Notes: generated by a model not told the origin, from the sequence alone. A stretch of 64,000 nucleotides of DNA from Tepidanaerobacter acetatoxydans Re1 (GCF_000328765.2 NC_019954.2:1718516-1782515), one strand, 5' to 3'; shown: positions 1-64,000, counted from the stretch's first letter. Made by a program: numbers and translations.

Positions 1-173
1 TTAAGGATGGTTTAATAGAGTTTAATAGATGTTGATTAAGGCTTATAAACATAATTATTAACTTCCGGAGGTGATTATTTTCAAAATATTGAACGTACTA
101 TAATTAATTATCATATTACTTTCTATCATTACTTTTATTAATTACTAAAAATTTATACAAGGAGGTCTCTTCA

Positions 174-1259
174 ATGGCTGTTAAGGAAAATGAGGCAACT
201 AAAGGTAAGACTCGTCCAATATCGAATATTGAGTATGTGGGTATGTCTCTTATTGCCCTTACCCTTATTATTCTCTTTGTTAAACCCGAAATTATCGGCG
301 GCAGTTTTGATGCAATGTTGAAAAAAGCTGTTGGACCGGTGGTTGATGTATATCTTACAGGCACCCTGGGTACTGCCATCATATTGAGCGTTATGACCGG
401 TCGTATCTTGGAACGTCTCGGTTTTACCGATGCCTTGGTGCGTATTTTTACTCCACTTGCAAAAGTTATGAAAATCACTCCGTTAATTATCGTTCCGGCT
501 ATTTATAATATACTCGGAGATATTAACGCATCCGGAAGAATAACCGGACCTGCACTAAAGAAAGCAGGAGCTACAAAAGATGAACAGAAAATAGCCGTTG
601 CCACCATGTTTCAATCACAGCAATCTTTCTCAACTTTTATGCTGGGCTTGGTAGCTTTTGCATCCAAGGGGATTTGGGCATTCCCTATTGTAATAATCGG
701 AATACTGCTTCCTGTTGTCATAGTACCCTTTATTCTCAGCAAAACCTTATACAGAGATGTTCAATATAAAGATATCAGTGAAATGCCAAGCTTTACACCT
801 GGCACGCCCTTGTTTACTACTCTAATTAACGGGGCTCGAGAAGGTGCCGAATTAATGTTCTTATTGCTAATTCCTGCTGTCGTTGTTGTTTTTGCCATAA
901 TAGGATTACTTGAATATATGGGAATATGGGCACCTATCGAATCAGCAATGTCTGCGTTCCTTAGTGCGTTATCCATTGATCCTGTAACCGGTATGCAATC
1001 AATCTTGGTTGCACCAACACTTGCAATGAATACACTGGTAGAAACAATTGGAACTATGCCAACACGTTTTGCCATAGGTTCATTTATCCTTGCTGCATCA
1101 GGCCTGCCTTTGCAGATACCTTTTGCTCAGATTCCTGCTGTATGGTCACAAAGCTCCGACCTTTCCGGTAGTGAAGCCATGCAAGCAGCCCTTGTAGGAT
1201 TGGTAATCCGTGTATTAAGTGCATTTGCTTTAGCTTGGATATTGACACCGATGGTATGA
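174..1259 (+). CDS. Nucleoside-recognition (Gate) domain membrane protein
   Basis: A 361-residue polytopic membrane protein with about eight hydrophobic segments (clear ones near residues 24-40, 60-80, 157-185, 228-252 and 340-358). The polar connecting motifs (NILGDINASGRITGP near 113-127 and a second half with PTLAMNTLVETIGTMP) are typical of the nucleoside-recognition/Gate family, including YjiH-like and SpmA/B-like proteins. These are thought to be transporters or transport partners, but the substrate is usually unknown. The ATG is set by AAGGAGG seven bases upstream. The gene stands alone on the plus strand, followed by a strong terminator. Many relatives occur as pairs of shorter proteins; here a single longer protein is seen. 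Family call is fairly sure; substrate is unknown. Confidence 0.75.
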   Translation: MAVKENEATKGKTRPISNIEYVGMSLIALTLIILFVKPEIIGGSFDAMLKKAVGPVVDVYLTGTLGTAIILSVMTGRILERLGFTDALVRIFTPLAKVMKITPLIIVPAIYNILGDINASGRITGPALKKAGATKDEQKIAVATMFQSQQSFSTFMLGLVAFASKGIWAFPIVIIGILLPVVIVPFILSKTLYRDVQYKDISEMPSFTPGTPLFTTLINGAREGAELMFLLLIPAVVVVFAIIGLLEYMGIWAPIESAMSAFLSALSIDPVTGMQSILVAPTLAMNTLVETIGTMPTRFAIGSFILAASGLPLQIPFAQIPAVWSQSSDLSGSEAMQAALVGLVIRVLSAFALAWILTPMV

Positions 1260-1301
1260 TTCATAATTGGAGTAAATTCTCAAACTCTGGGGTGTGATTA
1301 C

Positions 1302-1343
1302 AAAACGGCACTGCAAATATCCTATGCAGTGCCGTTTTTTTCG
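1302..1343 (+). terminator. Intrinsic terminator after the Gate-family gene
   Basis: A 13-14 bp inverted repeat (AACGGCACTGCA with TGCAGTGCCGTT) with a short loop is followed by seven T on the plus strand. The minus-strand copy has four T, so it may also stop transcripts leaving the transketolase genes that converge on it. Confidence 0.9.
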
Positions 1344-1485
1344 TTTTAAGATCTATACCTTTTTATTTTACCTGTTTTGTGAAATGATTGCAGCAAGCTT
1401 GATAGCTTTGACAAGACTTTTTTCGCTGGCTATACCTTTACCCGCAATGTCAGATGCTGTTTTGTGGGCCAGGGTATTTTTGCTT

Positions 1486-2412
1486 TTATCTTTTTATTTC
1501 TTTTGCGGCTTTTACTATATCTTCTGCCGTCAGGTTATACAGTTTTAACAATTCTTCAGGCTTGCCTGACTGGCCGAATTTATCTTTTATTCCTATTCTT
1601 TTTATGGGTGTTGGCTTTTTCTCGGCTAGGACTTCGGCTACCGCACTGCCTAGCCCACCGATAATGGTATGTTCCTCAGCAGTGATAATCGCACCGCATT
1701 CTGCAGCCTTTAAAATTATTTCTTCATCAATTGGTTTTAATGTATGAATATTTATTACCATTGCTTTTAAGCCGCTGTTTTCAAGAATTTCTGCAGCCTT
1801 TAAAGCTTCTCCCACCATTATCCCCGTAGCTATTATGGCTACATCATTTCCTTCTCTGAGGATTTTGCCCTTACCTATTTCAAACTCAGAATCCTCTTCA
1901 AATATAGTTTCTACTGCCAATCTGCCAAAGCGGAGATAAACCGGACCTTCATGAACAGCCGCAGCTCTCACTGCTTTTTTTGCTTCAACAGCATCGGCCG
2001 GATTTATTACTGTCATATTCGGCAATGTCCGCATAAGAGCTAAATCTTCGATAGACTGATGTGTAGCTCCATCTTCGCCCACAGTTAGACCGGCATGTGT
2101 CGCTGCAATTTTTACATTTAGCTTTGGATAACATATTGAATTTCTAACCTGCTCAAATGCTCTTCCGGTAGCAAATATTGCAAAAGTGCTGGCAAACGGT
2201 ATTTTGCCGCAAGTTGCAAGCCCTGCTGCAGTACCCATTAAATCTTGTTCTGCTATACCTATATTAAAAAATCGCTCCGGATATTTTTTTGCAAAAACGG
2301 CTGTCTTAGTAGAACCCGAAAGGTCAGCATCTAAGACTACAATATCTTTTATCTCTTCGCCTATCTCGGCCAAGGCCTCTCCATAGGCTTCTCGAGTTGC
2401 AATCTTGGTCAT
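1486..2412 (-). CDS. Transketolase, C-terminal subunit (Pyr and C domains)
   Basis: Second half of a split transketolase, 308 residues. It supplies the pyrimidine-binding domain (about residues 1-165, including FFNIGIAEQDLMGTAAGLA with the Glu that activates the thiamine diphosphate aminopyrimidine ring) and the C-terminal transketolase domain. With the upstream N-terminal subunit it moves two-carbon ketol units between sugar phosphates in the non-oxidative pentose phosphate pathway. The start is placed at the ATG of MTKIATREAY because GGAGGAG lies nine bases before it; an in-frame ATG six codons further upstream overlaps that ribosome-binding site and is unlikely. It follows the partner gene with about 26 bases between. 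Two-gene transketolases are common in Clostridia and archaea. Confidence 0.93.
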   Translation of the reverse strand: MTKIATREAYGEALAEIGEEIKDIVVLDADLSGSTKTAVFAKKYPERFFNIGIAEQDLMGTAAGLATCGKIPFASTFAIFATGRAFEQVRNSICYPKLNVKIAATHAGLTVGEDGATHQSIEDLALMRTLPNMTVINPADAVEAKKAVRAAAVHEGPVYLRFGRLAVETIFEEDSEFEIGKGKILREGNDVAIIATGIMVGEALKAAEILENSGLKAMVINIHTLKPIDEEIILKAAECGAIITAEEHTIIGGLGSAVAEVLAEKKPTPIKRIGIKDKFGQSGKPEELLKLYNLTAEDIVKAAKEIKR

Positions 2413-2438
2413 TTGATATCTCTCCTCCATAAATATAT

Positions 2439-3260
2439 TTATATAGAATTCAAAGCCTCTTTTACCTGTTCAGGAGAGGGAGCTTTCCCGTGCCAACCTA
2501 CCTGATTTTCCATAAAAGGCACGCCCTTACCTTTTACTGTTTTCGCAACTACGACAGTCGGTCTGCTTTTTACGGTCTTAGCTTCCTCAACAGCCTCAAG
2601 AATCTGCTTCATATCATGCCCGTCTATATCGATTACATTCCAACCAAAAGCTTTAAACTTCTCATGTATGTTTTCCGGCGACATTACTTTTTGAATAGGA
2701 CCATCTATTTGTAAACCGTTATGGTCCACAAAAGCCGTCAAATTATCTAATTTGTAATGTGCTGAAGTCATGGCTGCTTCCCAAATCTGACCTTCTTCAA
2801 GCTCACCATCGCCCATAACTACATATACCCTATAGGATTTTTTATCCAATTTTGCCGCAAGTGCCATACCGTTTGCAGCTGATAAGCCTTGACCTAAAGA
2901 GCCTGTAGTCATGTCTAGGCCCGGAGTTGATTTCATGTCAGGATGCCCTTGAAGCATGGAACCTGTCTTTCTGAGGGTTAGTAGTTCTTCTTTTGGGAAA
3001 AATCCCTTTTCTGCCAAGACTGCATATAGAAGCGGAGCCGCATGGCCTTTAGATAAGACAAACCTATCTCTTTCCGGCCAATGAGGATTTTGAGGGTCTA
3101 CATTCATTACATGAAAGTACAGTGCAGTAACAATATCTGCACTTGATAATGACCCACCGGGATGACCCGAACCCGCTTCAGCAATCATTTCGACAATATG
3201 GCGGCGAATAATACGTGCTTTAGAGTTAAGTTCATTGATAGTTTCACAAGATATACTCAT
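2439..3260 (-). CDS. Transketolase, N-terminal (thiamine diphosphate) subunit
   Basis: First half of a split transketolase, 273 residues. It carries the thiamine-diphosphate-binding domain: SGHPGGSLSSADI near residue 30, DRFVLSKGHAAP near 65, TGSLGQGLS near 110 and the MGDGELEEGQIWEA metal/diphosphate motif near 150. It forms one enzyme with the downstream subunit. The start is the ATG of MSISCE, with AAGGAGTG nine bases upstream; a GTG four codons earlier lies inside that site. Gene order N then C, closely spaced, indicates one transcript. Confidence 0.93.
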   Translation of the reverse strand: MSISCETINELNSKARIIRRHIVEMIAEAGSGHPGGSLSSADIVTALYFHVMNVDPQNPHWPERDRFVLSKGHAAPLLYAVLAEKGFFPKEELLTLRKTGSMLQGHPDMKSTPGLDMTTGSLGQGLSAANGMALAAKLDKKSYRVYVVMGDGELEEGQIWEAAMTSAHYKLDNLTAFVDHNGLQIDGPIQKVMSPENIHEKFKAFGWNVIDIDGHDMKQILEAVEEAKTVKSRPTVVVAKTVKGKGVPFMENQVGWHGKAPSPEQVKEALNSI

Positions 3261-3292
3261 CTTGAAAATCACTCCTTAGAAAATAATCTTTT

Positions 3293-4138
3293 TTAGTCAT
3301 TTTTGTAGCTAAAACCTTCACCTAAAACTTCATGCACATCATGGATAATTACAAAAGCCCGGGGATCTGTTTGATGAACTATATTTTTCAGCCTAGATAC
3401 TTCTAAGCGGGTTATCACGCAAAGTAACACATTTTTGTCCTGTCTGGTAAATCCGCCTTCTGCTTTAATAAAAGTGAGACCTCGCTCCATCTCTGTAAGT
3501 ATTTTTTGTGATATTTCTTCTGTTTCGTTTGATATTATGTATACGGCTTTTGCATAGTTAAAACCTTCTTGAATTAAATCAATCACCTTACTGCTCACAA
3601 ACAAAGCAATCCATGCATACATAGCAAGTTCCCAATTGAAGGCTACTCCGCTTAAGATTATAACAAAAAAATCTATTATTAGTATGCCCTGTCCCACACT
3701 TATTGACGGCACAAAGTGATTTAAAATCATAGCTGCCAAATCAGTTCCGCCGGTTGAGCCCCTTACCCTAAAAACAATGCCCAAGCCTATTCCCAAGATT
3801 ATGCCTCCATATACGGCAGAAAGCATTAAATCTCTGGTTACTACAGGAAAATTAACAGTTAGCTCTGTAAAAACAGAAAACAGGAGACTGCCTACCAGGG
3901 TTTTTATACCAACACTTTTGCCCAGGAAAATTATCCCTGATAAGAAAAGTGGGATATTAAACAGCAGCATCATCCAGCCTACCGGCAGCTTAAAGAGATA
4001 ATATAAGACTGTCGCAAGACCGCTGACTCCGCCTGCGGCTACTTTGTTCGGAATAAGAAACATTGTAAGGCTTAAAGCACCAATAAAAGACCCTAAAACT
4101 ATTTGTAAGTATTCCAAAAACAGTTCCTTATATTTCAT
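3293..4138 (-). CDS. YitT family membrane protein (DUF161 and DUF2179)
   Basis: A 281-residue protein with five or six membrane helices in the first 190 residues, GGVSGLATVLYYLF and RGSTGGTDLAAMILN loops typical of the YitT/YczE-like DUF161 fold, and a soluble C-terminal DUF2179 domain (about 200-275, KAVYIISNETEEI onward). The role of the family is not established; transport has been suggested. The start codon overlaps the stop of the WecG/TagA gene by four bases (ATGA), so it is translationally coupled to the polysaccharide genes, although it need not share their function. Confidence 0.87.
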   Translation of the reverse strand: MKYKELFLEYLQIVLGSFIGALSLTMFLIPNKVAAGGVSGLATVLYYLFKLPVGWMMLLFNIPLFLSGIIFLGKSVGIKTLVGSLLFSVFTELTVNFPVVTRDLMLSAVYGGIILGIGLGIVFRVRGSTGGTDLAAMILNHFVPSISVGQGILIIDFFVIILSGVAFNWELAMYAWIALFVSSKVIDLIQEGFNYAKAVYIISNETEEISQKILTEMERGLTFIKAEGGFTRQDKNVLLCVITRLEVSRLKNIVHQTDPRAFVIIHDVHEVLGEGFSYKND

Positions 4139-4896
4139 ACACTCACTTCTTTATTTTTTGTCAGCCTGCATGCCGTAACTTTTAACAAAAATAACGGTAA
4201 TGCACTCATTCTCTTAAATCTTGTCGGTTGAGTTAAAAGCCTGTACAGCCACTCCAAACCGACCTTTTGCATAAATATCGGGGCCCTGTTCACATTACCG
4301 GACAGTACATCAAAACTGCCACCAACACCCATAGCTACTTTAAACTTCAGCTTATCTTTGTTGTGCAGCATGAACATTTCCTGCTTGGGGCATCCCATAG
4401 CCACCAATAAAATATCAGGTTTTGAATTATTAATTATACTAACTACTTTTTGAGTATCATCCTCATTGAAATATCCGTGGTATGACCCAACAATTTGTAT
4501 ATTTGGAAACATTGATGTTATTTTTTCTCCAGCTTTTTCTGCTATTCCGGGTTTGCCGCCAAGCAAAAATAACCTCAGCGATTCCTTATCTGCCATACCC
4601 AATACTTTCATCATAAAGTCAAAGCCTGTAGTCCTTTCGACAAGAGGCTTACCTAAAATTTTTGAAGCTATTACAACACCTATGCCATCAGGAAGGCAAA
4701 TATCAGCTGCATTAAGCACAGCTTTTAATTCATGGTCTTTTTGGGCGGCCATGATAATTTCTGCATTTGGGGTAACAATTACTTTATTACTATAAGAGTT
4801 TAAAAATGCTGCTACTCTCTGACAAGCATCTTCGTAATCGACACAATCAAGTAAAACATCGAGCACATTTATACGCTCTCTATCTTTTACATTCAT
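4135..4896 (-). CDS. WecG/TagA/CpsF family glycosyltransferase
   Basis: A 253-residue GT26 transferase. The visible core is VTPNAEIIMAAQ near residue 42, LPDGIGVV near 69, GKPLVERTTGFDFM near 82, LFLLGGKPGIAEKA near 110, GSYHGYF near 137 and LLVAMGCPKQEMFM near 160. The family adds ManNAc or ManNAcA-type sugars to a lipid-linked GlcNAc in teichoic acid, enterobacterial common antigen and exopolysaccharide synthesis, at the inner face of the membrane. It is coupled by ATGA overlaps to csaB on one side and the YitT gene on the other. Confidence 0.9.
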   Translation of the reverse strand: MNVKDRERINVLDVLLDCVDYEDACQRVAAFLNSYSNKVIVTPNAEIIMAAQKDHELKAVLNAADICLPDGIGVVIASKILGKPLVERTTGFDFMMKVLGMADKESLRLFLLGGKPGIAEKAGEKITSMFPNIQIVGSYHGYFNEDDTQKVVSIINNSKPDILLVAMGCPKQEMFMLHNKDKLKFKVAMGVGGSFDVLSGNVNRAPIFMQKVGLEWLYRLLTQPTRFKRMSALPLFLLKVTACRLTKNKEVSV

Positions 4897-5993
4897 TTAT
4901 CTTCCTCCAGCAGATTTATCGCCAACTTCGCATTTTTATTGGCCAAAACTGTCAGCTCTTCTTTCTTCTCCTGGAGTTGTTTTTGACTTTGCGGCATATT
5001 AACCAAAGCTTCCTCTAATAAATTGCAGAGTGCAACTAAATCTAAATCCCCTGGCTTCCCTGCCGATGGTTGGTCTATCCTGCTTAGAAAATGCTCCACT
5101 TTCGGATCATATACCAACCCTACCAACGGCACTTGCATCATCGCCCCGAAAATTAAGGCGTGAAGCCGCATGCCAAATATGAGATCCATTTTCCCGCACA
5201 GCCACAGTATTTCGCGAGGACCAATAGATTCAGGAACAACTGTGGCATTTTCCTTCATCAGTTTAATTATCTCCAAAGACTCATTATAGTCCTTGGGATA
5301 TTGCATCGGTAAAAATATGATATCTGCGTCATGACTTTTTACTAAGTAATCACAGGCTTTAGCTATTATATCGCGACTTTTATTTAGATTCCATGGTCTT
5401 ACAGATACACCGATTTTAGGGTGCTGTTCATTAAAACTGATATCCAGCTTTCCGAGCAGTTCATATCCTGCTTTATCATCAATAGGCTCTAGTACAAATG
5501 CTGGATCTGCTGTAACTATAATAGGGGGCTTGGAGACGCCGAGATTTTCCAGCTCTTTCCGGGATTGTTCATCTCTTACTGTTATGAGATCCACCATGTT
5601 TCCCACAAGTTTAATCATGCTCTTATTTATTTCCCTAAAGACCGGGCCTACTCCATTGGCATAAAACATGACCTTTTTATTAAGCTTTTTAGCTAAATAC
5701 AAAATAAAAAGGTAGTAGGGAATCGACCGATTACTGGTAACATCTTGAAGAAGGCCTCCTCCTCCGCTAATCACCAAATCAGCCCTGGATATTTCTCTTA
5801 TTATGGCAAATGGACTGGTTCTTTGTACTGCATTTATGCCATAATATTCCCTGGTCTTTAAAGGGTCTGCGGAAAGAGCCGTGATTTCAATATCGCTTTT
5901 CAGTTTTTTTAGTGAGTTTACAATAGCCATGAGTATAGCTTCATCTCCGGCATTACCAAAACCGTAATAACCAGAAACCAATACTCTTCGCAT
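4893..5993 (-). CDS. csaB: Polysaccharide pyruvyl transferase CsaB
   Basis: A 366-residue pyruvyl transferase. Markers are SGYYGFGNAGDEAIL at the N-terminus, DLVISGGGGLLQDVTS near 85, FYANGVGPV near 115, GVSVRPWN near 198 and GMRLHALIFG near 280. CsaB adds ketal pyruvate to a secondary cell-wall polysaccharide, which lets proteins with SLH domains bind the wall. The start chosen is the ATG of MRRVLVSGYYG, with AAAAGGAG eight bases upstream. The reading frame is open for 56 more codons, but that stretch is not conserved-looking and would run into the preceding glycosyltransferase gene. The gene suggests an S-layer or other SLH-anchored envelope. Confidence 0.92.
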   Translation of the reverse strand: MRRVLVSGYYGFGNAGDEAILMAIVNSLKKLKSDIEITALSADPLKTREYYGINAVQRTSPFAIIREISRADLVISGGGGLLQDVTSNRSIPYYLFILYLAKKLNKKVMFYANGVGPVFREINKSMIKLVGNMVDLITVRDEQSRKELENLGVSKPPIIVTADPAFVLEPIDDKAGYELLGKLDISFNEQHPKIGVSVRPWNLNKSRDIIAKACDYLVKSHDADIIFLPMQYPKDYNESLEIIKLMKENATVVPESIGPREILWLCGKMDLIFGMRLHALIFGAMMQVPLVGLVYDPKVEHFLSRIDQPSAGKPGDLDLVALCNLLEEALVNMPQSQKQLQEKKEELTVLANKNAKLAINLLEEDK

Positions 5994-6114
5994 CGATATT
6001 TCTCCTTTTTTCATAGAGATAAATCCCCCTAATTGTGAGAACTCCCAGCATCTACTAAATGCACTTAAGCTTTCGGACAGCAGATGTAATCTTATAAGAT
6101 TCTCAGTTTGCACA

Positions 6115-7209
6115 TTAGACTCTTTGGAGAATCTCCATGTAAACCTTATTAGTTTTTTCAATCATAGTTTTTGAAGAAAATTTTTCATTAACCGTCTTTC
6201 GGGCCTCTGTGCCGAGCGCTTTTGCTAACTCCTTATCGGATATAGCCTTGATTATACTCTCAGCTAAATAATTATCACTTCCTGAAGGTACCAAAAAACC
6301 ATTTACATTATGCTTTATAACTTCAGGTATTCCTCCTGTCGCCGTAGCTACCGCAGGTTTCCCCAGGGCCATGGCTTCAAGTAAGGCTAAACCTAATCCT
6401 TCGCTTACGGAAGAAAGCACGAAAACATCAAAATCAGCTATTATGCTTTCGACATTCTGCCTATAACCCATAAAAACCACATGATCATCTATGCCTAATT
6501 GGGTGCACAGGTTTTTCAAGGATTTTTCCAGCGGTCCGTCGCCCACAATGACAAGTTGGGCTGACGGATATACCTTTAATACATGATAAAAGGCATTGAT
6601 TGCATATTCATAACCCTTTTCAGGTACCAATCGAGCAACCATACCGATTATAGGCGTATTAGGAGCAATGCCCAGCTCTTTACGCAGGCTCCCTTCAATT
6701 CTATCAAATTGTGATAAATCAATCCCATTATATATAATCGTTATCATATCAGCGGGGACTCCGCTCTCTATAAGACTGATTTTCACAGCACGGGATATAG
6801 CAATAATGCGATCGGTAAATATTCGCGAAACCAGTCTGGTGGTTGTCCTTTTAAGAAAACCGCCTCCACTGCCGCCCAAGCCGTGACGAGTCATCACTAC
6901 TTTACATCCTGAAATTTTTCCGGCTATGCGGCCGGCAAAGCTTGCATGTGTATGCACAATATCTACCTTTTCCCAGGAAATAATTTGCCTGAGGCTTTTT
7001 ATCTGACTCAAGTTCGCAGAACTTTCTCCGCCTTCTAAAGTATATACCTTTATATCTTTCGCCTTTAACTGCCTTTCGAGTTCACCACCACCCGGGCAAG
7101 CAACAACTGCCTCAAAGCGATTACTATCTTGACTTGACAAAAGATTAAAAAGGTATCTGCCGGCGCCTCCTATATTAGTATCGGAAAGTACATGAAGGAT
7201 CTTTATCAT
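6115..7209 (-). CDS. Glycosyltransferase family 4
   Basis: A 364-residue GT-B transferase. The N-terminal domain begins with MIKILHVLSDTNIGGAGRYL (sugar-acceptor glycine loop). The C-terminal GT1/GT4 domain carries GMVARLVPEKGYEYAI near 193, LVIVGDGPLEKSL near 220 and the EX7E-type nucleotide-sugar site SSVSEGLGLALLEAMALGKPAVA near 268-290. It probably adds one sugar to the lipid-linked polysaccharide precursor. The start overlaps the stop of the polymerase gene by four bases. 121 bases separate it from csaB. Confidence 0.9.
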   Translation of the reverse strand: MIKILHVLSDTNIGGAGRYLFNLLSSQDSNRFEAVVACPGGGELERQLKAKDIKVYTLEGGESSANLSQIKSLRQIISWEKVDIVHTHASFAGRIAGKISGCKVVMTRHGLGGSGGGFLKRTTTRLVSRIFTDRIIAISRAVKISLIESGVPADMITIIYNGIDLSQFDRIEGSLRKELGIAPNTPIIGMVARLVPEKGYEYAINAFYHVLKVYPSAQLVIVGDGPLEKSLKNLCTQLGIDDHVVFMGYRQNVESIIADFDVFVLSSVSEGLGLALLEAMALGKPAVATATGGIPEVIKHNVNGFLVPSGSDNYLAESIIKAISDKELAKALGTEARKTVNEKFSSKTMIEKTNKVYMEILQRV

Positions 7210-9113
7210 GCTGCTTTCTCTCCTGTCATATCATCGGTAAGATTGCCGGAAGCTATGGCTGACATCATTCCAAAATACATCCAAAATGCCATGACAATGC
7301 GCGGACTGTACCATACATAATCAAATAGCCCATGAAACAAATGCCCAACGAGACCTGCGACAATTCCTGCAAGCACAAATGACATCTTGGAATTACTCTC
7401 CACGTAAATTAACGCCTCCGAAAACCCTCTAAAAGCCATCCAAAGTAGTGCAAAAAGCCCCAAAATTCCCATCTCAAGTCCTACTTCAAGATATAAGTTG
7501 TGTGCATGAATGGCTGAAGCTCCTGCTATCATATAATCTCTGTAGGCCCTGGCAAATGCTGTTGAACCCAAGCCTACGCCATTTAACCAGTAGTTCTTCA
7601 TCATCCTCAAAGCTGCAATCCATATTGTTATCCTGTATGCATTAGAACTGTCCTCAAGGCTGCCGATGCTTGCAATACGATTAGTAACAACAGATGGTAA
7701 AAACATCGGGGCCAAAATAGCCAGTATTAACAATAAAATCAAAAGTTTAGGTTCTTTAATCAATGCAAAAGCCAAAACAGCTACAGCTAAGCCAAGCCAA
7801 GCACCTCTGGAAAATGTTAAAACAAGACAAAGTGTTGATATTCCCAAAACTATAGTTAAAAGACATTTTTGTCTGAATTTGCCGGATGCCCAAAATAGTC
7901 CTAAAAGCAGCGGTATTGCAAGGCCTAAATACTCTCCCAGTACATTTGGATTTTCCAAAGTTGCATATACACGAGTTGCAAGTTCCGGAAACTGTTTTAC
8001 ATCCACCCAAGCTTCAGCCGTAGGTACCTTGACAAAAAAATACTGGTAAATACCTAGCAGTGAAATCATCATAACCGATATAACCAAAAAAGCAAGCACT
8101 GCCTTTATTGTCTTAGAGTCGCAAAATAAAACTGAAGCACAATAAAATATCATAAAATATGCCACGTAAAGAGGAAGAGCTTTCAAACTTTCAGCTCGTG
8201 CAACGGAAAACGCTGCCGCAATGCCTGCAGATATCATAAACAGTATTGATGGTATAATAGCTGCAGGTAAACTTTTTTTAAACTTGTCATTCTTTAGTAA
8301 AACAGATAAAAAAGTTAACCCTATAATACCAACACTATATGTGGTAGGAGCCAGTGGTAATATTAGCGCAGTCAAGGCCAGGCCCAACCATGGCCATAAA
8401 TATATGAGTGCAGGCATCAAAATAAGGCCGCATAATTTAATAAACGTAAGTTTATGGAGATAATAATACAAAATACCTGCTAAAACTCCAATTACCGCTA
8501 AATGCGACTTATCTTGACGCGATAAATCACCTGTTTGGCTATGCTTAAGCGTAAAACTGTTCGAATCTTGTCCATCTAAAAACCATTTACATGATTTGTA
8601 TGCTATGCTGGAAGATAAAAGCGAATTTAAAGATACTTTTATCGATAATGCAAAAAATAACATGATTAATAAAATTATATGATATATAAGTGCTTTAGGC
8701 GTATAGCTTTCAAAAACAGCCTTTAAAATTAAAACTGAAGCTGCCGACGGCAATAAAATATGAGCTGCTGTTGCAAGCGGAACTTGAATAAAAAGTTTGA
8801 CCGCTTTTGACACAAAATTAATGGGAAAACTGTCTTCTACAATATTAGTCAAGATGTCCAAAACTTTTTTTATTGGCTTATTAAGCTTCAAAACCACGGA
8901 CATAAATCTACTTTCTTTAATTGCGTTATTTTCCCAGCTTTTATTGGTAAAAAAAGCTCTAAATAAACTACCTCTAAAAGCTTTTGAAATAAAGTCACTT
9001 AAAACGCAAATACCTCTATACAAAACACTGCTTTGGTAGATTGCAGGTCTTGAAAAAAATTTAATTATATTAATAAATAAACTGTTTTGCATCCATATGG
9101 TTACATTTTCCAT
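7206..9113 (-). CDS. O-antigen ligase/polymerase-like (Wzy/WaaL) membrane protein
   Basis: A 635-residue membrane protein with about a dozen hydrophobic segments, a Wzy_C (O-antigen ligase) domain in the second half (TFSRGAWLGLAVAV near 435 and the large outer loop with AIHAHNLYLEVGLEMGI near 540, where the His of HAHN is the family marker), and a long N-terminal extension of about 200 residues. Members polymerise or ligate lipid-linked glycans on the outer side of the membrane. The start is the ATG of MENVTIWMQ with AAGGAG seven bases upstream. It sits between two GT4 genes in the polysaccharide operon. Confidence 0.85.
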   Translation of the reverse strand: MENVTIWMQNSLFINIIKFFSRPAIYQSSVLYRGICVLSDFISKAFRGSLFRAFFTNKSWENNAIKESRFMSVVLKLNKPIKKVLDILTNIVEDSFPINFVSKAVKLFIQVPLATAAHILLPSAASVLILKAVFESYTPKALIYHIILLIMLFFALSIKVSLNSLLSSSIAYKSCKWFLDGQDSNSFTLKHSQTGDLSRQDKSHLAVIGVLAGILYYYLHKLTFIKLCGLILMPALIYLWPWLGLALTALILPLAPTTYSVGIIGLTFLSVLLKNDKFKKSLPAAIIPSILFMISAGIAAAFSVARAESLKALPLYVAYFMIFYCASVLFCDSKTIKAVLAFLVISVMMISLLGIYQYFFVKVPTAEAWVDVKQFPELATRVYATLENPNVLGEYLGLAIPLLLGLFWASGKFRQKCLLTIVLGISTLCLVLTFSRGAWLGLAVAVLAFALIKEPKLLILLLILAILAPMFLPSVVTNRIASIGSLEDSSNAYRITIWIAALRMMKNYWLNGVGLGSTAFARAYRDYMIAGASAIHAHNLYLEVGLEMGILGLFALLWMAFRGFSEALIYVESNSKMSFVLAGIVAGLVGHLFHGLFDYVWYSPRIVMAFWMYFGMMSAIASGNLTDDMTGEKAA

Positions 9114-9171
9114 TACAAATCTCCTTATGCTCACCGGAACAACTCACCGATTGATGCTGAAGTAGTTTTGA

Positions 9172-9654
9172 CTATTGTACATTTATACTCATTACAGTTG
9201 ATGTTACCGAGTAAAGATTGGTTTTCAGCTGCAGTGATGTGCCAACACGAATCTCATTGCTGCCGAGAACTATAGCATTATCTCCTGCGGAACCTGACCC
9301 CATCAGCGTAATAAGCATATCCTTATATACCGGATTAGGATATACCACCACACGACCGTCTGCAGTTTCTACTAATGTTTCTGATGGCTCCACTTCAACA
9401 TTTGTCACTTTACCTAAAACTGCGTTTGTCTTTGTTTCTTTTACAACATCTCCAACTTTAACCACATTTGCGGTGGCATCTCTTACCTCTTTTACATGCA
9501 ATACCACTTCGATATTCTTTGTTACTGCTCCTGCCGACTTTTGATGAGCCTTAGTACCAAACCTTCCTACAACTGCAATAATCAACAATATAACCAACAG
9601 GTCTATAATATTTATTAAACCGAAAATCCTGCCTTTGTTATCTATTAAGCTCAT
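9172..9654 (-). CDS. DUF4330 domain membrane-anchored protein
   Basis: A 160-residue protein with one N-terminal membrane helix (residues 14-30, GLINIIDLLVILLIIAVVG) and an extracellular beta-rich domain. The INIIDLLV motif and the domain layout fit DUF4330, a family seen in cyanobacterial and clostridial polysaccharide loci with no proven role. GAGGAGG precedes the ATG. Its start overlaps the end of the upstream GT4 gene by 17 bases, which ties it to the same transcript and suggests a part in export or assembly of the glycan. Confidence 0.75.
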   Translation of the reverse strand: MSLIDNKGRIFGLINIIDLLVILLIIAVVGRFGTKAHQKSAGAVTKNIEVVLHVKEVRDATANVVKVGDVVKETKTNAVLGKVTNVEVEPSETLVETADGRVVVYPNPVYKDMLITLMGSGSAGDNAIVLGSNEIRVGTSLQLKTNLYSVTSTVMSINVQ

Positions 9655-10783
9655 TTTTGCCCTCCTCGATTACCTGATGATATACATTTAATACTTCATC
9701 GGTCATAGTTTCAATAGAAAAATATCTTGCAACTTTTTGCCTGCCAAAAGCCCCTAATTTCTTCCGCAATTCAATATCACTTAATAGCTCTTTTATGGAT
9801 TTAGCTATATTGTCTGCATCAGTTCTCATATCTGAGCCTCGGCCGCTAAAATTATGTTTCTTTGCTATTTCAAAGTTATCCGGATTTAAAATCCCCATAA
9901 ATCCTGCTTCACCCGCTATAATCACAGGTTTTTCCATGGCCATCGCTTCTAAAGCTACCCGCCCCACGCCAACTGCAACATCTGCCATATTCATAATTAG
10001 AGGTGTATCTAAGCGAGCACCTGTAACAACCACATTATTCTCAGAGGTTTTTGAATTGTATTCGGCTGCCATTCGAGCTATAGATTCGTATTTATCTCCC
10101 TCGCCGACAACTATTAATTTAACATTTGGAAAAGTTTTTTCTATCTGAGGCAGGGCTTCTATTAACCTCAAAGCGATTTCTCCTCGTGCACCCATAAGGC
10201 GGCTGACATATACAATTTTTAAATCTTCATGCATTAGTCCTAATTGTCTTTCCACCTGAGAAGAATCAATATTGGGATTAAATCGTTCAAGGTCTATTCC
10301 GTTGGGAATTACGAAAATTTTATCTGGGTTTACCTTAAAACCATTTATCAGATGTTTCTTTACATCCTCACTAACGGCAATAACCTTTCGGCCCCATGTG
10401 GTAATAAGCCCCATTCCCCAGCCTGTAGAATAAATTCCGTGGGACGTAGTTATGTAAGGACAACCGGTCATGAAACTAACCCATTGCGACACCCATGCCG
10501 GAATGCGAGCATGTGCATGAATTACATTTACTTCATGCTCTTTAACAATATTCGCAAGACCATTTACAGAATATATTAAATTCAATGGCGATTTTCTGTC
10601 AAGCGGTAAAGTATAATGCTTAATGCCACTGGTTTCCAGGGCTTTAGTTAATTTTCCGCCATGTGATGCCACAATAACTTCGACCCCTCGTTTTTTCAGT
10701 TGTTTGGCAAGAGAAACAACATGAGTTTCAGCTCCGCCGGCATCAAGAGCCATCAAAGCCAATAACACCGTAAGTCTTTCCAT
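9638..10783 (-). CDS. Glycosyltransferase family 4
   Basis: A 381-residue GT-B glycosyltransferase. MALDAGGAETHVVSLAK near residue 11 is the N-terminal loop, HAHARIPAWVSQ near 89 and TTSHGIYSTG near 111 follow, and the C-terminal nucleotide-sugar domain has IVYVSRLMGARGEIAL near 190, LIVVGEGDKYESI near 222 and VGVGRVALEAMAMEKPVIIAG near 270-292. It probably extends the lipid-linked glycan. It is the first glycosyltransferase gene of the operon that runs to the YitT gene. GAGAGG stands eight bases before the ATG. Confidence 0.88.
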   Translation of the reverse strand: MERLTVLLALMALDAGGAETHVVSLAKQLKKRGVEVIVASHGGKLTKALETSGIKHYTLPLDRKSPLNLIYSVNGLANIVKEHEVNVIHAHARIPAWVSQWVSFMTGCPYITTSHGIYSTGWGMGLITTWGRKVIAVSEDVKKHLINGFKVNPDKIFVIPNGIDLERFNPNIDSSQVERQLGLMHEDLKIVYVSRLMGARGEIALRLIEALPQIEKTFPNVKLIVVGEGDKYESIARMAAEYNSKTSENNVVVTGARLDTPLIMNMADVAVGVGRVALEAMAMEKPVIIAGEAGFMGILNPDNFEIAKKHNFSGRGSDMRTDADNIAKSIKELLSDIELRKKLGAFGRQKVARYFSIETMTDEVLNVYHQVIEEGKNELNR

Positions 10784-10851
10784 TAAAAAAGCCTCTCTCT
10801 CCGAGGAATTTGCTAAAAAAAGTATATCATCATACGAAAATAAAGTAAAGT

Positions 10852-11307
10852 TTATTTGATTATTGTATAGCTCCCTTTAATAAGTAATATCACGTTATTG
10901 TTCTCGGCCTTTACGCCCCTTCCATCATCCCGAGGTACAATTAGTAAATGGTTTTGCATCACATTTTCTCCGTTGATTATGTCTTTTCCTTCGGTTATAT
11001 CGGCAAGGCCTCCATTACCTTCATCCACAACAGTAGCAATTCCGCTTCTTAAAATTATTTCTGTTCCCTTATCTCCAATCAGGCTCTGACCTTGTTCCAT
11101 ATATACTATCTCCCAACCAGACGAACTACCGGGTTTTGAATCAACATATTGTTTTAAATTCGATAAAACCTTATCAACATAACTTTTAGTAACAAGCGGA
11201 TCACTTTCAGAGCCCGGTTCCGTCACATCGGCTTGAACACTTAGAGCAAATATGGAAAAAACTACAACTGCCACTATAACCATAAAAAATCTCAATAATT
11301 TATTCAT
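10852..11307 (-). CDS. Secreted protein of unknown function
   Basis: A 151-residue exported protein. Residues 1-26 form a signal peptide (positive MNKLLR, hydrophobic core, cleavage expected after VQA). A short coiled or helical stretch (TKSYVDKVLSNLKQYVD) and a linker of Ser and Gly follow. The C-terminal domain of about 80 residues contains EIILRSGIATVV, GGLADITEG and NHLLIVPRDDGRG. I recognise the pattern as conserved in Clostridia but know no function. It lies upstream of the polysaccharide operon on the same strand with a 68-base gap. GGGAGTG precedes the ATG. Confidence 0.7.
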   Translation of the reverse strand: MNKLLRFFMVIVAVVVFSIFALSVQADVTEPGSESDPLVTKSYVDKVLSNLKQYVDSKPGSSSGWEIVYMEQGQSLIGDKGTEIILRSGIATVVDEGNGGLADITEGKDIINGENVMQNHLLIVPRDDGRGVKAENNNVILLIKGSYTIIK

Positions 11308-11354
11308 GTTTTTTCACACTCCCAAAATCATATAATTAAACATATATCTGTATT

Positions 11355-13025
11355 TTACATTCTTCCGGTTCGAATTATAGATGCTATCAGCCAAACACCC
11401 AGTAAACCGGCGGTCACAAAACCTGCAACACCAAGCAGCGGATAGTGTAAAAGAAACGGCTCGACATCAGCCTGTATTATTAAGGAAGAACCGATTATTA
11501 AAGATGCCACAATAAGGCTAAAAACCAGGCGATTAACCATTTTATTTAATTCCGAAATTACTTTTGATGTGCCCCTTGTATCAAAATCTATTTTCATACT
11601 ATCGATTTTTGTGCGTTGATATAAACCATTTAAAAGCTTTGGAATAAGCATTACTGATTTGTTAAATTCTTGCAATGTTGATACCGCAGTTTTCAAAAGA
11701 TGTTGAGGATTATAGCGTTCGCGAAGCATCTTATTAACAAAGGGTTTGGCTGTTTCAAAAATATTAAAATCCGGATCAAGTTCAAGCCCGACACCTTCTA
11801 TAGTTATAAGGCTTTTTAATAAAAGGGTAAAATTCGAAGGTAAAATAATCTTATACTTAGCTACAATAGTAAAGACTTCGCTTAGGAGTTTAGACATGTC
11901 AATGTTTTTAAGGTCTTTACCATAATATCGATCCAATAAATCTTCTACATCCAGTTCAATTTCAGATATGTTCAATTCTTGCTCAGCTTGGCTCAACTCT
12001 AACAACACACCTATAATTTTCTTGGTATCCTTGTTTATAATGCTTACGATAAGGTCTGCAAGTTTATTTTTGGTATATTTATCAATACGACCAACTATGC
12101 CAAAATCTATAAATACGATCTTCCCGTCAGGCCTTATTATAATATTGCCTGGATGCGGGTCTGCATGAAAAAAACCATGTATAAATATCTGTTTCATCAT
12201 GGCTTTGGCACCGTTTACTGCAATTTGTTTCCTATCTAAGTCATTATTGATTATTTCATCTAACTCTGTAACCTTGTATCCCTTGATATATTCTATGGTT
12301 AATACCTTCTGAGCAGTAGCTTCCCAGAATACCTTGGGAACATATATGGTTTCGTCCCCCTCAAAATTTTGCCTGAATTTATCTATATTAAAACCTTCTC
12401 TGGTAAAATCTAATTCCTTATGCATTGCATCGGCAAATTCCTCAATTTTACCAATTGGGTCATATATTCGCACTTCCGGTATGTGTTTTTCAATCAGTCG
12501 TGCAAGGTTAAGCATGATTTCCAAATCGGCAGTTATTATTTTATCTATACCCGGCCTGCGGACTTTAACCACAACATCCTGACCATTCTTTAAGACCGCA
12601 CGATGTACTTGTCCTATAGATGCGGCAGCTAAAGGTTTTTCTTCGATGGATAAAAAAATATGGTCGGTCTTATCCCCCAAATCCTCTTCCATCTGGTCTT
12701 TCGCTTCTTTAAAGCTGAAAGGGGCTACATTATCTTGAAGCTTTTTAAGTTCCTCTATGTAATCCTTTGGAATCAAATCCGGCCTGGTACTTAAAACCTG
12801 CCCCAACTTTACAAAGGTAGGCCCTAATTCTTGGAGCATCATAACAACCTTTTGCGCTGTTGTCATTTTACCGGTTGGGTCCACATTTTCTCGCGTAATT
12901 CCTTTAGGCAGGATTATACCGGCTTTCTCAACAATGTATCCGAATCCGTATTTAATTAACACATTCATTATTTGCCTATATCTTTTGGCGTGATGATAAG
13001 TGGAACTTAATTGAATTATAAACAA
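11355..13025 (-). CDS. ABC1/UbiB (AarF) family atypical protein kinase
   Basis: A 556-residue member of the UbiB/ABC1 kinase-like family. Visible markers: KLGQVLSTRPDLIP near 80 (the KxGQ motif of the family), AAASIGQVHRAVLKNG near 130 (Ala-rich loop in place of the P-loop), VVKVRRPGI near 150, HGFFHADPHPGNIII near 280 and VFIDFGIVGRI near 300 (the DFG equivalent). Two hydrophobic segments lie at the C-terminus (about 505-550). Members act as ATPases/kinases in quinone and lipid metabolism; the client here is unknown. The start is taken as TTG with GGGAGGG six bases upstream. Confidence 0.85.
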   Translation of the reverse strand: MFIIQLSSTYHHAKRYRQIMNVLIKYGFGYIVEKAGIILPKGITRENVDPTGKMTTAQKVVMMLQELGPTFVKLGQVLSTRPDLIPKDYIEELKKLQDNVAPFSFKEAKDQMEEDLGDKTDHIFLSIEEKPLAAASIGQVHRAVLKNGQDVVVKVRRPGIDKIITADLEIMLNLARLIEKHIPEVRIYDPIGKIEEFADAMHKELDFTREGFNIDKFRQNFEGDETIYVPKVFWEATAQKVLTIEYIKGYKVTELDEIINNDLDRKQIAVNGAKAMMKQIFIHGFFHADPHPGNIIIRPDGKIVFIDFGIVGRIDKYTKNKLADLIVSIINKDTKKIIGVLLELSQAEQELNISEIELDVEDLLDRYYGKDLKNIDMSKLLSEVFTIVAKYKIILPSNFTLLLKSLITIEGVGLELDPDFNIFETAKPFVNKMLRERYNPQHLLKTAVSTLQEFNKSVMLIPKLLNGLYQRTKIDSMKIDFDTRGTSKVISELNKMVNRLVFSLIVASLIIGSSLIIQADVEPFLLHYPLLGVAGFVTAGLLGVWLIASIIRTGRM

Positions 13026-13150
13026 GAAAAACCCTCCCTGCAATGATAATTATATTTTACCACACTGTGGACTAATTATCTAATCTTGGGAAGGTTTATT
13101 GAAATGGTTAATCGCCAATTATTTGCTTTTCCTTTCGTGATTACTGCAAT

Positions 13151-13681
13151 CTACATTTCAATCCCGACTCTTGCAGGCACTCCTATTTTAAAGTAATGTT
13201 TTACTTCCCTCATTTCAGTAACTAAATCGGCTTTCTCAATAATCTCCTGTGGTACATCTCTTCCTGTTAAAATTAATTCAACGGTTTCGGGTTTTTCTTC
13301 AATAAGTCTTTCTACCTCTTGCACCGTAAGAAGACCTCCGTGCATGGCTGCCATAACCTCATCTAAAATAACAATATCGTAATTTTTGCTTTTTATTACG
13401 GCAGCAAGCTGATTGTACTCATCTTTTACATTTTGTTTTAAATTGTCGAATTCTTCTTTCGTAAGATTCCATGTAAACTTTTTTGATTCGGCAAATCGGC
13501 GTATTTCAAAATTAGGTTTAAGCAATTCCGCTGCTTTAAGCTCACCGGTATCCATTCCCTTTAAAAACTGAAACATTATTACCTTCATACCTCTGCCGGC
13601 AGCTCTAAAAGCAAGTCCCAGTGCTGCTGTTGTTTTTCCTTTTCCATTTCCCGTATACACCTGCACATATCCTTTTTCCAA
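13151..13681 (-). CDS. cobO: Cob(I)yrinic acid a,c-diamide adenosyltransferase (CobA/CobO/BtuR type)
   Basis: A 176-residue ATP:corrinoid adenosyltransferase. YTGNGKGKTTAALGLAFRA near residue 9 is the modified P-loop, MKVIMFQFLKG follows, and the Walker B-like IVILDEVMAA is near 104. It transfers the 5'-deoxyadenosyl group of ATP to Co(I) corrinoids in the last steps of adenosylcobalamin synthesis or salvage. The start is TTG, with AAGGAGAG eight bases upstream. It is the only gene between its cobalamin riboswitch and the next unit, so it is regulated alone by adenosylcobalamin. Confidence 0.93.
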   Translation of the reverse strand: MEKGYVQVYTGNGKGKTTAALGLAFRAAGRGMKVIMFQFLKGMDTGELKAAELLKPNFEIRRFAESKKFTWNLTKEEFDNLKQNVKDEYNQLAAVIKSKNYDIVILDEVMAAMHGGLLTVQEVERLIEEKPETVELILTGRDVPQEIIEKADLVTEMREVKHYFKIGVPARVGIEM

Positions 13682-13697
13682 TAATAATCTCTCCTTT

Positions 13698-13736
13698 AAA
13701 AAAATAATAACCCCTTCTTCGAAATAAAAGGGGTTG
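13698..13736 (-). terminator. Riboswitch-controlled terminator before cobO
   Basis: On the minus strand an 8 bp stem (AACCCCTT with AAGGGGTT) is followed by a T-rich tract directly before the cobO ribosome-binding site. It lies between the cobalamin aptamer and the gene, so it is most likely the expression platform. Confidence 0.85.
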
Positions 13737-13789
13737 TATTTGATACGCTTTTCTGTTTTCCCTTCCCTCCGAAGGTAAACTCTGTAAAT

Positions 13790-13978
13790 CTTATGGCAGG
13801 TCTCCTGGCTTGCGATTCATCAACTGCCCTACCTTCCCGTTCAATACCTAGCAGGTTTTTAATTAAACCAGGTATCAAACAGTGGTATATCAGGGCTCTA
13901 TCCTCGCTTACAGTAGCGGGGGCTGCAGCGGATTTTCACCGCCTTCCCTTTTAACCTTTCGGACCACAAAATTCTTGT
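13790..13978 (-). ncRNA. Cobalamin (B12) riboswitch
   Basis: Read on the minus strand the segment contains the conserved aptamer parts in order: GGGAAGGCGGTGAAAATCCG (core), GCAGCCCCCGCTACTGT, and the B12 box GCCAGGAGACCTGCC at 13795-13809. A terminator follows before cobO, so binding of adenosylcobalamin should stop cobO transcription. The aptamer limits are approximate. Confidence 0.95.
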
Positions 13979-14067
13979 ATTTAATTACACAATCTTATTT
14001 TACCTTTATGCACTATTTAAGTCAATACTCCTTAAATTATGTGCTCTTATGGCTTCAAGAATAGCCT

Positions 14068-14829
14068 TTACATAACACATAAATACTTTTCTATCGTCCT
14101 ATTATCAACCATTGATGATGAATCTTCATCAAGATAAAGAGTCCAATCATTATGTTGCTTTAGCAGTGTTGCGGGTATCTCGTTGGTTAATTCATTTTCC
14201 AAAGTAAGTTTTATTGCTTCAGCTTTTACTTTAAAGGGAACAGGAGAAATAATAGTCTTGCACTGCATAATTTGGTGCGGAGTCATTGTAATGGCTTGGC
14301 TAGGTACATCTTCTATGCTATCAAACCAGCCTTCACGAACTTGTTGTCTTTTACATTTGTCGTCTAAGTTTACAACAATATATGCTTCTTTAGTATCAAA
14401 ATCTGCCGGTGGATCGTTAAAAGCAATATGGGCATTCTCTCCAATTCCTATTATGCCGAGATCAATCGGCTGCTTTCTTAAAGCATCTGTTAATGCTTGA
14501 ATGTTTTTCTTGATGTTGCCTTCTCCATTTACAAAATAGGCTTTTTTCAAATTTACATGATTCACAAACCTCTCTTTTAGATATCTTCGGAAGCTTGCAG
14601 GATGTGTTTCAGGCAAATTAATGTACTCATCCAAGTGGAACATCTCAACCTTGCTCCAATCAATATCTTTTTTTCGCAGAGCCTTTATTGTTTCAAATTG
14701 TGATGCTCCTGTCGATAACAATATTCTCGCTGAACCTTGTTCAGAAATTGCTTTTTCTAATACAAGTGCTGCCGCATCAGCTGACTTTTCTCCCAACTCT
14801 ACAGGATTTTTGCATACTACGATTTTCAT
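14068..14829 (-). CDS. nagB: Glucosamine-6-phosphate deaminase
   Basis: A 253-residue NagB/6-phosphogluconolactonase-fold enzyme. LLSTGASQFETI near 38, MFHLDEYINLPETHPASF near 65 (Asp of the active site) and GIGENAHIAFNDP near 128 are the NagB motifs. It converts glucosamine-6-phosphate to fructose-6-phosphate and ammonia. The ATG of MKIVVCKNPVE is used, with AAAGGATG upstream; a codon three earlier overlaps that site. It stands alone, apart from nagA or a transporter. Confidence 0.88.
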   Translation of the reverse strand: MKIVVCKNPVELGEKSADAAALVLEKAISEQGSARILLSTGASQFETIKALRKKDIDWSKVEMFHLDEYINLPETHPASFRRYLKERFVNHVNLKKAYFVNGEGNIKKNIQALTDALRKQPIDLGIIGIGENAHIAFNDPPADFDTKEAYIVVNLDDKCKRQQVREGWFDSIEDVPSQAITMTPHQIMQCKTIISPVPFKVKAEAIKLTLENELTNEIPATLLKQHNDWTLYLDEDSSSMVDNRTIEKYLCVM

Positions 14830-16227
<1,398 letters not shown>

Positions 16228-16261
16228 AAACGATTAAACAATTTAATAGCGTTTACGAATA

Positions 16262-16304
16262 TAAAAAAGCTCTGCTAAATCTAACTAGCAGAGCTTTTTT
16301 ATAT
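16262..16304 (+). terminator. Intrinsic terminator after fba
   Basis: A perfect 13-15 bp inverted repeat (AAAAGCTCTGCTA with TAGCAGAGCTTTT) with an 8-base loop and six T on the plus strand; six A precede it, so it could work both ways. Confidence 0.92.
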
Positions 16305-16651
16305 AAATTTTCTCCGGTAAACATATCTTTTAAATATAATTGATATAATCCTAACGCCAGATGGTTTGAAAAGGCCTGTTTAAAGATAAATTTGAAATCA
16401 AAAAATAGCAAGACTGTTAATCTAAATTTGCTTGTACTGTAAAAACATTTTTTATTCATTGTCTGTTCATTTTAAATCGGCAAGAATATATTGACATTTT
16501 TAGCTTAAAATCGACTTTTTACTGCAAAATTAAACTTTATTTTTCTTTTTTAGAGTTTAGAAGGATTTAATGCTTTTACATAGAAATAAATATAATATAC
16601 AATATATGGGAAAATATTAGCTTGTTTTTCATTTATTTAGGAGGATTTGTT
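16305..16651 (+). promoter_or_regulatory. Intergenic region with possible promoter for the M1 peptidase
   Basis: An AT-rich gap. TTTACA at 16575-16580 and TACAAT at 16598-16603, 17 bases apart, make a plausible vegetative promoter (TATAAT at 16591 is an alternative -10 box). TTGACA at 16491 has no good partner. No gene is seen in the stretch. Confidence 0.35.
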
Positions 16652-18169
16652 TTGAAAAAAGTTGTTACACTTGTTGCTGCTGTATTACTTATATTTTTGA
16701 TGTTTTTTATTTTAAAAACCGTATTTTTACATCCTATAGTAAAGACTGAGGCACAACAGCCCGAAGAAAATCATATTGTTTATCTGCCACCTGAGAGGAA
16801 TGTTTACGACATTAAGGTCGAATATGACGGAATAAATAAGATAAAAGCCGTAATGAATTTAACATATGTAAATAATACTGAGGACATTTTTAAAGAACTC
16901 TATTTTCATCTTTATCCCAATATGTTTTCAAGCTCTGCCAGTGTGCCTTTTTTTAAGGAAGACTTTTATCGTGCATTTCCTAAAGGCTTTAGCCCCGGGG
17001 GAATAAACATACAGCAAGTTGAGCAAGATGGTAAAGATGTTGCCTGGTCTTTAATCGAAGACGGCGAGATACTTAAATTAATATTAAACCATCCGGTAGA
17101 ACCCGGTAATGTATCAATTCTAAATATACAATTTGAGCTCACCATTCCACAGGCCAAATTTCGTCTGGGATACCAGACATTTGGAGATGGTAAAATAACC
17201 TTGTCGCTGGGTAATTGGTATCCTATCCTAGCAGTATGCAAGGATGATAAGTGGAGTATTGATAAGCATTATGCTATAGGCGACTGCACTTACAGCGATA
17301 TATCAGATTACACTGTAAGTTTTACAGTGCCGGAAGACTTTACAGTTGCTGCATCAGGGATTTTAGAGGAAGGCTACACAAAAGATAATAAGGCGATTTT
17401 TATTTATTCCATTGACAGTATACGAGAATTCGCCGCAGCTATAAGCAATAATTATCAAACTTCAACAGACATAGTTGATGGTATAAAAATAGTGTCTTAT
17501 TTTCACCCGGAGGATAAGAGGGGTGGTTTTATGGCACTAAATATTGCAAAATATGCCCTTGGTATTTTTAATGATGCGTTTGGAAAATACCCATACCCGG
17601 AGCTCAGGATTGCCGAGGCTAATTATTATCCGGGAGGCATGGAATTTCCTACTTTTATAATGATGGATACCACCAAATATACAGAACCACATATATCAAG
17701 CACTTCTCTGGAAAGGTCTACCGCCCATGAAGTCGCACATCAATGGTGGTATGGTTTAGTTGGAAGCGACCAAATAAACGAGCCATGGCTGGATGAAGGA
17801 ATAACTGAGTTTTCCACTGCCTATTACTTTGAAAAGCGCTATGGGCAGCCCGGCAGAGATTCATATTTCGAAAGATATGTGAATACCTGTGTAGATTTTG
17901 TCATGAAAAATCATATACATATGCTGGACCCTCTTCCGCTTTTTAAAAATCAACAAGAATATTTTCCAACTGTTTATACATCCGGTGTATTATTTTATGA
18001 AGACCTGCGAAATCAAATCGGTGAAGAAAACTTATTAGACTTTTTGCGGTCATATCTGGAAACGTTCAAGTATAAAAATGTCAGCCTAAAAGAGTTTGAA
18101 GAATTCTTGAGAGGCAAAAAATATGAAGCTCTTGATGAGAGCTTCTACGACAAATGGCTTAATCCTTGA
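16652..18169 (+). CDS. M1 family zinc metallopeptidase, membrane anchored
   Basis: A 505-residue gluzincin aminopeptidase. An N-terminal hydrophobic segment (about residues 4-25) acts as a signal or anchor. A beta-rich N-terminal domain is followed by the catalytic domain with HEVAH at 359-363 and the third zinc ligand Glu382 in WLDEGITEF, exactly the HExxH-x18-E spacing; GGMEFPTF near 328 is the GAMEN-type exopeptidase motif. It probably trims peptides outside the cell. The start is TTG, because AGGAGG lies seven bases upstream. Its 3' end overlaps the convergent L,D-transpeptidase gene by 11 bases. Confidence 0.88.
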   Translation: MKKVVTLVAAVLLIFLMFFILKTVFLHPIVKTEAQQPEENHIVYLPPERNVYDIKVEYDGINKIKAVMNLTYVNNTEDIFKELYFHLYPNMFSSSASVPFFKEDFYRAFPKGFSPGGINIQQVEQDGKDVAWSLIEDGEILKLILNHPVEPGNVSILNIQFELTIPQAKFRLGYQTFGDGKITLSLGNWYPILAVCKDDKWSIDKHYAIGDCTYSDISDYTVSFTVPEDFTVAASGILEEGYTKDNKAIFIYSIDSIREFAAAISNNYQTSTDIVDGIKIVSYFHPEDKRGGFMALNIAKYALGIFNDAFGKYPYPELRIAEANYYPGGMEFPTFIMMDTTKYTEPHISSTSLERSTAHEVAHQWWYGLVGSDQINEPWLDEGITEFSTAYYFEKRYGQPGRDSYFERYVNTCVDFVMKNHIHMLDPLPLFKNQQEYFPTVYTSGVLFYEDLRNQIGEENLLDFLRSYLETFKYKNVSLKEFEEFLRGKKYEALDESFYDKWLNP

Positions 18170-18959
18170 TTACGACCGGAGTGCCCTGTGGTATGTTTTT
18201 ATAAAACCATAGGGCATCATCTAAGGAAAGACGTATGCACCCGTGAGATGACTTTTGACCCAGTTTTTCCGCTTCTTCTTCAATAATCTTTTTATTTTCG
18301 TCAAAGGGCACGCTATGGAAAAGATAGTTGTTATTAAATCTTACCCAATAGTAGCCACCTTGTTTATACTTAGGACTGTAAAAAGAGTCCCCTCTTTCAC
18401 CTATGCGGTACAGACCGTCGGGGGTACCACAGCCATTTTCATCTAGGCCTGTGGAACATAAAAAAGTTTTAATAATGTTACCATTTTCGTAAATATCTAC
18501 CTTCTGTTCACTTAAGTCAACTATTACCCCAAATTTTTCATTCAAATCAACTTCTTGTATGTATTCTGTGGGAACAAAACCGCAAATTGGTTTCATCGTT
18601 CTATAGTCCTTGCAGCTCACTTCTGTATAGCCATTATCTAAATTCTTTATAACTTCTACATTTACCAAATCTCCATAAACCACACCTAAGCTTTTGGAAT
18701 CTGAAGACGGCAGCTCCCTGATATTCACGGCTGTTATTTCATTGGCTTTTAAGACGGTTATCTTGCTTGGAAACTTGCTTAATGGTTTTGGTTTAATCTC
18801 TTGCAAGACATCAATCTCCGGTTTTTCCAATATGATACTCTCTGATTCTGCACCTTCTGTCGAAAGTGGAGCAAACTCAGTTTTTTCTCCGGTTACCCAT
18901 GGTATCATTACAGCTGAGGTCAGCACAATCAAAAAAGTAATTACTTTGATAGGTTTCAA
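18159..18959 (-). CDS. L,D-transpeptidase (YkuD) with SH3-like domain
   Basis: A 266-residue exported protein. Residues 1-24 are a signal or anchor, residues about 68-130 a bacterial SH3-like domain (VNIRELPSSDSKSLGVV), and residues about 140-266 the YkuD catalytic domain ending with SHGCIRLSLDDA, where Cys is the nucleophile. It either crosslinks peptidoglycan through 3-3 links or modifies wall proteins. The start is TTG with AAGGAGG upstream. It converges on the M1 peptidase gene with an 11-base overlap of stops. Confidence 0.9.
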   Translation of the reverse strand: MKPIKVITFLIVLTSAVMIPWVTGEKTEFAPLSTEGAESESIILEKPEIDVLQEIKPKPLSKFPSKITVLKANEITAVNIRELPSSDSKSLGVVYGDLVNVEVIKNLDNGYTEVSCKDYRTMKPICGFVPTEYIQEVDLNEKFGVIVDLSEQKVDIYENGNIIKTFLCSTGLDENGCGTPDGLYRIGERGDSFYSPKYKQGGYYWVRFNNNYLFHSVPFDENKKIIEEEAEKLGQKSSHGCIRLSLDDALWFYKNIPQGTPVVIKD

Positions 18960-19144
18960 GTCTATATCCTCCTTGTTCCCAAGCCTTAATAAATTTCTAT
19001 TATTACACTACATTACATAATATCACACTTGTCCACAAATATCATCATATTTTAATCTATTTATGATGCCGCTGCAGACAAAAAGCAGCACAACTTAGTA
19101 TTTAAAAGCGGCTGCTTGCAAAACTTGCGGTTATGGCTTCTCAT

Positions 19145-19200
19145 AAATAAAAAAGGCCATGCATATAAGATAGTTTTGTCGCTACATTAATGCATGGCTT
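19145..19200 (-). terminator. Intrinsic terminator after gltX
   Basis: On the minus strand GCCATGCAT and ATGCATGGC pair over a loop of about 25 bases, then CTTTTTTATTT follows. It lies about 75 bases beyond the gltX stop. Confidence 0.75.
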
Positions 19201-19274
19201 TGGATTTTATTCGGGGCTTTTATGCATTATGCAAGAGCCTCTTTTTAATCATTTAATTCAAATGAAAAACTAAG

Positions 19275-20750
19275 CTAATTGCTCTTATTACTAATCCATT
19301 GTGCAGCTTTTCTCATGCGTTCCACGGTCTTTTCCCTGCCTAAAAGCACGATAATGTCAAAAAGGCCGGGGCCAACAGTCCTGCCGGTGATAGCAAGCCG
19401 GGTGGGATGAATAATTTCAGCCGCTTTTAGCCCCATATCGGCCGTAATATTTCTAAATGTTTCTTCGGTTTTGTCATGGGTAAAATCTTCCAATTTTTCT
19501 AAGGCTTCGGCACCCAGTGTCAAAAGCTTTGCGGCATTTTCCTTGGAAAAATGTTTTTTAACACCTTTTTCTTCATATTCCGTCACATCTTTAAAGAAAA
19601 AGGCTATGGTATCCGCCAGCTCATCCAGGGTTTTTGCTCTGTCTCTGGAAATTTCAACTACCTTTTTGATATAATCAAAATTATCCCGGGCCTCTTCTTC
19701 AGTAACAATACCCTTCTTAATCATAAATGGTATAGTCTGCTCTGTTATATACTCCAAATCTAACTCACGCATATAGTGACCATTTATCCATGTTAGTTTC
19801 TTTACGTCATAGATGGCTGCTGTTTTGTTAACTCTTTCCAAAGTGAATTCTCTTATAGCCTTATCCATGTCAAAGATTTCTTCAGTTCCCTCAGGCGACC
19901 ACCCAAGTAGTGTTAGATAGTTTATTATAGATTCCGCAAGATAACCTTGATCTCTAAATTCTTCCACAGAGGTTGCTCCATGCCGTTTACTAAGTTTACT
20001 GCGATCCGGTGCTAATATCATCGGCACATGAGCAAACTTCGGTATTTCATAGCCTAAAGCCAAGTATGTCTGAATCTGTTTAGGAGTATTGGAAAGATGT
20101 TCTTCAGCTCTTATAATATGAGTCATTTTCATAGCATTGTCATCAACAACACACGCAAAATTATAGGTGGGAATACCGTTAGATTTTACTATAATTAAAT
20201 CATCTAAGACAGAGTTATCAAATACTACCGTCCCACGAATAAGGTCTTCTACTACAGTTTGACCCTCTTCAGGCATTTTTAACCTTATGGTATATGGTCT
20301 TCCCTCATCTTCAAACTTTTTTCTTTGTTCTGGCGTAAGGTTGCGGCAGCGGCCATCATATTTAGGCGGTTTACCGGCTTTAAGAGCTGCTTCACGCCGC
20401 TCAGAAAGCTCTTCAGGACTGCAGTAACAATAATAGGCTTTCCCTTCGGCTAAAAGCCTGTCTACTTCTTTTTTATAAAGTTCCAATCGTTGTGATTGAA
20501 AATACGGGCCAAAATTTCCGCCCTTTTCCGGCCCTTCATCCCAGTCAAGGCCAAGCCATTTTAGGGATCGAAGAATCTGCTGCGTAGATTCTTCGGTGGA
20601 CCTTTCGGTATCAGTATCTTCTATCCTTAACACAAATGTTCCGTTATTGTGTCTTGCAAAAAGCAGGTTAAAAAGTGCCGTCCTCGCTCCACCTATATGC
20701 AGACTGCCGGTAGGGCTGGGTGCAAATCTGACTCTTACATTTTCTGACAT
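19275..20750 (-). CDS. gltX: Glutamyl-tRNA synthetase
   Basis: A 491-residue class Ic synthetase. [19 protein letters not shown] at the N-terminus holds the HIGH-type motif, and KLSKRHG near residue 255 is the KMSKS motif. Between them lies the [12 protein letters not shown] insertion, and beyond them the anticodon-binding helical region. It charges tRNA-Glu, and in many Firmicutes also tRNA-Gln for amidation. AGGAGTG lies seven bases before the ATG. It appears to be a single-gene unit; no T-box is seen upstream. Confidence 0.96.
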
Positions 20751-20882
20751 AAAAAAACACTCCTATCAAAGCTATTCAAATATTATTCTTAAAAAACAGT
20801 ATTACAGTATTATTGCAAGATAATGCTTGCTTACATAAATTTAGTATAGCACTATGAACTTTGCTTTACAAGAATCAACCGA

Positions 20883-22085
20883 TCATCTTGCTAAAAACTG
20901 ATTTACAATTTCATAAGCCTTTAGTAAAGGCATCTTGTTGTTTTTAGCCAAGCATTTCATATCTTCATATTCAGGGGTTGTTCTGATGATTTCGTCGCCT
21001 ATTTTAGCTATCTTGACCCTTAGATTCCCTAAAGGTGTATTTATTTCTTCTATCTCTCTAAAAAGCTTTATACGATCCGACACCAATTCCCTTACACCCA
21101 AAGTAGCGGTTTCCCTAAGCATAGCTTCCGCCAAATGCTGCTTTTTATCCGGCGGACAAAGACAGGTAATCTTTATCCCGGGTCGGGTCTTTTTCATGAT
21201 TATTGGTGTAAGAAACACATCTAATGCTCCTTTTTGAAAAAGGCTTTCAATGGCTTCCTCATATAGCTCGGGATTCATATCATCTATATTTGCTTCAAGG
21301 ATTGCTATTTTATCCTTTTCCAAATCGTTTGTATGTATGTCGCCGGTATTGCAGTATTCTTTAAGCAGGACCGCCCTTAAAACATTTGGAGACTTTCTCT
21401 CGGCCTTACCCAATCCATAACCGGATTTTTCAGGAATTCCCAAGGGCATAGACCCGAATTCGTCAACAAATATGGTTAAAAGAAGTGCTCCCGTTGGCGT
21501 TGTAAACTCTCCTGATTCCTCTGCCGCATATACGGGAACTCCTTTTAGAAGTTCTATGGTAGCAGGAGCCGGTACCGGCAGGATTCCGTGGGCGCAGTTT
21601 ACCGTTCCGGAGCCGACGTTGACCGGCGAGGCATAAACAGCAGCAGGATTTAGCATGTCCATAAGAATACATGAACCTACGATATCCACAATGGAATCCA
21701 CCGCCCCAACCTCATGAAAATGGATTTCTTCCGGAGGCTTGCCGTGAACCTTACCTTCCGCTTCAGCTAACTTATAGAAAGCTTCTTTGCTTTTTTGTTT
21801 TACATCTGATTTTAGTTTGCTGTTGTCAATTATCTCATATATTTGCTTTAAACCCCGATGCGGATGATGTTCATGAGTTTTCACCATAACATCTGTGCCT
21901 GTAATGCCGCCCTTCAACGCCTTTTTTATTTCCACTTCATAATCATGTAAAGGAAGTTTTGTAAGTTCACTTAAAAATTCTTCCTTGTCTAACCCCAAAT
22001 CCAGCATGGCACCAAGGAACATATCTCCACTTATGCCGGAAAAGCAATCCAGGTATAAGATGGTTTTGCTGTTACCGTTTTTCAC
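20883..22085 (-). CDS. larC: LarC, nickel-pincer cofactor cyclometallase
   Basis: A 400-residue LarC. YLDCFSGISGDMFLGAMLDLG is at the N-terminus, HEHHPHRGL near 70 and the FHEVGAVDSIVDIVG motif near 125 mark the N-terminal part, and NIDDMNPELYE near 265 begins the C-terminal (LarC2) part. LarC inserts nickel into the pyridinium dithiocarboxylate nucleotide to make the NPN cofactor, using CTP. In Lactobacillus the two parts need a programmed frameshift; here they are one continuous frame. The second of two GTG codons is chosen as the start, eight bases from GAGGGAG. Third gene of larE-larB-larC. Confidence 0.93.
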   Translation of the reverse strand: MKNGNSKTILYLDCFSGISGDMFLGAMLDLGLDKEEFLSELTKLPLHDYEVEIKKALKGGITGTDVMVKTHEHHPHRGLKQIYEIIDNSKLKSDVKQKSKEAFYKLAEAEGKVHGKPPEEIHFHEVGAVDSIVDIVGSCILMDMLNPAAVYASPVNVGSGTVNCAHGILPVPAPATIELLKGVPVYAAEESGEFTTPTGALLLTIFVDEFGSMPLGIPEKSGYGLGKAERKSPNVLRAVLLKEYCNTGDIHTNDLEKDKIAILEANIDDMNPELYEEAIESLFQKGALDVFLTPIIMKKTRPGIKITCLCPPDKKQHLAEAMLRETATLGVRELVSDRIKLFREIEEINTPLGNLRVKIAKIGDEIIRTTPEYEDMKCLAKNNKMPLLKAYEIVNQFLAR

Positions 22086-22139
22086 AGCGCTCACTCCCTC
22101 ATATCTTAATTCGTAGTTGATTTACATAATTTATTTATC

Positions 22140-22895
22140 CTATTCACCTTTCTCTCCCAGCCGATTAATTTGATGGGCAACATATGCCGCACCAAAGCCG
22201 TTATCGATGTTGACTACCGATACACCGCCGGCACAGCTGTTTAGCATTGCAAGCAAGGCAGAAAGGCCGTGAAAGTTGGCTCCGTATCCTATGCTTGTGG
22301 GAACCGCCACCACGGGTTTGTCCACTAATCCCCCGACTACACTGGCCAACGCTCCTTCCATACCGGCCACAACTATTATTACTCTGGCTGATTGAATTAC
22401 TTTCATATTCATCAACAGCCGATGGATACCTGCCACTCCCACATCATACAGCCTCTCTACCGGATTGCCGAACAGCTCTGCAGTTACAGCAGCTTCCTCG
22501 GCCACAGGTATATCTGATGTCCCAGCAGTTACAACCGCAATAATACCCTCGTTTTTCAAGACTTCTTCTTGCTGAACTGCAAAAATCCTTGCAGGTTCAT
22601 AGTATTTTGCATCCGGGGCAATAAGCTGCACTTCGTGAAATGTCTTTAAATCCGCTCGAGTTCCCATAACATTGTTGCCGCTTTTCAGCATGTGCCGGGT
22701 TATTTCCACCACCTGAGTCGTTGTCTTGCCTTGGCAGTAGATTACTTCCGGCACTCCTCGCCTAAGGCTTCGATGATTGTCAATCCGAGCAAATTCAAGA
22801 TTTTCATAAGGCAAATTTTTTAGTTCTTTTAAAACATCATCAACTGTTACATCTCCTGCCTGCAATTTTTCAAGTAATCCTCTTAATTTTTCCAA
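22140..22895 (-). CDS. larB: LarB, pyridinium-3,5-biscarboxylic acid mononucleotide synthase
   Basis: A 251-residue LarB. The N-terminal region has a motif of DNHRSLRRGVPEVIYCQGKT near 42-61, and the C-terminal PurE-like domain has VVTAGTSDIPVAEEAAVTA near 122 and VGVAGIHRLL near 150. LarB carboxylates and hydrolyses nicotinic acid adenine dinucleotide to start NPN cofactor synthesis. The start is TTG and overlaps the end of larE by 13 bases, so the two are coupled. Confidence 0.93.
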   Translation of the reverse strand: MEKLRGLLEKLQAGDVTVDDVLKELKNLPYENLEFARIDNHRSLRRGVPEVIYCQGKTTTQVVEITRHMLKSGNNVMGTRADLKTFHEVQLIAPDAKYYEPARIFAVQQEEVLKNEGIIAVVTAGTSDIPVAEEAAVTAELFGNPVERLYDVGVAGIHRLLMNMKVIQSARVIIVVAGMEGALASVVGGLVDKPVVAVPTSIGYGANFHGLSALLAMLNSCAGGVSVVNIDNGFGAAYVAHQINRLGEKGE

Positions 22896-23716
22896 GCTGC
22901 TCTGTCCCCCTCTTTTAGCTCCTCATTCATGCTGCCTGTCCTATATCCTGTCAAATCCAAGGTAATATATGTGAAACCTAGTTTTTTAAACTCATTTGTT
23001 ATTTTATCACGAAAGCTTTGCTCAAAAAACCTGTTTATTTCCTCCGGCAAAACTTCAATTCGTGCAAGGTCCTCATGGCTGCGGACGCGAAATTGATAAA
23101 ACCCGAGGCCTCTCAATAAATCCTCGGCCTCGGACACCCTTTTAAGTTTTTCCCGAGTAATTTTTTCTCCATATGGAAATCTAGAAAAAAAACATGCATA
23201 TGAAGGTTTATTCCATGTAGGAAGTCCCATTTCTTTTGAGGCTTTTCGTATTTCATCCTTGGTCAAGCCTACTTCTTTCAATGGGCTTATAATACCCAGT
23301 TCCTGTATGGCAACCATTCCTGGCCTGAAATCTTCAGTATCGCTAAAGTTCGAACCCTCCACTACAAAATCATAGCCTTGTTCTCTGGCAATGTCGATAA
23401 ACTTATTAAATAAATACCGCTTGCAAAAGTAACACCTTTCGGGAGGGTTGTCTAGGATACCAGGGATATTCAACTCATCTAATTCTATTATTATTTGCCT
23501 GGCATTTAAGAGGTTTGCCAAGCCTTGAGATTCTATAAACTCTTTTTCAGAGAAGGCCCCAGACCTGGCGGTTACTGCCAAGACATGGTCCCTACCCAAA
23601 GCATCCATACATACCTTTAATAGGAAAGTGCTGTCAACACCCCCTGAAAAAGCTACCACCACCTGTTTGAGTGCCTGAATTCTTTGCTTTAGATTGGAGA
23701 GTTTCTGTTCTAACAT
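22883..23716 (-). CDS. larE: LarE, ATP-dependent sacrificial sulfur transferase
   Basis: A 277-residue PP-loop enzyme. VAFSGGVDSTFLLKV near 21 is the PP-loop. PPERCYFCKRYLF near 110 and SYACFFSRFPYGE near 170 are the LarE motifs. LarE turns the two carboxylates made by LarB into thiocarboxylates. Three cysteines (two in CYFC, one in YAC) are visible; this fits the LarE subgroup thought to use an iron-sulfur cluster rather than sacrificing its own cysteine, but that is inference. The ATG of MLEQKL is used, with GAGGTGG upstream. First gene of the lar cluster. Confidence 0.92.
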   Translation of the reverse strand: MLEQKLSNLKQRIQALKQVVVAFSGGVDSTFLLKVCMDALGRDHVLAVTARSGAFSEKEFIESQGLANLLNARQIIIELDELNIPGILDNPPERCYFCKRYLFNKFIDIAREQGYDFVVEGSNFSDTEDFRPGMVAIQELGIISPLKEVGLTKDEIRKASKEMGLPTWNKPSYACFFSRFPYGEKITREKLKRVSEAEDLLRGLGFYQFRVRSHEDLARIEVLPEEINRFFEQSFRDKITNEFKKLGFTYITLDLTGYRTGSMNEELKEGDRAAWKN

Positions 23717-23776
23717 ATCATTTCCACCTCTCAACTAAGTAAAATATCTACACTGAATCACTGAATCAAAGGTGAA

Positions 23777-25978
23777 TTAAATGGAACCGTCCCTAAAAAT
23801 TGCTTGGGAAAATTCGTCGATTATCCTGTCACTTAGATGGCCATAGCGTCTCAATGACCTGTTGTTTTGTATGGCTATTGTTAGTGCCTGTTTTGTACCC
23901 ACAAGCACTATTAGTTTCTTAGCCCTCGTAACGGCAGTATATAAAAGGTTCCTCTGCAGCATCACGTAGTGCGAGGTTGTGATAGGCATAATAACTACCG
24001 GAAATTCGCTGCCTTGGCTCTTATGAACGGAGAGAGCATAAGCAAGACTCAATTCTTCTATTTCTTGACCTTGATAAGCCACTTCCCTTTCTTGCCATGC
24101 ATCTGCAAAACTCACGATGACTACATCTTCATCATCAATTCTAACGATTCGGCCTAAGTCGCCATTAAATACTTCTTTATCGTAATTGTTTTTAATCTGC
24201 ATGACTTTGTCACCTTCACGAAACACACATGCACGATAATGATATTCCTTCTTGCGCCTGCTTGGCGGATTTAAAAGAAACTGCAATTTGTCGTTTAGAT
24301 TAGCAACACCTACTAACCCTTTTTTCATCGGTGTAATTACCTGGATATCCTCTAGCGGATCAAAATCTCCATAATTAGGCAAACGGTTTTTAGTCATTTC
24401 CAAGATAGTTTCCAATATATCCTCAGGCAGAAGAACCTGCTCGAAAAAAAAGTCCTTATCTTTCACATTTATATATGGAAAATAACCTTTATTTATCCTA
24501 TGTGCATTGACAATAATCATGCTTTCCTGTGCTTGCCGAAATATCTCATCAAGAACCACTACTGGAATTTTATCGCTTTCAATGATTTCTCTCAAGACAC
24601 TGCCCGGTCCTACCGACGGAAGCTGGTCTTTATCTCCTACTAAAATAAGTCGAGCACCCGGTCTTACCGCAGACAGCAGATGATGCATGAGAATTATATC
24701 AACCATGGACATTTCATCGACAATAATAACATCTTCATCTAAAGGATCGTCCTGATTCTTGCCAAAAGCCATGCCTCCTTGCTCATATGCATTATATTCT
24801 AACAATCTGTGTATTGTTTTTGCTTCAACTCCTGTGGTTTCTACCATCCGTTTTGCAGCTCGACCCGTTGGCGCTGCAAGTGCCACCTTTAATTCTTGTT
24901 TTTTGAAAAATTCCAATAAGCTCTGAATTGTTGTGGTTTTACCGGTGCCCGGACCCCCCGTAATTACCAACACACCATGCTGTGCCGCTTTTTCAATAGC
25001 TTCCCTTTGACGCTTAGCCAGCCTTATATTGCAGCACTTTTCTATCTCATTTATAGTTTCATCGGTAATTTCCAACGGCTCATCTATCATAGCAGCCAAT
25101 AAAAAAAGCCTGCGAGCAACGGCCTTTTCCGAATAGTAAAAAGCGGCCAAATACACATCTTCCCTGCCCCATGCCCTCTCTACAACAATATCTTTCTTTT
25201 CCTCAAGCGCTAAAAAAGCTTGATTTAAAGGCTCTTTTTCTACGGATAAAAGTTCCGAAGCTTTATACAGCAATTCCTCAAGCGGCATAAAAACATGGCC
25301 TTCATCCGCAGCCTTTACTACAGCATATTTCAAGCCGGCACATAGGCGTTCCATAGAGTCGCGTTCCATACCCATTTTTTGAGCAATGTAGTCGGCCGTT
25401 TTAAATCCGATTCCATACACTTCGTCTGCTAAGCGATAAGGGTTTTGCTTCAGTATTTGAATTGATTTTTCTTTATAGTTTTTATATATTTTTACCGCCA
25501 CATTAGGACCAATTCCATATTCTTGAAGAAACAACATGATATCGCGAGTTTCCTGTTGCTGGCTATAGGATTCAGTTATCATTTTAAGTTTTTTCTCTCC
25601 AATACCGGGAACACTTAAAAGCTTTTCAGGTGAGTTACTTAAGACCTCCAAAGTTTTTTCTCCAAATTCTTTCACGATTTTCTTTGCCATTGTAGGACCT
25701 ATGCCGCGAATTACCCCTGATGCCAAATAGTTTTCTATGCCCCTGACAGTCGCCGGCATAATCGTCTCATAAAACTCGACCTTGAACTGATGCCCGTAAT
25801 CTTTATGTATAGTCCAATTTCCCCTGAGTTTTAATACTTCCCCGACTTCAAGACAGTGAAAATACCCTATAGCCGTAATCAAATCATCGTTATCTTTTAC
25901 TGTAATTTTTGCAACAGTAAAACCATTTTCCTCATTATAATATGTAATTCTCTCTACAACACCTTCCAGCTCAATCAT
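23777..25978 (-). CDS. recD2: RecD2-like ATP-dependent 5'-3' DNA helicase
   Basis: A 733-residue SF1B helicase of the RecD2 type. It has an OB-like N-terminal region, a helix-hairpin-helix section (about 85-200 with VRGIENYLASGVIRGIGP and LLSVPGIGEKKL), then Walker A TGGPGTGKTTT near 342, Walker B IIVDEMSMVD near 420, VGDKDQLPSVGPG near 447 and the C-terminal LSVHKSQGSEFPVV near 650. It acts in DNA repair in bacteria without RecBCD-type RecD. The start is the ATG of MIELEGVV with GGAGTG six bases upstream. Confidence 0.93.
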   Translation of the reverse strand: MIELEGVVERITYYNEENGFTVAKITVKDNDDLITAIGYFHCLEVGEVLKLRGNWTIHKDYGHQFKVEFYETIMPATVRGIENYLASGVIRGIGPTMAKKIVKEFGEKTLEVLSNSPEKLLSVPGIGEKKLKMITESYSQQQETRDIMLFLQEYGIGPNVAVKIYKNYKEKSIQILKQNPYRLADEVYGIGFKTADYIAQKMGMERDSMERLCAGLKYAVVKAADEGHVFMPLEELLYKASELLSVEKEPLNQAFLALEEKKDIVVERAWGREDVYLAAFYYSEKAVARRLFLLAAMIDEPLEITDETINEIEKCCNIRLAKRQREAIEKAAQHGVLVITGGPGTGKTTTIQSLLEFFKKQELKVALAAPTGRAAKRMVETTGVEAKTIHRLLEYNAYEQGGMAFGKNQDDPLDEDVIIVDEMSMVDIILMHHLLSAVRPGARLILVGDKDQLPSVGPGSVLREIIESDKIPVVVLDEIFRQAQESMIIVNAHRINKGYFPYINVKDKDFFFEQVLLPEDILETILEMTKNRLPNYGDFDPLEDIQVITPMKKGLVGVANLNDKLQFLLNPPSRRKKEYHYRACVFREGDKVMQIKNNYDKEVFNGDLGRIVRIDDEDVVIVSFADAWQEREVAYQGQEIEELSLAYALSVHKSQGSEFPVVIMPITTSHYVMLQRNLLYTAVTRAKKLIVLVGTKQALTIAIQNNRSLRRYGHLSDRIIDEFSQAIFRDGSI

Positions 25979-26214
25979 ATAAAGCACTCCATAGATGTGC
26001 TAAAACACAGTTTTAGCCTTGTAATAATAGACCTGTTCGGTTTATTCTAACATTTTTTGAATATACGTGCAACTGCCTAACTTTCTAGTATCTATGAAGT
26101 TACTGGCATATTTTAATTCCGTCAAAAATAGAGGAACTAAAAGTTTTTTGTCGAATTATATCAATTAATTATTCTTTAATTGTCAAATAAATTATTTTTA
26201 TTACGGAGGAAATA

Positions 26215-27912
26215 ATGAGCGTAAAACCTGCTACCCAATCAAACTCAATTGCTTTTGCCGCTCTTTTTTTAATGATGTTACTGTTTTTCAGTATTTTCTG
26301 TTTTACAGATATTTACACAGTTTCGCCACTGCCTGATAATAAGCCGATATTGGTTATTGAAAACATGGTATTGTCAGAAGAAACTCCCTTCATAATCGAG
26401 AACAATCATGTGCTTTTATCATATAATATTATAAAAGAATATCTAGACCCTTATATTTTCTGGGACTCAGCGGAAAATAAGATTACTATTACAACATTTG
26501 ATAAAACCGTTCGCCTTGCAACAGAAAGTCTAACCGCAATGATAAATACAAAGCCCACAGAAATATCCTTCCCTGCAAAAATCCTAGCAGATCAACAGCA
26601 GCCATACATACCCATTCGGCTTTTGGAGGATTTGTATGGCATAAAAGTTAAAGTAATTCAAGATAAAAACCGCGTAATTATTGATAAAAACCTTAATACC
26701 CGTAAGACAGGTAAAATAATATCTGATGAAACTATTATGAAACTTTCGCCTACATGGCTTTCCGCAAGTGTAGCCAAAATTAAAAAATTCGATAATCTTA
26801 CTGTATATTCTCTCGAAGGCGGGTGGTTTCAAGTCAGAACTGAAAACGGCTTAATTGGTTACATCCTAAAAAATAATCTGGAGGTATCTGAAATGCCGGA
26901 AATGACCGAGCATAAACCTGATTATCGGCGATATAGTCCCGGTAGAGGTAGGCTCAACATGGTATGGGACTATATTTACAAAGTTACACCTGATAAGAGT
27001 ATGGAATCTGTTCCATTAGGCCTTGATATAATATCTCCCACCTGGTTTTCAATTATCGATGGTCAAGGAACCACTGATAGCAAAGCTGACATTTCTTATA
27101 TAGAATGGGCACATAAAAATAATCTGGCAGTTTGGCCACTAATAAATAATAACTTCGACCCGGATATCACACATGAGTTTTTATCAAGTTCCGAAACTCG
27201 TGATAAGGTTATCCGGCAAATTCTGATGTATGCAGAACTTTTCCGTCTAGATGGCATTAACCTTGATTTTGAGAATGTATATCTTGAAGACAAAGGACTT
27301 TTAGTTCAATTTGTTCGAGAACTTGTCCCTATCCTTCATGAAGCGGGCATTGTCGTATCTATGGACGTTACTGCCAAATCTACAAGTCCCAATTGGTCCA
27401 TGTGCTATGACAGGAAGGAATTAGGTAAAGTCGTGGATTATGTAATTTTAATGGCGTATGATGAGCATTGGGCAACAAGCCCTACCAGCGGTTCCGTCGC
27501 TTCCATAGGCTGGGTTGAAAATGGTATCACAACTCTTTTAGAAGATGTATCTCCGGAAAAGGTTATACTTGGTTTACCTTTTTATACGCGCCAGTGGGAA
27601 GAAGCATCCGATGACGGAGGCAACACAACAGTAAAATCTACAGCTCTTTCCATGGCTCAAGCAAAAGAAATACTAGAAAAAAATGAGGCTAAGATGAGTT
27701 GGGATGAAAAAGCCGGACAGAATTTTGCCTACTACAAAAAAGGAGATTCGGTTTTTAAAATATGGCTGGAAGATGAAAAATCCATTAAGCTAAAAGCTGC
27801 TCTTATAGAAAAATACGGCCTTGCAGGAGCCGCAGCGTGGAGAAAGGGGTTTGAAGAACCAGAGATTTGGGATGTGCTTTATAGCAGCTTAAAATTACCA
27901 TCAAAAATTTAA
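26215..27912 (+). CDS. Glycoside hydrolase family 18 protein with CuAO-N-like and SH3 domains
   Basis: A 565-residue exported protein. An N-terminal membrane segment (about 13-32) is followed by a copper-amine-oxidase-N-like (stalk) domain (45-155, IENMVLSEETPFIIENN and IPIRLLEDLYGI), an SH3-like domain (165-220) and a GH18 catalytic barrel (245-555). The catalytic motif DGINLDFEN places the acid Glu at residue 353. Such proteins resemble spore-cortex or wall hydrolases of the SleL/YaaH kind. ACGGAGG precedes the ATG. Its stop overlaps the convergent GGDEF gene by four bases. Confidence 0.87.
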   Translation: MSVKPATQSNSIAFAALFLMMLLFFSIFCFTDIYTVSPLPDNKPILVIENMVLSEETPFIIENNHVLLSYNIIKEYLDPYIFWDSAENKITITTFDKTVRLATESLTAMINTKPTEISFPAKILADQQQPYIPIRLLEDLYGIKVKVIQDKNRVIIDKNLNTRKTGKIISDETIMKLSPTWLSASVAKIKKFDNLTVYSLEGGWFQVRTENGLIGYILKNNLEVSEMPEMTEHKPDYRRYSPGRGRLNMVWDYIYKVTPDKSMESVPLGLDIISPTWFSIIDGQGTTDSKADISYIEWAHKNNLAVWPLINNNFDPDITHEFLSSSETRDKVIRQILMYAELFRLDGINLDFENVYLEDKGLLVQFVRELVPILHEAGIVVSMDVTAKSTSPNWSMCYDRKELGKVVDYVILMAYDEHWATSPTSGSVASIGWVENGITTLLEDVSPEKVILGLPFYTRQWEEASDDGGNTTVKSTALSMAQAKEILEKNEAKMSWDEKAGQNFAYYKKGDSVFKIWLEDEKSIKLKAALIEKYGLAGAAAWRKGFEEPEIWDVLYSSLKLPSKI

Positions 27913-29612
27913 GTTTCCATACTTATATTCTGCCGAAATATTACAACCCTGTTCCGGCCTTCTTTTTTAGCTCCAAAAAGCATGGCTTGGTCGGCCTTGT
28001 CAACCAAGTCTTCTACCGAAGCTGCATTAGTCGGATATGCCGCAATGCCGGCGCTTATAGTAATATATATATTTTCATTTTCTACTGTAGCAAGTGCAGT
28101 TTTTTCAACAATTTTCCGTATGCGCTCTGCAATAATCATTGCTTCAAGCGATGGAATGCCAGGCAATATTATAGCAAATTCTTCGCCTCCATATCTGCCT
28201 ATAATATCCTTATCCCTTACATTTTTCTTTAAAACCTCGGCTAAATTCTTTAATATGATATCTCCTACAATATGACCATACATGTCATTATATACTTTAA
28301 AATGATCAACATCGATGATAATAAGACTAAAAATACCGCCGGCATTGTTTATACCTCTCATTTGCCGTTCCATCTCCGAGTATATGTAGGTATGATTATA
28401 CAAACCGGTAAGTCCGTCAGTAATTGCCATTTGGGAAGTTTCATCGAAAAGTTGTGCATTTGTCAATGCAACAGCAGCTTGACTTGCCAGGATATTCATC
28501 AGTGTTAAATGTTTTTTTGTGTATATATTATTTTTTTTGCTGGTAAGGACAATACCTCCTATAAGCTTTTTATTCGTTGTTAGCTGTACTGCTAATATGG
28601 ATTTTGTGCCATCTTGACCGATCGATATGTCTTTTAACTCCTTGCTTTTCTTATGACAATTATTAATTATTTCTCCTTTACTCGTAAAAATATTACGCCC
28701 CAATATTTGTTCATCGGGTTTTAATTTGTGATATTTAAATTCTTCATTTTCAAAGCCTTCATAAATTGCCGGTACTAAATATCCGTTCTGATATACATAT
28801 AAGCATACCGTATCCCAAGGTGCTATACTCTGTGCATAACTCAGCACTATATCCATTACTGTTTCAATATCAAGAGTCGATGCAATACTCGTAACCATAT
28901 CATAAAGAGCTGTCAATTCGTTGTTTGTCTTGATTAGATTATGATACAAAATATATACATAAACTACAGCCAGATAAATAACCAAGACTAACACAGTTTC
29001 GAAAAAGCCGTGCTTATTATGTACACTTACTATTGCCATCCCTGCAGGTACTGCTATCAGATATGTTGACAAATCCATCAGCAAAGATTTTGGAATCAGC
29101 TTAGGCATTGGTTTCTGGTGCTTTAAAACTATGTAGTATTCTACCAATAGATTGTTCAGTAAAAAATAAATAAGTATAGGCGTGCTCTGCATAACTACCT
29201 CATATGTAAGATTGTTATTTATAAAACTCTTTTTATTTAACAAATATAACTGTGTAGCACAGAAAAAACTTATCATATACTGACCCGCATTGAATACGGT
29301 TTTCTCAATGCTATCGTCTAAGCCATTTTTCACTTTATAATATATCTGACAGATTAATGTGCTTAAAATCTTCATTATAGCCGCTGATGCAGGACCAAAA
29401 ATAAACGCCGCAGAATATAAAAAGCCAAATCCAACGCTTAAATAACTATTATTTACTTTCAAAGTTTGCAGCTCTGACATAGTCATAAATAGTAAAAATA
29501 TTATGTAATTTATGTTTAGATTTTCCTTAAAACCAAATACGGCAACTAACACCCCTAAAAGCGCAAAGCCCAAAGCCCCTATGAGATATGCGTACTTTTT
29601 ATGTGGCAACAT
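27909..29612 (-). CDS. Membrane GAF-GGDEF diguanylate cyclase
   Basis: A 567-residue signalling protein. Residues 1-225 hold six to eight membrane helices forming a sensor module, residues about 240-385 a GAF-like domain, and residues about 395-560 a GGDEF domain with GRYGGEEFAIILPG (active GGEEF). An RxxD-type inhibitory site is not obvious. It should make cyclic di-GMP in response to an unknown signal. GGGGGC stands seven bases before the ATG. It is convergent with the GH18 gene. Confidence 0.9.
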   Translation of the reverse strand: MLPHKKYAYLIGALGFALLGVLVAVFGFKENLNINYIIFLLFMTMSELQTLKVNNSYLSVGFGFLYSAAFIFGPASAAIMKILSTLICQIYYKVKNGLDDSIEKTVFNAGQYMISFFCATQLYLLNKKSFINNNLTYEVVMQSTPILIYFLLNNLLVEYYIVLKHQKPMPKLIPKSLLMDLSTYLIAVPAGMAIVSVHNKHGFFETVLVLVIYLAVVYVYILYHNLIKTNNELTALYDMVTSIASTLDIETVMDIVLSYAQSIAPWDTVCLYVYQNGYLVPAIYEGFENEEFKYHKLKPDEQILGRNIFTSKGEIINNCHKKSKELKDISIGQDGTKSILAVQLTTNKKLIGGIVLTSKKNNIYTKKHLTLMNILASQAAVALTNAQLFDETSQMAITDGLTGLYNHTYIYSEMERQMRGINNAGGIFSLIIIDVDHFKVYNDMYGHIVGDIILKNLAEVLKKNVRDKDIIGRYGGEEFAIILPGIPSLEAMIIAERIRKIVEKTALATVENENIYITISAGIAAYPTNAASVEDLVDKADQAMLFGAKKEGRNRVVIFRQNISMET

Positions 29613-29702
29613 CAGTTAAGCCCCCATATAATATTAACTTTTATATAATATTTATATATTCTGTATATTATTCTACATTAAAGCTGTATTTCCTTTTATA
29701 TC

Positions 29703-29737
29703 TAAAAATAAAAAAAGACCCTTGCTTTCAGGGTCTA
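29703..29737 (-). terminator. Intrinsic terminator, minus strand
   Basis: AGACCCT pairs with AGGGTCT over a 7-base loop and is followed by seven T and a T-rich tail on the minus strand. It lies between the PTS/PLP locus and the GGDEF gene and ends the long transcript coming from the right. Confidence 0.88.
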
Positions 29738-30011
29738 ACCACGAAAGAAAGGGGGGCTTAAAAAAGAACTAAGGGGTAAATCATTTAAGAAGAAATAGGG
29801 CTTTTACAAAGTTAATTATATGACAAACTAGTAAAATTTGGTATATCCCACTTGTCCTATTTTACTAGTATTTTAGACCTATTATGACATTTTTTTTGCA
29901 CTTTGAGTGAAAATTAGCTTTCCTATCTTATTAATAACGCAAATCTTATCCATAAAAACAAAGGCTAATAAAAATCGTTTAAACATCCAGCAGCTACTTG
30001 CAGATATAATA
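29738..30011. repeat. Non-coding region with an 11 bp inverted repeat
   Basis: ACTAGTAAAAT at 29827-29837 is repeated in inverse at 29859-29869 with 21 bases between. No run of T follows, so it is not a standard terminator. No gene is seen in this gap; it may carry the promoter of the GGDEF gene. Confidence 0.5.
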
Positions 30012-31115
30012 TTATTGTATGTTTAAAATTTCTTTTATTCTGTTAACAATTATTTTTTCTTGACCAGAAAGCAAAGTGCGCGGATCAATGCTTATTATAC
30101 CTAAATTTGCGTAATAATTTCTAATAAAGATTGAAGGTTCGCCCCTTTCTAATTTATTAATAATTTCATCGGTTGAAATTTTTAGTTTCTTTTCATCAAA
30201 CTTTAACTGTGCACGATAAATTTCTCTTCCTGCTTCATCCTGTATAATAGAAGCAGTTATTCCTTGAATATTTTTAAACTGTTCAACTATCCATTTAGCT
30301 TTTTGCAATTCTTCTTGCTTGGTTTCAACTCTGTCATAGTAAATTTCCAATGCTGCAATTAAGCCCATAATCTGTTCCTTACCTACTTTCATTGCTCGAC
30401 CAACACCCAAGTATTGTAGTCGGCAAGCTTCAACTAATTCTTTTTCACCGCAAATAAAGCCTGAAGTTGGCCCACCTATGGCTTTTCCTCCGCTGTATAT
30501 TACAAGATTCGCCCCATTTTGAATATATTTTTTTATATCCTCTTCTGCGGCTGCATCTATGATAACTGGTATATTTTTTTCTCTACCAATTTCAATTATC
30601 TCAGAGGTTGATAGCATCCCTTTTTTAGCAGCATGGTGAGACTTAACGTAAAAAATCGCGGCAGTTTTTTCTGAAATTGACTCTAAAATGTGATCTTTTT
30701 TAACATGGTTTACTTGTCCTACCTCAACTACTCTACCACCTCCCAATCTGATCATCTGAGCTATTGATGCTCCAAAATTAATTAAATGCCCCTTTTGAAT
30801 AATTATCTCGTTGCTCAGTCCTTCACTATATGGTAATCGTTCAATCAAAGTTAAATTCTTTCCAGCTATTAAAGCCGCTGTCGAAATCGCAATACCAGCA
30901 GCCGCCCCTACTGTTGGACATCCATCTTCAGCCGTCGTCATTTCTGCAATAATTTTACCTGCTTTTATTGTTAATTCTTGCATATCAACATAATCTTGAG
31001 CAGCTTCAAACATAGCACGTGCTACCATCGAGTTAAGAGCACTGCCGCCTAAAGCTGTCATTTTCCCGCTTGCATTTATTATCTGTTTTAAACCATATTT
31101 TTGGTAAATATTCAT
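30012..31115 (-). CDS. SelA/DgaE-like PLP-dependent enzyme
   Basis: A 367-residue fold-type I PLP enzyme of the SelA-like group that includes D-glucosaminate-6-phosphate ammonia-lyase (DgaE). Markers are YGLKQIINASGKMTALGGSA at the N-terminus, IPVIIDAAAEED near 183 (PLP-binding Asp187) and YSGGKAIGGPTSG with the Schiff-base Lys211. In dga-type operons such an enzyme removes ammonia from an amino-sugar acid phosphate brought in by a mannose-family PTS. Here no KDPG-type aldolase gene follows, so the substrate may differ. Last gene of the PTS locus. AGGGAGAG precedes the ATG. Confidence 0.8.
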   Translation of the reverse strand: MNIYQKYGLKQIINASGKMTALGGSALNSMVARAMFEAAQDYVDMQELTIKAGKIIAEMTTAEDGCPTVGAAAGIAISTAALIAGKNLTLIERLPYSEGLSNEIIIQKGHLINFGASIAQMIRLGGGRVVEVGQVNHVKKDHILESISEKTAAIFYVKSHHAAKKGMLSTSEIIEIGREKNIPVIIDAAAEEDIKKYIQNGANLVIYSGGKAIGGPTSGFICGEKELVEACRLQYLGVGRAMKVGKEQIMGLIAALEIYYDRVETKQEELQKAKWIVEQFKNIQGITASIIQDEAGREIYRAQLKFDEKKLKISTDEIINKLERGEPSIFIRNYYANLGIISIDPRTLLSGQEKIIVNRIKEILNIQ

Positions 31116-31179
31116 AATTGTATTTCTCTCCCTTATGCCATTGCAGATTTAAGAAATTTAATTTCCTGTGTTACTAATT

Positions 31180-32352
31180 TCAACAAATATTAACAGCAAA
31201 TTCAATCCTTTCCAAGGCAGATTTTAAGATATTCCTCGGACATGCAATATTCATTCTTACAAATCCAGCTCCGTTCTCACCATACATTCGTCCATCATTT
31301 ACAGCTATTTTAGCTTTTTGCACTAAAAAATTATTTAACTGTGAACTATCTACTTTTATATTCCGTAAATCCAACCAGACTAAATAAGCAAATTCAGGCT
31401 CTATCACATTGATATTCGGAATTCTATCCTTGATAAAACATTTCATATATTGCAAGTTTTCGTTAATATATTTCGTAACATTATTCAACCACTCTTCACT
31501 TTCTTCATAAGCAGCTTCTGTCGCAATTACACTAAAAATAGTTCCTCTTTTCAAATGCAGCGATTCAATAAAACTATCATATGCATCAAACAAATTTTTA
31601 TTCGGAATAATCATATATGCTGTGTGTATACCCGCTAAATTAAACGGCTTACTTAGCGAAGTACAGGTAATACAATTTTGGGCAAAATCTTCACAAATTG
31701 ATGCATAGGGGGTATATTCAATGTTGGGATATGTTAGGTCTGCATAAGCTTGATCGCAAATTACAATTACATTGTGCTTCAAGCATATCCTACCCAATTC
31801 CGTCAGTTCTGACCTTGTCCATACACGGCCGACCGGATTATGCGGATTTGAGATAATTAACATTTTTGTTTTGGGATCTTGCGCTTTCTTTTCCAAGTCT
31901 AAAAAATCCATATGGTATTTTTGTTCCTTAAAAATCAATGGATTAGTTACGACTTTTCTTTCGCTTTTCTTGATTATATTGGAAAAATTATCATAAACTG
32001 GTGGCTGTATAATAATATTATCTCCGGGTTGAGTAAGTGCTCGAATAGCAAACCCAATTGATGGAATAATGCGAGAAGCAATACCTATCCATTCTCTTTT
32101 AATTTCCCAATTATATCTTTTTCTCATCCAATTTATTATTGCATTGTAATAGGTCTCAGGTCTCCTAATATTTCCATAAACTCCAAATTCGACAACTTCC
32201 ATAAGTCTATCTATCACAGGTTGCGGAGCTTTAAAATCCATATCGGCTACCCATAGCGGAATTAAGTCCTCGCTACCGAACTTCTCCTTAAGACCATACC
32301 ACTTTTCAGAACTATACTGTTTTGCATTATCTACGTAGTCAAATTCATACAT
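31180..32352 (-). CDS. MalY/PatB-type PLP aminotransferase or C-S lyase
   Basis: A 390-residue fold-type I PLP enzyme. It starts with FDYVDNAKQYSSEKWYG and has LWVADMDFKAPQPV near 33, SNPHNPVGRVW near 168, ICDQAYADLTY near 198 and TSLSKPFNLAGI with Lys235 as the PLP lysine. The N-terminal signature is that of MalY/PatB, which have cystathionine beta-lyase activity; some members act as aminotransferases. Its place inside a PTS locus suggests it acts on an amino compound released after uptake. Start ATG with AGAGG upstream. Confidence 0.85.
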   Translation of the reverse strand: MYEFDYVDNAKQYSSEKWYGLKEKFGSEDLIPLWVADMDFKAPQPVIDRLMEVVEFGVYGNIRRPETYYNAIINWMRKRYNWEIKREWIGIASRIIPSIGFAIRALTQPGDNIIIQPPVYDNFSNIIKKSERKVVTNPLIFKEQKYHMDFLDLEKKAQDPKTKMLIISNPHNPVGRVWTRSELTELGRICLKHNVIVICDQAYADLTYPNIEYTPYASICEDFAQNCITCTSLSKPFNLAGIHTAYMIIPNKNLFDAYDSFIESLHLKRGTIFSVIATEAAYEESEEWLNNVTKYINENLQYMKCFIKDRIPNINVIEPEFAYLVWLDLRNIKVDSSQLNNFLVQKAKIAVNDGRMYGENGAGFVRMNIACPRNILKSALERIEFAVNIC

Positions 32353-32558
32353 AATTTTAAAACCTCTGCTTTCATTAACAATGTTATAGTCTTTTAAGTT
32401 ACATCTTAGCCAGGTTAATTATAATTTACGACGCAAAAACCTTTATTATTTAACGTAAAATTAATAATGTCCTTTTTATAGAGCAAGCAATACATAAATG
32501 TTTTATGGAAAAACTAACTTTTTACAGTGGAATCAATTATAATTTCACATTGATTTTT

Positions 32559-33056
32559 CTATAACTCAGAATTATCTAGAGCATCTTTTAGACTTACCTT
32601 CTTGGTATCAGGCAGTGTCTGGAATGTCACTTCTATGCCATAATTTTGATTTAATTCCCTTAGGATGTCAGCATCAAGCTTCGTCAAAGCAACACTAGGA
32701 ATTATAAACGTAGAATCAGCTTTCTTTGCAATACCTCCAATATTTAATTTTTGTATTGGCAAGCCTTTATTTACTGTTTCTTTTACCGTTGAAATATTTT
32801 TAAACAACAAAATTACCTTATATCGCCAGAATTTATTTTCTTCCCAACTTTTTATTGCCTCATCAACACTCATTACTTTAATTGTTAAACCGTAAGCTCC
32901 TGCTGACATTTCATACACACTTTTCATAAGCGGGTCCTTCGAAATTGAATTATCTATCACAAAAATAGCATTGCAATTTAATCCCTTAGACCATTTTGTC
33001 ATAACTTGACCATGAATTAATCTATCATCCACTCGTGCCAAAACTATTTCTCCCAT
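32559..33056 (-). CDS. PTS mannose/sorbose-family IIB component
   Basis: A 165-residue IIB protein of the mannose family. LARVDDRLIHGQVMTKW gives the phospho-accepting His15. IIB takes phosphate from IIA and gives it to the sugar during import through IIC/IID. This is one of two IIB genes in the locus; the other is at 37028-37501. It sits 206 bases upstream of the MalY-like gene and about 315 bases downstream of the IIC-IID gene. GGAGGATTG precedes the ATG. Confidence 0.92.
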   Translation of the reverse strand: MGEIVLARVDDRLIHGQVMTKWSKGLNCNAIFVIDNSISKDPLMKSVYEMSAGAYGLTIKVMSVDEAIKSWEENKFWRYKVILLFKNISTVKETVNKGLPIQKLNIGGIAKKADSTFIIPSVALTKLDADILRELNQNYGIEVTFQTLPDTKKVSLKDALDNSEL

Positions 33057-33371
33057 TTAAAATCAATCCTCCAATATAATAGATTTTTGTTATTATCACT
33101 AGCTTATCTAGAGTTATAAAAATAATCCGTTTGACATCGGTTAATTTACCTTTCCACAATATTGTACCTCATAAACACAGTGCTTTTAGTTTTTAACTGT
33201 TTGCTAAACTTTTTTAATGATCCTTTACATAAATTCGTCGCTGCTGCTCCCAACTATATATTGTTATGAACGGAAAAGCATGTTAGTACTGATGATTAAT
33301 TAGTCATCAGTACTAACAACAAAGTTGCTTCTAAGCAAAAAACTTTATAAGGCTTTCCACCTTAGATAGCA
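33057..33371. other. Intergenic region inside the PTS locus
   Basis: A gap of 315 bases between the IIC-IID and IIB genes on the minus strand. Its only clear structure is the 14 bp palindrome at 33282-33317. No open frame or sigma-54 box is seen. Confidence 0.5.
33282..33317. repeat. Perfect 14 bp palindrome between IIC-IID and IIB genes
   Basis: GTTAGTACTGATGA and TCATCAGTACTAAC face each other across an 8-base loop. On the minus strand no T-run follows, so it is probably not a full terminator. In a transcript it would form a strong hairpin and could protect the 3' end of the upstream message or mark a processing point that lowers expression of later genes. Confidence 0.75.
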
Positions 33372-35030
33372 TTAAAGTATATTCAATAACCCTAATATAG
33401 CTAAAATGATTACTAAGCTAATAAGCACTTTTAACACATTTAATTCTTTTCTATCAAAGTAGAGATATATAATTATTACTGTCGCTAACGGCAATAGTCC
33501 TGGAAATATGCTATCCAATATACCCTGAAGTTCAAAAGTCTTGCCTGAAATAGTCCAGCTTAAAGGAGTTGTAACATCAACATAAGAGGCAGTTAATACA
33601 CCCATCATAAAGAGTCCCAATATCGATAGTCCGGTAAGTATATACCTCATGCTCTTGCCACCAAGAATTGTGGTAGCTGCATGAATTCCTAGTTTGTATC
33701 CCATCTTGAGGAAGTAAAAACCATAAAAGTAATTTCCTATAATCCATATCAGCCACGGAAGGATTCCACCTAAAAAGTTGCCCGCACTTGCCAAAGGAAG
33801 AAATAAAGCAATTAAAATATACTGAATTGTGCCTTCTTCTATTGAGTCTCCTAAAGCCGCAAATGGTCCCATCAAACTAACTTTTGTGCTGTTTATTACC
33901 TCTTCGCTTACTGCTTCATCCTTTCTTCCTTCAGACAATGCTCTTGCTCTTTGTTCTTCCAGCGAAAGGGTCATTCCAACAATTGGCGCACCGCCAATGC
34001 ATTCAGTATTGAAGAATTGCGAGTGTCGCTCATATGCCTCACTTAAATCTTCTTTGCTCTTATACAGTTTTTTTAAGCCTGGTATCAACGACCATAGAAA
34101 AGAAAATGCAATCATTCTATCGAAAGTATGAGGAATTTCGTTTGCATATCTCCATCTAAGCCAGATTTTGCGAAGATCTCTATCTGTAAATTGACCTTCA
34201 CCTGCACTATTGGCATCCTTTGCTATATCATTTTCTTCTAGCTCTCCACTAATTTCCCCTTCTTTTTCCATTATAACTAGCACATATAAGTAAGAAATTA
34301 TTGCCCCTAAAATTGCAAAAGTTATAATATTAATTTCTAATGACTGTAAAATTATAACTAGAAAATACGCTAGCAAGAAGAAAGGCATTAAACTCTTCTT
34401 TCCAATCATTTTAAGCGTAACAGCAATTCCTACTGCAGGAAGTGCTCCTCCAATAACTTCTAATGCATGTATAGTACGTCCTGACATAAGTTTTACAACT
34501 TCAGTTATTAAAGGAACTCCTTTGTAAAGTGTAATAAACATTGCCGGAAAGAATATCGCAAATCCCAAGATTATAGGTAGAAAAATAGAAGCAAAAGTTA
34601 TACCCCTCTCATCTGCTTGCTTTACATATTTATCAACTAATGGTGTTACAACAACCGTGTTTAAAAAGAATCTAAGCTGATAAAGATATGAACCTAAAAG
34701 TCCTACAGGTATTGCTACTGTAACTGCTTCTGTTGGCTTTAGACCTGATAAAATTGCTACAGGAACTGCTACTGCAGCAGCTACCGCAGGCTCACTTGGT
34801 GTAGAACCGCCAGGAGAAATAACTCCCATGTAGATCAATTGAATTGCCGCAGTAACCATCATTGCATTAGGCACATCGCCCAAAACAATGCCTACAATCA
34901 ATCCCGTCATCAAAGGGCTATATCTAAAGGCAGTTGAAGAATAACCTGTACTACGCGTCATGACGATGGAAATCCATAAAGATATTAAAGCTGATTGCAT
35001 AATAGTCAAAGTAACTGCTTGTGCTTGCAT
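33372..35030 (-). CDS. PTS mannose-family IIC-IID fusion permease
   Basis: A 552-residue protein joining two membrane components usually encoded apart. Residues 1 to about 255 form the IIC part (many helices, GVISPGGSTPSEPAVAAAVA near 70). A polar linker rich in Glu and Asp lies at about 256-285. The IID part follows (DLRKIWLRWRYANEI, HSQFFNTECIGGAPIVGM near 340-355, GPFAALGDSIEEGTIQ near 400) and ends in several helices. Together they form the sugar channel. The start is the ATG of MQAQAVTL, seven bases from GGGAGGG; an earlier ATG nine codons upstream has no such site. Confidence 0.92.
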   Translation of the reverse strand: MQAQAVTLTIMQSALISLWISIVMTRSTGYSSTAFRYSPLMTGLIVGIVLGDVPNAMMVTAAIQLIYMGVISPGGSTPSEPAVAAAVAVPVAILSGLKPTEAVTVAIPVGLLGSYLYQLRFFLNTVVVTPLVDKYVKQADERGITFASIFLPIILGFAIFFPAMFITLYKGVPLITEVVKLMSGRTIHALEVIGGALPAVGIAVTLKMIGKKSLMPFFLLAYFLVIILQSLEINIITFAILGAIISYLYVLVIMEKEGEISGELEENDIAKDANSAGEGQFTDRDLRKIWLRWRYANEIPHTFDRMIAFSFLWSLIPGLKKLYKSKEDLSEAYERHSQFFNTECIGGAPIVGMTLSLEEQRARALSEGRKDEAVSEEVINSTKVSLMGPFAALGDSIEEGTIQYILIALFLPLASAGNFLGGILPWLIWIIGNYFYGFYFLKMGYKLGIHAATTILGGKSMRYILTGLSILGLFMMGVLTASYVDVTTPLSWTISGKTFELQGILDSIFPGLLPLATVIIIYLYFDRKELNVLKVLISLVIILAILGLLNIL

Positions 35031-35218
35031 TATTATACCCTCCCTATGTTTATTCATTGATTTTAGCTAGAATCATACATAAGCATACTATTTCTTTACA
35101 CATATATACGCTAAATATTCAAAAAGTGGAAATTACAAAATTTCTAGTTTGATTAGTTTATGATTTTAGGATTACATAATTTTACATGTGAGCAGCAGAT
35201 AATATTTATTTGTATATT

Positions 35219-36376
35219 TTACACTTCAAACTTCCTTCGTAATTCTAAAAACTTCTTTGTTCCTATGCCCATTTCGATATCATTATAGCCTAAGTCTTTT
35301 AGGGTACATTCTAGTGCTGAAATCGCTACAAGTAAGTCATTTGAATTGATATATCCCATATGGCTAATCCTAAAAGCCTTTCCTTTGAGATTTCCTTGAG
35401 CAGAAGCAATTTCAACTCCGTAACGCTCTCTCATCATGCTTATTATGTCATTTGCGTTTATTCCTTTAGGCGCATATATTCCAGTAAGACCTGGTGAAGC
35501 ATCCGCATCGTTCGCCACCAATTCTAATCCAATTTCCTTTAATGCAGTTCTTACTAAGTTTCGATAGATTAAGTGTCGTTTATAAATATTTTCATATCCT
35601 TCTTCTTGTATCATCTTAAGAGCCTCGCTTAGACCAAGAAAGGTAGAAACTGGAAATGTTGTAAATGATTGGTTAATATCTGCGTTCTTTTTTATGCTCT
35701 TTACATCAAAATAGTAAGTTTCATTTTCTTTTTTCATAGCATATTCCACTGCTCTTTTGCTGGCGGCTACAATCCCGATTCCAGGTGGGCTCATCAACCC
35801 TTTCTGTGAAGCACCAATAAGAACATCAATACCCCAATTATCTATATCAATTTCAGTAACTCCAATTGAACTTACAGCATCAACAATAATAAAACAATCT
35901 GACATTTTTTTTATTCTTGATGAAATTTGTTTTATATCGTTTATGGTAGTAGCAGAGGTTTCATTATGTGCTATAAAAACAGCTTTTACATCAGAATTCG
36001 ATATTAATACCTCTGTTATTTCTTCAGGCTGCACAGCTCTTCCCCATTCAACTTTCAGTCTTAATGCATTTCTTCCGCGAGCAACATTCATCATATAAAA
36101 ACGTTCTCCGAAAATTCCAGTATCTACAACAAGTACTTTGTCGCCTTTACTGGTAAAATTATCTACAGAAAGTTCCATCGCACCAGTTCCTGAAGATGGA
36201 ATAAGATAAACATCTCCGCTGCAATTAATTAATTCTTTGAGTGCAATCATCGCTTTTTGAAACATTTCTTTAAAGCGTGGACCCCTATGATTAATTATTG
36301 GCTGAGTCATAGCTGAAATCACGCGTGGTGGAAGCGGTGTAGGGCCTGGAATTAGTAAAAACTCCTTATCGATCAT
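35219..36376 (-). CDS. Class V aminotransferase (alanine-glyoxylate / serine-pyruvate type)
   Basis: A 385-residue fold-type I PLP enzyme. LIPGPTPLPPRV at the N-terminus, PSSGTGAMELS near 60, IIVDAVSSIG near 163 (Asp166) and IGASQKGLMSPPG with the PLP Lys192 match the alanine-glyoxylate/serine-pyruvate/AEP transaminase group. Third PLP enzyme of the PTS locus, between IIA and the IIC-IID permease, so it most likely acts on the imported amino compound or its breakdown product. AGAGGG precedes the ATG. Confidence 0.85.
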   Translation of the reverse strand: MIDKEFLLIPGPTPLPPRVISAMTQPIINHRGPRFKEMFQKAMIALKELINCSGDVYLIPSSGTGAMELSVDNFTSKGDKVLVVDTGIFGERFYMMNVARGRNALRLKVEWGRAVQPEEITEVLISNSDVKAVFIAHNETSATTINDIKQISSRIKKMSDCFIIVDAVSSIGVTEIDIDNWGIDVLIGASQKGLMSPPGIGIVAASKRAVEYAMKKENETYYFDVKSIKKNADINQSFTTFPVSTFLGLSEALKMIQEEGYENIYKRHLIYRNLVRTALKEIGLELVANDADASPGLTGIYAPKGINANDIISMMRERYGVEIASAQGNLKGKAFRISHMGYINSNDLLVAISALECTLKDLGYNDIEMGIGTKKFLELRRKFEV

Positions 36377-36572
36377 TTATTTTCCCTCTCACTTTCTATA
36401 TTTTGTTAAATAATTTTTTATTTTTCTAGTATTTCTCGTAAATTCATTGCATTTTTAAAGAATGTTAGAAATAACATGGTAAGTTACTTAATACATAGTT
36501 GAAACATTGATTATCCGCGTGAATTTTAAAAAGCACTTCAGCGATAACAGTATTTTTCTTAAGAATCTTTAA

Positions 36573-37031
36573 TTATTTCATGAGATACTTAGATTCTCGT
36601 AATATTTTACCTATATTCTTACAATTTTCAGTTGCCTTTTCTATTAGCTTTTCTGATAACTCTTCACCTTTATATTTTGTCCTATACTCATTGGCCTCAA
36701 TAAGCATCGCAATATTTAAACCCGATAAAGCTATTACATCATATTTGGCTGAAATTGCTGCTGCTATATTAGATGTAGTACCTCGAAATAAATCAGCGAT
36801 TATGATACTGCCTTTTGGTGCAGTCTTCACGACTGATTCAATATTAACCATATAGTCATTAGTCGATTGAGCTGGCTGTAATGGAAACGCATAAACATTT
36901 TTTAAAGTGCCACATATCATTTCTGCACTCTTAATTAATTCTTGACCCCAATTACCGTGCGTAAGTAAAATAATATATGGCAAATTTTCTTTTTCTAAAA
37001 TAAACTCACATCCTCTCTTAAAAGATTTCAA
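36573..37031 (-). CDS. PTS mannose-family IIA component (second copy)
   Basis: A 152-residue IIA domain protein. IILLTHGNWGQELIKSAE carries the phospho-accepting His25, and IIADLFRGTTSNIAAA near 78 is the second family motif. The start is uncertain: a TTG overlapping the upstream IIB stop by four bases is open and in frame, while family members begin only a few residues before the ILLTHG strand. GAGAGGATG lies inside the frame and could serve a rarer internal start. It adds a second IIA to the locus. Confidence 0.85.
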   Translation of the reverse strand: MKSFKRGCEFILEKENLPYIILLTHGNWGQELIKSAEMICGTLKNVYAFPLQPAQSTNDYMVNIESVVKTAPKGSIIIADLFRGTTSNIAAAISAKYDVIALSGLNIAMLIEANEYRTKYKGEELSEKLIEKATENCKNIGKILRESKYLMK

Positions 37032-37501
37032 ATCACATCATAAATAAGAATCGGTAAACTATCAGGCACCATTTGAACAATAATCGGAACAGCTTTCTCT
37101 CTAAAGTATTCAATAGCATCTATATCTTCATCTGATAAAAAAACATTTTGATGAATCTTTTTCTTTCCTGGTCCTGAAGGTATCCTACCGATATTTATTT
37201 CTTTAATTTTCACCCCCTTTTGATGCATAAATTTTACTAGATATAAATTTTTAAGTAAGATAATTGCTTTGTCATTCGATTCACTTGCATTTAGAGTTTC
37301 TACTGCTTCATATATGTCATAGATTTCGAGGTTAACATTTTGTGGAACAGTCATACTTAAAAAATTTCCCATTATTGGATCTTTGCATAGTTCATTATCG
37401 ACTATTATAATTTTGTTAGCATTTTTAGCTTGGAGCCATTTAATTATTATTTGACCATGCACAAGTCGCTCGTCCACTCTTACCATGGTAATATCTGCCA
37501 T
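37028..37501 (-). CDS. PTS mannose/sorbose-family IIB component (first copy)
   Basis: A 157-residue IIB. MADITMVRVDERLVHGQII gives the active His15; the rest (IIIVDNELCKDPIMG, INIGRIPSGPGKK) is typical. The ATG two codons into the open frame is chosen since AGGAGG lies eight bases before it. It follows IIA with a 12-base gap and overlaps the second IIA gene, so the three are one translational group. Confidence 0.92.
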   Translation of the reverse strand: MADITMVRVDERLVHGQIIIKWLQAKNANKIIIVDNELCKDPIMGNFLSMTVPQNVNLEIYDIYEAVETLNASESNDKAIILLKNLYLVKFMHQKGVKIKEINIGRIPSGPGKKKIHQNVFLSDEDIDAIEYFREKAVPIIVQMVPDSLPILIYDVI

Positions 37502-37513
37502 TCTCAATGCCTC

Positions 37514-37933
37514 CTAAGCACTATTGCTTTTTTCTTTTAACTCAAGCTTAATATTTTTAATTCCGAAAATTCCTGTTTGGATAATTTTGTCTATAATACA
37601 CTCTAAATCTGTAGTATTTCTCAAGTCCAAAGCCTCTATAAGCATTGGTAAATTAACTCCCGAAATACTTTCGACCTTAATATTATTTTCTTTCATGGCT
37701 GCAGCAGTTACATTGGATGGACTGCCACCAAAAAGATCTGTTAAAATTAAAACTCCTTCTCCCCTATCCAACTTTTTAAGTGAATCCTTAACTTTCTTAT
37801 ATAACTCTTCAACACTATCTCCATGTTCAAGGCCTAAAGTTTCAATATTTTCCTGTCTTCCTACAATAAGCTCAGCACTTCTTAAAAGCTCCTTTCCAAA
37901 ATTGCTGTGAGTTACTATCAATATTCCTAGCAT
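37514..37933 (-). CDS. PTS mannose-family IIA component (first copy)
   Basis: A 139-residue IIA. GILIVTHSNFGKELL carries the phospho-accepting His9 and ILTDLFGGSPSNVTAA near 63 is the second motif. It accepts phosphate from HPr. It is the first gene behind the sigma-54 promoter at 37999-38015, with GGGAGG seven bases before its ATG. Confidence 0.93.
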   Translation of the reverse strand: MLGILIVTHSNFGKELLRSAELIVGRQENIETLGLEHGDSVEELYKKVKDSLKKLDRGEGVLILTDLFGGSPSNVTAAAMKENNIKVESISGVNLPMLIEALDLRNTTDLECIIDKIIQTGIFGIKNIKLELKEKSNSA

Positions 37934-37998
37934 AAATTATCCTCCCAATCCTAAGTAAATTAAATGCAACCTTAAACATATTATAAAGTAATTTATAG

Positions 37999-38015
37999 AG
38001 CAATATTCATGCCAA
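37999..38015 (-). promoter_or_regulatory. Sigma-54 (-24/-12) promoter of the PTS operon
   Basis: On the minus strand TTGGCATGAATATTGCT matches the sigma-54 consensus: TGGCA at -24 and TTGC at -12 with the right spacing. It lies about 66 bases upstream of the first IIA gene and downstream of a LevR-type activator gene that carries the sigma-54 contact motif GAFTGA. Confidence 0.88.
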
Positions 38016-38029
38016 TATAATTGTGTCAA

Positions 38030-38080
38030 AATTATAAAAGCAAAGAGAATTTTGCGCTACTCGCTACCTTCTCTTTGCTT
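38030..38080 (-). terminator. Probable terminator after the LevR-type regulator
   Basis: AGCAAAGAGAA and TTCTCTTTGCT form a perfect 11 bp stem with a 19-base loop; on the minus strand CTTTTATAATTTT follows. It lies between the regulator stop and the sigma-54 promoter, so it separates the two units. Confidence 0.7.
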
Positions 38081-38147
38081 TCATGGGTTTGAAGCATAAC
38101 AATATGTTATTCTAATATGATTAATTAAAATGCAAAGCTCAAGTGTG

Positions 38148-40994
38148 CTATTGTGTGTCAAGCAAGTCTATTATATACCCTATTTCTGTGTCAGGAACGG
38201 TAATGCCAAATGCTTCTTCAATGTTTGCTAGAGATAATTTCACTTTTTCATATATACTCATCTTTTTTTGTATTAATTCATCAATGTTGTTATACGGTAA
38301 TATATCATTTTGAATAAGCCTTTCTATCATACAGCAATTGTGAAAAATGTATCTAGATTTAATTCTGGCAGAATCCTTTATACCTAACAATTTTATTGTT
38401 GCAGTATATGAATCATTAACCACATTATATGCTTTTATAGGATTTAGAAAAGTAAGTAATTCTTCCAACATATTAATGAATACGTTTTCTTCCGATTGTT
38501 TTTTACTTTTTATATAGTTGTTCGAACCAGTAATACTTTTTTCCAGTTTCCTAACTCCATCTCCTATTATTAGTTCATCTATTGGGATAAAAGGAACTTG
38601 TGGTATATGCAAATCTACTGTTCCAACTACAGCTATTACATCGTCGTAACCATTTTTATCTAAGATATTATCCAAGTTTTCAGCTTTATTTACTGGTTGT
38701 ATCTTGACATTATATTCATCCACAAAATTTAAAGTGTTTTTTAAAAGTTGTGCAATTTTTACAGCAGCACCCATGCCTGAAATACATGTAGTAAGTATTG
38801 TTTTTGAAGATGAAATATTAACTCTGTTTTTAATATCTCCACTAATTATTCTTCCGATATATGGGTTTGCTCTATTTAGATCTTCAACAAGAACTGATAA
38901 GGTCATTTCTGGCAATAGGCTTTTTCTTACAGCTTCTATTACTATTGGGGTAGAAATATTCTCTATGGATTTAGTTAAAACATTTGCTTTCTGAGTAATA
39001 ATCTCTGCAAAAGCAGTAAGGGATCCCATATCCACCAGCAATAATACTCCTTTTCCTTCATCTACTTTTTTAACCATTTCTATAGTTTTTTCTAATGCAT
39101 TGTCTACTTTCATATCAAGTGGCATGTCAATTGCTTTGCAATGTTCCGTAGCAAGCAAGGTATTGGCAACATCAGCAATACTAGTAGCTGTTGCCTCTCC
39201 ATGAGCTAAAACTATAACTCCAATTTTGCTGTAATCATCACCTGTATCAACAGCACTTAAAAACATAGTTAGGAAACCAATTTCGCCTGTCGGTATGCTG
39301 ATTCCTAACTCTTGCTGCAAAACTTCTCTAATCATTTTGGCCACCTTAAACTCGCTCGGATTATTTAAAGCAATTTTATTTATTTCTTCATAATAAATTA
39401 GGCTTTTGTCAGCTATCCTTTCCATCAAAGCACTTATATGCATAGCAAGACCTATTATAGCTCTATTGCTGAAATGTTTATTTAATTTTTGTTCCGCAAG
39501 TATCAATGCTGTCTCCGCAGCATTATATACCTTCGGATTTATAATTTTAAATAATTCATTTTTATCCAACAAGGCCTTTTCTGTATTATGATCATATTTC
39601 TTTAAGAGTTTTTTTAAATATTTTATTATATCATTATTTATGATTTCGCTGATTTTATCATTTGAAAAGCCTATATTTAGATAATGATTATACTTTTTAG
39701 TTATTTCTTTATACAAATTATCAGATACATCAAAGCTGTTCAAGTTAATAGTTTCTGCTAACTTTTTATCGTCAGGTTTGTATATATAATAGTCTTTGCC
39801 GTACTCTAATAGCTCAAAAACTTCACTGTAATCTTTGTGTCTGCTTAGTAAGCCACTGTATATATGTTCCGGCAAAAGATGAATATTTATTTCAATCTCC
39901 TTTTTATTATAGGTTTTATAATCTAAGAATCCTCTCGCACATAGAAGCTGTATATCACCTTTAAGTTGCCCGATATTTCCGTAGCAGTCATAAAGCAAAA
40001 AAGCTCTAATTACATCCTTGTGTATTCTAATTGGCACTTTAACATTACTTGCCTCGCTCATAAAAAAAGTTTCTATGAATTCTAATCTTTCATTAAGAGG
40101 TCTATCCTCCAAAGATGGAAGATTTATTGTCATTGGAATTCTCCGCAAAAAAGTTTGCAAAAGTACTGAATTTAAATTTTCTGTGGTAGCTCCAATTATT
40201 AATATGCTTGCAGTATGGTATTTATCTGTTTCTCCTAGTCTTCTGTATATACCCTTATCCATAAGTAGAAACAACATTTCTTGTGCTTCAGGTGGCAGCC
40301 TGTGAATTTCGTCAAGCAATAATATACCCCCATCAGCACTTTCAATAAGGCCGGCTTTATCTTGATTTGCACCTGTAAAAGCTCCTTTAACATAACCGAA
40401 TAACTGTGATAAAATTAATTGGGGATTATCGGCATATTCAGAGCAATTAAATACTATAAGTTCGGCATCTTTTGAAATATTTCCATTATATATTGCATAT
40501 TGATACATTACTTCCGCGAATGTAGTCTTGCCTACACCCGTTGGCCCTGTTATTAACGTATGAAGTCCTCTTGGAGGGTATAATATAGCTGCTTTCGCTT
40601 GTTTTATTGCCAGTTCTAAACTACCTGTTTCTCCAATTATTCTTGCAAAAGGATCGTTTTCTTTTGTATTCAATTCATCATTAGCAAAATTGGTATTATG
40701 CAAAAAATTATTTACGTCTTCTATTACCCCATCACCTTCATACTTTATTTGCAAAATTTCTTCTAGGCAAGATTTTGCAAAAAACTTTACAGGCCTTCCA
40801 ATAATTTTGATAGCCTTGTTTTCTCTTACTAATTCGTTTAATTCTCTACTTACATTGCTTCTATCGATTTCAGTGACTTTAGAAATAGTTTCTGCATCAA
40901 ATCCAAAACTTAGGTCTTCTGCAATTTTTGCTGCTGATACGTCAGATGACAAATTCTTTAAAGCTATAAAAACTTTTTCCTTTCTAGTCATCAT
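38148..40994 (-). CDS. LevR/DgaR-type sigma-54 activator with PRD and PTS domains
   Basis: A 948-residue activator. Order: winged HTH (1-90, AETISKVTEIDRSNVSREL), AAA+ domain (about 105-340; Walker A GPTGVGKT, sigma-54 contact KGAFTGANQDK, Walker B GGILLLDEIHRLP), PRD1 (about 460-570, AIIGLAMHISALMERI), a mannose-type IIA domain (about 580-700, IGVIVLAHGEATAT), a IIB-like domain (about 720-810, TTCISGMGAAVKIAQ) and PRD2 (to the end, IFHNCCMIERLI). It should activate the adjacent operon when the PTS is busy. AGGAGAG precedes two adjacent ATGs; the second is equally likely. Confidence 0.93.
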   Translation of the reverse strand: MMTRKEKVFIALKNLSSDVSAAKIAEDLSFGFDAETISKVTEIDRSNVSRELNELVRENKAIKIIGRPVKFFAKSCLEEILQIKYEGDGVIEDVNNFLHNTNFANDELNTKENDPFARIIGETGSLELAIKQAKAAILYPPRGLHTLITGPTGVGKTTFAEVMYQYAIYNGNISKDAELIVFNCSEYADNPQLILSQLFGYVKGAFTGANQDKAGLIESADGGILLLDEIHRLPPEAQEMLFLLMDKGIYRRLGETDKYHTASILIIGATTENLNSVLLQTFLRRIPMTINLPSLEDRPLNERLEFIETFFMSEASNVKVPIRIHKDVIRAFLLYDCYGNIGQLKGDIQLLCARGFLDYKTYNKKEIEINIHLLPEHIYSGLLSRHKDYSEVFELLEYGKDYYIYKPDDKKLAETINLNSFDVSDNLYKEITKKYNHYLNIGFSNDKISEIINNDIIKYLKKLLKKYDHNTEKALLDKNELFKIINPKVYNAAETALILAEQKLNKHFSNRAIIGLAMHISALMERIADKSLIYYEEINKIALNNPSEFKVAKMIREVLQQELGISIPTGEIGFLTMFLSAVDTGDDYSKIGVIVLAHGEATATSIADVANTLLATEHCKAIDMPLDMKVDNALEKTIEMVKKVDEGKGVLLLVDMGSLTAFAEIITQKANVLTKSIENISTPIVIEAVRKSLLPEMTLSVLVEDLNRANPYIGRIISGDIKNRVNISSSKTILTTCISGMGAAVKIAQLLKNTLNFVDEYNVKIQPVNKAENLDNILDKNGYDDVIAVVGTVDLHIPQVPFIPIDELIIGDGVRKLEKSITGSNNYIKSKKQSEENVFINMLEELLTFLNPIKAYNVVNDSYTATIKLLGIKDSARIKSRYIFHNCCMIERLIQNDILPYNNIDELIQKKMSIYEKVKLSLANIEEAFGITVPDTEIGYIIDLLDTQ

Positions 40995-41082
40995 GTTTCT
41001 CTCCTAAATAAAGTATCATTTGAAAACAATAATACTAGACGCTTAACTTTTTAATAATTTTATTTATTTTAATATATTCCAG

Positions 41083-41730
41083 CTAAACAAGCCTATTTTT
41101 GATAGCAAAAACTGCAGCTTGCGTTCGATCCATCAAGTTGAGCTTGCGCAGTATGCTGCTGACATGGTTCTTTACAGTTTTCTCACTAATACCCAGGTCA
41201 ATAGATATTTCTCTGTTGCTCATACCTTTGGCTATATCCGCCAAAACTTCTTTTTCCCTTGCCGTAAGATTTTTTCTTACATCATTATTTGATACAGGCT
41301 GTGTCAGCCTATTATACTCAGCCACCAGTGCTCGTGTCAAATTAGGCTGTATATATGTTTCACCACGACTTGCACTTCGAACTGCTTCTATTAGGCCTTG
41401 AGGTTCTATGTCTTTCAAAACATAGCCGGATATTCCAAGCTTTAATAATTCCAAAAGATACTCCCTATCATCATATATCGTTAGAATCACTATTTGTGAG
41501 TCGACATTCTTTTCTCTTAGAGACTTTGTCACTTCTATGCCGTTTAACTTTGGCATATTTATGTCTAGGAGAAGAACTTGAGGCTTTTTCTCCATAACCT
41601 TCTCGATGGCTTCGATTCCATCGGAAGCCTCGTCTATGACTTCAATATCCTCTTCCATCTCTAAGATTTTTCTAAGACCTTTTCGCATAAGTACGTGGTC
41701 ATCAGCCAGCACCACAGTAATTTTTTCCAA
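41083..41730 (-). CDS. degU: NarL/DegU-type response regulator
   Basis: A 215-residue regulator. The receiver domain has VVLADDHVLMRKGL and phospho-acceptor Asp in LLLDINMPKLNG near 55. The C-terminal LuxR-type HTH (TAREKEVLADIAKGMSNREI to about 210) binds DNA. It pairs with the DegS-like kinase 14 bases upstream. The start is TTG with AGGAGG eight bases before it. Confidence 0.88.
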   Translation of the reverse strand: MEKITVVLADDHVLMRKGLRKILEMEEDIEVIDEASDGIEAIEKVMEKKPQVLLLDINMPKLNGIEVTKSLREKNVDSQIVILTIYDDREYLLELLKLGISGYVLKDIEPQGLIEAVRSASRGETYIQPNLTRALVAEYNRLTQPVSNNDVRKNLTAREKEVLADIAKGMSNREISIDLGISEKTVKNHVSSILRKLNLMDRTQAAVFAIKNRLV

Positions 41731-41744
41731 AACTAAATCCTCCT

Positions 41745-42899
41745 TTAAAGTCTGTTAGCAAAAGGAATAGTTGCAAATAATTTAGTACCTTGACCCGGTT
41801 CAGATTCAATATTAAAAGAGCCATCGACAAGAGCAACCCGCTCTTTTATTGTCATAATGCCAAAATGTTGCTCAGAGTCGCTGCTATCTTTGGTAGATAC
41901 TTCAAAGCCTACCCCGTCATCAGCTATAACTAAATTCGCTTTACCGTCGCCAAACTCTAGTTTAACAATGCAGTTTTTTGCTTTTGAATGTTTTTTCACA
42001 TTTGTAAGGGCTTCCTGAATTAACCTAAAAATCGTCACTTCGATTTCAGAACCAAGTCTTGTTTTATCTCCAAAAAATCGAAACTCCGTCCTTATACCGG
42101 TTTCTTCCTGAAATTCCTCACAATAACGTTTTGTAACTGCTTGCAGTCCAAGATTGTCTAAAGATGAAGGCCTTAAATTAAATATGATTTTTCTTAGTTC
42201 TTGCAAGGACGATCGAACAATTTTTTTTAGTTGGTTCAACTCCTTTTTAGCTTCATTCAAATCTCTTTCCATAAGCCTTTCACATATATCTGTTTGAATA
42301 ACTATATTAGCCAGTGTCTGAGCCGGCCCATCATGGATATCCCGTGCCACGCGCTGCCGTTCTTCTTCCTGGGCCTTTATGATTTTAGCTGCAAGGTTAC
42401 GTCTCTCATTAATATCTGAAATGTGCCCCGACATATCCTTAAGATCTCCCTTTAAAAAACCTAAAGCCACTCCCAACTGCATCATCAAATGTTCTGATTG
42501 GTTTAATATATTAAGCATGCTTTTTAGATTCCGCTCAAGATCATCTCGTTTTTCCCTAAGCTGAATTTCTTTTTGACGCTCAATAGAAAGTCTTATCTGT
42601 ATATCCTTGGTTTCCTCATAAGCAGCTTTTATATCTTCCTCCGAATGTTTTTCAAAGTCCCTGCTTACTATCATCAACTTAAATTTAGCTGATTTTTCTA
42701 GCTTAGCTAGGTTGTCAACCTCTCTGATTCTATCTTTAACTTGAGCTTTTAAATCTTCAAGCTCTCTTTGTATGCGCTCACACTCTTGTCTTGCATGCTC
42801 AAAAATGTTAAAAATCTCTTTTTGCCCTTTTTCAATTGCATCAATAGTAGAATTTATCACTTCATTTAGATATTCTATATTTATTTGGGTTTTATGCAT
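41745..42899 (-). CDS. degS: DegS-type sensor histidine kinase
   Basis: A 384-residue soluble kinase. A long coiled-coil sensor domain (about 1-170) is followed by HisKA_3 with EEERQRVARDIHDGPAQTL (phospho-His near 185-190) and a HATPase domain (about 280-384; NVKKHSKAKN, VIADDGVGFE, GQGTKLFATIPF). It lacks membrane helices, as DegS does. The ATG of MHKTQINIEYL is used with GGGGG upstream. In Clostridia the pair controls secreted enzymes and competence-like or motility functions; targets here are unknown. Confidence 0.88.
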   Translation of the reverse strand: MHKTQINIEYLNEVINSTIDAIEKGQKEIFNIFEHARQECERIQRELEDLKAQVKDRIREVDNLAKLEKSAKFKLMIVSRDFEKHSEEDIKAAYEETKDIQIRLSIERQKEIQLREKRDDLERNLKSMLNILNQSEHLMMQLGVALGFLKGDLKDMSGHISDINERRNLAAKIIKAQEEERQRVARDIHDGPAQTLANIVIQTDICERLMERDLNEAKKELNQLKKIVRSSLQELRKIIFNLRPSSLDNLGLQAVTKRYCEEFQEETGIRTEFRFFGDKTRLGSEIEVTIFRLIQEALTNVKKHSKAKNCIVKLEFGDGKANLVIADDGVGFEVSTKDSSDSEQHFGIMTIKERVALVDGSFNIESEPGQGTKLFATIPFANRL

Positions 42900-43046
42900 A
42901 ATAAACCCCCGTTGATTTTTGTAGAATATATCAATCAAATATTATATTCGATGAAAATCGCGGATATCCCTTCTTTTGACATCTGAATAGTCGCTTGCTA
43001 TATTTTACCTTTTTATCTGTGTTAATAGCCCTTGACAAAAATAAGC

Positions 43047-43074
43047 GAAAAAAAGCAGCCTGCTAAAGGCTGCC
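43047..43074 (-). terminator. Intrinsic terminator overlapping the metK stop
   Basis: On the minus strand GCAGCC-TTTAGCA-GGCTGC is followed by seven T. The stem includes the metK stop codon. Confidence 0.9.
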
Positions 43075-44259
43075 GGCTTGATTTTTTAATATTTCTGCTT
43101 TATCTACTTTCTCCCAAGGTAGGTCTAGCTCATCTCGCCCAAAATGCCCATAAGATGCTATCTGTCTATATATCGGTCTTCTAAGATCTAAATCCCTTAT
43201 AATGGCGCCGGGGCGAAGATCAAAATTATTTATTACTAACTTTTCAATTTCTTCATCAGGCAAAATACCTGTACCAAATGTATCAATCATTACCGAAACC
43301 GGTCTTGACACACCTATAGCATACGCAAGCTGAAGCTCACATTTGGAAGCAAGGCCTGCTGCAACAATATTTTTAGCCACATAGCGAGCCGCATAAGATG
43401 CGGAACGATCGACTTTCGTAGGATCTTTACCTGAAAATGAACCTCCGCCGTGGCGGCCATAACCACCATATGTATCAACTATGATTTTACGACCTGTCAA
43501 GCCCGAATCGCCGTGAGGTCCTCCCACAACAAAGCGGCCTGTGGGGTTAACATAAATTTGTGTTTTTTTATCCATTAAATGCGCCGGAATTATTTTTTTG
43601 ATGACTTCTTCTATAATGCCTTCTTCTAAAGTCAAAAGTTCCACCGAAGAGCTATGCTGAGCAGAAACCACAATCTTGTCAACCCTTACAGGTTTTGAAT
43701 CTTCATACTGCACCGTGACCTGAGTCTTCCCATCAGGCCTTAAAAACGGAAGCACATCATTTTTTCTGACATCAGCAAGCCTTCTTGCTAGCTTATGAGC
43801 AAGCGAAATAGGCATAGGCATTAGTTCCGAAGTTTCATTTACGGCATATCCGAACATCATGCCTTGATCACCGGCACCAATCTTATCAAATTCATCAGCA
43901 TTGTCCATGCTTTGCCTTGCTTCATATGCACAGTTAACGCCCATGGCAATATCAGGTGATTGCTCATTTATACTGGTAATTACTGCACATGTGTCACAGT
44001 CAAAGCCAAATTTAGCCCGAGTGTATCCTATTTGCTTTACGGTTTCTCGAGTAACGCTGGGAATATCCACATAACAATCAGTTGTAATTTCTCCCATAAC
44101 CATTACCAAACCTGTGGTAACAGCCACTTCGCAGGCAACTCTTGCCAAAGGATCTTTGCTTAAAATCGAGTCAAGAATAGCATCAGCTACTTGATCGCAT
44201 ATTTTGTCCGGATGCCCTTCAGTTACTGATTCTGAAGTAAATAAAAAGTTTTTCCCCAT
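43063..44259 (-). CDS. metK: S-adenosylmethionine synthetase
   Basis: A 398-residue Met[22 protein letters not shown] at the N-terminus, [12 protein letters not shown] near 118, [21 protein letters not shown] near 245 (metal and ATP loop) and [17 protein letters not shown] near 272 are diagnostic. It makes SAM from methionine and ATP. AGGAGG precedes the ATG. The upstream HEAT-repeat gene is 32 bases away, and no SAM riboswitch is seen directly before metK. Confidence 0.97.
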
Positions 44260-44291
44260 TTTGTACCTCCTTTTTTGTTTCAGGCTCTTGA

Positions 44292-45875
44292 CTATTCAAA
44301 GTCGCCGGGATTAAACCGCATGTCAAAGCCGTTCTTCATGTTATTTAGAGCTACTTTTATACTTTCAATTATCATCCGCTGAATAAAAGGATGATGATGC
44401 AGTGGCTTAATATCCATATGCAAAAAGGCACAAAGGGCGGTTTTTGCTATTTCTGTTTGACCGGCTTTATCTAAAAAATCCGCGGACAGTTCCAGCATCC
44501 TCTTCACCTTATCTGCATTAGGTTCAATGAGCTCTTCGGTAAATCTTGCAAAAAGCTTTTCCGCTTTTTGGTATGTCATTTTTTTTATTAAATATCCTTT
44601 TCTAGACTTGTTTTCTTCAGCATAATCATAAACTCGGGGGTGTGCTATAAACCAGTCATTAAAAAAGCTGTGATTAAATAAGTCAAAAGTACTTTTAAAA
44701 CATTCTTGGTCTTTTTCAATTAATTCCAAATCATAGCCTGTAAATTGCGGATAGTAAGGCTCGCAATTTATGCGGCAATTTTGCTCCAGTAGATGTTTCC
44801 AAAAATAAAATTGATATGGAATAGGGTAATCTTTTGTTTTATTAAAAAATAGTGCATCACCTAATAGTGTAATCGCGTAATCCAAATCACATTTTGTTAC
44901 GACTGTAGTCCTTGAAAAATCTTTCACCGAAGAATTAAATTCCCGAGTCGTTATATTTGAAACTCCCCAGCAGTCCCTAACACCCATATCAGCGCTTATA
45001 AGCAAATTCATAAAGCTTAACTTTCGACTCTTAAAAGGGTTCTTCCAGGCTATCCACAATACACGGCTTCCTATACCATCTATGGAAGAAATAAATACCT
45101 TTGCTGGGTTTTGAAGATTTTCCCAAGGCTCAAAAAATTCCATGGATATGCCGTTAAATTTCAACCTTTGAGATTCACGATGTGCTATTCTTTGTATATC
45201 TTCCTCAGCAGATTTGGTTGCCAGTTTATATAAGACATACAGCGCTTTGCCTGATTTTATCTGGCCCAAAGCTTTTATGGCTTCATGAGCTACCGGATAA
45301 TCGTCAACTGATGCCATGATTTCCAGAATGGGAATAGCTCTTTCATCCTTCTGTGCTCCCAGATCTTTTATATAAGCCAGTTTCATTTCTAAGGAAAATT
45401 CATCCAAATCATCGAGTATGTAAGGTATTAAAAAAGGATCACTTTCAATATCCTCCAGCATCTCAGCCATTGAATCAGATGCCATTTTATCAAAATCTTC
45501 CATTATTATTTCAAGCGGAAGCTCACTGGCATCTATTCCATAATGAGTCAACACTGCCAATATCCGAGCTTTTATACGGTCGGAAACATTAGGCATTATT
45601 AATATATCCATCAAAGGTTCGACTACACTGTAGTCATTGGCAAATTCCAATGCATAGCAAACAATGGGGGCAATTTCCTCGTCATTTTCCCTGAGTTTGG
45701 CCAAGCAAACGGGTATTACCTGTTCACCAATGCGGAAAAGTCTTTTCATGGATTCATCCATTTGCCAGATTGTTTGCTCCGTATCTTTTAAAGATTCAAG
45801 ATAGTCCAATATTTGCTTTTTATATAAAAGTCGGTAATCAACTTTGGGCGCTTTTTCCTGAATTCTTTTCTGCAT
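44292..45875 (-). CDS. HEAT-repeat domain protein
   Basis: A 527-residue soluble protein. The first 230 residues form at least four helical repeats of HEAT/PBS-lyase type ([46 protein letters not shown]). Residues about 250-460 are a region I do not recognise, rich in aromatic residues. No signal or membrane segment. Such scaffolds usually bind other proteins. It is followed by metK with a 32-base gap, perhaps one unit. AAGGAG precedes the ATG. Confidence 0.75.
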
Positions 45876-46110
45876 TGCCCGCTCCTTCCTTAATTTGAAA
45901 AATCATTTTATCTATTATATTACAATAAAATCTTTTTAGCAATGTCGCTTAAACTCAATACACTTATCTATATATATATTTGATTATAAGCCCTAGAATT
46001 GCCATATTTTCTGTATATTTTTTTAAATTTTCTTGAATTATCTTCTTCTAACAACTACTCTTAGCATTATAAACCAATTTTAATAATTTATCCATATGAA
46101 CTTATTAAAA

Positions 46111-46866
46111 TCAATGCAGCATCCTCTCCAGTATTTTTACATTGGCTATTTGATTAAGCTGCATGCTATACCTATCTTGAATACTAAACATAATTTCGTC
46201 AATAGGCAGCACCCATTCTCCGCACACATCAACTCCGATCACTTTACCGGTTTTCTTTATATGCAAAAGCAATTCCAAAAGCTCGTCTAAATGCATCAAA
46301 CCCTGCTCCCATCCGGTAGCAGCATCCTCTTTACAAAGTACATCCTTATCTATGCTTATATAAATAGGATCTTGGGATTTGGATAACTCATCCAAGACCT
46401 TTGGTATCATTAATTTTTGGGGGATATTGATAGGAAAGAAAGTCACATATTCATCTTGGAACTTAAATTTGTTTATAGCCGGATCTTTCGCATCTACTCC
46501 GACTACTATACATTTTCTAACCTTTTCCTCTTTAAGAGCTTGCATAGCCCAAGAACCGCAACTTATCATATCTGGAAATGTTTCATACATATCGGCATGA
46601 TAGTCAATGAGCAATAGAATAGGTTTGACTGAAATATTGCTTATTAATGAAAATGAAAGATGATGAAAATCCCCAGACCCTAAAAAACATATGCCTAAAG
46701 ATAATTTTCGAAGTTTATTTGAAATCTCGTCAAGTATTTTTGAATAACTGCAAAATCTCAATCCTTTATAACTTGTTAGGTCTATGATTGTATCAGCTTC
46801 TTCTAATAATTTTTTCTGGTAATCTAGACTATTATCTGTTTTAATTATATTAACACCAAAATCCAT
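46111..46866 (-). CDS. Arginase/agmatinase-fold (ureohydrolase) family protein
   Basis: A 251-residue protein with the metal-site motifs of ureohydrolases in order: LGSGDFHHLS near 62 (GGDHS equivalent), LLIDYHADMYE near 86 (DxHxD), YISIDKDVL near 168 (SxDxD) and GVDVCGEW near 210. TGWEQGLM near 184 follows. It is shorter than true arginases and has an altered first motif (GSGDFHH), so the substrate may be another guanidino or amide compound. The ribosome-binding site before the ATG is weak. It is flanked by AT-rich gaps with no partner gene. Confidence 0.75.
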   Translation of the reverse strand: MDFGVNIIKTDNSLDYQKKLLEEADTIIDLTSYKGLRFCSYSKILDEISNKLRKLSLGICFLGSGDFHHLSFSLISNISVKPILLLIDYHADMYETFPDMISCGSWAMQALKEEKVRKCIVVGVDAKDPAINKFKFQDEYVTFFPINIPQKLMIPKVLDELSKSQDPIYISIDKDVLCKEDAATGWEQGLMHLDELLELLLHIKKTGKVIGVDVCGEWVLPIDEIMFSIQDRYSMQLNQIANVKILERMLH

Positions 46867-46978
46867 ATGATCACAACTTTTCGTTGCTATTTATTACAAT
46901 TTAATTTTATCATAAAACTAGAATACATGTAAAAGCCTATTCTAAAAGATGCTTTGGAATCATAGAAAATATAATAGA

Positions 46979-47042
46979 AAAAGCACGGAACGGTTTTTTG
47001 CTTTGCCTTTGAATAAGGTAAGCGGTAGACCGGTACCGTGCC
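46979..47042 (-). terminator. Probable terminator after the FBPase gene
   Basis: GCACGG and CCGTGC (with inner CGG/CCG pairs) bracket a loop of about 35 bases, followed on the minus strand by CTTTTTCTATT. It begins 15 bases beyond the FBPase stop. Confidence 0.65.
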
Positions 47043-47056
47043 GATGATATTTTCTG

Positions 47057-48145
47057 TTATTTAAACCGATTTTTCAGCTTTTCCATCACCTGCGGCATTG
47101 TGGTATACTCCATTTCGTCAAGAGGTAATCTGTGAGGTTCGAACGGACCCATTTGCCTTATATAATCAGCTGCTTTAAGAGCTTTTTGTCTAGCTCTGTC
47201 AAAGGCTACATCAGCAAAAAGGTCCTGTGGCCCTATTAATCTTCCGTTAGCCAACTGAAATCCCATGGCAATTGCTCGAGGCGGTCCGTCAAAGCGCGTA
47301 GGAACTGCCTGCTTTTGAGACACAGGAATTAACGGTCCATAGTGCGAACCTCGCATCCAGCCTGTTACAAGATGAGGATTTGCAAATGGCTCCAATACTT
47401 CCCCCACCGCAGGCAATCCACTCTGGCACCGCACTATAAGCACCGGATCATCTTTACCCACATAGCGGCCTGCCATTTGGTTCATTTTTTGTGTTGAAGA
47501 TACTGCTGCTATTTCCTTATTTTTTGTATACACACTCTTTACAACATATCTGTTTGATGCACCTAAGAAAATTAATAAATCATAAAGCTCTTCCGGGCAT
47601 GAAAAAGTTACTTTCTTATCTTCTACGAGGTCTAACACTTCAAAACAAAAACCCGAATGCATTTTAGGGTCTATTACAAGCCCAATAGTATTAAACGGAT
47701 CTGCAAATATCTTATATAAAGGAAGATTCCAAGCTCCCGGCTCGGTTTTGTCCGCCATGAATATTATCACCGGCTCGCTGGGGCGCTCTTCAAATTCCAT
47801 CTCTGCTATCCCGGGGCCCATGCCTTTTATATTGCCGGAGAATGCATCTGACAGGAGATCCTGGCCTGCGCCATACATCTTTAAGCTCTTTGCCACTTCA
47901 GTGCAGCTAAGAAAAGTATTCCAAGCTAACTTGTGAACTTTTTCAGAATTTATGCCTTCTTTATGTGTGAGTATGAGATTTATATCGTCACCCACATTAG
48001 TAACAAAAAAATCTACCAATAATTCTTTCCCTTGCTGTTCTAATATTTCCTCTGCGTTTTTTAGCATATCCGGGTGAACACTCCCATGCCCTACAAATCC
48101 ACCCACATCGGCTTTAATAACTGAAAGAGTTATTTTCGAACCCAT
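47057..48145 (-). CDS. fbp: Class V fructose-1,6-bisphosphate aldolase/phosphatase
   Basis: A 362-residue archaeal-type FBPase. LSVIKADVGGFVGHGSVHP at the N-terminus (metal site and His), ILTHKEGINSEKVHKLAW near 58, DLLSDAFSGNIKGMGPGIAEME near 97-118, FMADKTEPGAWNLPLY near 129 and RFDGPPRAIAMGFQL near 285 identify it. Members both condense triose phosphates and dephosphorylate the product, which makes gluconeogenesis one-way. It is found in archaea and some deep or thermophilic bacteria. AGGAGG precedes the ATG. A separate class II aldolase lies at 15298-16227. Confidence 0.95.
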   Translation of the reverse strand: MGSKITLSVIKADVGGFVGHGSVHPDMLKNAEEILEQQGKELLVDFFVTNVGDDINLILTHKEGINSEKVHKLAWNTFLSCTEVAKSLKMYGAGQDLLSDAFSGNIKGMGPGIAEMEFEERPSEPVIIFMADKTEPGAWNLPLYKIFADPFNTIGLVIDPKMHSGFCFEVLDLVEDKKVTFSCPEELYDLLIFLGASNRYVVKSVYTKNKEIAAVSSTQKMNQMAGRYVGKDDPVLIVRCQSGLPAVGEVLEPFANPHLVTGWMRGSHYGPLIPVSQKQAVPTRFDGPPRAIAMGFQLANGRLIGPQDLFADVAFDRARQKALKAADYIRQMGPFEPHRLPLDEMEYTTMPQVMEKLKNRFK

Positions 48146-48400
48146 TCTTATACCTCCTGATATTTTTTATTATGCTGTACTATTTTGCTGTAAACTAGCT
48201 AAATGTGCTATACTTAATATATATTCGATACATTATTTAATATTCCTTCTTTGAATTAAAGTCGCAATATGCTTAATAGTTTGATACTTTTGGATAAAAA
48301 TATTGTGCAATACACTCGATAACCTTCTTATGACAAAGGGTTTATCATTAGTGACTGCACAAAAGCTTCACGCGCTGATATTTTTAAGTATTCTTCTAAA

Positions 48401-48628
48401 TCAATTGCTGCCTTTCCTAATGTCTGACAGAATATCTAAAATTTGGCTTTTGTAGTAGGTCGGAGCTTCCACAAAACCCCAACCTTTCTGAGTTTGAAAG
48501 ATTCCATCATAAGCCGCATCATGATACGTTCCTATAAAATGTGGAATTTTGTATTCTTTTAATAAGGAAGATAACAGTTTAGCTTCGATTTCATTTTCCA
48601 AAATTGCAACTTTTACTATTTCTTCCAT
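48401..48628 (-). CDS. DUF2007-type small protein
   Basis: A 75-residue protein, MEEIVKVAILENEIEAKLL onward, with the pattern of the DUF2007 (putative signal-transducing) family: an initial strand, a helix covering ENEIEAKLLSSLLKE and a central IPHFIG strand. The ATG is chosen because AAAGGAGGG lies just upstream; the frame stays open 23 codons further without a site. Function unknown. Confidence 0.7.
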   Translation of the reverse strand: MEEIVKVAILENEIEAKLLSSLLKEYKIPHFIGTYHDAAYDGIFQTQKGWGFVEAPTYYKSQILDILSDIRKGSN

Positions 48629-48674
48629 ATCATCCCTCCTTTGCGTCCAAAACACATAGCAAATATAACTGCAT

Positions 48675-48956
48675 TTAAAAAAGATAACCGGCGTCAATAA
48701 GTGGTTGATACGGTAAATCTTTATACATGTACCCGTAGTATTGTAAAGTAATTACTATATTTTGATCCACGTAAACATTATCAATTCCCTTTTTGAGTAT
48801 TTCGCTGTAAATTTCATCGAGCAAATGCCATTAGCCATCTATCATTATCATAGGAGTTCTATCTTCAGAAACTGCATCTTCGGCATCTTCAGCCAAAGTA
48901 GGAACGCTTACAAGCAGCATAGATGCCAAAATAATAAAAACCGCTATTTTCCTCAC
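48675..48956 (-). pseudogene. Small exported protein gene interrupted by one in-frame TAA
   Basis: On the minus strand a GTG with AGAGGAT upstream opens a signal peptide (MRKIAVFIILASMLLVSV, cleavage near TLA), then an acidic stretch, and reaches TAA at 48831-48833 after 41 codons. The same frame continues for 51 codons with coding-like sequence (WHLLDEIYSEILKKGIDN onward) to a second TAA. One substitution, for example TAT to TAA, would explain the break. Function unknown; not a family I recognise. Confidence 0.65.
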
Positions 48957-48982
48957 AAGTAATCCTCTTTCTCTTGGGCGCT

Positions 48983-49016
48983 TATTATAAATAAGGTGGG
49001 AGCTGTCCCACCTTTG
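48983..49016 (-). terminator. Terminator after the heptad-repeat gene
   Basis: AAGGTGGGA and TCCCACCTT form a 9 bp stem with a 4-base loop, followed on the minus strand by a moderately T-rich tail. It starts five bases beyond the stop. Confidence 0.7.
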
Positions 49017-49019
49017 AGG

Positions 49020-49619
49020 CTATTTTAGCAGCAAAGCAGTGATTACGCCAATAGTTCCGATTAATATAGCTATTACGGAACCAACTGCCCATTTATTTAA
49101 AGCATCGAATTTGTCCTCTATTCTGTCAAATCTTTCGTCTACTTTATCAAACCTTTCATCTACTTTATCAAACCTTGCGTCTACTTTATCAAACCTTGCA
49201 TCGGTTTTATCGGATAGATCTTTGATTTCCTTATGAACCATATCAAATTTTGCATCGGTTTCCTTACGGTTGGCTTCAAACTTAGTATCGGTTTTATCGG
49301 ATAAATCTTTGATTTCTTTATGAACTGCTTCAAACTTAGCGTCAACCTTATCAAACCTCGAATCCATTTCTTTTTTCATAGACTCAAACTTTGCGTCTAT
49401 TTTATCGAACCTAGCATCGGTTTTGTCGGATAGATCCTTGATTTCCTTCCGGACTGCCTCAAACTTGACATCTACTCTGTCAAATTTTGCATCCATGCGG
49501 TCTTTCAGGTCATTTATTTGCTGTGACAGATAAAAATATCCGGATTCAAAAATCTTGGGCTCGTGAGTTTCATTTGGCCGCTGTTCATCATTACCGGCCG
49601 CAATTTCTTTTTCCGCCAT
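49020..49619 (-). CDS. Heptad-repeat coiled-coil protein with C-terminal membrane anchor
   Basis: A 199-residue protein. After a short polar N-terminus, residues about 35-170 are a long run of 7- and 11-residue repeats of the type DARFDKVD and KEIKDLSDKT, with DNA-level tandem copies of 21 bases. Residues about 174-198 form one membrane helix (AVGSVIAILIGTIGVITALLL). This layout is like DUF1640/Bdr-type tail-anchored coiled coils. The ATG of MAEKEIAAG has GGAGGGG upstream; ATG two codons earlier is possible. Repeat number may vary between strains. Confidence 0.8.
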   Translation of the reverse strand: MAEKEIAAGNDEQRPNETHEPKIFESGYFYLSQQINDLKDRMDAKFDRVDVKFEAVRKEIKDLSDKTDARFDKIDAKFESMKKEMDSRFDKVDAKFEAVHKEIKDLSDKTDTKFEANRKETDAKFDMVHKEIKDLSDKTDARFDKVDARFDKVDERFDKVDERFDRIEDKFDALNKWAVGSVIAILIGTIGVITALLLK

Positions 49620-49717
49620 ACTCATCACCCCTCCTCCTTCTGCTTAAAATTATTATACCATGAATAACCGCAATTTTCCATAAAGACCCTCCATTTTTCT
49701 GTTTTTTTAAAACCGAC

Positions 49718-49924
49718 TCACGGCTTGACTATAAAAGAAAGGCCGACGTGATGTGTCAAGGGGCACTGGGAGGGATAAATGGAGGGGACCCTTTGGGGAG
49801 GCAGCCGTTTATGCTCACGTATGTTTTTTTCAGATACATAGCTATAAGCCAAATAAGCTTCAGCTATGGCCAAACCCATTATGATCATAATTTGCGGTAT
49901 CGGCAATATATTTTCATTTTTCAT
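49718..49924 (-). CDS. Possible small membrane protein or remnant
   Basis: A 68-codon frame with AAGGAAAG eight bases before its ATG. Residues 8-27 form one hydrophobic helix (PIPQIMIIMGLAIAEAYLAY); the rest is polar and not protein-like at the end, where it overlaps a promoter-like sequence. It may be the start of a larger lost gene. I do not recognise it. Confidence 0.35.
   Translation of the reverse strand: MKNENILPIPQIMIIMGLAIAEAYLAYSYVSEKNIREHKRLPPQRVPSIYPSQCPLTHHVGLSFIVKP
49731..49759 (-). promoter_or_regulatory. Probable promoter of the heptad-repeat gene
   Basis: On the minus strand TTGACA (49759-49754) and TTTTAT (49736-49731) are 17 bases apart, about 110 bases before the gene. 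The -35 box is perfect, the -10 box poor. Confidence 0.4.
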
Positions 49925-49976
49925 AATAGTATCTTTCCTTATTTTATATTTAAATTCTTCCTTGTGTTTTTCCCAT

Positions 49977-50003
49977 CAAAAAAGAGCACTTAAAATTGTG
50001 CTC
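49977..50003 (-). terminator. Terminator after the Fic remnant
   Basis: GAGCAC and GTGCTC pair over an 8-base loop and six T follow on the minus strand. The stem touches the stop codon of the 26-codon Fic remnant. Confidence 0.8.
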
Positions 50004-50082
50004 ATCTTTGAAAACCCCGATCCAGGTCGTTCTTTTTAATGAAAATCCTGTCCTTAGGATAACAGTAATTTTTTTGATTCAT
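50002..50082 (-). pseudogene. Fic toxin remnant (start and end only)
   Basis: A 26-residue frame, MNQKNYCYPKD followed by FIKKNDLDRGFQR. The first part looks like the N-terminus of a Fic protein (YCYP before the first helix). The last part repeats the tail seen at the end of the other Fic copies (DxDRGFxR). The whole catalytic body is missing, as expected from an internal deletion. AAAGAGGTG precedes the ATG. It follows a VbhA-like antitoxin gene by four bases. Confidence 0.6.
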
Positions 50083-50086
50083 AATG

Positions 50087-50269
50087 CTACACCTCTTTGG
50101 AGAGGTTTTTTTTAATAAGCAACTCCCTTGCACGACTATCTGTTATTTTCTCTTTCAAATATTTCTCATAAATTTCCAATGTATCATCAGGCAACTCCAT
50201 ATCTTCATAAGCCATCGTGCCTTTTACGTATTCAAGACTCTTATCAATTTCACCTTTAGTCAAAGGCAA
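50087..50269 (-). CDS. VbhA-like antitoxin (copy 1)
   Basis: A 60-residue protein. KGTMAYEDMELPDDTLEIYE then KYLKEKITDSRARELLIK match the VbhA antitoxin pattern, an inhibitory helix with (S/T)xxxE followed by a short helical domain; TMAYE supplies Thr and Glu. In this family the Glu blocks the ATP site of the Fic toxin. The start is TTG next to GGGAGG. Its toxin partner just downstream is reduced to 26 codons. Confidence 0.6.
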   Translation of the reverse strand: MPLTKGEIDKSLEYVKGTMAYEDMELPDDTLEIYEKYLKEKITDSRARELLIKKNLSKEV

Positions 50270-50307
50270 CAGCCTCCCATCATTCCGCCTTTCGGCGGGT
50301 TGTTGCT

Positions 50308-50842
50308 TTATCTATCAAAGCCCCTATCTATGTCTATTTTTTCTTAAAAGCTTTGTCCTTTAAAGTTGTCTTTTCTGCTATCTCTCTTCTTCCTAAGGCA
50401 TCCTTAACAATTTTAATCAAGTATTGTGGATTTGATTTATCGGCCACGAACTTTGATAATGCTTACGCTCTTTCGTCAAGTGTCATTTGAACACAATTAG
50501 CAGCTTTCATTTTGGATATTGCAGAAGACGCCATAAGTCTTATATCCTGAAATCCAGTATATTCAATAGGCAAACCACCTAATACCGATTCTGCTTTCTC
50601 AACGTTTATTATTCTTGGTTGCCCGGTCCATTCATATATATCCGAAAAATATAACAGTGCATCTGGCATAAATGCTCAAAACTAAAATCACCCTTTATCG
50701 TGTTTTCTTCTGCAATAGCGCCTATCAGTAGACTGGTATATTCTGCTTCGACTATTTCAAGTTTGTCTTTTTCCTTTATATCTAATTTGTTTTTCAAGAC
50801 TTCACTATCAGGGAAAAGGTATGGGTCAAGCATTTTTCCCAT
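50308..50842 (-). pseudogene. Fic-family toxin pseudogene
   Basis: The frame starts at about 50833-50842 (LDPYLFPDSEVLKNKLDIK) and runs through HLCQMHCYIF, where a one-base loss near 50641-50644 shifts it; the next frame resumes with DIYEWTGQPRIINVEKA. A TAA stop follows LDERA near 50463. Reading on in that frame gives LSKFVAD joined directly to KSNPQYLIKIVKDALGRRE, so the catalytic HPFxxGN motif has been deleted. A last shift leads to the tail DIDRGFDR. A Fic protein normally transfers AMP to target proteins; this copy cannot. Confidence 0.8.
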
Positions 50843-51017
50843 CCCTTTCTTCTTTCATTTTATATTTTTTATCCAGTATACGTTTAATATCTTCCATTGT
50901 TATCTCACCCCGCTTTTCCTTATCTACGAGTTTCAGAAACTCCGGCGACGGCTCTAGTCCAGCAACTTTGATGATCCCTAAAGCATAATTCCATGCCTTT
51001 TCCTTACTCATACCCAT
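50826..51017 (-). CDS. VbhA-like antitoxin (copy 2)
   Basis: A 63-residue protein: SKEKAWNYALGIIKV, AGLEPSPEFLKLVDKEK, RGEITMEDIKRILDKKY. The G-x-EPSPEF and GEIT parts are typical of VbhA-like antitoxins, but the expected inhibitory Glu position reads Ala or Val, so neutralising function is unsure. AAAGGAAG precedes the ATG. Its end overlaps the start of the broken Fic gene by 17 bases, the usual antitoxin-toxin order. Confidence 0.65.
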   Translation of the reverse strand: MGMSKEKAWNYALGIIKVAGLEPSPEFLKLVDKEKRGEITMEDIKRILDKKYKMKEERDGKNA

Positions 51018-51048
51018 ATTTAAAATCTTCCTTTCGCTGCCTCACGCA

Positions 51049-51114
51049 TTACCTGTCAAAGCCACGATCCATGTCTTTCTCGTTTTTTATTGTATCATTT
51101 ACAGATAATATCAT
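51049..51114 (-). pseudogene. Fic C-terminal tail fragment (third copy)
   Basis: A 21-codon frame ending KNEKDMDRGFDR then stop. The ending is nearly identical to the tails at 50308 and 50002. It stands 31 bases before the second antitoxin gene, where the preceding toxin of a tandem series should end. No ribosome-binding site is seen, so it is taken as a relic. Confidence 0.5.
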
Positions 51115-51161
51115 ACGTGACTCTTATAAATGCTTTATGTTATAATTAGTATTAGATTCAA

Positions 51162-51290
51162 CTATCTTTTTTTCTGTGTTCTAATTCTTAATGAGAAGAT
51201 TTTTCCTTCATATTCATAATTTATATTAAACAGAATACAACTTGCCATAAAAGCTAATACGAGGGCTATAGTTATCATTATTTTTCTCAT
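51162..51290 (-). CDS. Small hydrophobic peptide, possible toxin (42 residues)
   Basis: A 42-residue peptide. Residues 4-21 are a membrane helix (IMITIALVLAFMASCILF). The tail is basic and amphipathic (FSLRIRTQKKR). AAGGATG lies seven bases before the ATG. The plan, one helix with a basic tail, is the same as in the 51-residue peptide upstream, and both resemble type I toxins in form. It could lie on the same transcript or have its own promoter. Confidence 0.5.
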   Translation of the reverse strand: MRKIMITIALVLAFMASCILFNINYEYEGKIFSLRIRTQKKR

Positions 51291-51305
51291 TATTCTTCAT
51301 CCTTC

Positions 51306-51335
51306 TTGCATAAAATAATATTCTTATGCTATAAT
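51306..51335 (+). promoter_or_regulatory. Promoter of the candidate antisense RNA
   Basis: TTGCAT (51306-51311) and a perfect TATAAT (51330-51335) are 18 bases apart on the plus strand. GCATAA and TTATGC within it form an inverted repeat. Transcription should begin near 51342. Confidence 0.65.
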
Positions 51336-51341
51336 ATATAT

Positions 51342-51432
51342 AAAAGAGATACTTCGGGTATCGGTGTAATGTGTAGAAAAGAATTAAGAACCGGAATTAA
51401 TTAAGTTGCAGCTTAATTAATTCCTTTTTTTT
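51342..51432 (+). ncRNA. Candidate antisense RNA antitoxin, about 90 bases
   Basis: Between the TATAAT box and a perfect terminator lies no coding frame. The RNA would be complementary to the last codons and 3' untranslated part of the 51-residue peptide message on the minus strand. It contains GAGATACTTCGGGTA (51346-51360) and GGTGTAATG (51363-51371), both of which also occur in the 5' part of that message. This is the layout of RatA- or SR4-type antisense antitoxins; expression is not shown here. Confidence 0.5.
51393..51432 (+). terminator. Strong terminator of the antisense RNA
   Basis: GGAATTAATTAAG and CTTAATTAATTCC form a perfect 13 bp stem with a 6-base loop, followed by eight T on the plus strand. 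On the minus strand no T-run follows. The stem overlaps the 3' end of the 51-residue peptide gene. Confidence 0.9.
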
Positions 51433-51572
51433 ATCTCAATTTTTATTTTAGCTTTGAACACGTTTAGTTCGACATTTAGCTCCAGAGTATTGTTGGAAAA
51501 GCAAATTATTATGAGTGACATCAGGATCGTAACTGCGATAATAATTATAAGCACTATTTGATGTTCTTCCAC
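51417..51572 (-). CDS. Small hydrophobic peptide, candidate type I toxin (51 residues)
   Basis: A 51-residue peptide starting at GTG: MEEHQIV, a hydrophobic helix of about 20 residues (LIIIIAVTILMSLIIICF), then an alternating, beta-like basic tail ending KIKIEIKKRN. GGAGGCG lies five to six bases before the GTG. That site is complementary over nine bases (ATCGCCTCC/GGAGGCGAT) to a segment about 40 bases upstream in the same message, so a hairpin should hide it. Not a family I can name. No homology to TxpA or BsrG is claimed, only the shared form. Confidence 0.55.
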   Translation of the reverse strand: MEEHQIVLIIIIAVTILMSLIIICFSNNTLELNVELNVFKAKIKIEIKKRN

Positions 51573-51575
51573 CGC

Positions 51576-51671
51576 ATCGCCTCCTTGCTTACTTGTTACC
51601 CGAAGTATCTCATATATGGAGTATGGAGGCGATACATCATTACACCTATAAAATTGCCTGTCTATATTATA
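51576..51671 (-). promoter_or_regulatory. Promoter and structured 5' region of the 51-residue peptide gene
   Basis: TATAAT (51671-51666) with a weak -35 (ATGTCA, 17 bases away) would start RNA near 51659 on the minus strand. The leader holds GGTGTAATG (51646-51638), the anti-ribosome-binding segment ATCGCCTCC (51633-51625), GAGATACTTCGGGTA (51611-51597) and the binding site GGAGGCGAT (51584-51576). The first and third can pair with 3' sequences of the same RNA. Confidence 0.6.
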
Positions 51672-51877
51672 CTATATTTAAAATATTTTGACATCCAGTA
51701 AATAGTCTTGTTTGAATTTTATTCTATTTTTTCACAAATGTCTCTCCTTTTGTTATTTGGTTCTCATTGCCTATTATCTATATAAAATAATTCTGTAGAC
51801 TTCAGAAAAATCCTTCATAAGGAGGAGTAAATCACTAAAATAATGTAAAAATAACCAATAAACTGTTAATTGAACAC

Positions 51878-51906
51878 TTGTTTGGTACGGTGGCTTGTCT
51901 TATAAT
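51878..51906 (+). promoter_or_regulatory. Promoter of the ImmA/IrrE-like gene
   Basis: TTGTTT (51878-51883) and perfect TATAAT (51901-51906), 17 bases apart, 47 bases upstream of the ATG. Confidence 0.55.
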
Positions 51907-51952
51907 GAAAATAAAACTGAATTTTATTCTCAAAGGAGGGTCACACCTATAG

Positions 51953-52378
51953 ATGTATTTACAGATGCTTGAAAAAGCTATCATGCTTTTACAGAAATAT
52001 AGCATTACGGAATTCCCCATTCGGATTGATGTCATAGATGAAATTACTTTTAAAGAAGGAATAAAGCTTCAAATTACAAAATACCTAAAAAAAGCTTTTT
52101 ATTACGAAGATAGCAAAGAAAAAATAATATACCTAGGCCATAAAGTTAAAGCTACTTATCAACAGCGAGAATACATTTTACACGAAACAGCACACATGTA
52201 TCACTGCGGCAACACAGCACTCTTACCTCATTTAGTAGTCGATAAAAATGAATCTCAAGCTGAGGATTTTGAAAGAGAATTTCTACTAAGACAAAGTAGA
52301 AGTCCCAACATGACCTTTGAGATGTTGGTCGATCTATATTATGAGGATTCTACTCATCGGGTAAGATGGTCTAACTAA
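51953..52378 (+). CDS. ImmA/IrrE-like metallopeptidase fused to an integrase fragment
   Basis: A 141-codon frame. Residues 1 to about 113 are an ImmA/IrrE-type domain with zinc motif HETAH at 77-81 and a downstream acidic segment ESQAEDFEREFLL. From about residue 117 (SPNMTFEMLVDLYYED) the sequence is the N-terminal part of a tyrosine integrase, out of place here. A deletion has joined the two genes. ImmA-type proteases cut the repressor of mobile elements. AGGAGGG lies 12-13 bases before the ATG, longer than usual, so the true start may be nearby or damaged. Confidence 0.65.
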   Translation: MYLQMLEKAIMLLQKYSITEFPIRIDVIDEITFKEGIKLQITKYLKKAFYYEDSKEKIIYLGHKVKATYQQREYILHETAHMYHCGNTALLPHLVVDKNESQAEDFEREFLLRQSRSPNMTFEMLVDLYYEDSTHRVRWSN

Positions 52379-53291
52379 GAACACAAAGTGGAGCATGATC
52401 GACACACATGTTTTGCCGGTTTTCAAGCAAAAGGTAATTTCAGAAATCACAAAAGCTGATATCAGACGCTGGCAGAATCTAATGCTAAAGAAGAAAAACC
52501 CACGCAATGATAAACCTTATAAGCCTACATATCTACACCAATTAAGTGCCATATTAAACTTTGCAGTGGAATTTTACAGTTTACCAAAAAATCCATGCTC
52601 CCGGGTAAAGTCTATCGGGAAGAAACGTGCTGATGAAATGAATTTTTGGACTCTAGACCAGTTTAATGAGGTTACCGCCTGTGAGGAGCTGCCGGCCTAT
52701 CGCGTTGCCTTTATGATGTTATATTGGGCAGGCAACGGGTAGGCGAACTATTGGCCCTCACACCTAGGAAAGTAATTGACGATATAGAGTCTCTCAATAT
52801 CGCTGAGACATATAAGCGTGAGGATGGCAAGGATATTTTCGATGATCCCAAAACCGAGAATAGCTTCCGCACTGTGTCAATGCTAGATTTTTTATACTAG
52901 GAGCTGCAACAGTACATAGGTGCCCTATATGGATTGGAGCAGGATGATAGGATATTCTACTTTACCAAAACAGCTCTCAATAAAGAGCTTGACCGTATAT
53001 CGAGAAGGCCGGCATTAATAGGATAAGAGTGCATGATTTGAGGCACTCACATGTAGCACTTTGATTGAACTGGGATACCGTACTCACGCCATCGCCAAGC
53101 GGATCGGTGACATGCCAGAAGAAATGGACCGCACTTATGCCCATCTTTATCCAAATAAAAGTCAGGATATTGCCCGAGAGCTAAGCCGACACAAGGACGG
53201 AATTATCCGGAGTGCTATAGCCATCGATGAGGATAGAGAGGTCTACAGGTCACAGAGGACCTCGAAGCCGAGCATATTTTCCATGACTTAA
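52310..53291 (+). pseudogene. Tyrosine integrase pseudogene
   Basis: The pieces read in order MTFEMLVDLYYED; LTKNTKWSMIDTHVLPVF (after a shift near 52370) with the core-binding part ITKADIRRWQNLM; QRVGELLALTP (shift near 52731), which carries the first catalytic Arg; a TAG at 52898-52900; RVHDLRHSHVA (shift near 52995), with the His-x-x-Arg pair; and MDRTYAHLYPNK (shift near 53056), with the nucleophile Tyr. At least five lesions make it inactive. It is the phage/Tn916-like integrase of a decayed element next to guaA. Confidence 0.88.
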
Positions 53292-53337
53292 CCATAACTT
53301 AGATTTGTAGAGCCAAAATAGAGCCAAAAGCAGAAAA

Positions 53338-53371
53338 CAAAAAAGGAAAGTCGCTTATAATGCGGCTTTCC
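53338..53371 (-). terminator. Terminator after guaA
   Basis: GGAAAGCCGC and GCGACTTTCC pair (one G-T) over a 7-base loop on the minus strand, followed by six T. It begins 14 bases beyond the guaA stop. Confidence 0.88.
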
Positions 53372-53384
53372 GAGTTTCAAGATA

Positions 53385-54920
53385 TCATTCCCACTCGATA
53401 GTGGACGGAGGCTTTGGCGTTATATCGTAAACAACACGGTTGACACCTTCTACTTCACTGGTAATCCTGGTAGAAATACTATCCAATAAATCATGGGGAA
53501 GTCTTGCCCATTCACCTGTCATTCCATCCTCGCTTACGATAGCTCTTACGGCAATGGTATGTGTATATGTGCGTCTGTCCGCTGAAACTCCAACGCTTTG
53601 AATGTTTGGAAGAATGGCAAATGCCTGCCATAACTCTTTATAAAGTCCTGCCTTTTTAATTTCATCAGTTACAATAAAATCAGCTTCTCTTAATATGCTG
53701 AGTTTATCCTCTGTAACTTCTCCAAGAACCCTCACAGCAAGGCCGGGGCCGGGGAATGGTTGGCGGTATACGAGTTCTTCAGGAAGGCCCAGCTCAAGGC
53801 CTATTTTTCTTACTTCATCCTTAAACAGTTCCCTCAGCGGCTCTATTAATTCAAACTCCAAGTCTTCAGGAAGCCCTCCCACATTGTGATGGCTTTTAAC
53901 TGCCCCACCTATAGGATTTACACTTTCAATTACATCAGGGTATACTGTGCCTTGAACCAAAAAATTGACTTTACCAAGTTTAGCCGCTTCTTCTTCAAAT
54001 ACCCTAATAAATTCCTCACCTATTATTTTGCGCTTCTTTTCCGGATCTGTAACACCTTTTAGCTTACTTAAAAATCGCTTAGATGCATCTACTGCTATCA
54101 GGTTCATGTGAAATTTATCTTTAAAGGTTTTTATAACATTTTCAGCCTCATTCTTGCGAAGCAAACCATGATCCACAAAAATACATGTTAAATTGTCTCC
54201 TATTGCTTTATGCACTAAGAGAGCCGCAACTGATGAGTCCACGCCTCCACTTAAAGCACATATCGCCTTTTTATCTGCCACCTTATCTTTGATAAGCTTT
54301 ATCTGCTCTTGTATAAAAGCCCTTGTGGACCAAGTTCCACTGCATCCTGCTATGCCAAATAAGAAATTATTTAGTATTTCACGGCCGCACTGTGTATGGC
54401 TTTCCTCTGGATGAAATTGCACGCCATAAAGGTTTTTACCGTTCCCTATCGCTGCAAAAGGAGTCTTTTGAGTATGAGCAAGTACTTCAAACCCTTCAGG
54501 GAGAGAAGCCGGTAAATCGCCACTGTCCATAAAAACTGTCATTTTTCTACCCATACCCTGAAATAGTCCTTGGTCAATATCTACCAAAAGGTCTGCAGGA
54601 CCGATTTCACGCTTGCTACCGGGTTTTATGTCTTTGCCCAAACTCTTAACCATGAGTTGCATACCATACCCTATGGCAAGAATGGGCACATCGCCATTAA
54701 ATACTCTTTCATCGCAAGCCGGCGCATTGTCAGTAAAAATACCCGATGGGCCCCCTGATAGAATTATTGCTTTTGGTTGCCTCTGCAAAATCTCTTCCCA
54801 CGGGGTTTTATAAGACAATAATTCACAGTAAACCTGAGCTTCTCTAACTCGCCTCGCAACCATCTGGGCATATTTACCGCCAAAATCAAGGATTACTACC
54901 GTTTCTCTTGTATTTTCCAT
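53385..54920 (-). CDS. guaA: GMP synthase, glutaminase site lacks the catalytic Cys
   Basis: A 511-residue GuaA with full-length architecture: class I amidotransferase domain (1-195), ATP pyrophosphatase domain (ALSGGVDSSVAALL near 222) and the C-terminal dimer domain. It aminates XMP to GMP. The ATPase part looks intact. In the amidotransferase domain the nucleophile elbow reads ILAIGYGMQ, with Gly84 (codon GGG at 54669-54671) where GICYGMQ has the catalytic Cys. GSQY near residue 15 reads GGKY and SHGD reads DSGD. His170 and Glu172 of FHPE remain. Glutamine use should be lost and free ammonia required. AGGAGG precedes the ATG. Confidence 0.95.
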   Translation of the reverse strand: MENTRETVVILDFGGKYAQMVARRVREAQVYCELLSYKTPWEEILQRQPKAIILSGGPSGIFTDNAPACDERVFNGDVPILAIGYGMQLMVKSLGKDIKPGSKREIGPADLLVDIDQGLFQGMGRKMTVFMDSGDLPASLPEGFEVLAHTQKTPFAAIGNGKNLYGVQFHPEESHTQCGREILNNFLFGIAGCSGTWSTRAFIQEQIKLIKDKVADKKAICALSGGVDSSVAALLVHKAIGDNLTCIFVDHGLLRKNEAENVIKTFKDKFHMNLIAVDASKRFLSKLKGVTDPEKKRKIIGEEFIRVFEEEAAKLGKVNFLVQGTVYPDVIESVNPIGGAVKSHHNVGGLPEDLEFELIEPLRELFKDEVRKIGLELGLPEELVYRQPFPGPGLAVRVLGEVTEDKLSILREADFIVTDEIKKAGLYKELWQAFAILPNIQSVGVSADRRTYTHTIAVRAIVSEDGMTGEWARLPHDLLDSISTRITSEVEGVNRVVYDITPKPPSTIEWE

Positions 54921-55019
54921 ATGTACCCCTCCTGAGGATTAATCGTATGTAATATTTATTCTGCCGATAGAAGTTATTTATATGTAATTCTTTTGCTATT
55001 ATATCACAGATTTTAACCT

Positions 55020-55051
55020 AAAAAAAAGCCGATGAGAAATCTCCCTCGACT
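55020..55051 (-). terminator. Terminator after the MacAB operon
   Basis: AGTCGA-GGGAGA and TCTC-ATCGGCT pair imperfectly, followed by eight T on the minus strand. It lies about 50 bases beyond the permease stop. Confidence 0.75.
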
Positions 55052-55100
55052 TTTTAATAAGTATATAAGTAAGTGTCTGACCACAATAAATCAAAGTTGA

Positions 55101-56288
55101 TTATTCATATCTTAGTGCATCTATGGGATCATGAAGTGCGGCCTTCCGTGCAGGATAAAGTCCGAAACACACACCAACTCCCGCTGAAAAAGTAAACGCA
55201 AGAGCTATCATTTGCCATGATAAAACCGTAGGCAATTTTATGAATCCGGCTATTATTTTAGAAACACCAAAGCCTAAAAGCATTCCTATGATACCGCCAA
55301 AGAAAGAAAGGACTAAAGACTCTATTAAGAACTGCATCATTATGTCAGTTTCTTGTGCACCTAATGCTTTCCTAATGCCAATTTCGCGAGTCCTTTCGGT
55401 AACCGACACTAACATTATATTCATAATGCCTATCCCACCGACTAATAAAGATATGCCGGCAATAGCACTGATTATTATAGTTATAATACCGGTTACTTTA
55501 TTTACACTATCCATTTCTTTTTGGGAATTCCATGCTTGATATTTATCTGTATTATGATGACGTCGATGCAAAATACTTAGAGAGTGTTCAATGGCTGTAT
55601 CCACGTCAGCTTGGGATATCGCTTTGCCCTCAATATTATCTACCCAATCTGAACCACTGATAGAAAAATATGTAGAAATAGGTATATACATTAATTTGTT
55701 GTCCTGACCAGAAAAAACGGTTTCTTCTCGTCTTAGTACACCAATTACTTTAAAAGGTTGGTTTCCTACCATTATTTTTTCACCAACGGCTCCAGATGAA
55801 TTGAATAATTCTTTTGCCAATGACTCACTAATAACTGCTACATGTTTTTTGCCATTATCATCTTCATGATTGAGAAATCTGCCTGCATCCAACTTTAGAT
55901 TTGCTATTTTTATATAATCTGAGGTGGTCGCCGCTATTTGTACACCGATTTGTTTGCCTTTTAACCGAACGTTTGCCGAATCCCAACTTACCGGCGCAAT
56001 ATTTTCAACCACCGGTGATATGTCCTTTATAGCCTTTACATCTTGAATGGTAAAGAAATCAGCTTGAGTCAATGGGTTATCAGAGTTATATTTATAATAG
56101 ACTCCAAACCTATTAGCACCAAAAGCATCCATTTCTTTGCTGATGGCAAACTGGCCTCCTTGGCCTAATGCTGAAATAGTGATTACCGAAGAAACACCTA
56201 TAATAATACCCAACATTGTGAGAAGAGAGCGCATTTTATTGGCAATAATGCTTTCCCACGCAATTACAATACTTTCAAAGAAGTTCAC
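55101..56288 (-). CDS. MacB-type ABC transporter permease
   Basis: A 395-residue permease. An N-terminal helix (about 15-40, SLLTMLGIIIGVSSV), a large extracellular MacB_PCD domain (about 45-260) and a FtsX-type C-terminal domain with three helices (about 270-395; GGIGIMNIMLVSVTERTREIGIR near 285, then the DALRYE end) are seen. It forms a mechanotransmission exporter with the adjacent ATPase. The GTG with GGAGGAG seven bases upstream is the start; the ATPase gene overlaps by 14 bases. Confidence 0.9.
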   Translation of the reverse strand: MNFFESIVIAWESIIANKMRSLLTMLGIIIGVSSVITISALGQGGQFAISKEMDAFGANRFGVYYKYNSDNPLTQADFFTIQDVKAIKDISPVVENIAPVSWDSANVRLKGKQIGVQIAATTSDYIKIANLKLDAGRFLNHEDDNGKKHVAVISESLAKELFNSSGAVGEKIMVGNQPFKVIGVLRREETVFSGQDNKLMYIPISTYFSISGSDWVDNIEGKAISQADVDTAIEHSLSILHRRHHNTDKYQAWNSQKEMDSVNKVTGIITIIISAIAGISLLVGGIGIMNIMLVSVTERTREIGIRKALGAQETDIMMQFLIESLVLSFFGGIIGMLLGFGVSKIIAGFIKLPTVLSWQMIALAFTFSAGVGVCFGLYPARKAALHDPIDALRYE

Positions 56289-56958
56289 TGGACAGCTCCT
56301 CCACCTTTCTGCCATCTCGAAAGATTACAACTTTCTGGGCATATCTGGCTATTTCATTTTCATGTGTTACCAATACAATTGTCGTTCCTTTCATATGCAG
56401 GTCAGCAAATATATCCATAATCTCAGCACCAGACTTACTATCAAGATTGCCAGTAGGTTCATCGGCCAATATAATCTCTGGTGAATTGACTAAAGCCCTA
56501 GCTATAGCAACTCTCTGTTTCTGTCCACCTGAAAGTTCATTAGATTTATGGTGCCATCTATCCTCTAGTCCTACAGATTTTAACGCTTCCATGGCTTTTT
56601 TTCGCCTCTCATTAGGTGCAACTCTTGCATATATCATAGGTATCTCCACATTCCTGAGAGAATTTATCCTAGGAAGCAAGTTAAAGTTTTGAAATACAAA
56701 TCCTATCTTTTTATTTCTGGTATGGGCTAATTGACGGCTATTTAGCTGAGCTATAGATTTCCCATCTAAGTAATATTCTCCTGATGTAGGTTTGTCAAGA
56801 CAACCGAGTATATTCATAAGCGTGGATTTTCCTGAGCCTGACGGTCCCATTATAGCCACAAATTCTCCTTTTTTTACATGCAGATTCACATCTCTTAATG
56901 CACTAACTTTATTTTCGCCGTTTCTATAAACTTTTGCCATATTCTCAATCAGTATCAT
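56275..56958 (-). CDS. ABC transporter ATPase (MacB/LolD type)
   Basis: A 227-residue ATPase. Walker A GPSGSGKST near 39, signature LSGGQKQRVAIARA near 141, Walker B IILADEPTG near 160 and the His switch VTHENE near 198. NLLPRINSLRNVEIPM is the MacB-type Q-loop region. Its stop overlaps the permease start; its ATG overlaps the stop of the adaptor gene (TAATG). Energy source of the tripartite exporter. Confidence 0.93.
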   Translation of the reverse strand: MILIENMAKVYRNGENKVSALRDVNLHVKKGEFVAIMGPSGSGKSTLMNILGCLDKPTSGEYYLDGKSIAQLNSRQLAHTRNKKIGFVFQNFNLLPRINSLRNVEIPMIYARVAPNERRKKAMEALKSVGLEDRWHHKSNELSGGQKQRVAIARALVNSPEIILADEPTGNLDSKSGAEIMDIFADLHMKGTTIVLVTHENEIARYAQKVVIFRDGRKVEELSSELL

Positions 56959-58184
56959 TAAGCATCACCTTCAAAAGAGCTATTTGCGGAGGGATTTTGA
57001 AGAACTTCATCGCCTTCACTGATGCCGTATGTTATCTCTGTGTATAACTCATTCTCGATTCCTGTCTTTACTTCCCTTTCAGAAATAGCACCATCTTTTA
57101 CCAGCATAACCTTTTTGCCTTTTTCCCCTGATATTACACATTCTAGCGGCAGTAAAACTGCACCTTGCTTATCTTCTATCGTAATCTCTGCGGTAGTTGA
57201 AAAACCGGGCTTTATATTTTCGTCAGGATCATTTACTTTTATTGTAGCCTTTACGGTAGTTTCATTACCTCTGCTTGTTTGTATGGTTGAAGCCGAAGGT
57301 GCAATTTTCACAACTTCACCTTTATATATCTTGTCACCAAAACCATCACCTGTTATAATCGCCTTTTGCCCAACCTTTATATTAGATGCATCATACTCAT
57401 TTACTCCAATATCAATCTGTAAGTCGTCAGGACTTCCTATACTCAATAATAAATTGCCCGATGATACGGTCATCCCCTGCTTTATTTCTTGCTTTATTAC
57501 TATTCCGTCAAATTCTGCCAAAATTATTGTTTTATCAAGTTTTTTTGTAATATTCGCCAGACTTTTTTCTGCTTCTTCCAATGCTGCTTGTTTTAATGCA
57601 ATTTCATGTTCATCAGGATTTTCTAATAGACTTAGCTCCACTTCCATAATAGCTAGCTGATTCTTTTTAACATCTAATTCTCTTTTGATATTTATGTATT
57701 CATTTTCAGAAATAGCTCCCTCATTAAAAAGTCCTTGGTTTTTCTCATAGTCCTCTAATGCTGCTTCATAAGAAGTTAAAGCTTCCTGATATTTTATCCT
57801 AGCTTTTTTTAACTCTTCGGGTCTTGGACCGCCCAAAAGCCTTGAAAGTTCGACATTTTGTTGCTTTACTTTGCTTTGCGCTTGTTCTAACTCTAGCTTC
57901 AACTCTCCATCATCAATTTTTAGAACAACATCACCCTTTTTTACTTGTTGACCTTCTTCGGCTATATATTCAACCATACCTTGAATACCGGAATATACTT
58001 CCTGCTTTTGTCTCGTTTCCACATTTCCAAGTGCGGTAATCTTTGATGAAATATCACCTTTGATTGCTTTTACAGTAGGTAATGCCATAGCAGTATTTGG
58101 CTGGCGCTTTGCTCGGATAATAAAAAAAGCAACACCTATCAGCAATATAACTGCAATAATTAAAATTTTTTTTCGCTTGTTCAC
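56958..58184 (-). CDS. MacA/HlyD-type membrane fusion (adaptor) protein
   Basis: A 408-residue adaptor. One N-terminal membrane helix (about 5-23), a lipoyl-like half motif (GMVEYIAEEGQQVKKGDVVLKID near 69-91), a long coiled-coil hairpin (about 92-210), the returning lipoyl half (ILAEFDGIVIKQEIKQG near 222) and beta-barrel domains. In Gram-positive bacteria such adaptors work with MacB-like permeases without an outer-membrane channel, for export or sensing of peptides and drugs. Start GTG with AGGAGG six bases upstream. Confidence 0.9.
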   Translation of the reverse strand: MNKRKKILIIAVILLIGVAFFIIRAKRQPNTAMALPTVKAIKGDISSKITALGNVETRQKQEVYSGIQGMVEYIAEEGQQVKKGDVVLKIDDGELKLELEQAQSKVKQQNVELSRLLGGPRPEELKKARIKYQEALTSYEAALEDYEKNQGLFNEGAISENEYINIKRELDVKKNQLAIMEVELSLLENPDEHEIALKQAALEEAEKSLANITKKLDKTIILAEFDGIVIKQEIKQGMTVSSGNLLLSIGSPDDLQIDIGVNEYDASNIKVGQKAIITGDGFGDKIYKGEVVKIAPSASTIQTSRGNETTVKATIKVNDPDENIKPGFSTTAEITIEDKQGAVLLPLECVISGEKGKKVMLVKDGAISEREVKTGIENELYTEITYGISEGDEVLQNPSANSSFEGDA

Positions 58185-58239
58185 CCGAATCCTCCTTTTG
58201 TAAAAATAGCTTCTATTATATACGCCAACTGCATAACCC

Positions 58240-58280
58240 TTAAAACTAGCCCATGTGACACATTCCCCACATGGGCTTTA
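58240..58280 (-). terminator. Terminator after the GntR-regulated ABC operon
   Basis: A perfect 10 bp stem, AGCCCATGTG and CACATGGGCT, with a 10-base loop. The tails are only moderately T-rich on both strands. It lies between the ABC-2 permease stop and the MacA gene. Confidence 0.65.
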
Positions 58281-58399
58281 TAAATAGTAATATTTTTCAT
58301 TTCATTATACTGCTTTAGTTATTCAAAGTAAACACAAATTATTAAGCAGCATATTCCCAAGATCAATGTCTAAAAAGTAAGTATCTGACCACATTATTT

Positions 58400-59464
58400 T
58401 TATACCTTTGCTCGGTTTGTCTTTATGCTGTAACTTGCTACAAACCATCCCAAAAAAATTCCTATGATATAGCCAATTATTGTAAATATCCTGGGAACAT
58501 TATTTGTGAAATATATAAAACTTCCTGCGCATCCGGTAACTATTACTCCAATGAGCATAGAAGTACACACTGCCACCCCAAACTTGAAAAATGTTTCTAT
58601 TGTCTCAAACTCCAGAGTTTCGCCGCTTCTCTCCAGCTTATTGCGGTCAAATAATAGTTTTGCTGCAGCAAGCATTATTATTGCTGATATAAGGTGAAAT
58701 GTAATTGGCACCTCTTTAATGTTGCTTAATATCCCCGGCATAGTATATGACCCAAAAATATTTAAAAACTCGTCAATTACAGATATACGATACCCCCACA
58801 CCGCCATATTCATATACAGCAATCCTGTAAAACCTATCGGGAATATGAAAAATATAATAGTCAGCACTAACTGGGATATTGAAGTACCTGTCAAACTTGC
58901 AAAAAGCAGTGAGAAACTCAATATAACAAATAATCTAAAGGCATCTGCTCCAAACCAGGACATTACCATACCTGCCGAGTAAAAATCCCTTAAACCTTTT
59001 GAAAACCATAGAGCCGCTGCCATTATCACCGCATTTATTAAAAACGGCAAAATAGCATTTACAAAAGCTATTACAACCTTATTAAAAAAGATTTCTGTAC
59101 GGCTAAATGGCATAGTCGCAAGTATTTCGAATGTCTTTTTTCGCTTTTCCTCTCCAAATAGAAGTGCCGCAGCTGCCATGGGTGTAAATACTACTAACAT
59201 TGCTCCCATACCTGATAGTTGTTTAAATTTATCTTGTAAAAGATTCTTTAACTCGGCTTTGTATTCATCTTTATCATAGCCCGCGTACCATTCCGGGTGT
59301 TTTTCCATTTCTTGAATTGTTCTTTGATAATTGTTGTATGTATTTATCACGCCTAAAGTCATCGTAAAAAATAATATGCCTGCTACCGCAAAGCACAGCC
59401 ATTTAGTCATTTTCCAGTCCTTTTTCAGTAAAGCCTTATTAAATGGCAATGTCTGTAAAGTCAT
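58400..59464 (-). CDS. ABC-2 type transporter permease
   Basis: A 354-residue permease with about six to seven helices (near 20-40, 90-110, 130-160, 200-230, 265-285 and 300-345) and an extracellular loop after the first helix. The motif FGEEKRKKTFEILATMPFSRTEI near 103-125 is typical of ABC-2 (YtrC/D-like) permeases. The start is the ATG of MTLQTLPFNKALL with GGGAG upstream; it overlaps the ATPase gene by 26 bases. Confidence 0.85.
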   Translation of the reverse strand: MTLQTLPFNKALLKKDWKMTKWLCFAVAGILFFTMTLGVINTYNNYQRTIQEMEKHPEWYAGYDKDEYKAELKNLLQDKFKQLSGMGAMLVVFTPMAAAALLFGEEKRKKTFEILATMPFSRTEIFFNKVVIAFVNAILPFLINAVIMAAALWFSKGLRDFYSAGMVMSWFGADAFRLFVILSFSLLFASLTGTSISQLVLTIIFFIFPIGFTGLLYMNMAVWGYRISVIDEFLNIFGSYTMPGILSNIKEVPITFHLISAIIMLAAAKLLFDRNKLERSGETLEFETIETFFKFGVAVCTSMLIGVIVTGCAGSFIYFTNNVPRIFTIIGYIIGIFLGWFVASYSIKTNRAKV

Positions 59465-60338
59465 AGCCTTCAACTCCCATCTTGTATATAAAAATCTCTT
59501 CAAGAGACATATCTATCGTTTCCAATAAAATAGGATTGCATTTTTTAATCGCATCTATTACAGTCTCAAGATTATCTTTTACCACTATTTGATGTATTTT
59601 GCCGATAGTTTCTATTTTTAGTATATGTTCATTGCTCTTTATCTCCTCTGGAAACTCACCTTTAAATGCAACTTGAATCTTTCTCACATTACTTTTTAGA
59701 TTTTCTACACTATCTTCCAGCAACATCTTGCCTTCATGGATAATGCCGATATGGTCGCAAATTTGTTCCAATTGCCCCAAATTATGGCTTGAAATCAAAA
59801 CAGTAGTTTCATTTGCACTTACTTCGTCGACAATTAAGTTTAAAACCTTTTGCTTAACAACAGGATCTAAACCCGATGTGGGTTCATCTAATATAAGTAC
59901 ATTAGGCATTATGGATAAGCTCAAAAGTATGGCAAGCTGTGTTTTCATGCCCTTTGATAAATATTTGATTTTTTTATTGCCGTCAAGCTTGAAAAGCTTC
60001 ATTAATTGAATATATCTTTCATCACTCCAAAACGGGTAAGCATCTTTATAAAACTCGACTATCTCATGGATTTTAAAAGAAGGATAAAAATACTGATAGT
60101 CTGATACATAGCCAAGTCTGGACTTTATCTTAGCATTGTCTTTGATGTTCTCGCCAGAGATTAGCACCTCACCCTTTTCCGGTTTATATATATCTACTAA
60201 GTTCTTTATCAAGGTTGTTTTACCCGCCCCGTTAGGCCCTATCAATCCATATATGGAGCCTTTATTGACATGAATGTTTATATCATCAAGTATCTTATCT
60301 TTACCTAAATATTTATTCAAATCCTTTATTTCTATCAT
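59439..60338 (-). CDS. ABC transporter ATPase (YtrB type)
   Basis: A 299-residue ATPase. Walker A GPNGAGKTT near 36, signature LSKGMKTQLAI near 132 (an altered LSGGQ, common in YtrB-like proteins), Walker B VLILDEPTSGLDP near 151 and the His switch SSHNLGQ near 188. A C-terminal extension of about 80 residues follows. Start ATG of MIEIKDLNK, overlapping the end of the GntR gene. With the next gene it forms an exporter, probably of a cell-envelope antibiotic or peptide. Confidence 0.92.
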   Translation of the reverse strand: MIEIKDLNKYLGKDKILDDINIHVNKGSIYGLIGPNGAGKTTLIKNLVDIYKPEKGEVLISGENIKDNAKIKSRLGYVSDYQYFYPSFKIHEIVEFYKDAYPFWSDERYIQLMKLFKLDGNKKIKYLSKGMKTQLAILLSLSIMPNVLILDEPTSGLDPVVKQKVLNLIVDEVSANETTVLISSHNLGQLEQICDHIGIIHEGKMLLEDSVENLKSNVRKIQVAFKGEFPEEIKSNEHILKIETIGKIHQIVVKDNLETVIDAIKKCNPILLETIDMSLEEIFIYKMGVEGYDFTDIAI

Positions 60339-60723
60339 TGCTATCAAATCCCTCCATTTCATCTATTAAATTTCTAATAAGATTAATCAACTCTTCCTTA
60401 TTAAACCCCATATAAAATGCCTCAATTATTCCTTTTTTAAATATCTCCTTTACTTCATTCAGCTTGTGCTCGTCCTTTCTGGGCTTATATTCTTCAGAAA
60501 TAAATGTTCCTCTACCCTGAATCGTAACCACCACTTTCTCCCTCTCCAGTTCCTTATATGCTTTTTGAACAGTATTTGGGTTTAAAGTCATCATCTTGGC
60601 CATATCCCTAACCGACGGCAGCTTTTCCCCCGGTTCAAACACGCCTTTCAATATTCCTTCTTTTATACTGTTTACAATTTGCACATAAATAGGCGTGCTG
60701 CTGGTTACATCTATATCAATCAA
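60313..60723 (-). CDS. GntR-family repressor, YtrA subfamily
   Basis: A 136-residue regulator. The N-terminal winged HTH (1-75; STPIYVQIVNSIKEGIL, LPSVRDMAKMMTLNPNTVQKAYKEL, TIQGRGTFIS) is followed by a short YtrA-type dimer domain. It is the first gene of its operon and should repress it, through the palindrome at 60753-60777, until an inducer such as a wall-active agent is present. Start TTG with GGAGGTG five bases upstream. Confidence 0.93.
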   Translation of the reverse strand: MIDIDVTSSTPIYVQIVNSIKEGILKGVFEPGEKLPSVRDMAKMMTLNPNTVQKAYKELEREKVVVTIQGRGTFISEEYKPRKDEHKLNEVKEIFKKGIIEAFYMGFNKEELINLIRNLIDEMEGFDSNDRNKGFE

Positions 60724-60752
60724 TTTTTCACCTCCAACGGCATTTTGAATAT

Positions 60753-60777
60753 AGTGTACTAGTAGTATTAATACACT
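60753..60777 (-). promoter_or_regulatory. YtrA-type operator palindrome
   Basis: AGTGTACTAGTA and TATTAATACACT are 12 bp inverted arms with two mismatches around one central base. The GTGTA-N-TACAC style is that of GntR/YtrA operators. It covers the predicted start point of the operon. Confidence 0.75.
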
Positions 60778-60783
60778 GCATAC

Positions 60784-60812
60784 ATAATAACTTATAAAAA
60801 AATAAAAGTCAA
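60784..60812 (-). promoter_or_regulatory. Promoter of the GntR-ABC operon
   Basis: On the minus strand TTGACT (60812-60807) and TATTAT (60789-60784) are 17 bases apart, with the operator directly downstream. Confidence 0.7.
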
Positions 60813-61089
60813 GGTTTATCCCTAACTTTTATTTTTTTGCTCCTGTATTTCTATTTTTCTACTGTCCGGGTAGCTGTTATAGGTTAAAAACGGCTTTTTA
60901 TCCCGGGAACTGCCTGTCATCCTGAACGCAGTGAAGGATCTTTGCAAGGATAATAGGATATAGGATTCTTCGCTGTGCTCAGAATAACAGGAGTATAATC
61001 AGAATTTAGAATGACAGTAGTACATAGTAAAATGGCAGAATCAAATAATCGTTTTGTTTCAGATATAAGAATTAATCTAAGGCACCCTC
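60813..61089. other. Intergenic region holding a palindromic repeat
   Basis: The gap beyond the GntR promoter and before murQ has no gene. It is occupied mainly by the repeat at 60914-61018. Confidence 0.55.
60914..61018. repeat. Imperfect palindromic interspersed repeat
   Basis: CTGTCATCCTGAACGCAGTG (and seven more bases) at 60914-60940 is matched in inverse at 60963-60990, about 20 of 27 bases. A further AGAATGACAG at 61009-61018 repeats the outer end. The wording is that of the widespread palindromic elements with GTCATTCTGAGC/GAAGAATC sides found in many bacteria, so it is likely a REP/MITE-like unit. Confidence 0.65.
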
Positions 61090-61992
61090 TTATTTAGCTA
61101 AACCGCCCAATGCCTGCCTTATATGGCCGTCATTATCCTTTAGCAGTTGGCGGGCCGTATCCTTATCGCTTTGAGTCAAAAGCATCATAATAGCCAATTT
61201 CACATCATAATCTGTTTCATTTAAAGTCTTTTCTACTTCAATATCGGAAGCACCTGTAGCAATCTTTACAATGCGTTTTGCCCTTTCCACCAGCTTCTCA
61301 TTGGTTGCCTGTACATCCACCATAAGGTTGCTATAGACCTTGCCTAATTTAATCATAACACCGGTAGAAATCATGTTGAGCACCAGTTTCTGAGCTGTTC
61401 CTGCTTTCATGCGGGTAGAACCCATAACCGCTTCAGGTCCTACAATCGGTGTTATCATAATATCCGAGTATTGCTGCATAGGACTATTATTAGTACAACA
61501 TACACCTATAGTTAGTGCCCCTTTATTATTTGAGAATTTCAAAGCACCTAAAACATATGGAGTTCTGCCGCTGGCTGCCAAACCTACCACCGCATCCTTT
61601 GAGCTAAGATTCTTTGCCTTTAGATCTGTTTCTCCTGCTTCAAAATCATCTTCCACCCCCTCGGCTGCACGGCGTATGGCTGTATCACCGCCGGCAATTA
61701 TACCCTGTACCATCTCATGAGATACCCCGTAAGTAGGAGGACATTCAGAAGCGTCTAAAATCCCCAGTCTTCCACTTGTTCCTGCGCCTATATAAATCAA
61801 CCTTCCACCTTTTCTTAACCGGTGTGCTATACTTTCAACAGCTTCTGCTATATGTGGTATTTCTTTTTCTACCGCAAAAGGTACTGTTTTATCCTGATCG
61901 TTTATTTTTTTCAGCATGGTTTTGGTATCTAATGTATCTATATCTAATGTATCAAGATTTCTTTCTTCAGTAATAAGTTCTGAAAGATTCAT
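61090..61992 (-). CDS. murQ: N-acetylmuramic acid 6-phosphate etherase
   Basis: A 300-residue SIS-domain etherase. [22 protein letters not shown] near 58-79, [19 protein letters not shown] near 80-98, [13 protein letters not shown] near 139 and [19 protein letters not shown] near 192 are diagnostic. It splits MurNAc-6-phosphate to GlcNAc-6-phosphate and lactate in wall recycling. It is the last gene of an operon with a GNAT protein and mannose-type PTS parts. AAGGAAC precedes the ATG. Confidence 0.95.
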
Positions 61993-62098
61993 TACTTGAG
62001 TTCCTTTCTAAATCGAAATTTTTTACCCGGTTTTATTTCGGCAGCTAAAAGGCCGCTGAGTCAGCATTGCGTAAGCATTGCCTTGAGATTTCTTCTAT

Positions 62099-63037
62099 TT
62101 AGAGCGTTTTATCATAATCTATAAATGTTCTGAATACCTGAACACCATGCCGTTCATAGAATCGTCTTCCGGGGACATCTGTGGAAACAAAATAGAGATG
62201 GTAGATTCCTCTTTTTGTCATCTCCGCCTGCATGAAGTCAAACAGGATTCCTCCCAAGCCATAATTTCTAACCTTTTCACTTATTCCAATCGGCCCAAAT
62301 CTCATCGGATTTCCGTCGATCATTCTCATGCAGAAGCCGCAAATATTTTTATCTTTGTCTAAAACCAGAAGAATACAGTCTTCTGCAAGGTTGTTCTGCA
62401 TGCTTATAAGTGCATTCCTTTTCCATCCTCCGCCAAATTCTTTTTTTGCAAATTCAAGTAAGTCAAGTGCATAACTGTAATCGAAGTTAATGATGGAAAA
62501 TCCTTGATTTTGAGCTTCCCTGTACTTTTCCATGGTCTCTTCACTGATAGTATAGCCGTGAAGGTCTTTTTTCATGGAAAAATTCATCTCTCCACTCTTG
62601 TAGCCATGTTTTTCAAAAAAGGATATGGAAGATGGATAGTTCTCCTCGTCTAAACCCGGAAAGAAGTAACTTGGACTGTATGCACCCAAAGTAATTGTCT
62701 TACAGCCCAGTTCTCTAAGAGCATTCTCGGCTTTCATGAGAAGTTTTCCTCCCACACCTCTTCTTTGATAATTTTCATCAACAAACATGACATTTACCCA
62801 GCCTCTTGTGGGTTCCAGGCCCCTTTCGAGATACGGGAATTTCCGTTTCATTGCCAACAGAAATCCAATGACTTGTTCATCTTCCAATGCTATATAACAC
62901 AAGTTGGAATCAAAATTGTCATCAAAAATTACCTGCTTTCTGAATTTTAATGCAGTTAGGGTATCTGCTTTCAATATCTTGTTCCAAAGAGTTATAACAT
63001 CTTGTTCATATCGTTGTTCATAATTGATAATCTTCAT
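62099..63037 (-). CDS. Two-domain GNAT acetyltransferase
   Basis: A 312-residue protein with two GNAT domains. The first (about 1-155) has VMFVDENYQRRGVGGKLL near 90, the acetyl-CoA loop RRGVGG. The second (about 160-312) has a weaker loop near KVRNYGLGGILFDFM, residues 265-280. The substrate is unknown; next to murQ and PTS genes it may act on an amino sugar or wall fragment. The ATG with GAGGAGG five bases upstream is the start. Confidence 0.82.
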   Translation of the reverse strand: MKIINYEQRYEQDVITLWNKILKADTLTALKFRKQVIFDDNFDSNLCYIALEDEQVIGFLLAMKRKFPYLERGLEPTRGWVNVMFVDENYQRRGVGGKLLMKAENALRELGCKTITLGAYSPSYFFPGLDEENYPSSISFFEKHGYKSGEMNFSMKKDLHGYTISEETMEKYREAQNQGFSIINFDYSYALDLLEFAKKEFGGGWKRNALISMQNNLAEDCILLVLDKDKNICGFCMRMIDGNPMRFGPIGISEKVRNYGLGGILFDFMQAEMTKRGIYHLYFVSTDVPGRRFYERHGVQVFRTFIDYDKTL

Positions 63038-63167
63038 TGAATCCTCCTCGTATAATAAAGTCATAGTTTAAAAACTATATTTCTTTTCTATCTCACTATT
63101 CTTGTGAGATAATAATTGTACAGATAGAGGTCGTAGTTTTCCTCCTTGTTGGTTGACTTTAATCCTT

Positions 63168-63557
63168 TTATTCTTCCGGAAACATTTTTACAGAATCCTT
63201 TGTTGTCTCCACACTTCTCTTTGCCAATTCTTCCAAGCTCAGTTCCGAAGGCATAGCTAATTCCACATAAGCCATAGTGTTGATTCCGGTTACCAGCATG
63301 TATCTTCCCGGATTGGCCATGCACTTCATGGCTGCCACTCTAAAAGGAGATGCGCCAAAGAGGTCGCAAGAGAAAAGTATATCTTCATCTCCAATCTTTT
63401 CCAAAAGAGCATCCAGATTGGTTTCCAGAGTATCTAAATCACTTTCGGGATCAAGGTCAAGAAAGTGCATGTACTCAGGCACTCCCGAAAGCATATTAAG
63501 GTTCTTTCTTATTCCTTCGGCATATCCTCCATGGCCTATTACAATGATATTGATCAT
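63168..63557 (-). CDS. PTS mannose-family IIA component
   Basis: A 129-residue IIA protein. INIIVIGHGGYAEGI gives the phospho-accepting His near residue 9, and LFSCDLFGASPFRVAA near 60 is the second motif. Start ATG with AAGGAG eight bases upstream. It follows the IID gene by 76 bases in a second Man-type PTS operon, whose earlier genes lie beyond the window, and probably feeds sugar to MurQ or related enzymes. Confidence 0.9.
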   Translation of the reverse strand: MINIIVIGHGGYAEGIRKNLNMLSGVPEYMHFLDLDPESDLDTLETNLDALLEKIGDEDILFSCDLFGASPFRVAAMKCMANPGRYMLVTGINTMAYVELAMPSELSLEELAKRSVETTKDSVKMFPEE

Positions 63558-63633
63558 TTCTTCTTCTCCTTCTGTGTTTTTCAAATATGAATTCGACTTC
63601 GTTCATTGTTAATAAATATTTCTTCTGTATATC

Positions 63634-64000
63634 TCATGCATAAAAACCTGTCCAGTAGCCTAATGCCGTAAGAACTGCTGCCAATGCAAGGATTAATCCC
63701 ATCAGTTTAAGCGGAGACCATTTTTTCTTAGAGTAAAGATAATACACTGCAAGTGTCAGAGATAATGGTAAAAGTTTAGGAAAAATACTGTTTATCATAT
63801 TATCTGCATTGAATATCACCTGATTCGGTATCACGGTATTGGTTGTAGCATCATAGATATCTCTTACGATTTGAATAGGCAGCGGCATATTTACGAAAGA
63901 AGCCGTAAGAGCTCCGACGACAATTAACCCAAGAACAGTCATGGCATCGGTAAGTTTGTTAAGAGTTCCGTCGGCCATAAAAGTCTGCATGCCTTCAAGG
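63634..64000 (-). CDS. PTS mannose-family IID component, partial
   Basis: The last 122 residues of a IID permease, open to the window edge. Visible are DGTLNKLTDAMTVLGLIVVGALTASFV, then INSIFPKLLPLSLTLAVYYL and a final helix, as in the C-terminal end of IID proteins. The 5' part is outside the window. With IIA just downstream it belongs to the second PTS operon. Confidence 0.9.
   Translation of the reverse strand, partial: LEGMQTFMADGTLNKLTDAMTVLGLIVVGALTASFVNMPLPIQIVRDIYDATTNTVIPNQVIFNADNMINSIFPKLLPLSLTLAVYYLYSKKKWSPLKLMGLILALAAVLTALGYWTGFYA

Follow-up and report, generated by a model that had tools for sequence, protein, structure and literature searches.

In Salmonella, D-glucosaminate is served by a mannose-family PTS under the LevR-type activator DgaR (PMC4987338), and the dgaABCDEF operon joins this transporter and its sigma-54 activator with a DgaE-family lyase. 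Two other described arrangements are the gfr operon for fructoselysine and glucoselysine, which has deglycase genes, and the DUF4310/DUF4311-type operons (i.e., of the EF_0830–EF_0839 type), which hold DgaE, DgaF, and an amidohydrolase but are without a mannose-family PTS.

The operon compared here with these systems lies on the minus strand of a 64,000-nucleotide stretch of Tepidanaerobacter acetatoxydans Re1 DNA that was analysed as a whole (hereafter the window; positions 1718516–1782515 of a single 2,761,252-base contig). Like the Salmonella dga system, it unites a LevR-type sigma-54 activator, a mannose-family PTS, and a DgaE-family lyase, but it has no DgaF, its IIC and IID are fused, it contains two IIA and two IIB genes, and it adds a MalY-like enzyme and a class V aminotransferase, which brings its PLP enzyme genes to three. 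The reading we favour, and to which we give about an even chance, is that of a dga-like catabolic unit for D-glucosaminate or a 2-amino-2-deoxy sugar acid close to it, which would be broken down via 2-keto-3-deoxy-6-phosphogluconate (KDPG) and aldol cleavage. A rare PTS operon would thereby gain a concrete substrate class, the 2-amino-2-deoxy sugar acids, in a bacterium that probably belongs to the syntrophic acetate oxidisers among biogas bacteria. Moreover, the comparison singles out a group of mannose-family transporters as a probable sugar-acid clade, and a branch of the MalY family whose active site has been rebuilt.

Layout and control of the operon

Just upstream of the operon lies the gene for a LevR/DgaR-type sigma-54 activator (38148–40994, minus strand, like the genes and signals of the operon itself), with an AAA domain, PRD domains, and an EIIA-man domain (Pfam Sigma54_activat, PRD, and EIIA-man), whose best NCBIfam model is DgaR at a score (620.6 bits) under the cut-off of 1400. 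Between this gene and the promoter, an inverted repeat with 31-nt arms that are 77% complementary (38026–38092) probably ends the activator transcript, i.e., serves as the activator's terminator. The sigma-54 promoter, TGGCATGAATATTGCT (38014–37999), matches TGGCAYN5TTGCW exactly, and the window holds two such exact matches versus a mean of 0.24 per shuffled window. Each of the five related operons that were examined has a site of this form in the same place, ahead of its first IIA gene, so that six operons share it when that of the window is counted. The second exact match in the window (39120–39135) runs antisense within the LevR gene and is probably due to chance. A sigma-54 gene is present in the genome, and enzyme I has been reported for T. 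acetatoxydans Re1 (PMC4374699).

Downstream of the promoter follow the first PTS IIA gene (37514–37933; PF03610), the first IIB gene (37028–37507; PF03830), and the second IIA gene (36573–37031; PF03610). The gene for the class V aminotransferase (35219–36376; PF00266) precedes that of the IIC-IID fusion (33372–35057), in which PF03609 and PF03613 are matched in one frame, and for which comparison with Tepidanaerobacter sp. GT38 makes a start at 35030 likelier than one at 35057. The second IIB gene (32559–33056; PF03830), the MalY/PatB-family gene (31180–32352), and the gene for the SelA-like, DgaE-family ammonia lyase (30012–31115) complete the operon. Every part listed for this locus in the preliminary description (i.e., the promoter, two IIA, two IIB, one IIC-IID fusion, and three PLP enzymes, all on one strand) was confirmed, and its remark that neither an aldolase nor a deglycase is encoded in the operon agrees with the profile matches of the nine proteins.

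Two hairpins accompany these genes. The one 3′ of the IIC-IID gene (33281–33318) has the stem GTTAGTACTG/CAGTACTAAC, which recurs with a different loop at the same position in GT38 (L031, 11211–11250); since only a single copy exists in each genome, a genome-wide repeat was rejected. The other, a terminator-like hairpin with a T run 3′ of the lyase gene (29716–29736), is weak when taken alone, because four such sites were found in the region against 5.0 expected by chance.

Conservation of the PLP genes and relatives of the transporter

In GT38, the nearest named relative, the gene order is LevR, IIA, IIB, aminotransferase, IIC-IID, IIA, IIB, MalY-like, and DgaE-like, and the core of the operon is 75 to 80% identical to that of the window (aminotransferase 77%, IIC-IID 79–80%, second IIB 75%, MalY-like enzyme 75%, and lyase 78%). 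A transporter-alignment scan of 84,980 species genomes, which used two short peptide patterns that distant members may have escaped, yielded 24 relatives, and comparison of their neighbourhoods, as the preliminary description had proposed, left GT38 as the only one with all three PLP genes. Judged by this shared order and identity, the three PLP genes are a conserved unit that belongs with the PTS operon, as had been assumed from the start.

Identity at the front of the operon is far below that of the core (LevR 45%, first IIA 41%, and first IIB 35%). Since the front in GT38 is instead 56–70% identical to the front of Thermoanaerobacter-type operons, the front module of the window (LevR, IIA, IIB, and second IIA; 36573–40994) has, compared with GT38, probably been swapped out, without the core being broken up. 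The second IIA proteins of the two operons are only 31% identical and differently placed (that of GT38 is encoded between IIC-IID and IIB), so on sequence and position the window's second IIA is not the counterpart of that in GT38; no match to a remnant of the latter was found in the 315-nt gap between the IIC-IID and second IIB genes of the window.

In the transporter tree, the window and GT38 proteins pair with support of 100/99, and the group to which they belong is distinct from ManYZ and AgaCD of E. coli, with several of the internal branchings left open. Of the nearest relatives, five operons were annotated, namely those of genome G013, Thermoanaerobacter wiegelii, Thermoanaerobacterium, Propionispora, and Fonticella, whose PTS proteins are 53–57% identical to those of the window. 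All five encode 2-hydroxyacid dehydrogenases (that of Thermoanaerobacterium, when scanned, was of the Ldh_2 family), all except Fonticella encode a KDPG aldolase, and 6-phosphogluconate-dehydrogenase-like proteins occur in G013, Propionispora, and Fonticella. Because the transporter is paired with 2-hydroxyacid dehydrogenases in these relatives, and in four of them with a KDPG aldolase as well, gene context and tree together indicate that this mannose-family PTS clade probably serves sugar acids. The LevR-PTS operons of T. wiegelii, Thermoanaerobacterium, and G013 resemble that of the window in their transporter (same clade, 57% identity), their IIA-IIB-IIC-IID-IIA-IIB layout, and their sigma-54 site, but carry 2-hydroxyacid dehydrogenases and KDPG aldolase in place of its PLP enzymes. 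Across the clade, loci L032, L055, L056, L062, L065, L067, and L073 combine a mannose-family PTS with 2-hydroxyacid dehydrogenases, often together with KDPG aldolase or 6-phosphogluconate-dehydrogenase-like genes.

The three PLP enzymes

The lyase scores 464 bits against the DgaE family model TIGR01437 (cut-off 385) and 419 bits against the stricter DgaE equivalog NF047797 (cut-off 600), and is 42% identical to the D-glucosaminate-6-P ammonia lyase (DGL) of Salmonella. By alignment, it conserves the DGL residues H162, H163, K213 (the PLP lysine), R301, R332, and R346. The catalytic and phosphate-contacting roles of these residues have been described, the phosphate contacts from docking, in a study that numbers the PLP lysine 217, although it is residue 213 when counted along the chain sequence (PMC9529869). 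At position 226, both operons with the PLP trio have Glu or Gln where 16 relatives have Lys or Arg, which is a possible hint at an altered substrate; since the placement of Arg226 near the substrate carboxylate rests on docking (PMC9529869), little weight was given to this change. Otherwise, nearly no position conserved in the family has been lost.

Besides that of GT38, the closest relatives of the lyase are 80% identical and come from two genomes of another family, G395 and G270 (L103, 9095–10210, and L104, 9321–10436), where the gene adjoins that of the DgaF aldolase in a DUF4310-type operon. The four proteins form one clade in the lyase tree (100/99), and such identity across families suggests gene transfer. 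A role as selenocysteine synthase (SelA) was rejected, as the lyase scores 78.4 bits against TIGR00474 (cut-off 267.9). It is the only substantial SelA-like gene product in the genome, the one other stretch reaching 20.9 bits, and we infer that TepRe1_1692, which has been listed as a predicted selenocysteine synthase without SelB (PMC4374699), is the lyase gene of this operon. The published annotation is then probably wrong, and such a misannotation would explain why a selenocysteine synthase was predicted in the absence of SelB.

The MalY-like protein shares with MalY/PatB C-S lyases the PLP lysine (K235), D200, Y120, and a family score (TIGR04350, 431 bits) above the cut-off of 340, but differs, in the window and GT38 alike, by Y61N, C168S, E201Q, I202A, H203Y, and T236P. 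Among 49 family members taken across the whole score range, Y61, C168, E201, H203, and T236 are present in 46 to 49. The name 'MalY-like enzyme' used in the preliminary description thus holds for family membership but not for a standard MalY/PatB active site. Judging from these residues and from the separate branch that the two proteins form (100/100), the window and GT38 mark a MalY-family lineage with a rebuilt active site, and because near-invariant residues have been lost, the enzyme is probably no ordinary C-S lyase. An Asp-x-x-Tyr arrangement is the pattern of aspartate aminotransferase. Since the enzyme matches this pattern, a transaminase- or racemase-like role appears from its residues to be as likely as a C-S lyase role, and racemase activity has been described for one relative of MalY (PMC5845896). 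The genome encodes two more PatB-family proteins.

The class V aminotransferase, of alanine/serine-glyoxylate type, appears to belong to a separate subfamily. Its closest alignments are to enzymes of the serine- and alanine-glyoxylate types, its best solved relative is 2dr1, and it scores under all equivalog cut-offs (BhcA 273 of 650 bits, PhnW-AepZ 169 of 361, and pyridoxamine-pyruvate 195 of 600). No relative more than 44% identical turned up among 398 genomes sampled from the phylum (GT38 not being one of them), plasmids gave nothing above 36%, and 299 G395 relatives, a set that lacked a positive control, produced no hit at the threshold chosen.

Candidate route and alternative readings

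In the favoured dga-like route, the PTS would import D-glucosaminate, or another 2-amino-2-deoxy sugar acid closely related to it as isomer or derivative, and phosphorylate it at C6, after which the DgaE-like lyase would remove water and ammonia to give KDPG or an isomer. DgaF (TIGR03581) is absent from the window genome and from GT38, but both genomes encode a KDPG aldolase (PF01081) adjoining a KDG kinase. The known DGL reaction yields KDPG, so this aldolase, whose gene lies about 140 kb away from the operon in the window genome, could finish the route by splitting KDPG into pyruvate and glyceraldehyde-3-phosphate, and its presence elsewhere in both genomes makes the missing operon aldolase a weak objection. 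The MalY-like enzyme and the aminotransferase might perhaps handle a second form of the substrate (e.g., with the other configuration at C2, or a C3-substituted acid), or else might transfer the amino group, with pyruvate or glyoxylate as acceptor.

The core of this route (a PTS for a 2-amino-2-deoxy sugar acid, a DgaE-type lyase, and a KDPG aldolase) is supported by sequence and gene context, namely by the conservation of the trio in GT38, the shared sigma-54 site, the sugar-acid context of the PTS, the DGL residues, and the DgaF-linked relatives of the lyase. Counting against it are the score of the lyase under the equivalog cut-off, its changed position 226, and the lack of DgaF. Moreover, the KDPG aldolase gene sits in a separate cluster, so that its joint expression with the operon is an assumption, and the MalY-like enzyme and aminotransferase are superfluous to the route, yet both are conserved. 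The preliminary description had assigned the operon no known substrate, which now seems too cautious, given that a concrete candidate can be named in D-glucosaminate or a closely related isomer. Of the imports that it had proposed, the amino sugar acid agrees with the retained DgaE-type active site and the sugar-acid PTS clade, while the amino acid-sugar adduct fails for want of a deglycase among the nine proteins. The three PLP steps in series that it had envisaged lack direct support.

A serial arrangement can still be entertained tentatively, with a substituted or isomeric amino sugar acid, imported by the PTS, being processed along a route not described so far. A new MalY-derived enzyme with an aminotransferase-like Tyr203 and without Tyr61, an aminotransferase representing a new class V subfamily, and a lyase of DgaE type would then act in sequence to yield a 2-keto-3-deoxy sugar acid phosphate. 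That all three enzymes are strictly needed in series, for instance for an ether or thioether at C3, is doubtful. Here, the MalY-like enzyme would expel the substituent or change C2, and the lyase and aminotransferase would complete a 2-keto sugar acid phosphate, in keeping with the joint retention of the three genes in both genomes that have them, with the rebuilding of the MalY-like enzyme at family-fixed positions and the change at position 226 of the lyase in both, and with the isolation of the aminotransferase within its phylum. However, substrate and reaction order are purely hypothetical in this scheme, and the remainder of the lyase resembles an ordinary DgaE.

We consider it unlikely that the PTS imports a plain sugar acid (of the gluconate or 2-ketogluconate type) and that the PLP genes, although co-regulated with it, have a separate part in nitrogen or sulphur metabolism. 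While the nearest transporter relatives do accompany dehydrogenases for non-amino sugar acids, the operon has none of these and a DgaE-type lyase in their place, and its PLP genes are interleaved with the PTS genes in both genomes. Processing of an Amadori-type amino acid-sugar adduct, as by Salmonella gfr, which has the same class of regulator and PTS (PMC4987338), is very improbable and was rejected, since deglycase and SIS-domain models match none of the nine proteins.

Finally, two other features of the window were observed at a distance from the operon. A protein encoded at 49020–49628 consists of repeated DARFDKIDAKFE-like units and a C-terminal hydrophobic stretch, and a further set of mannose-family PTS genes, together with genes for a MurQ-like etherase and an acetyltransferase, occupies 61090–64000 and runs off the window end.
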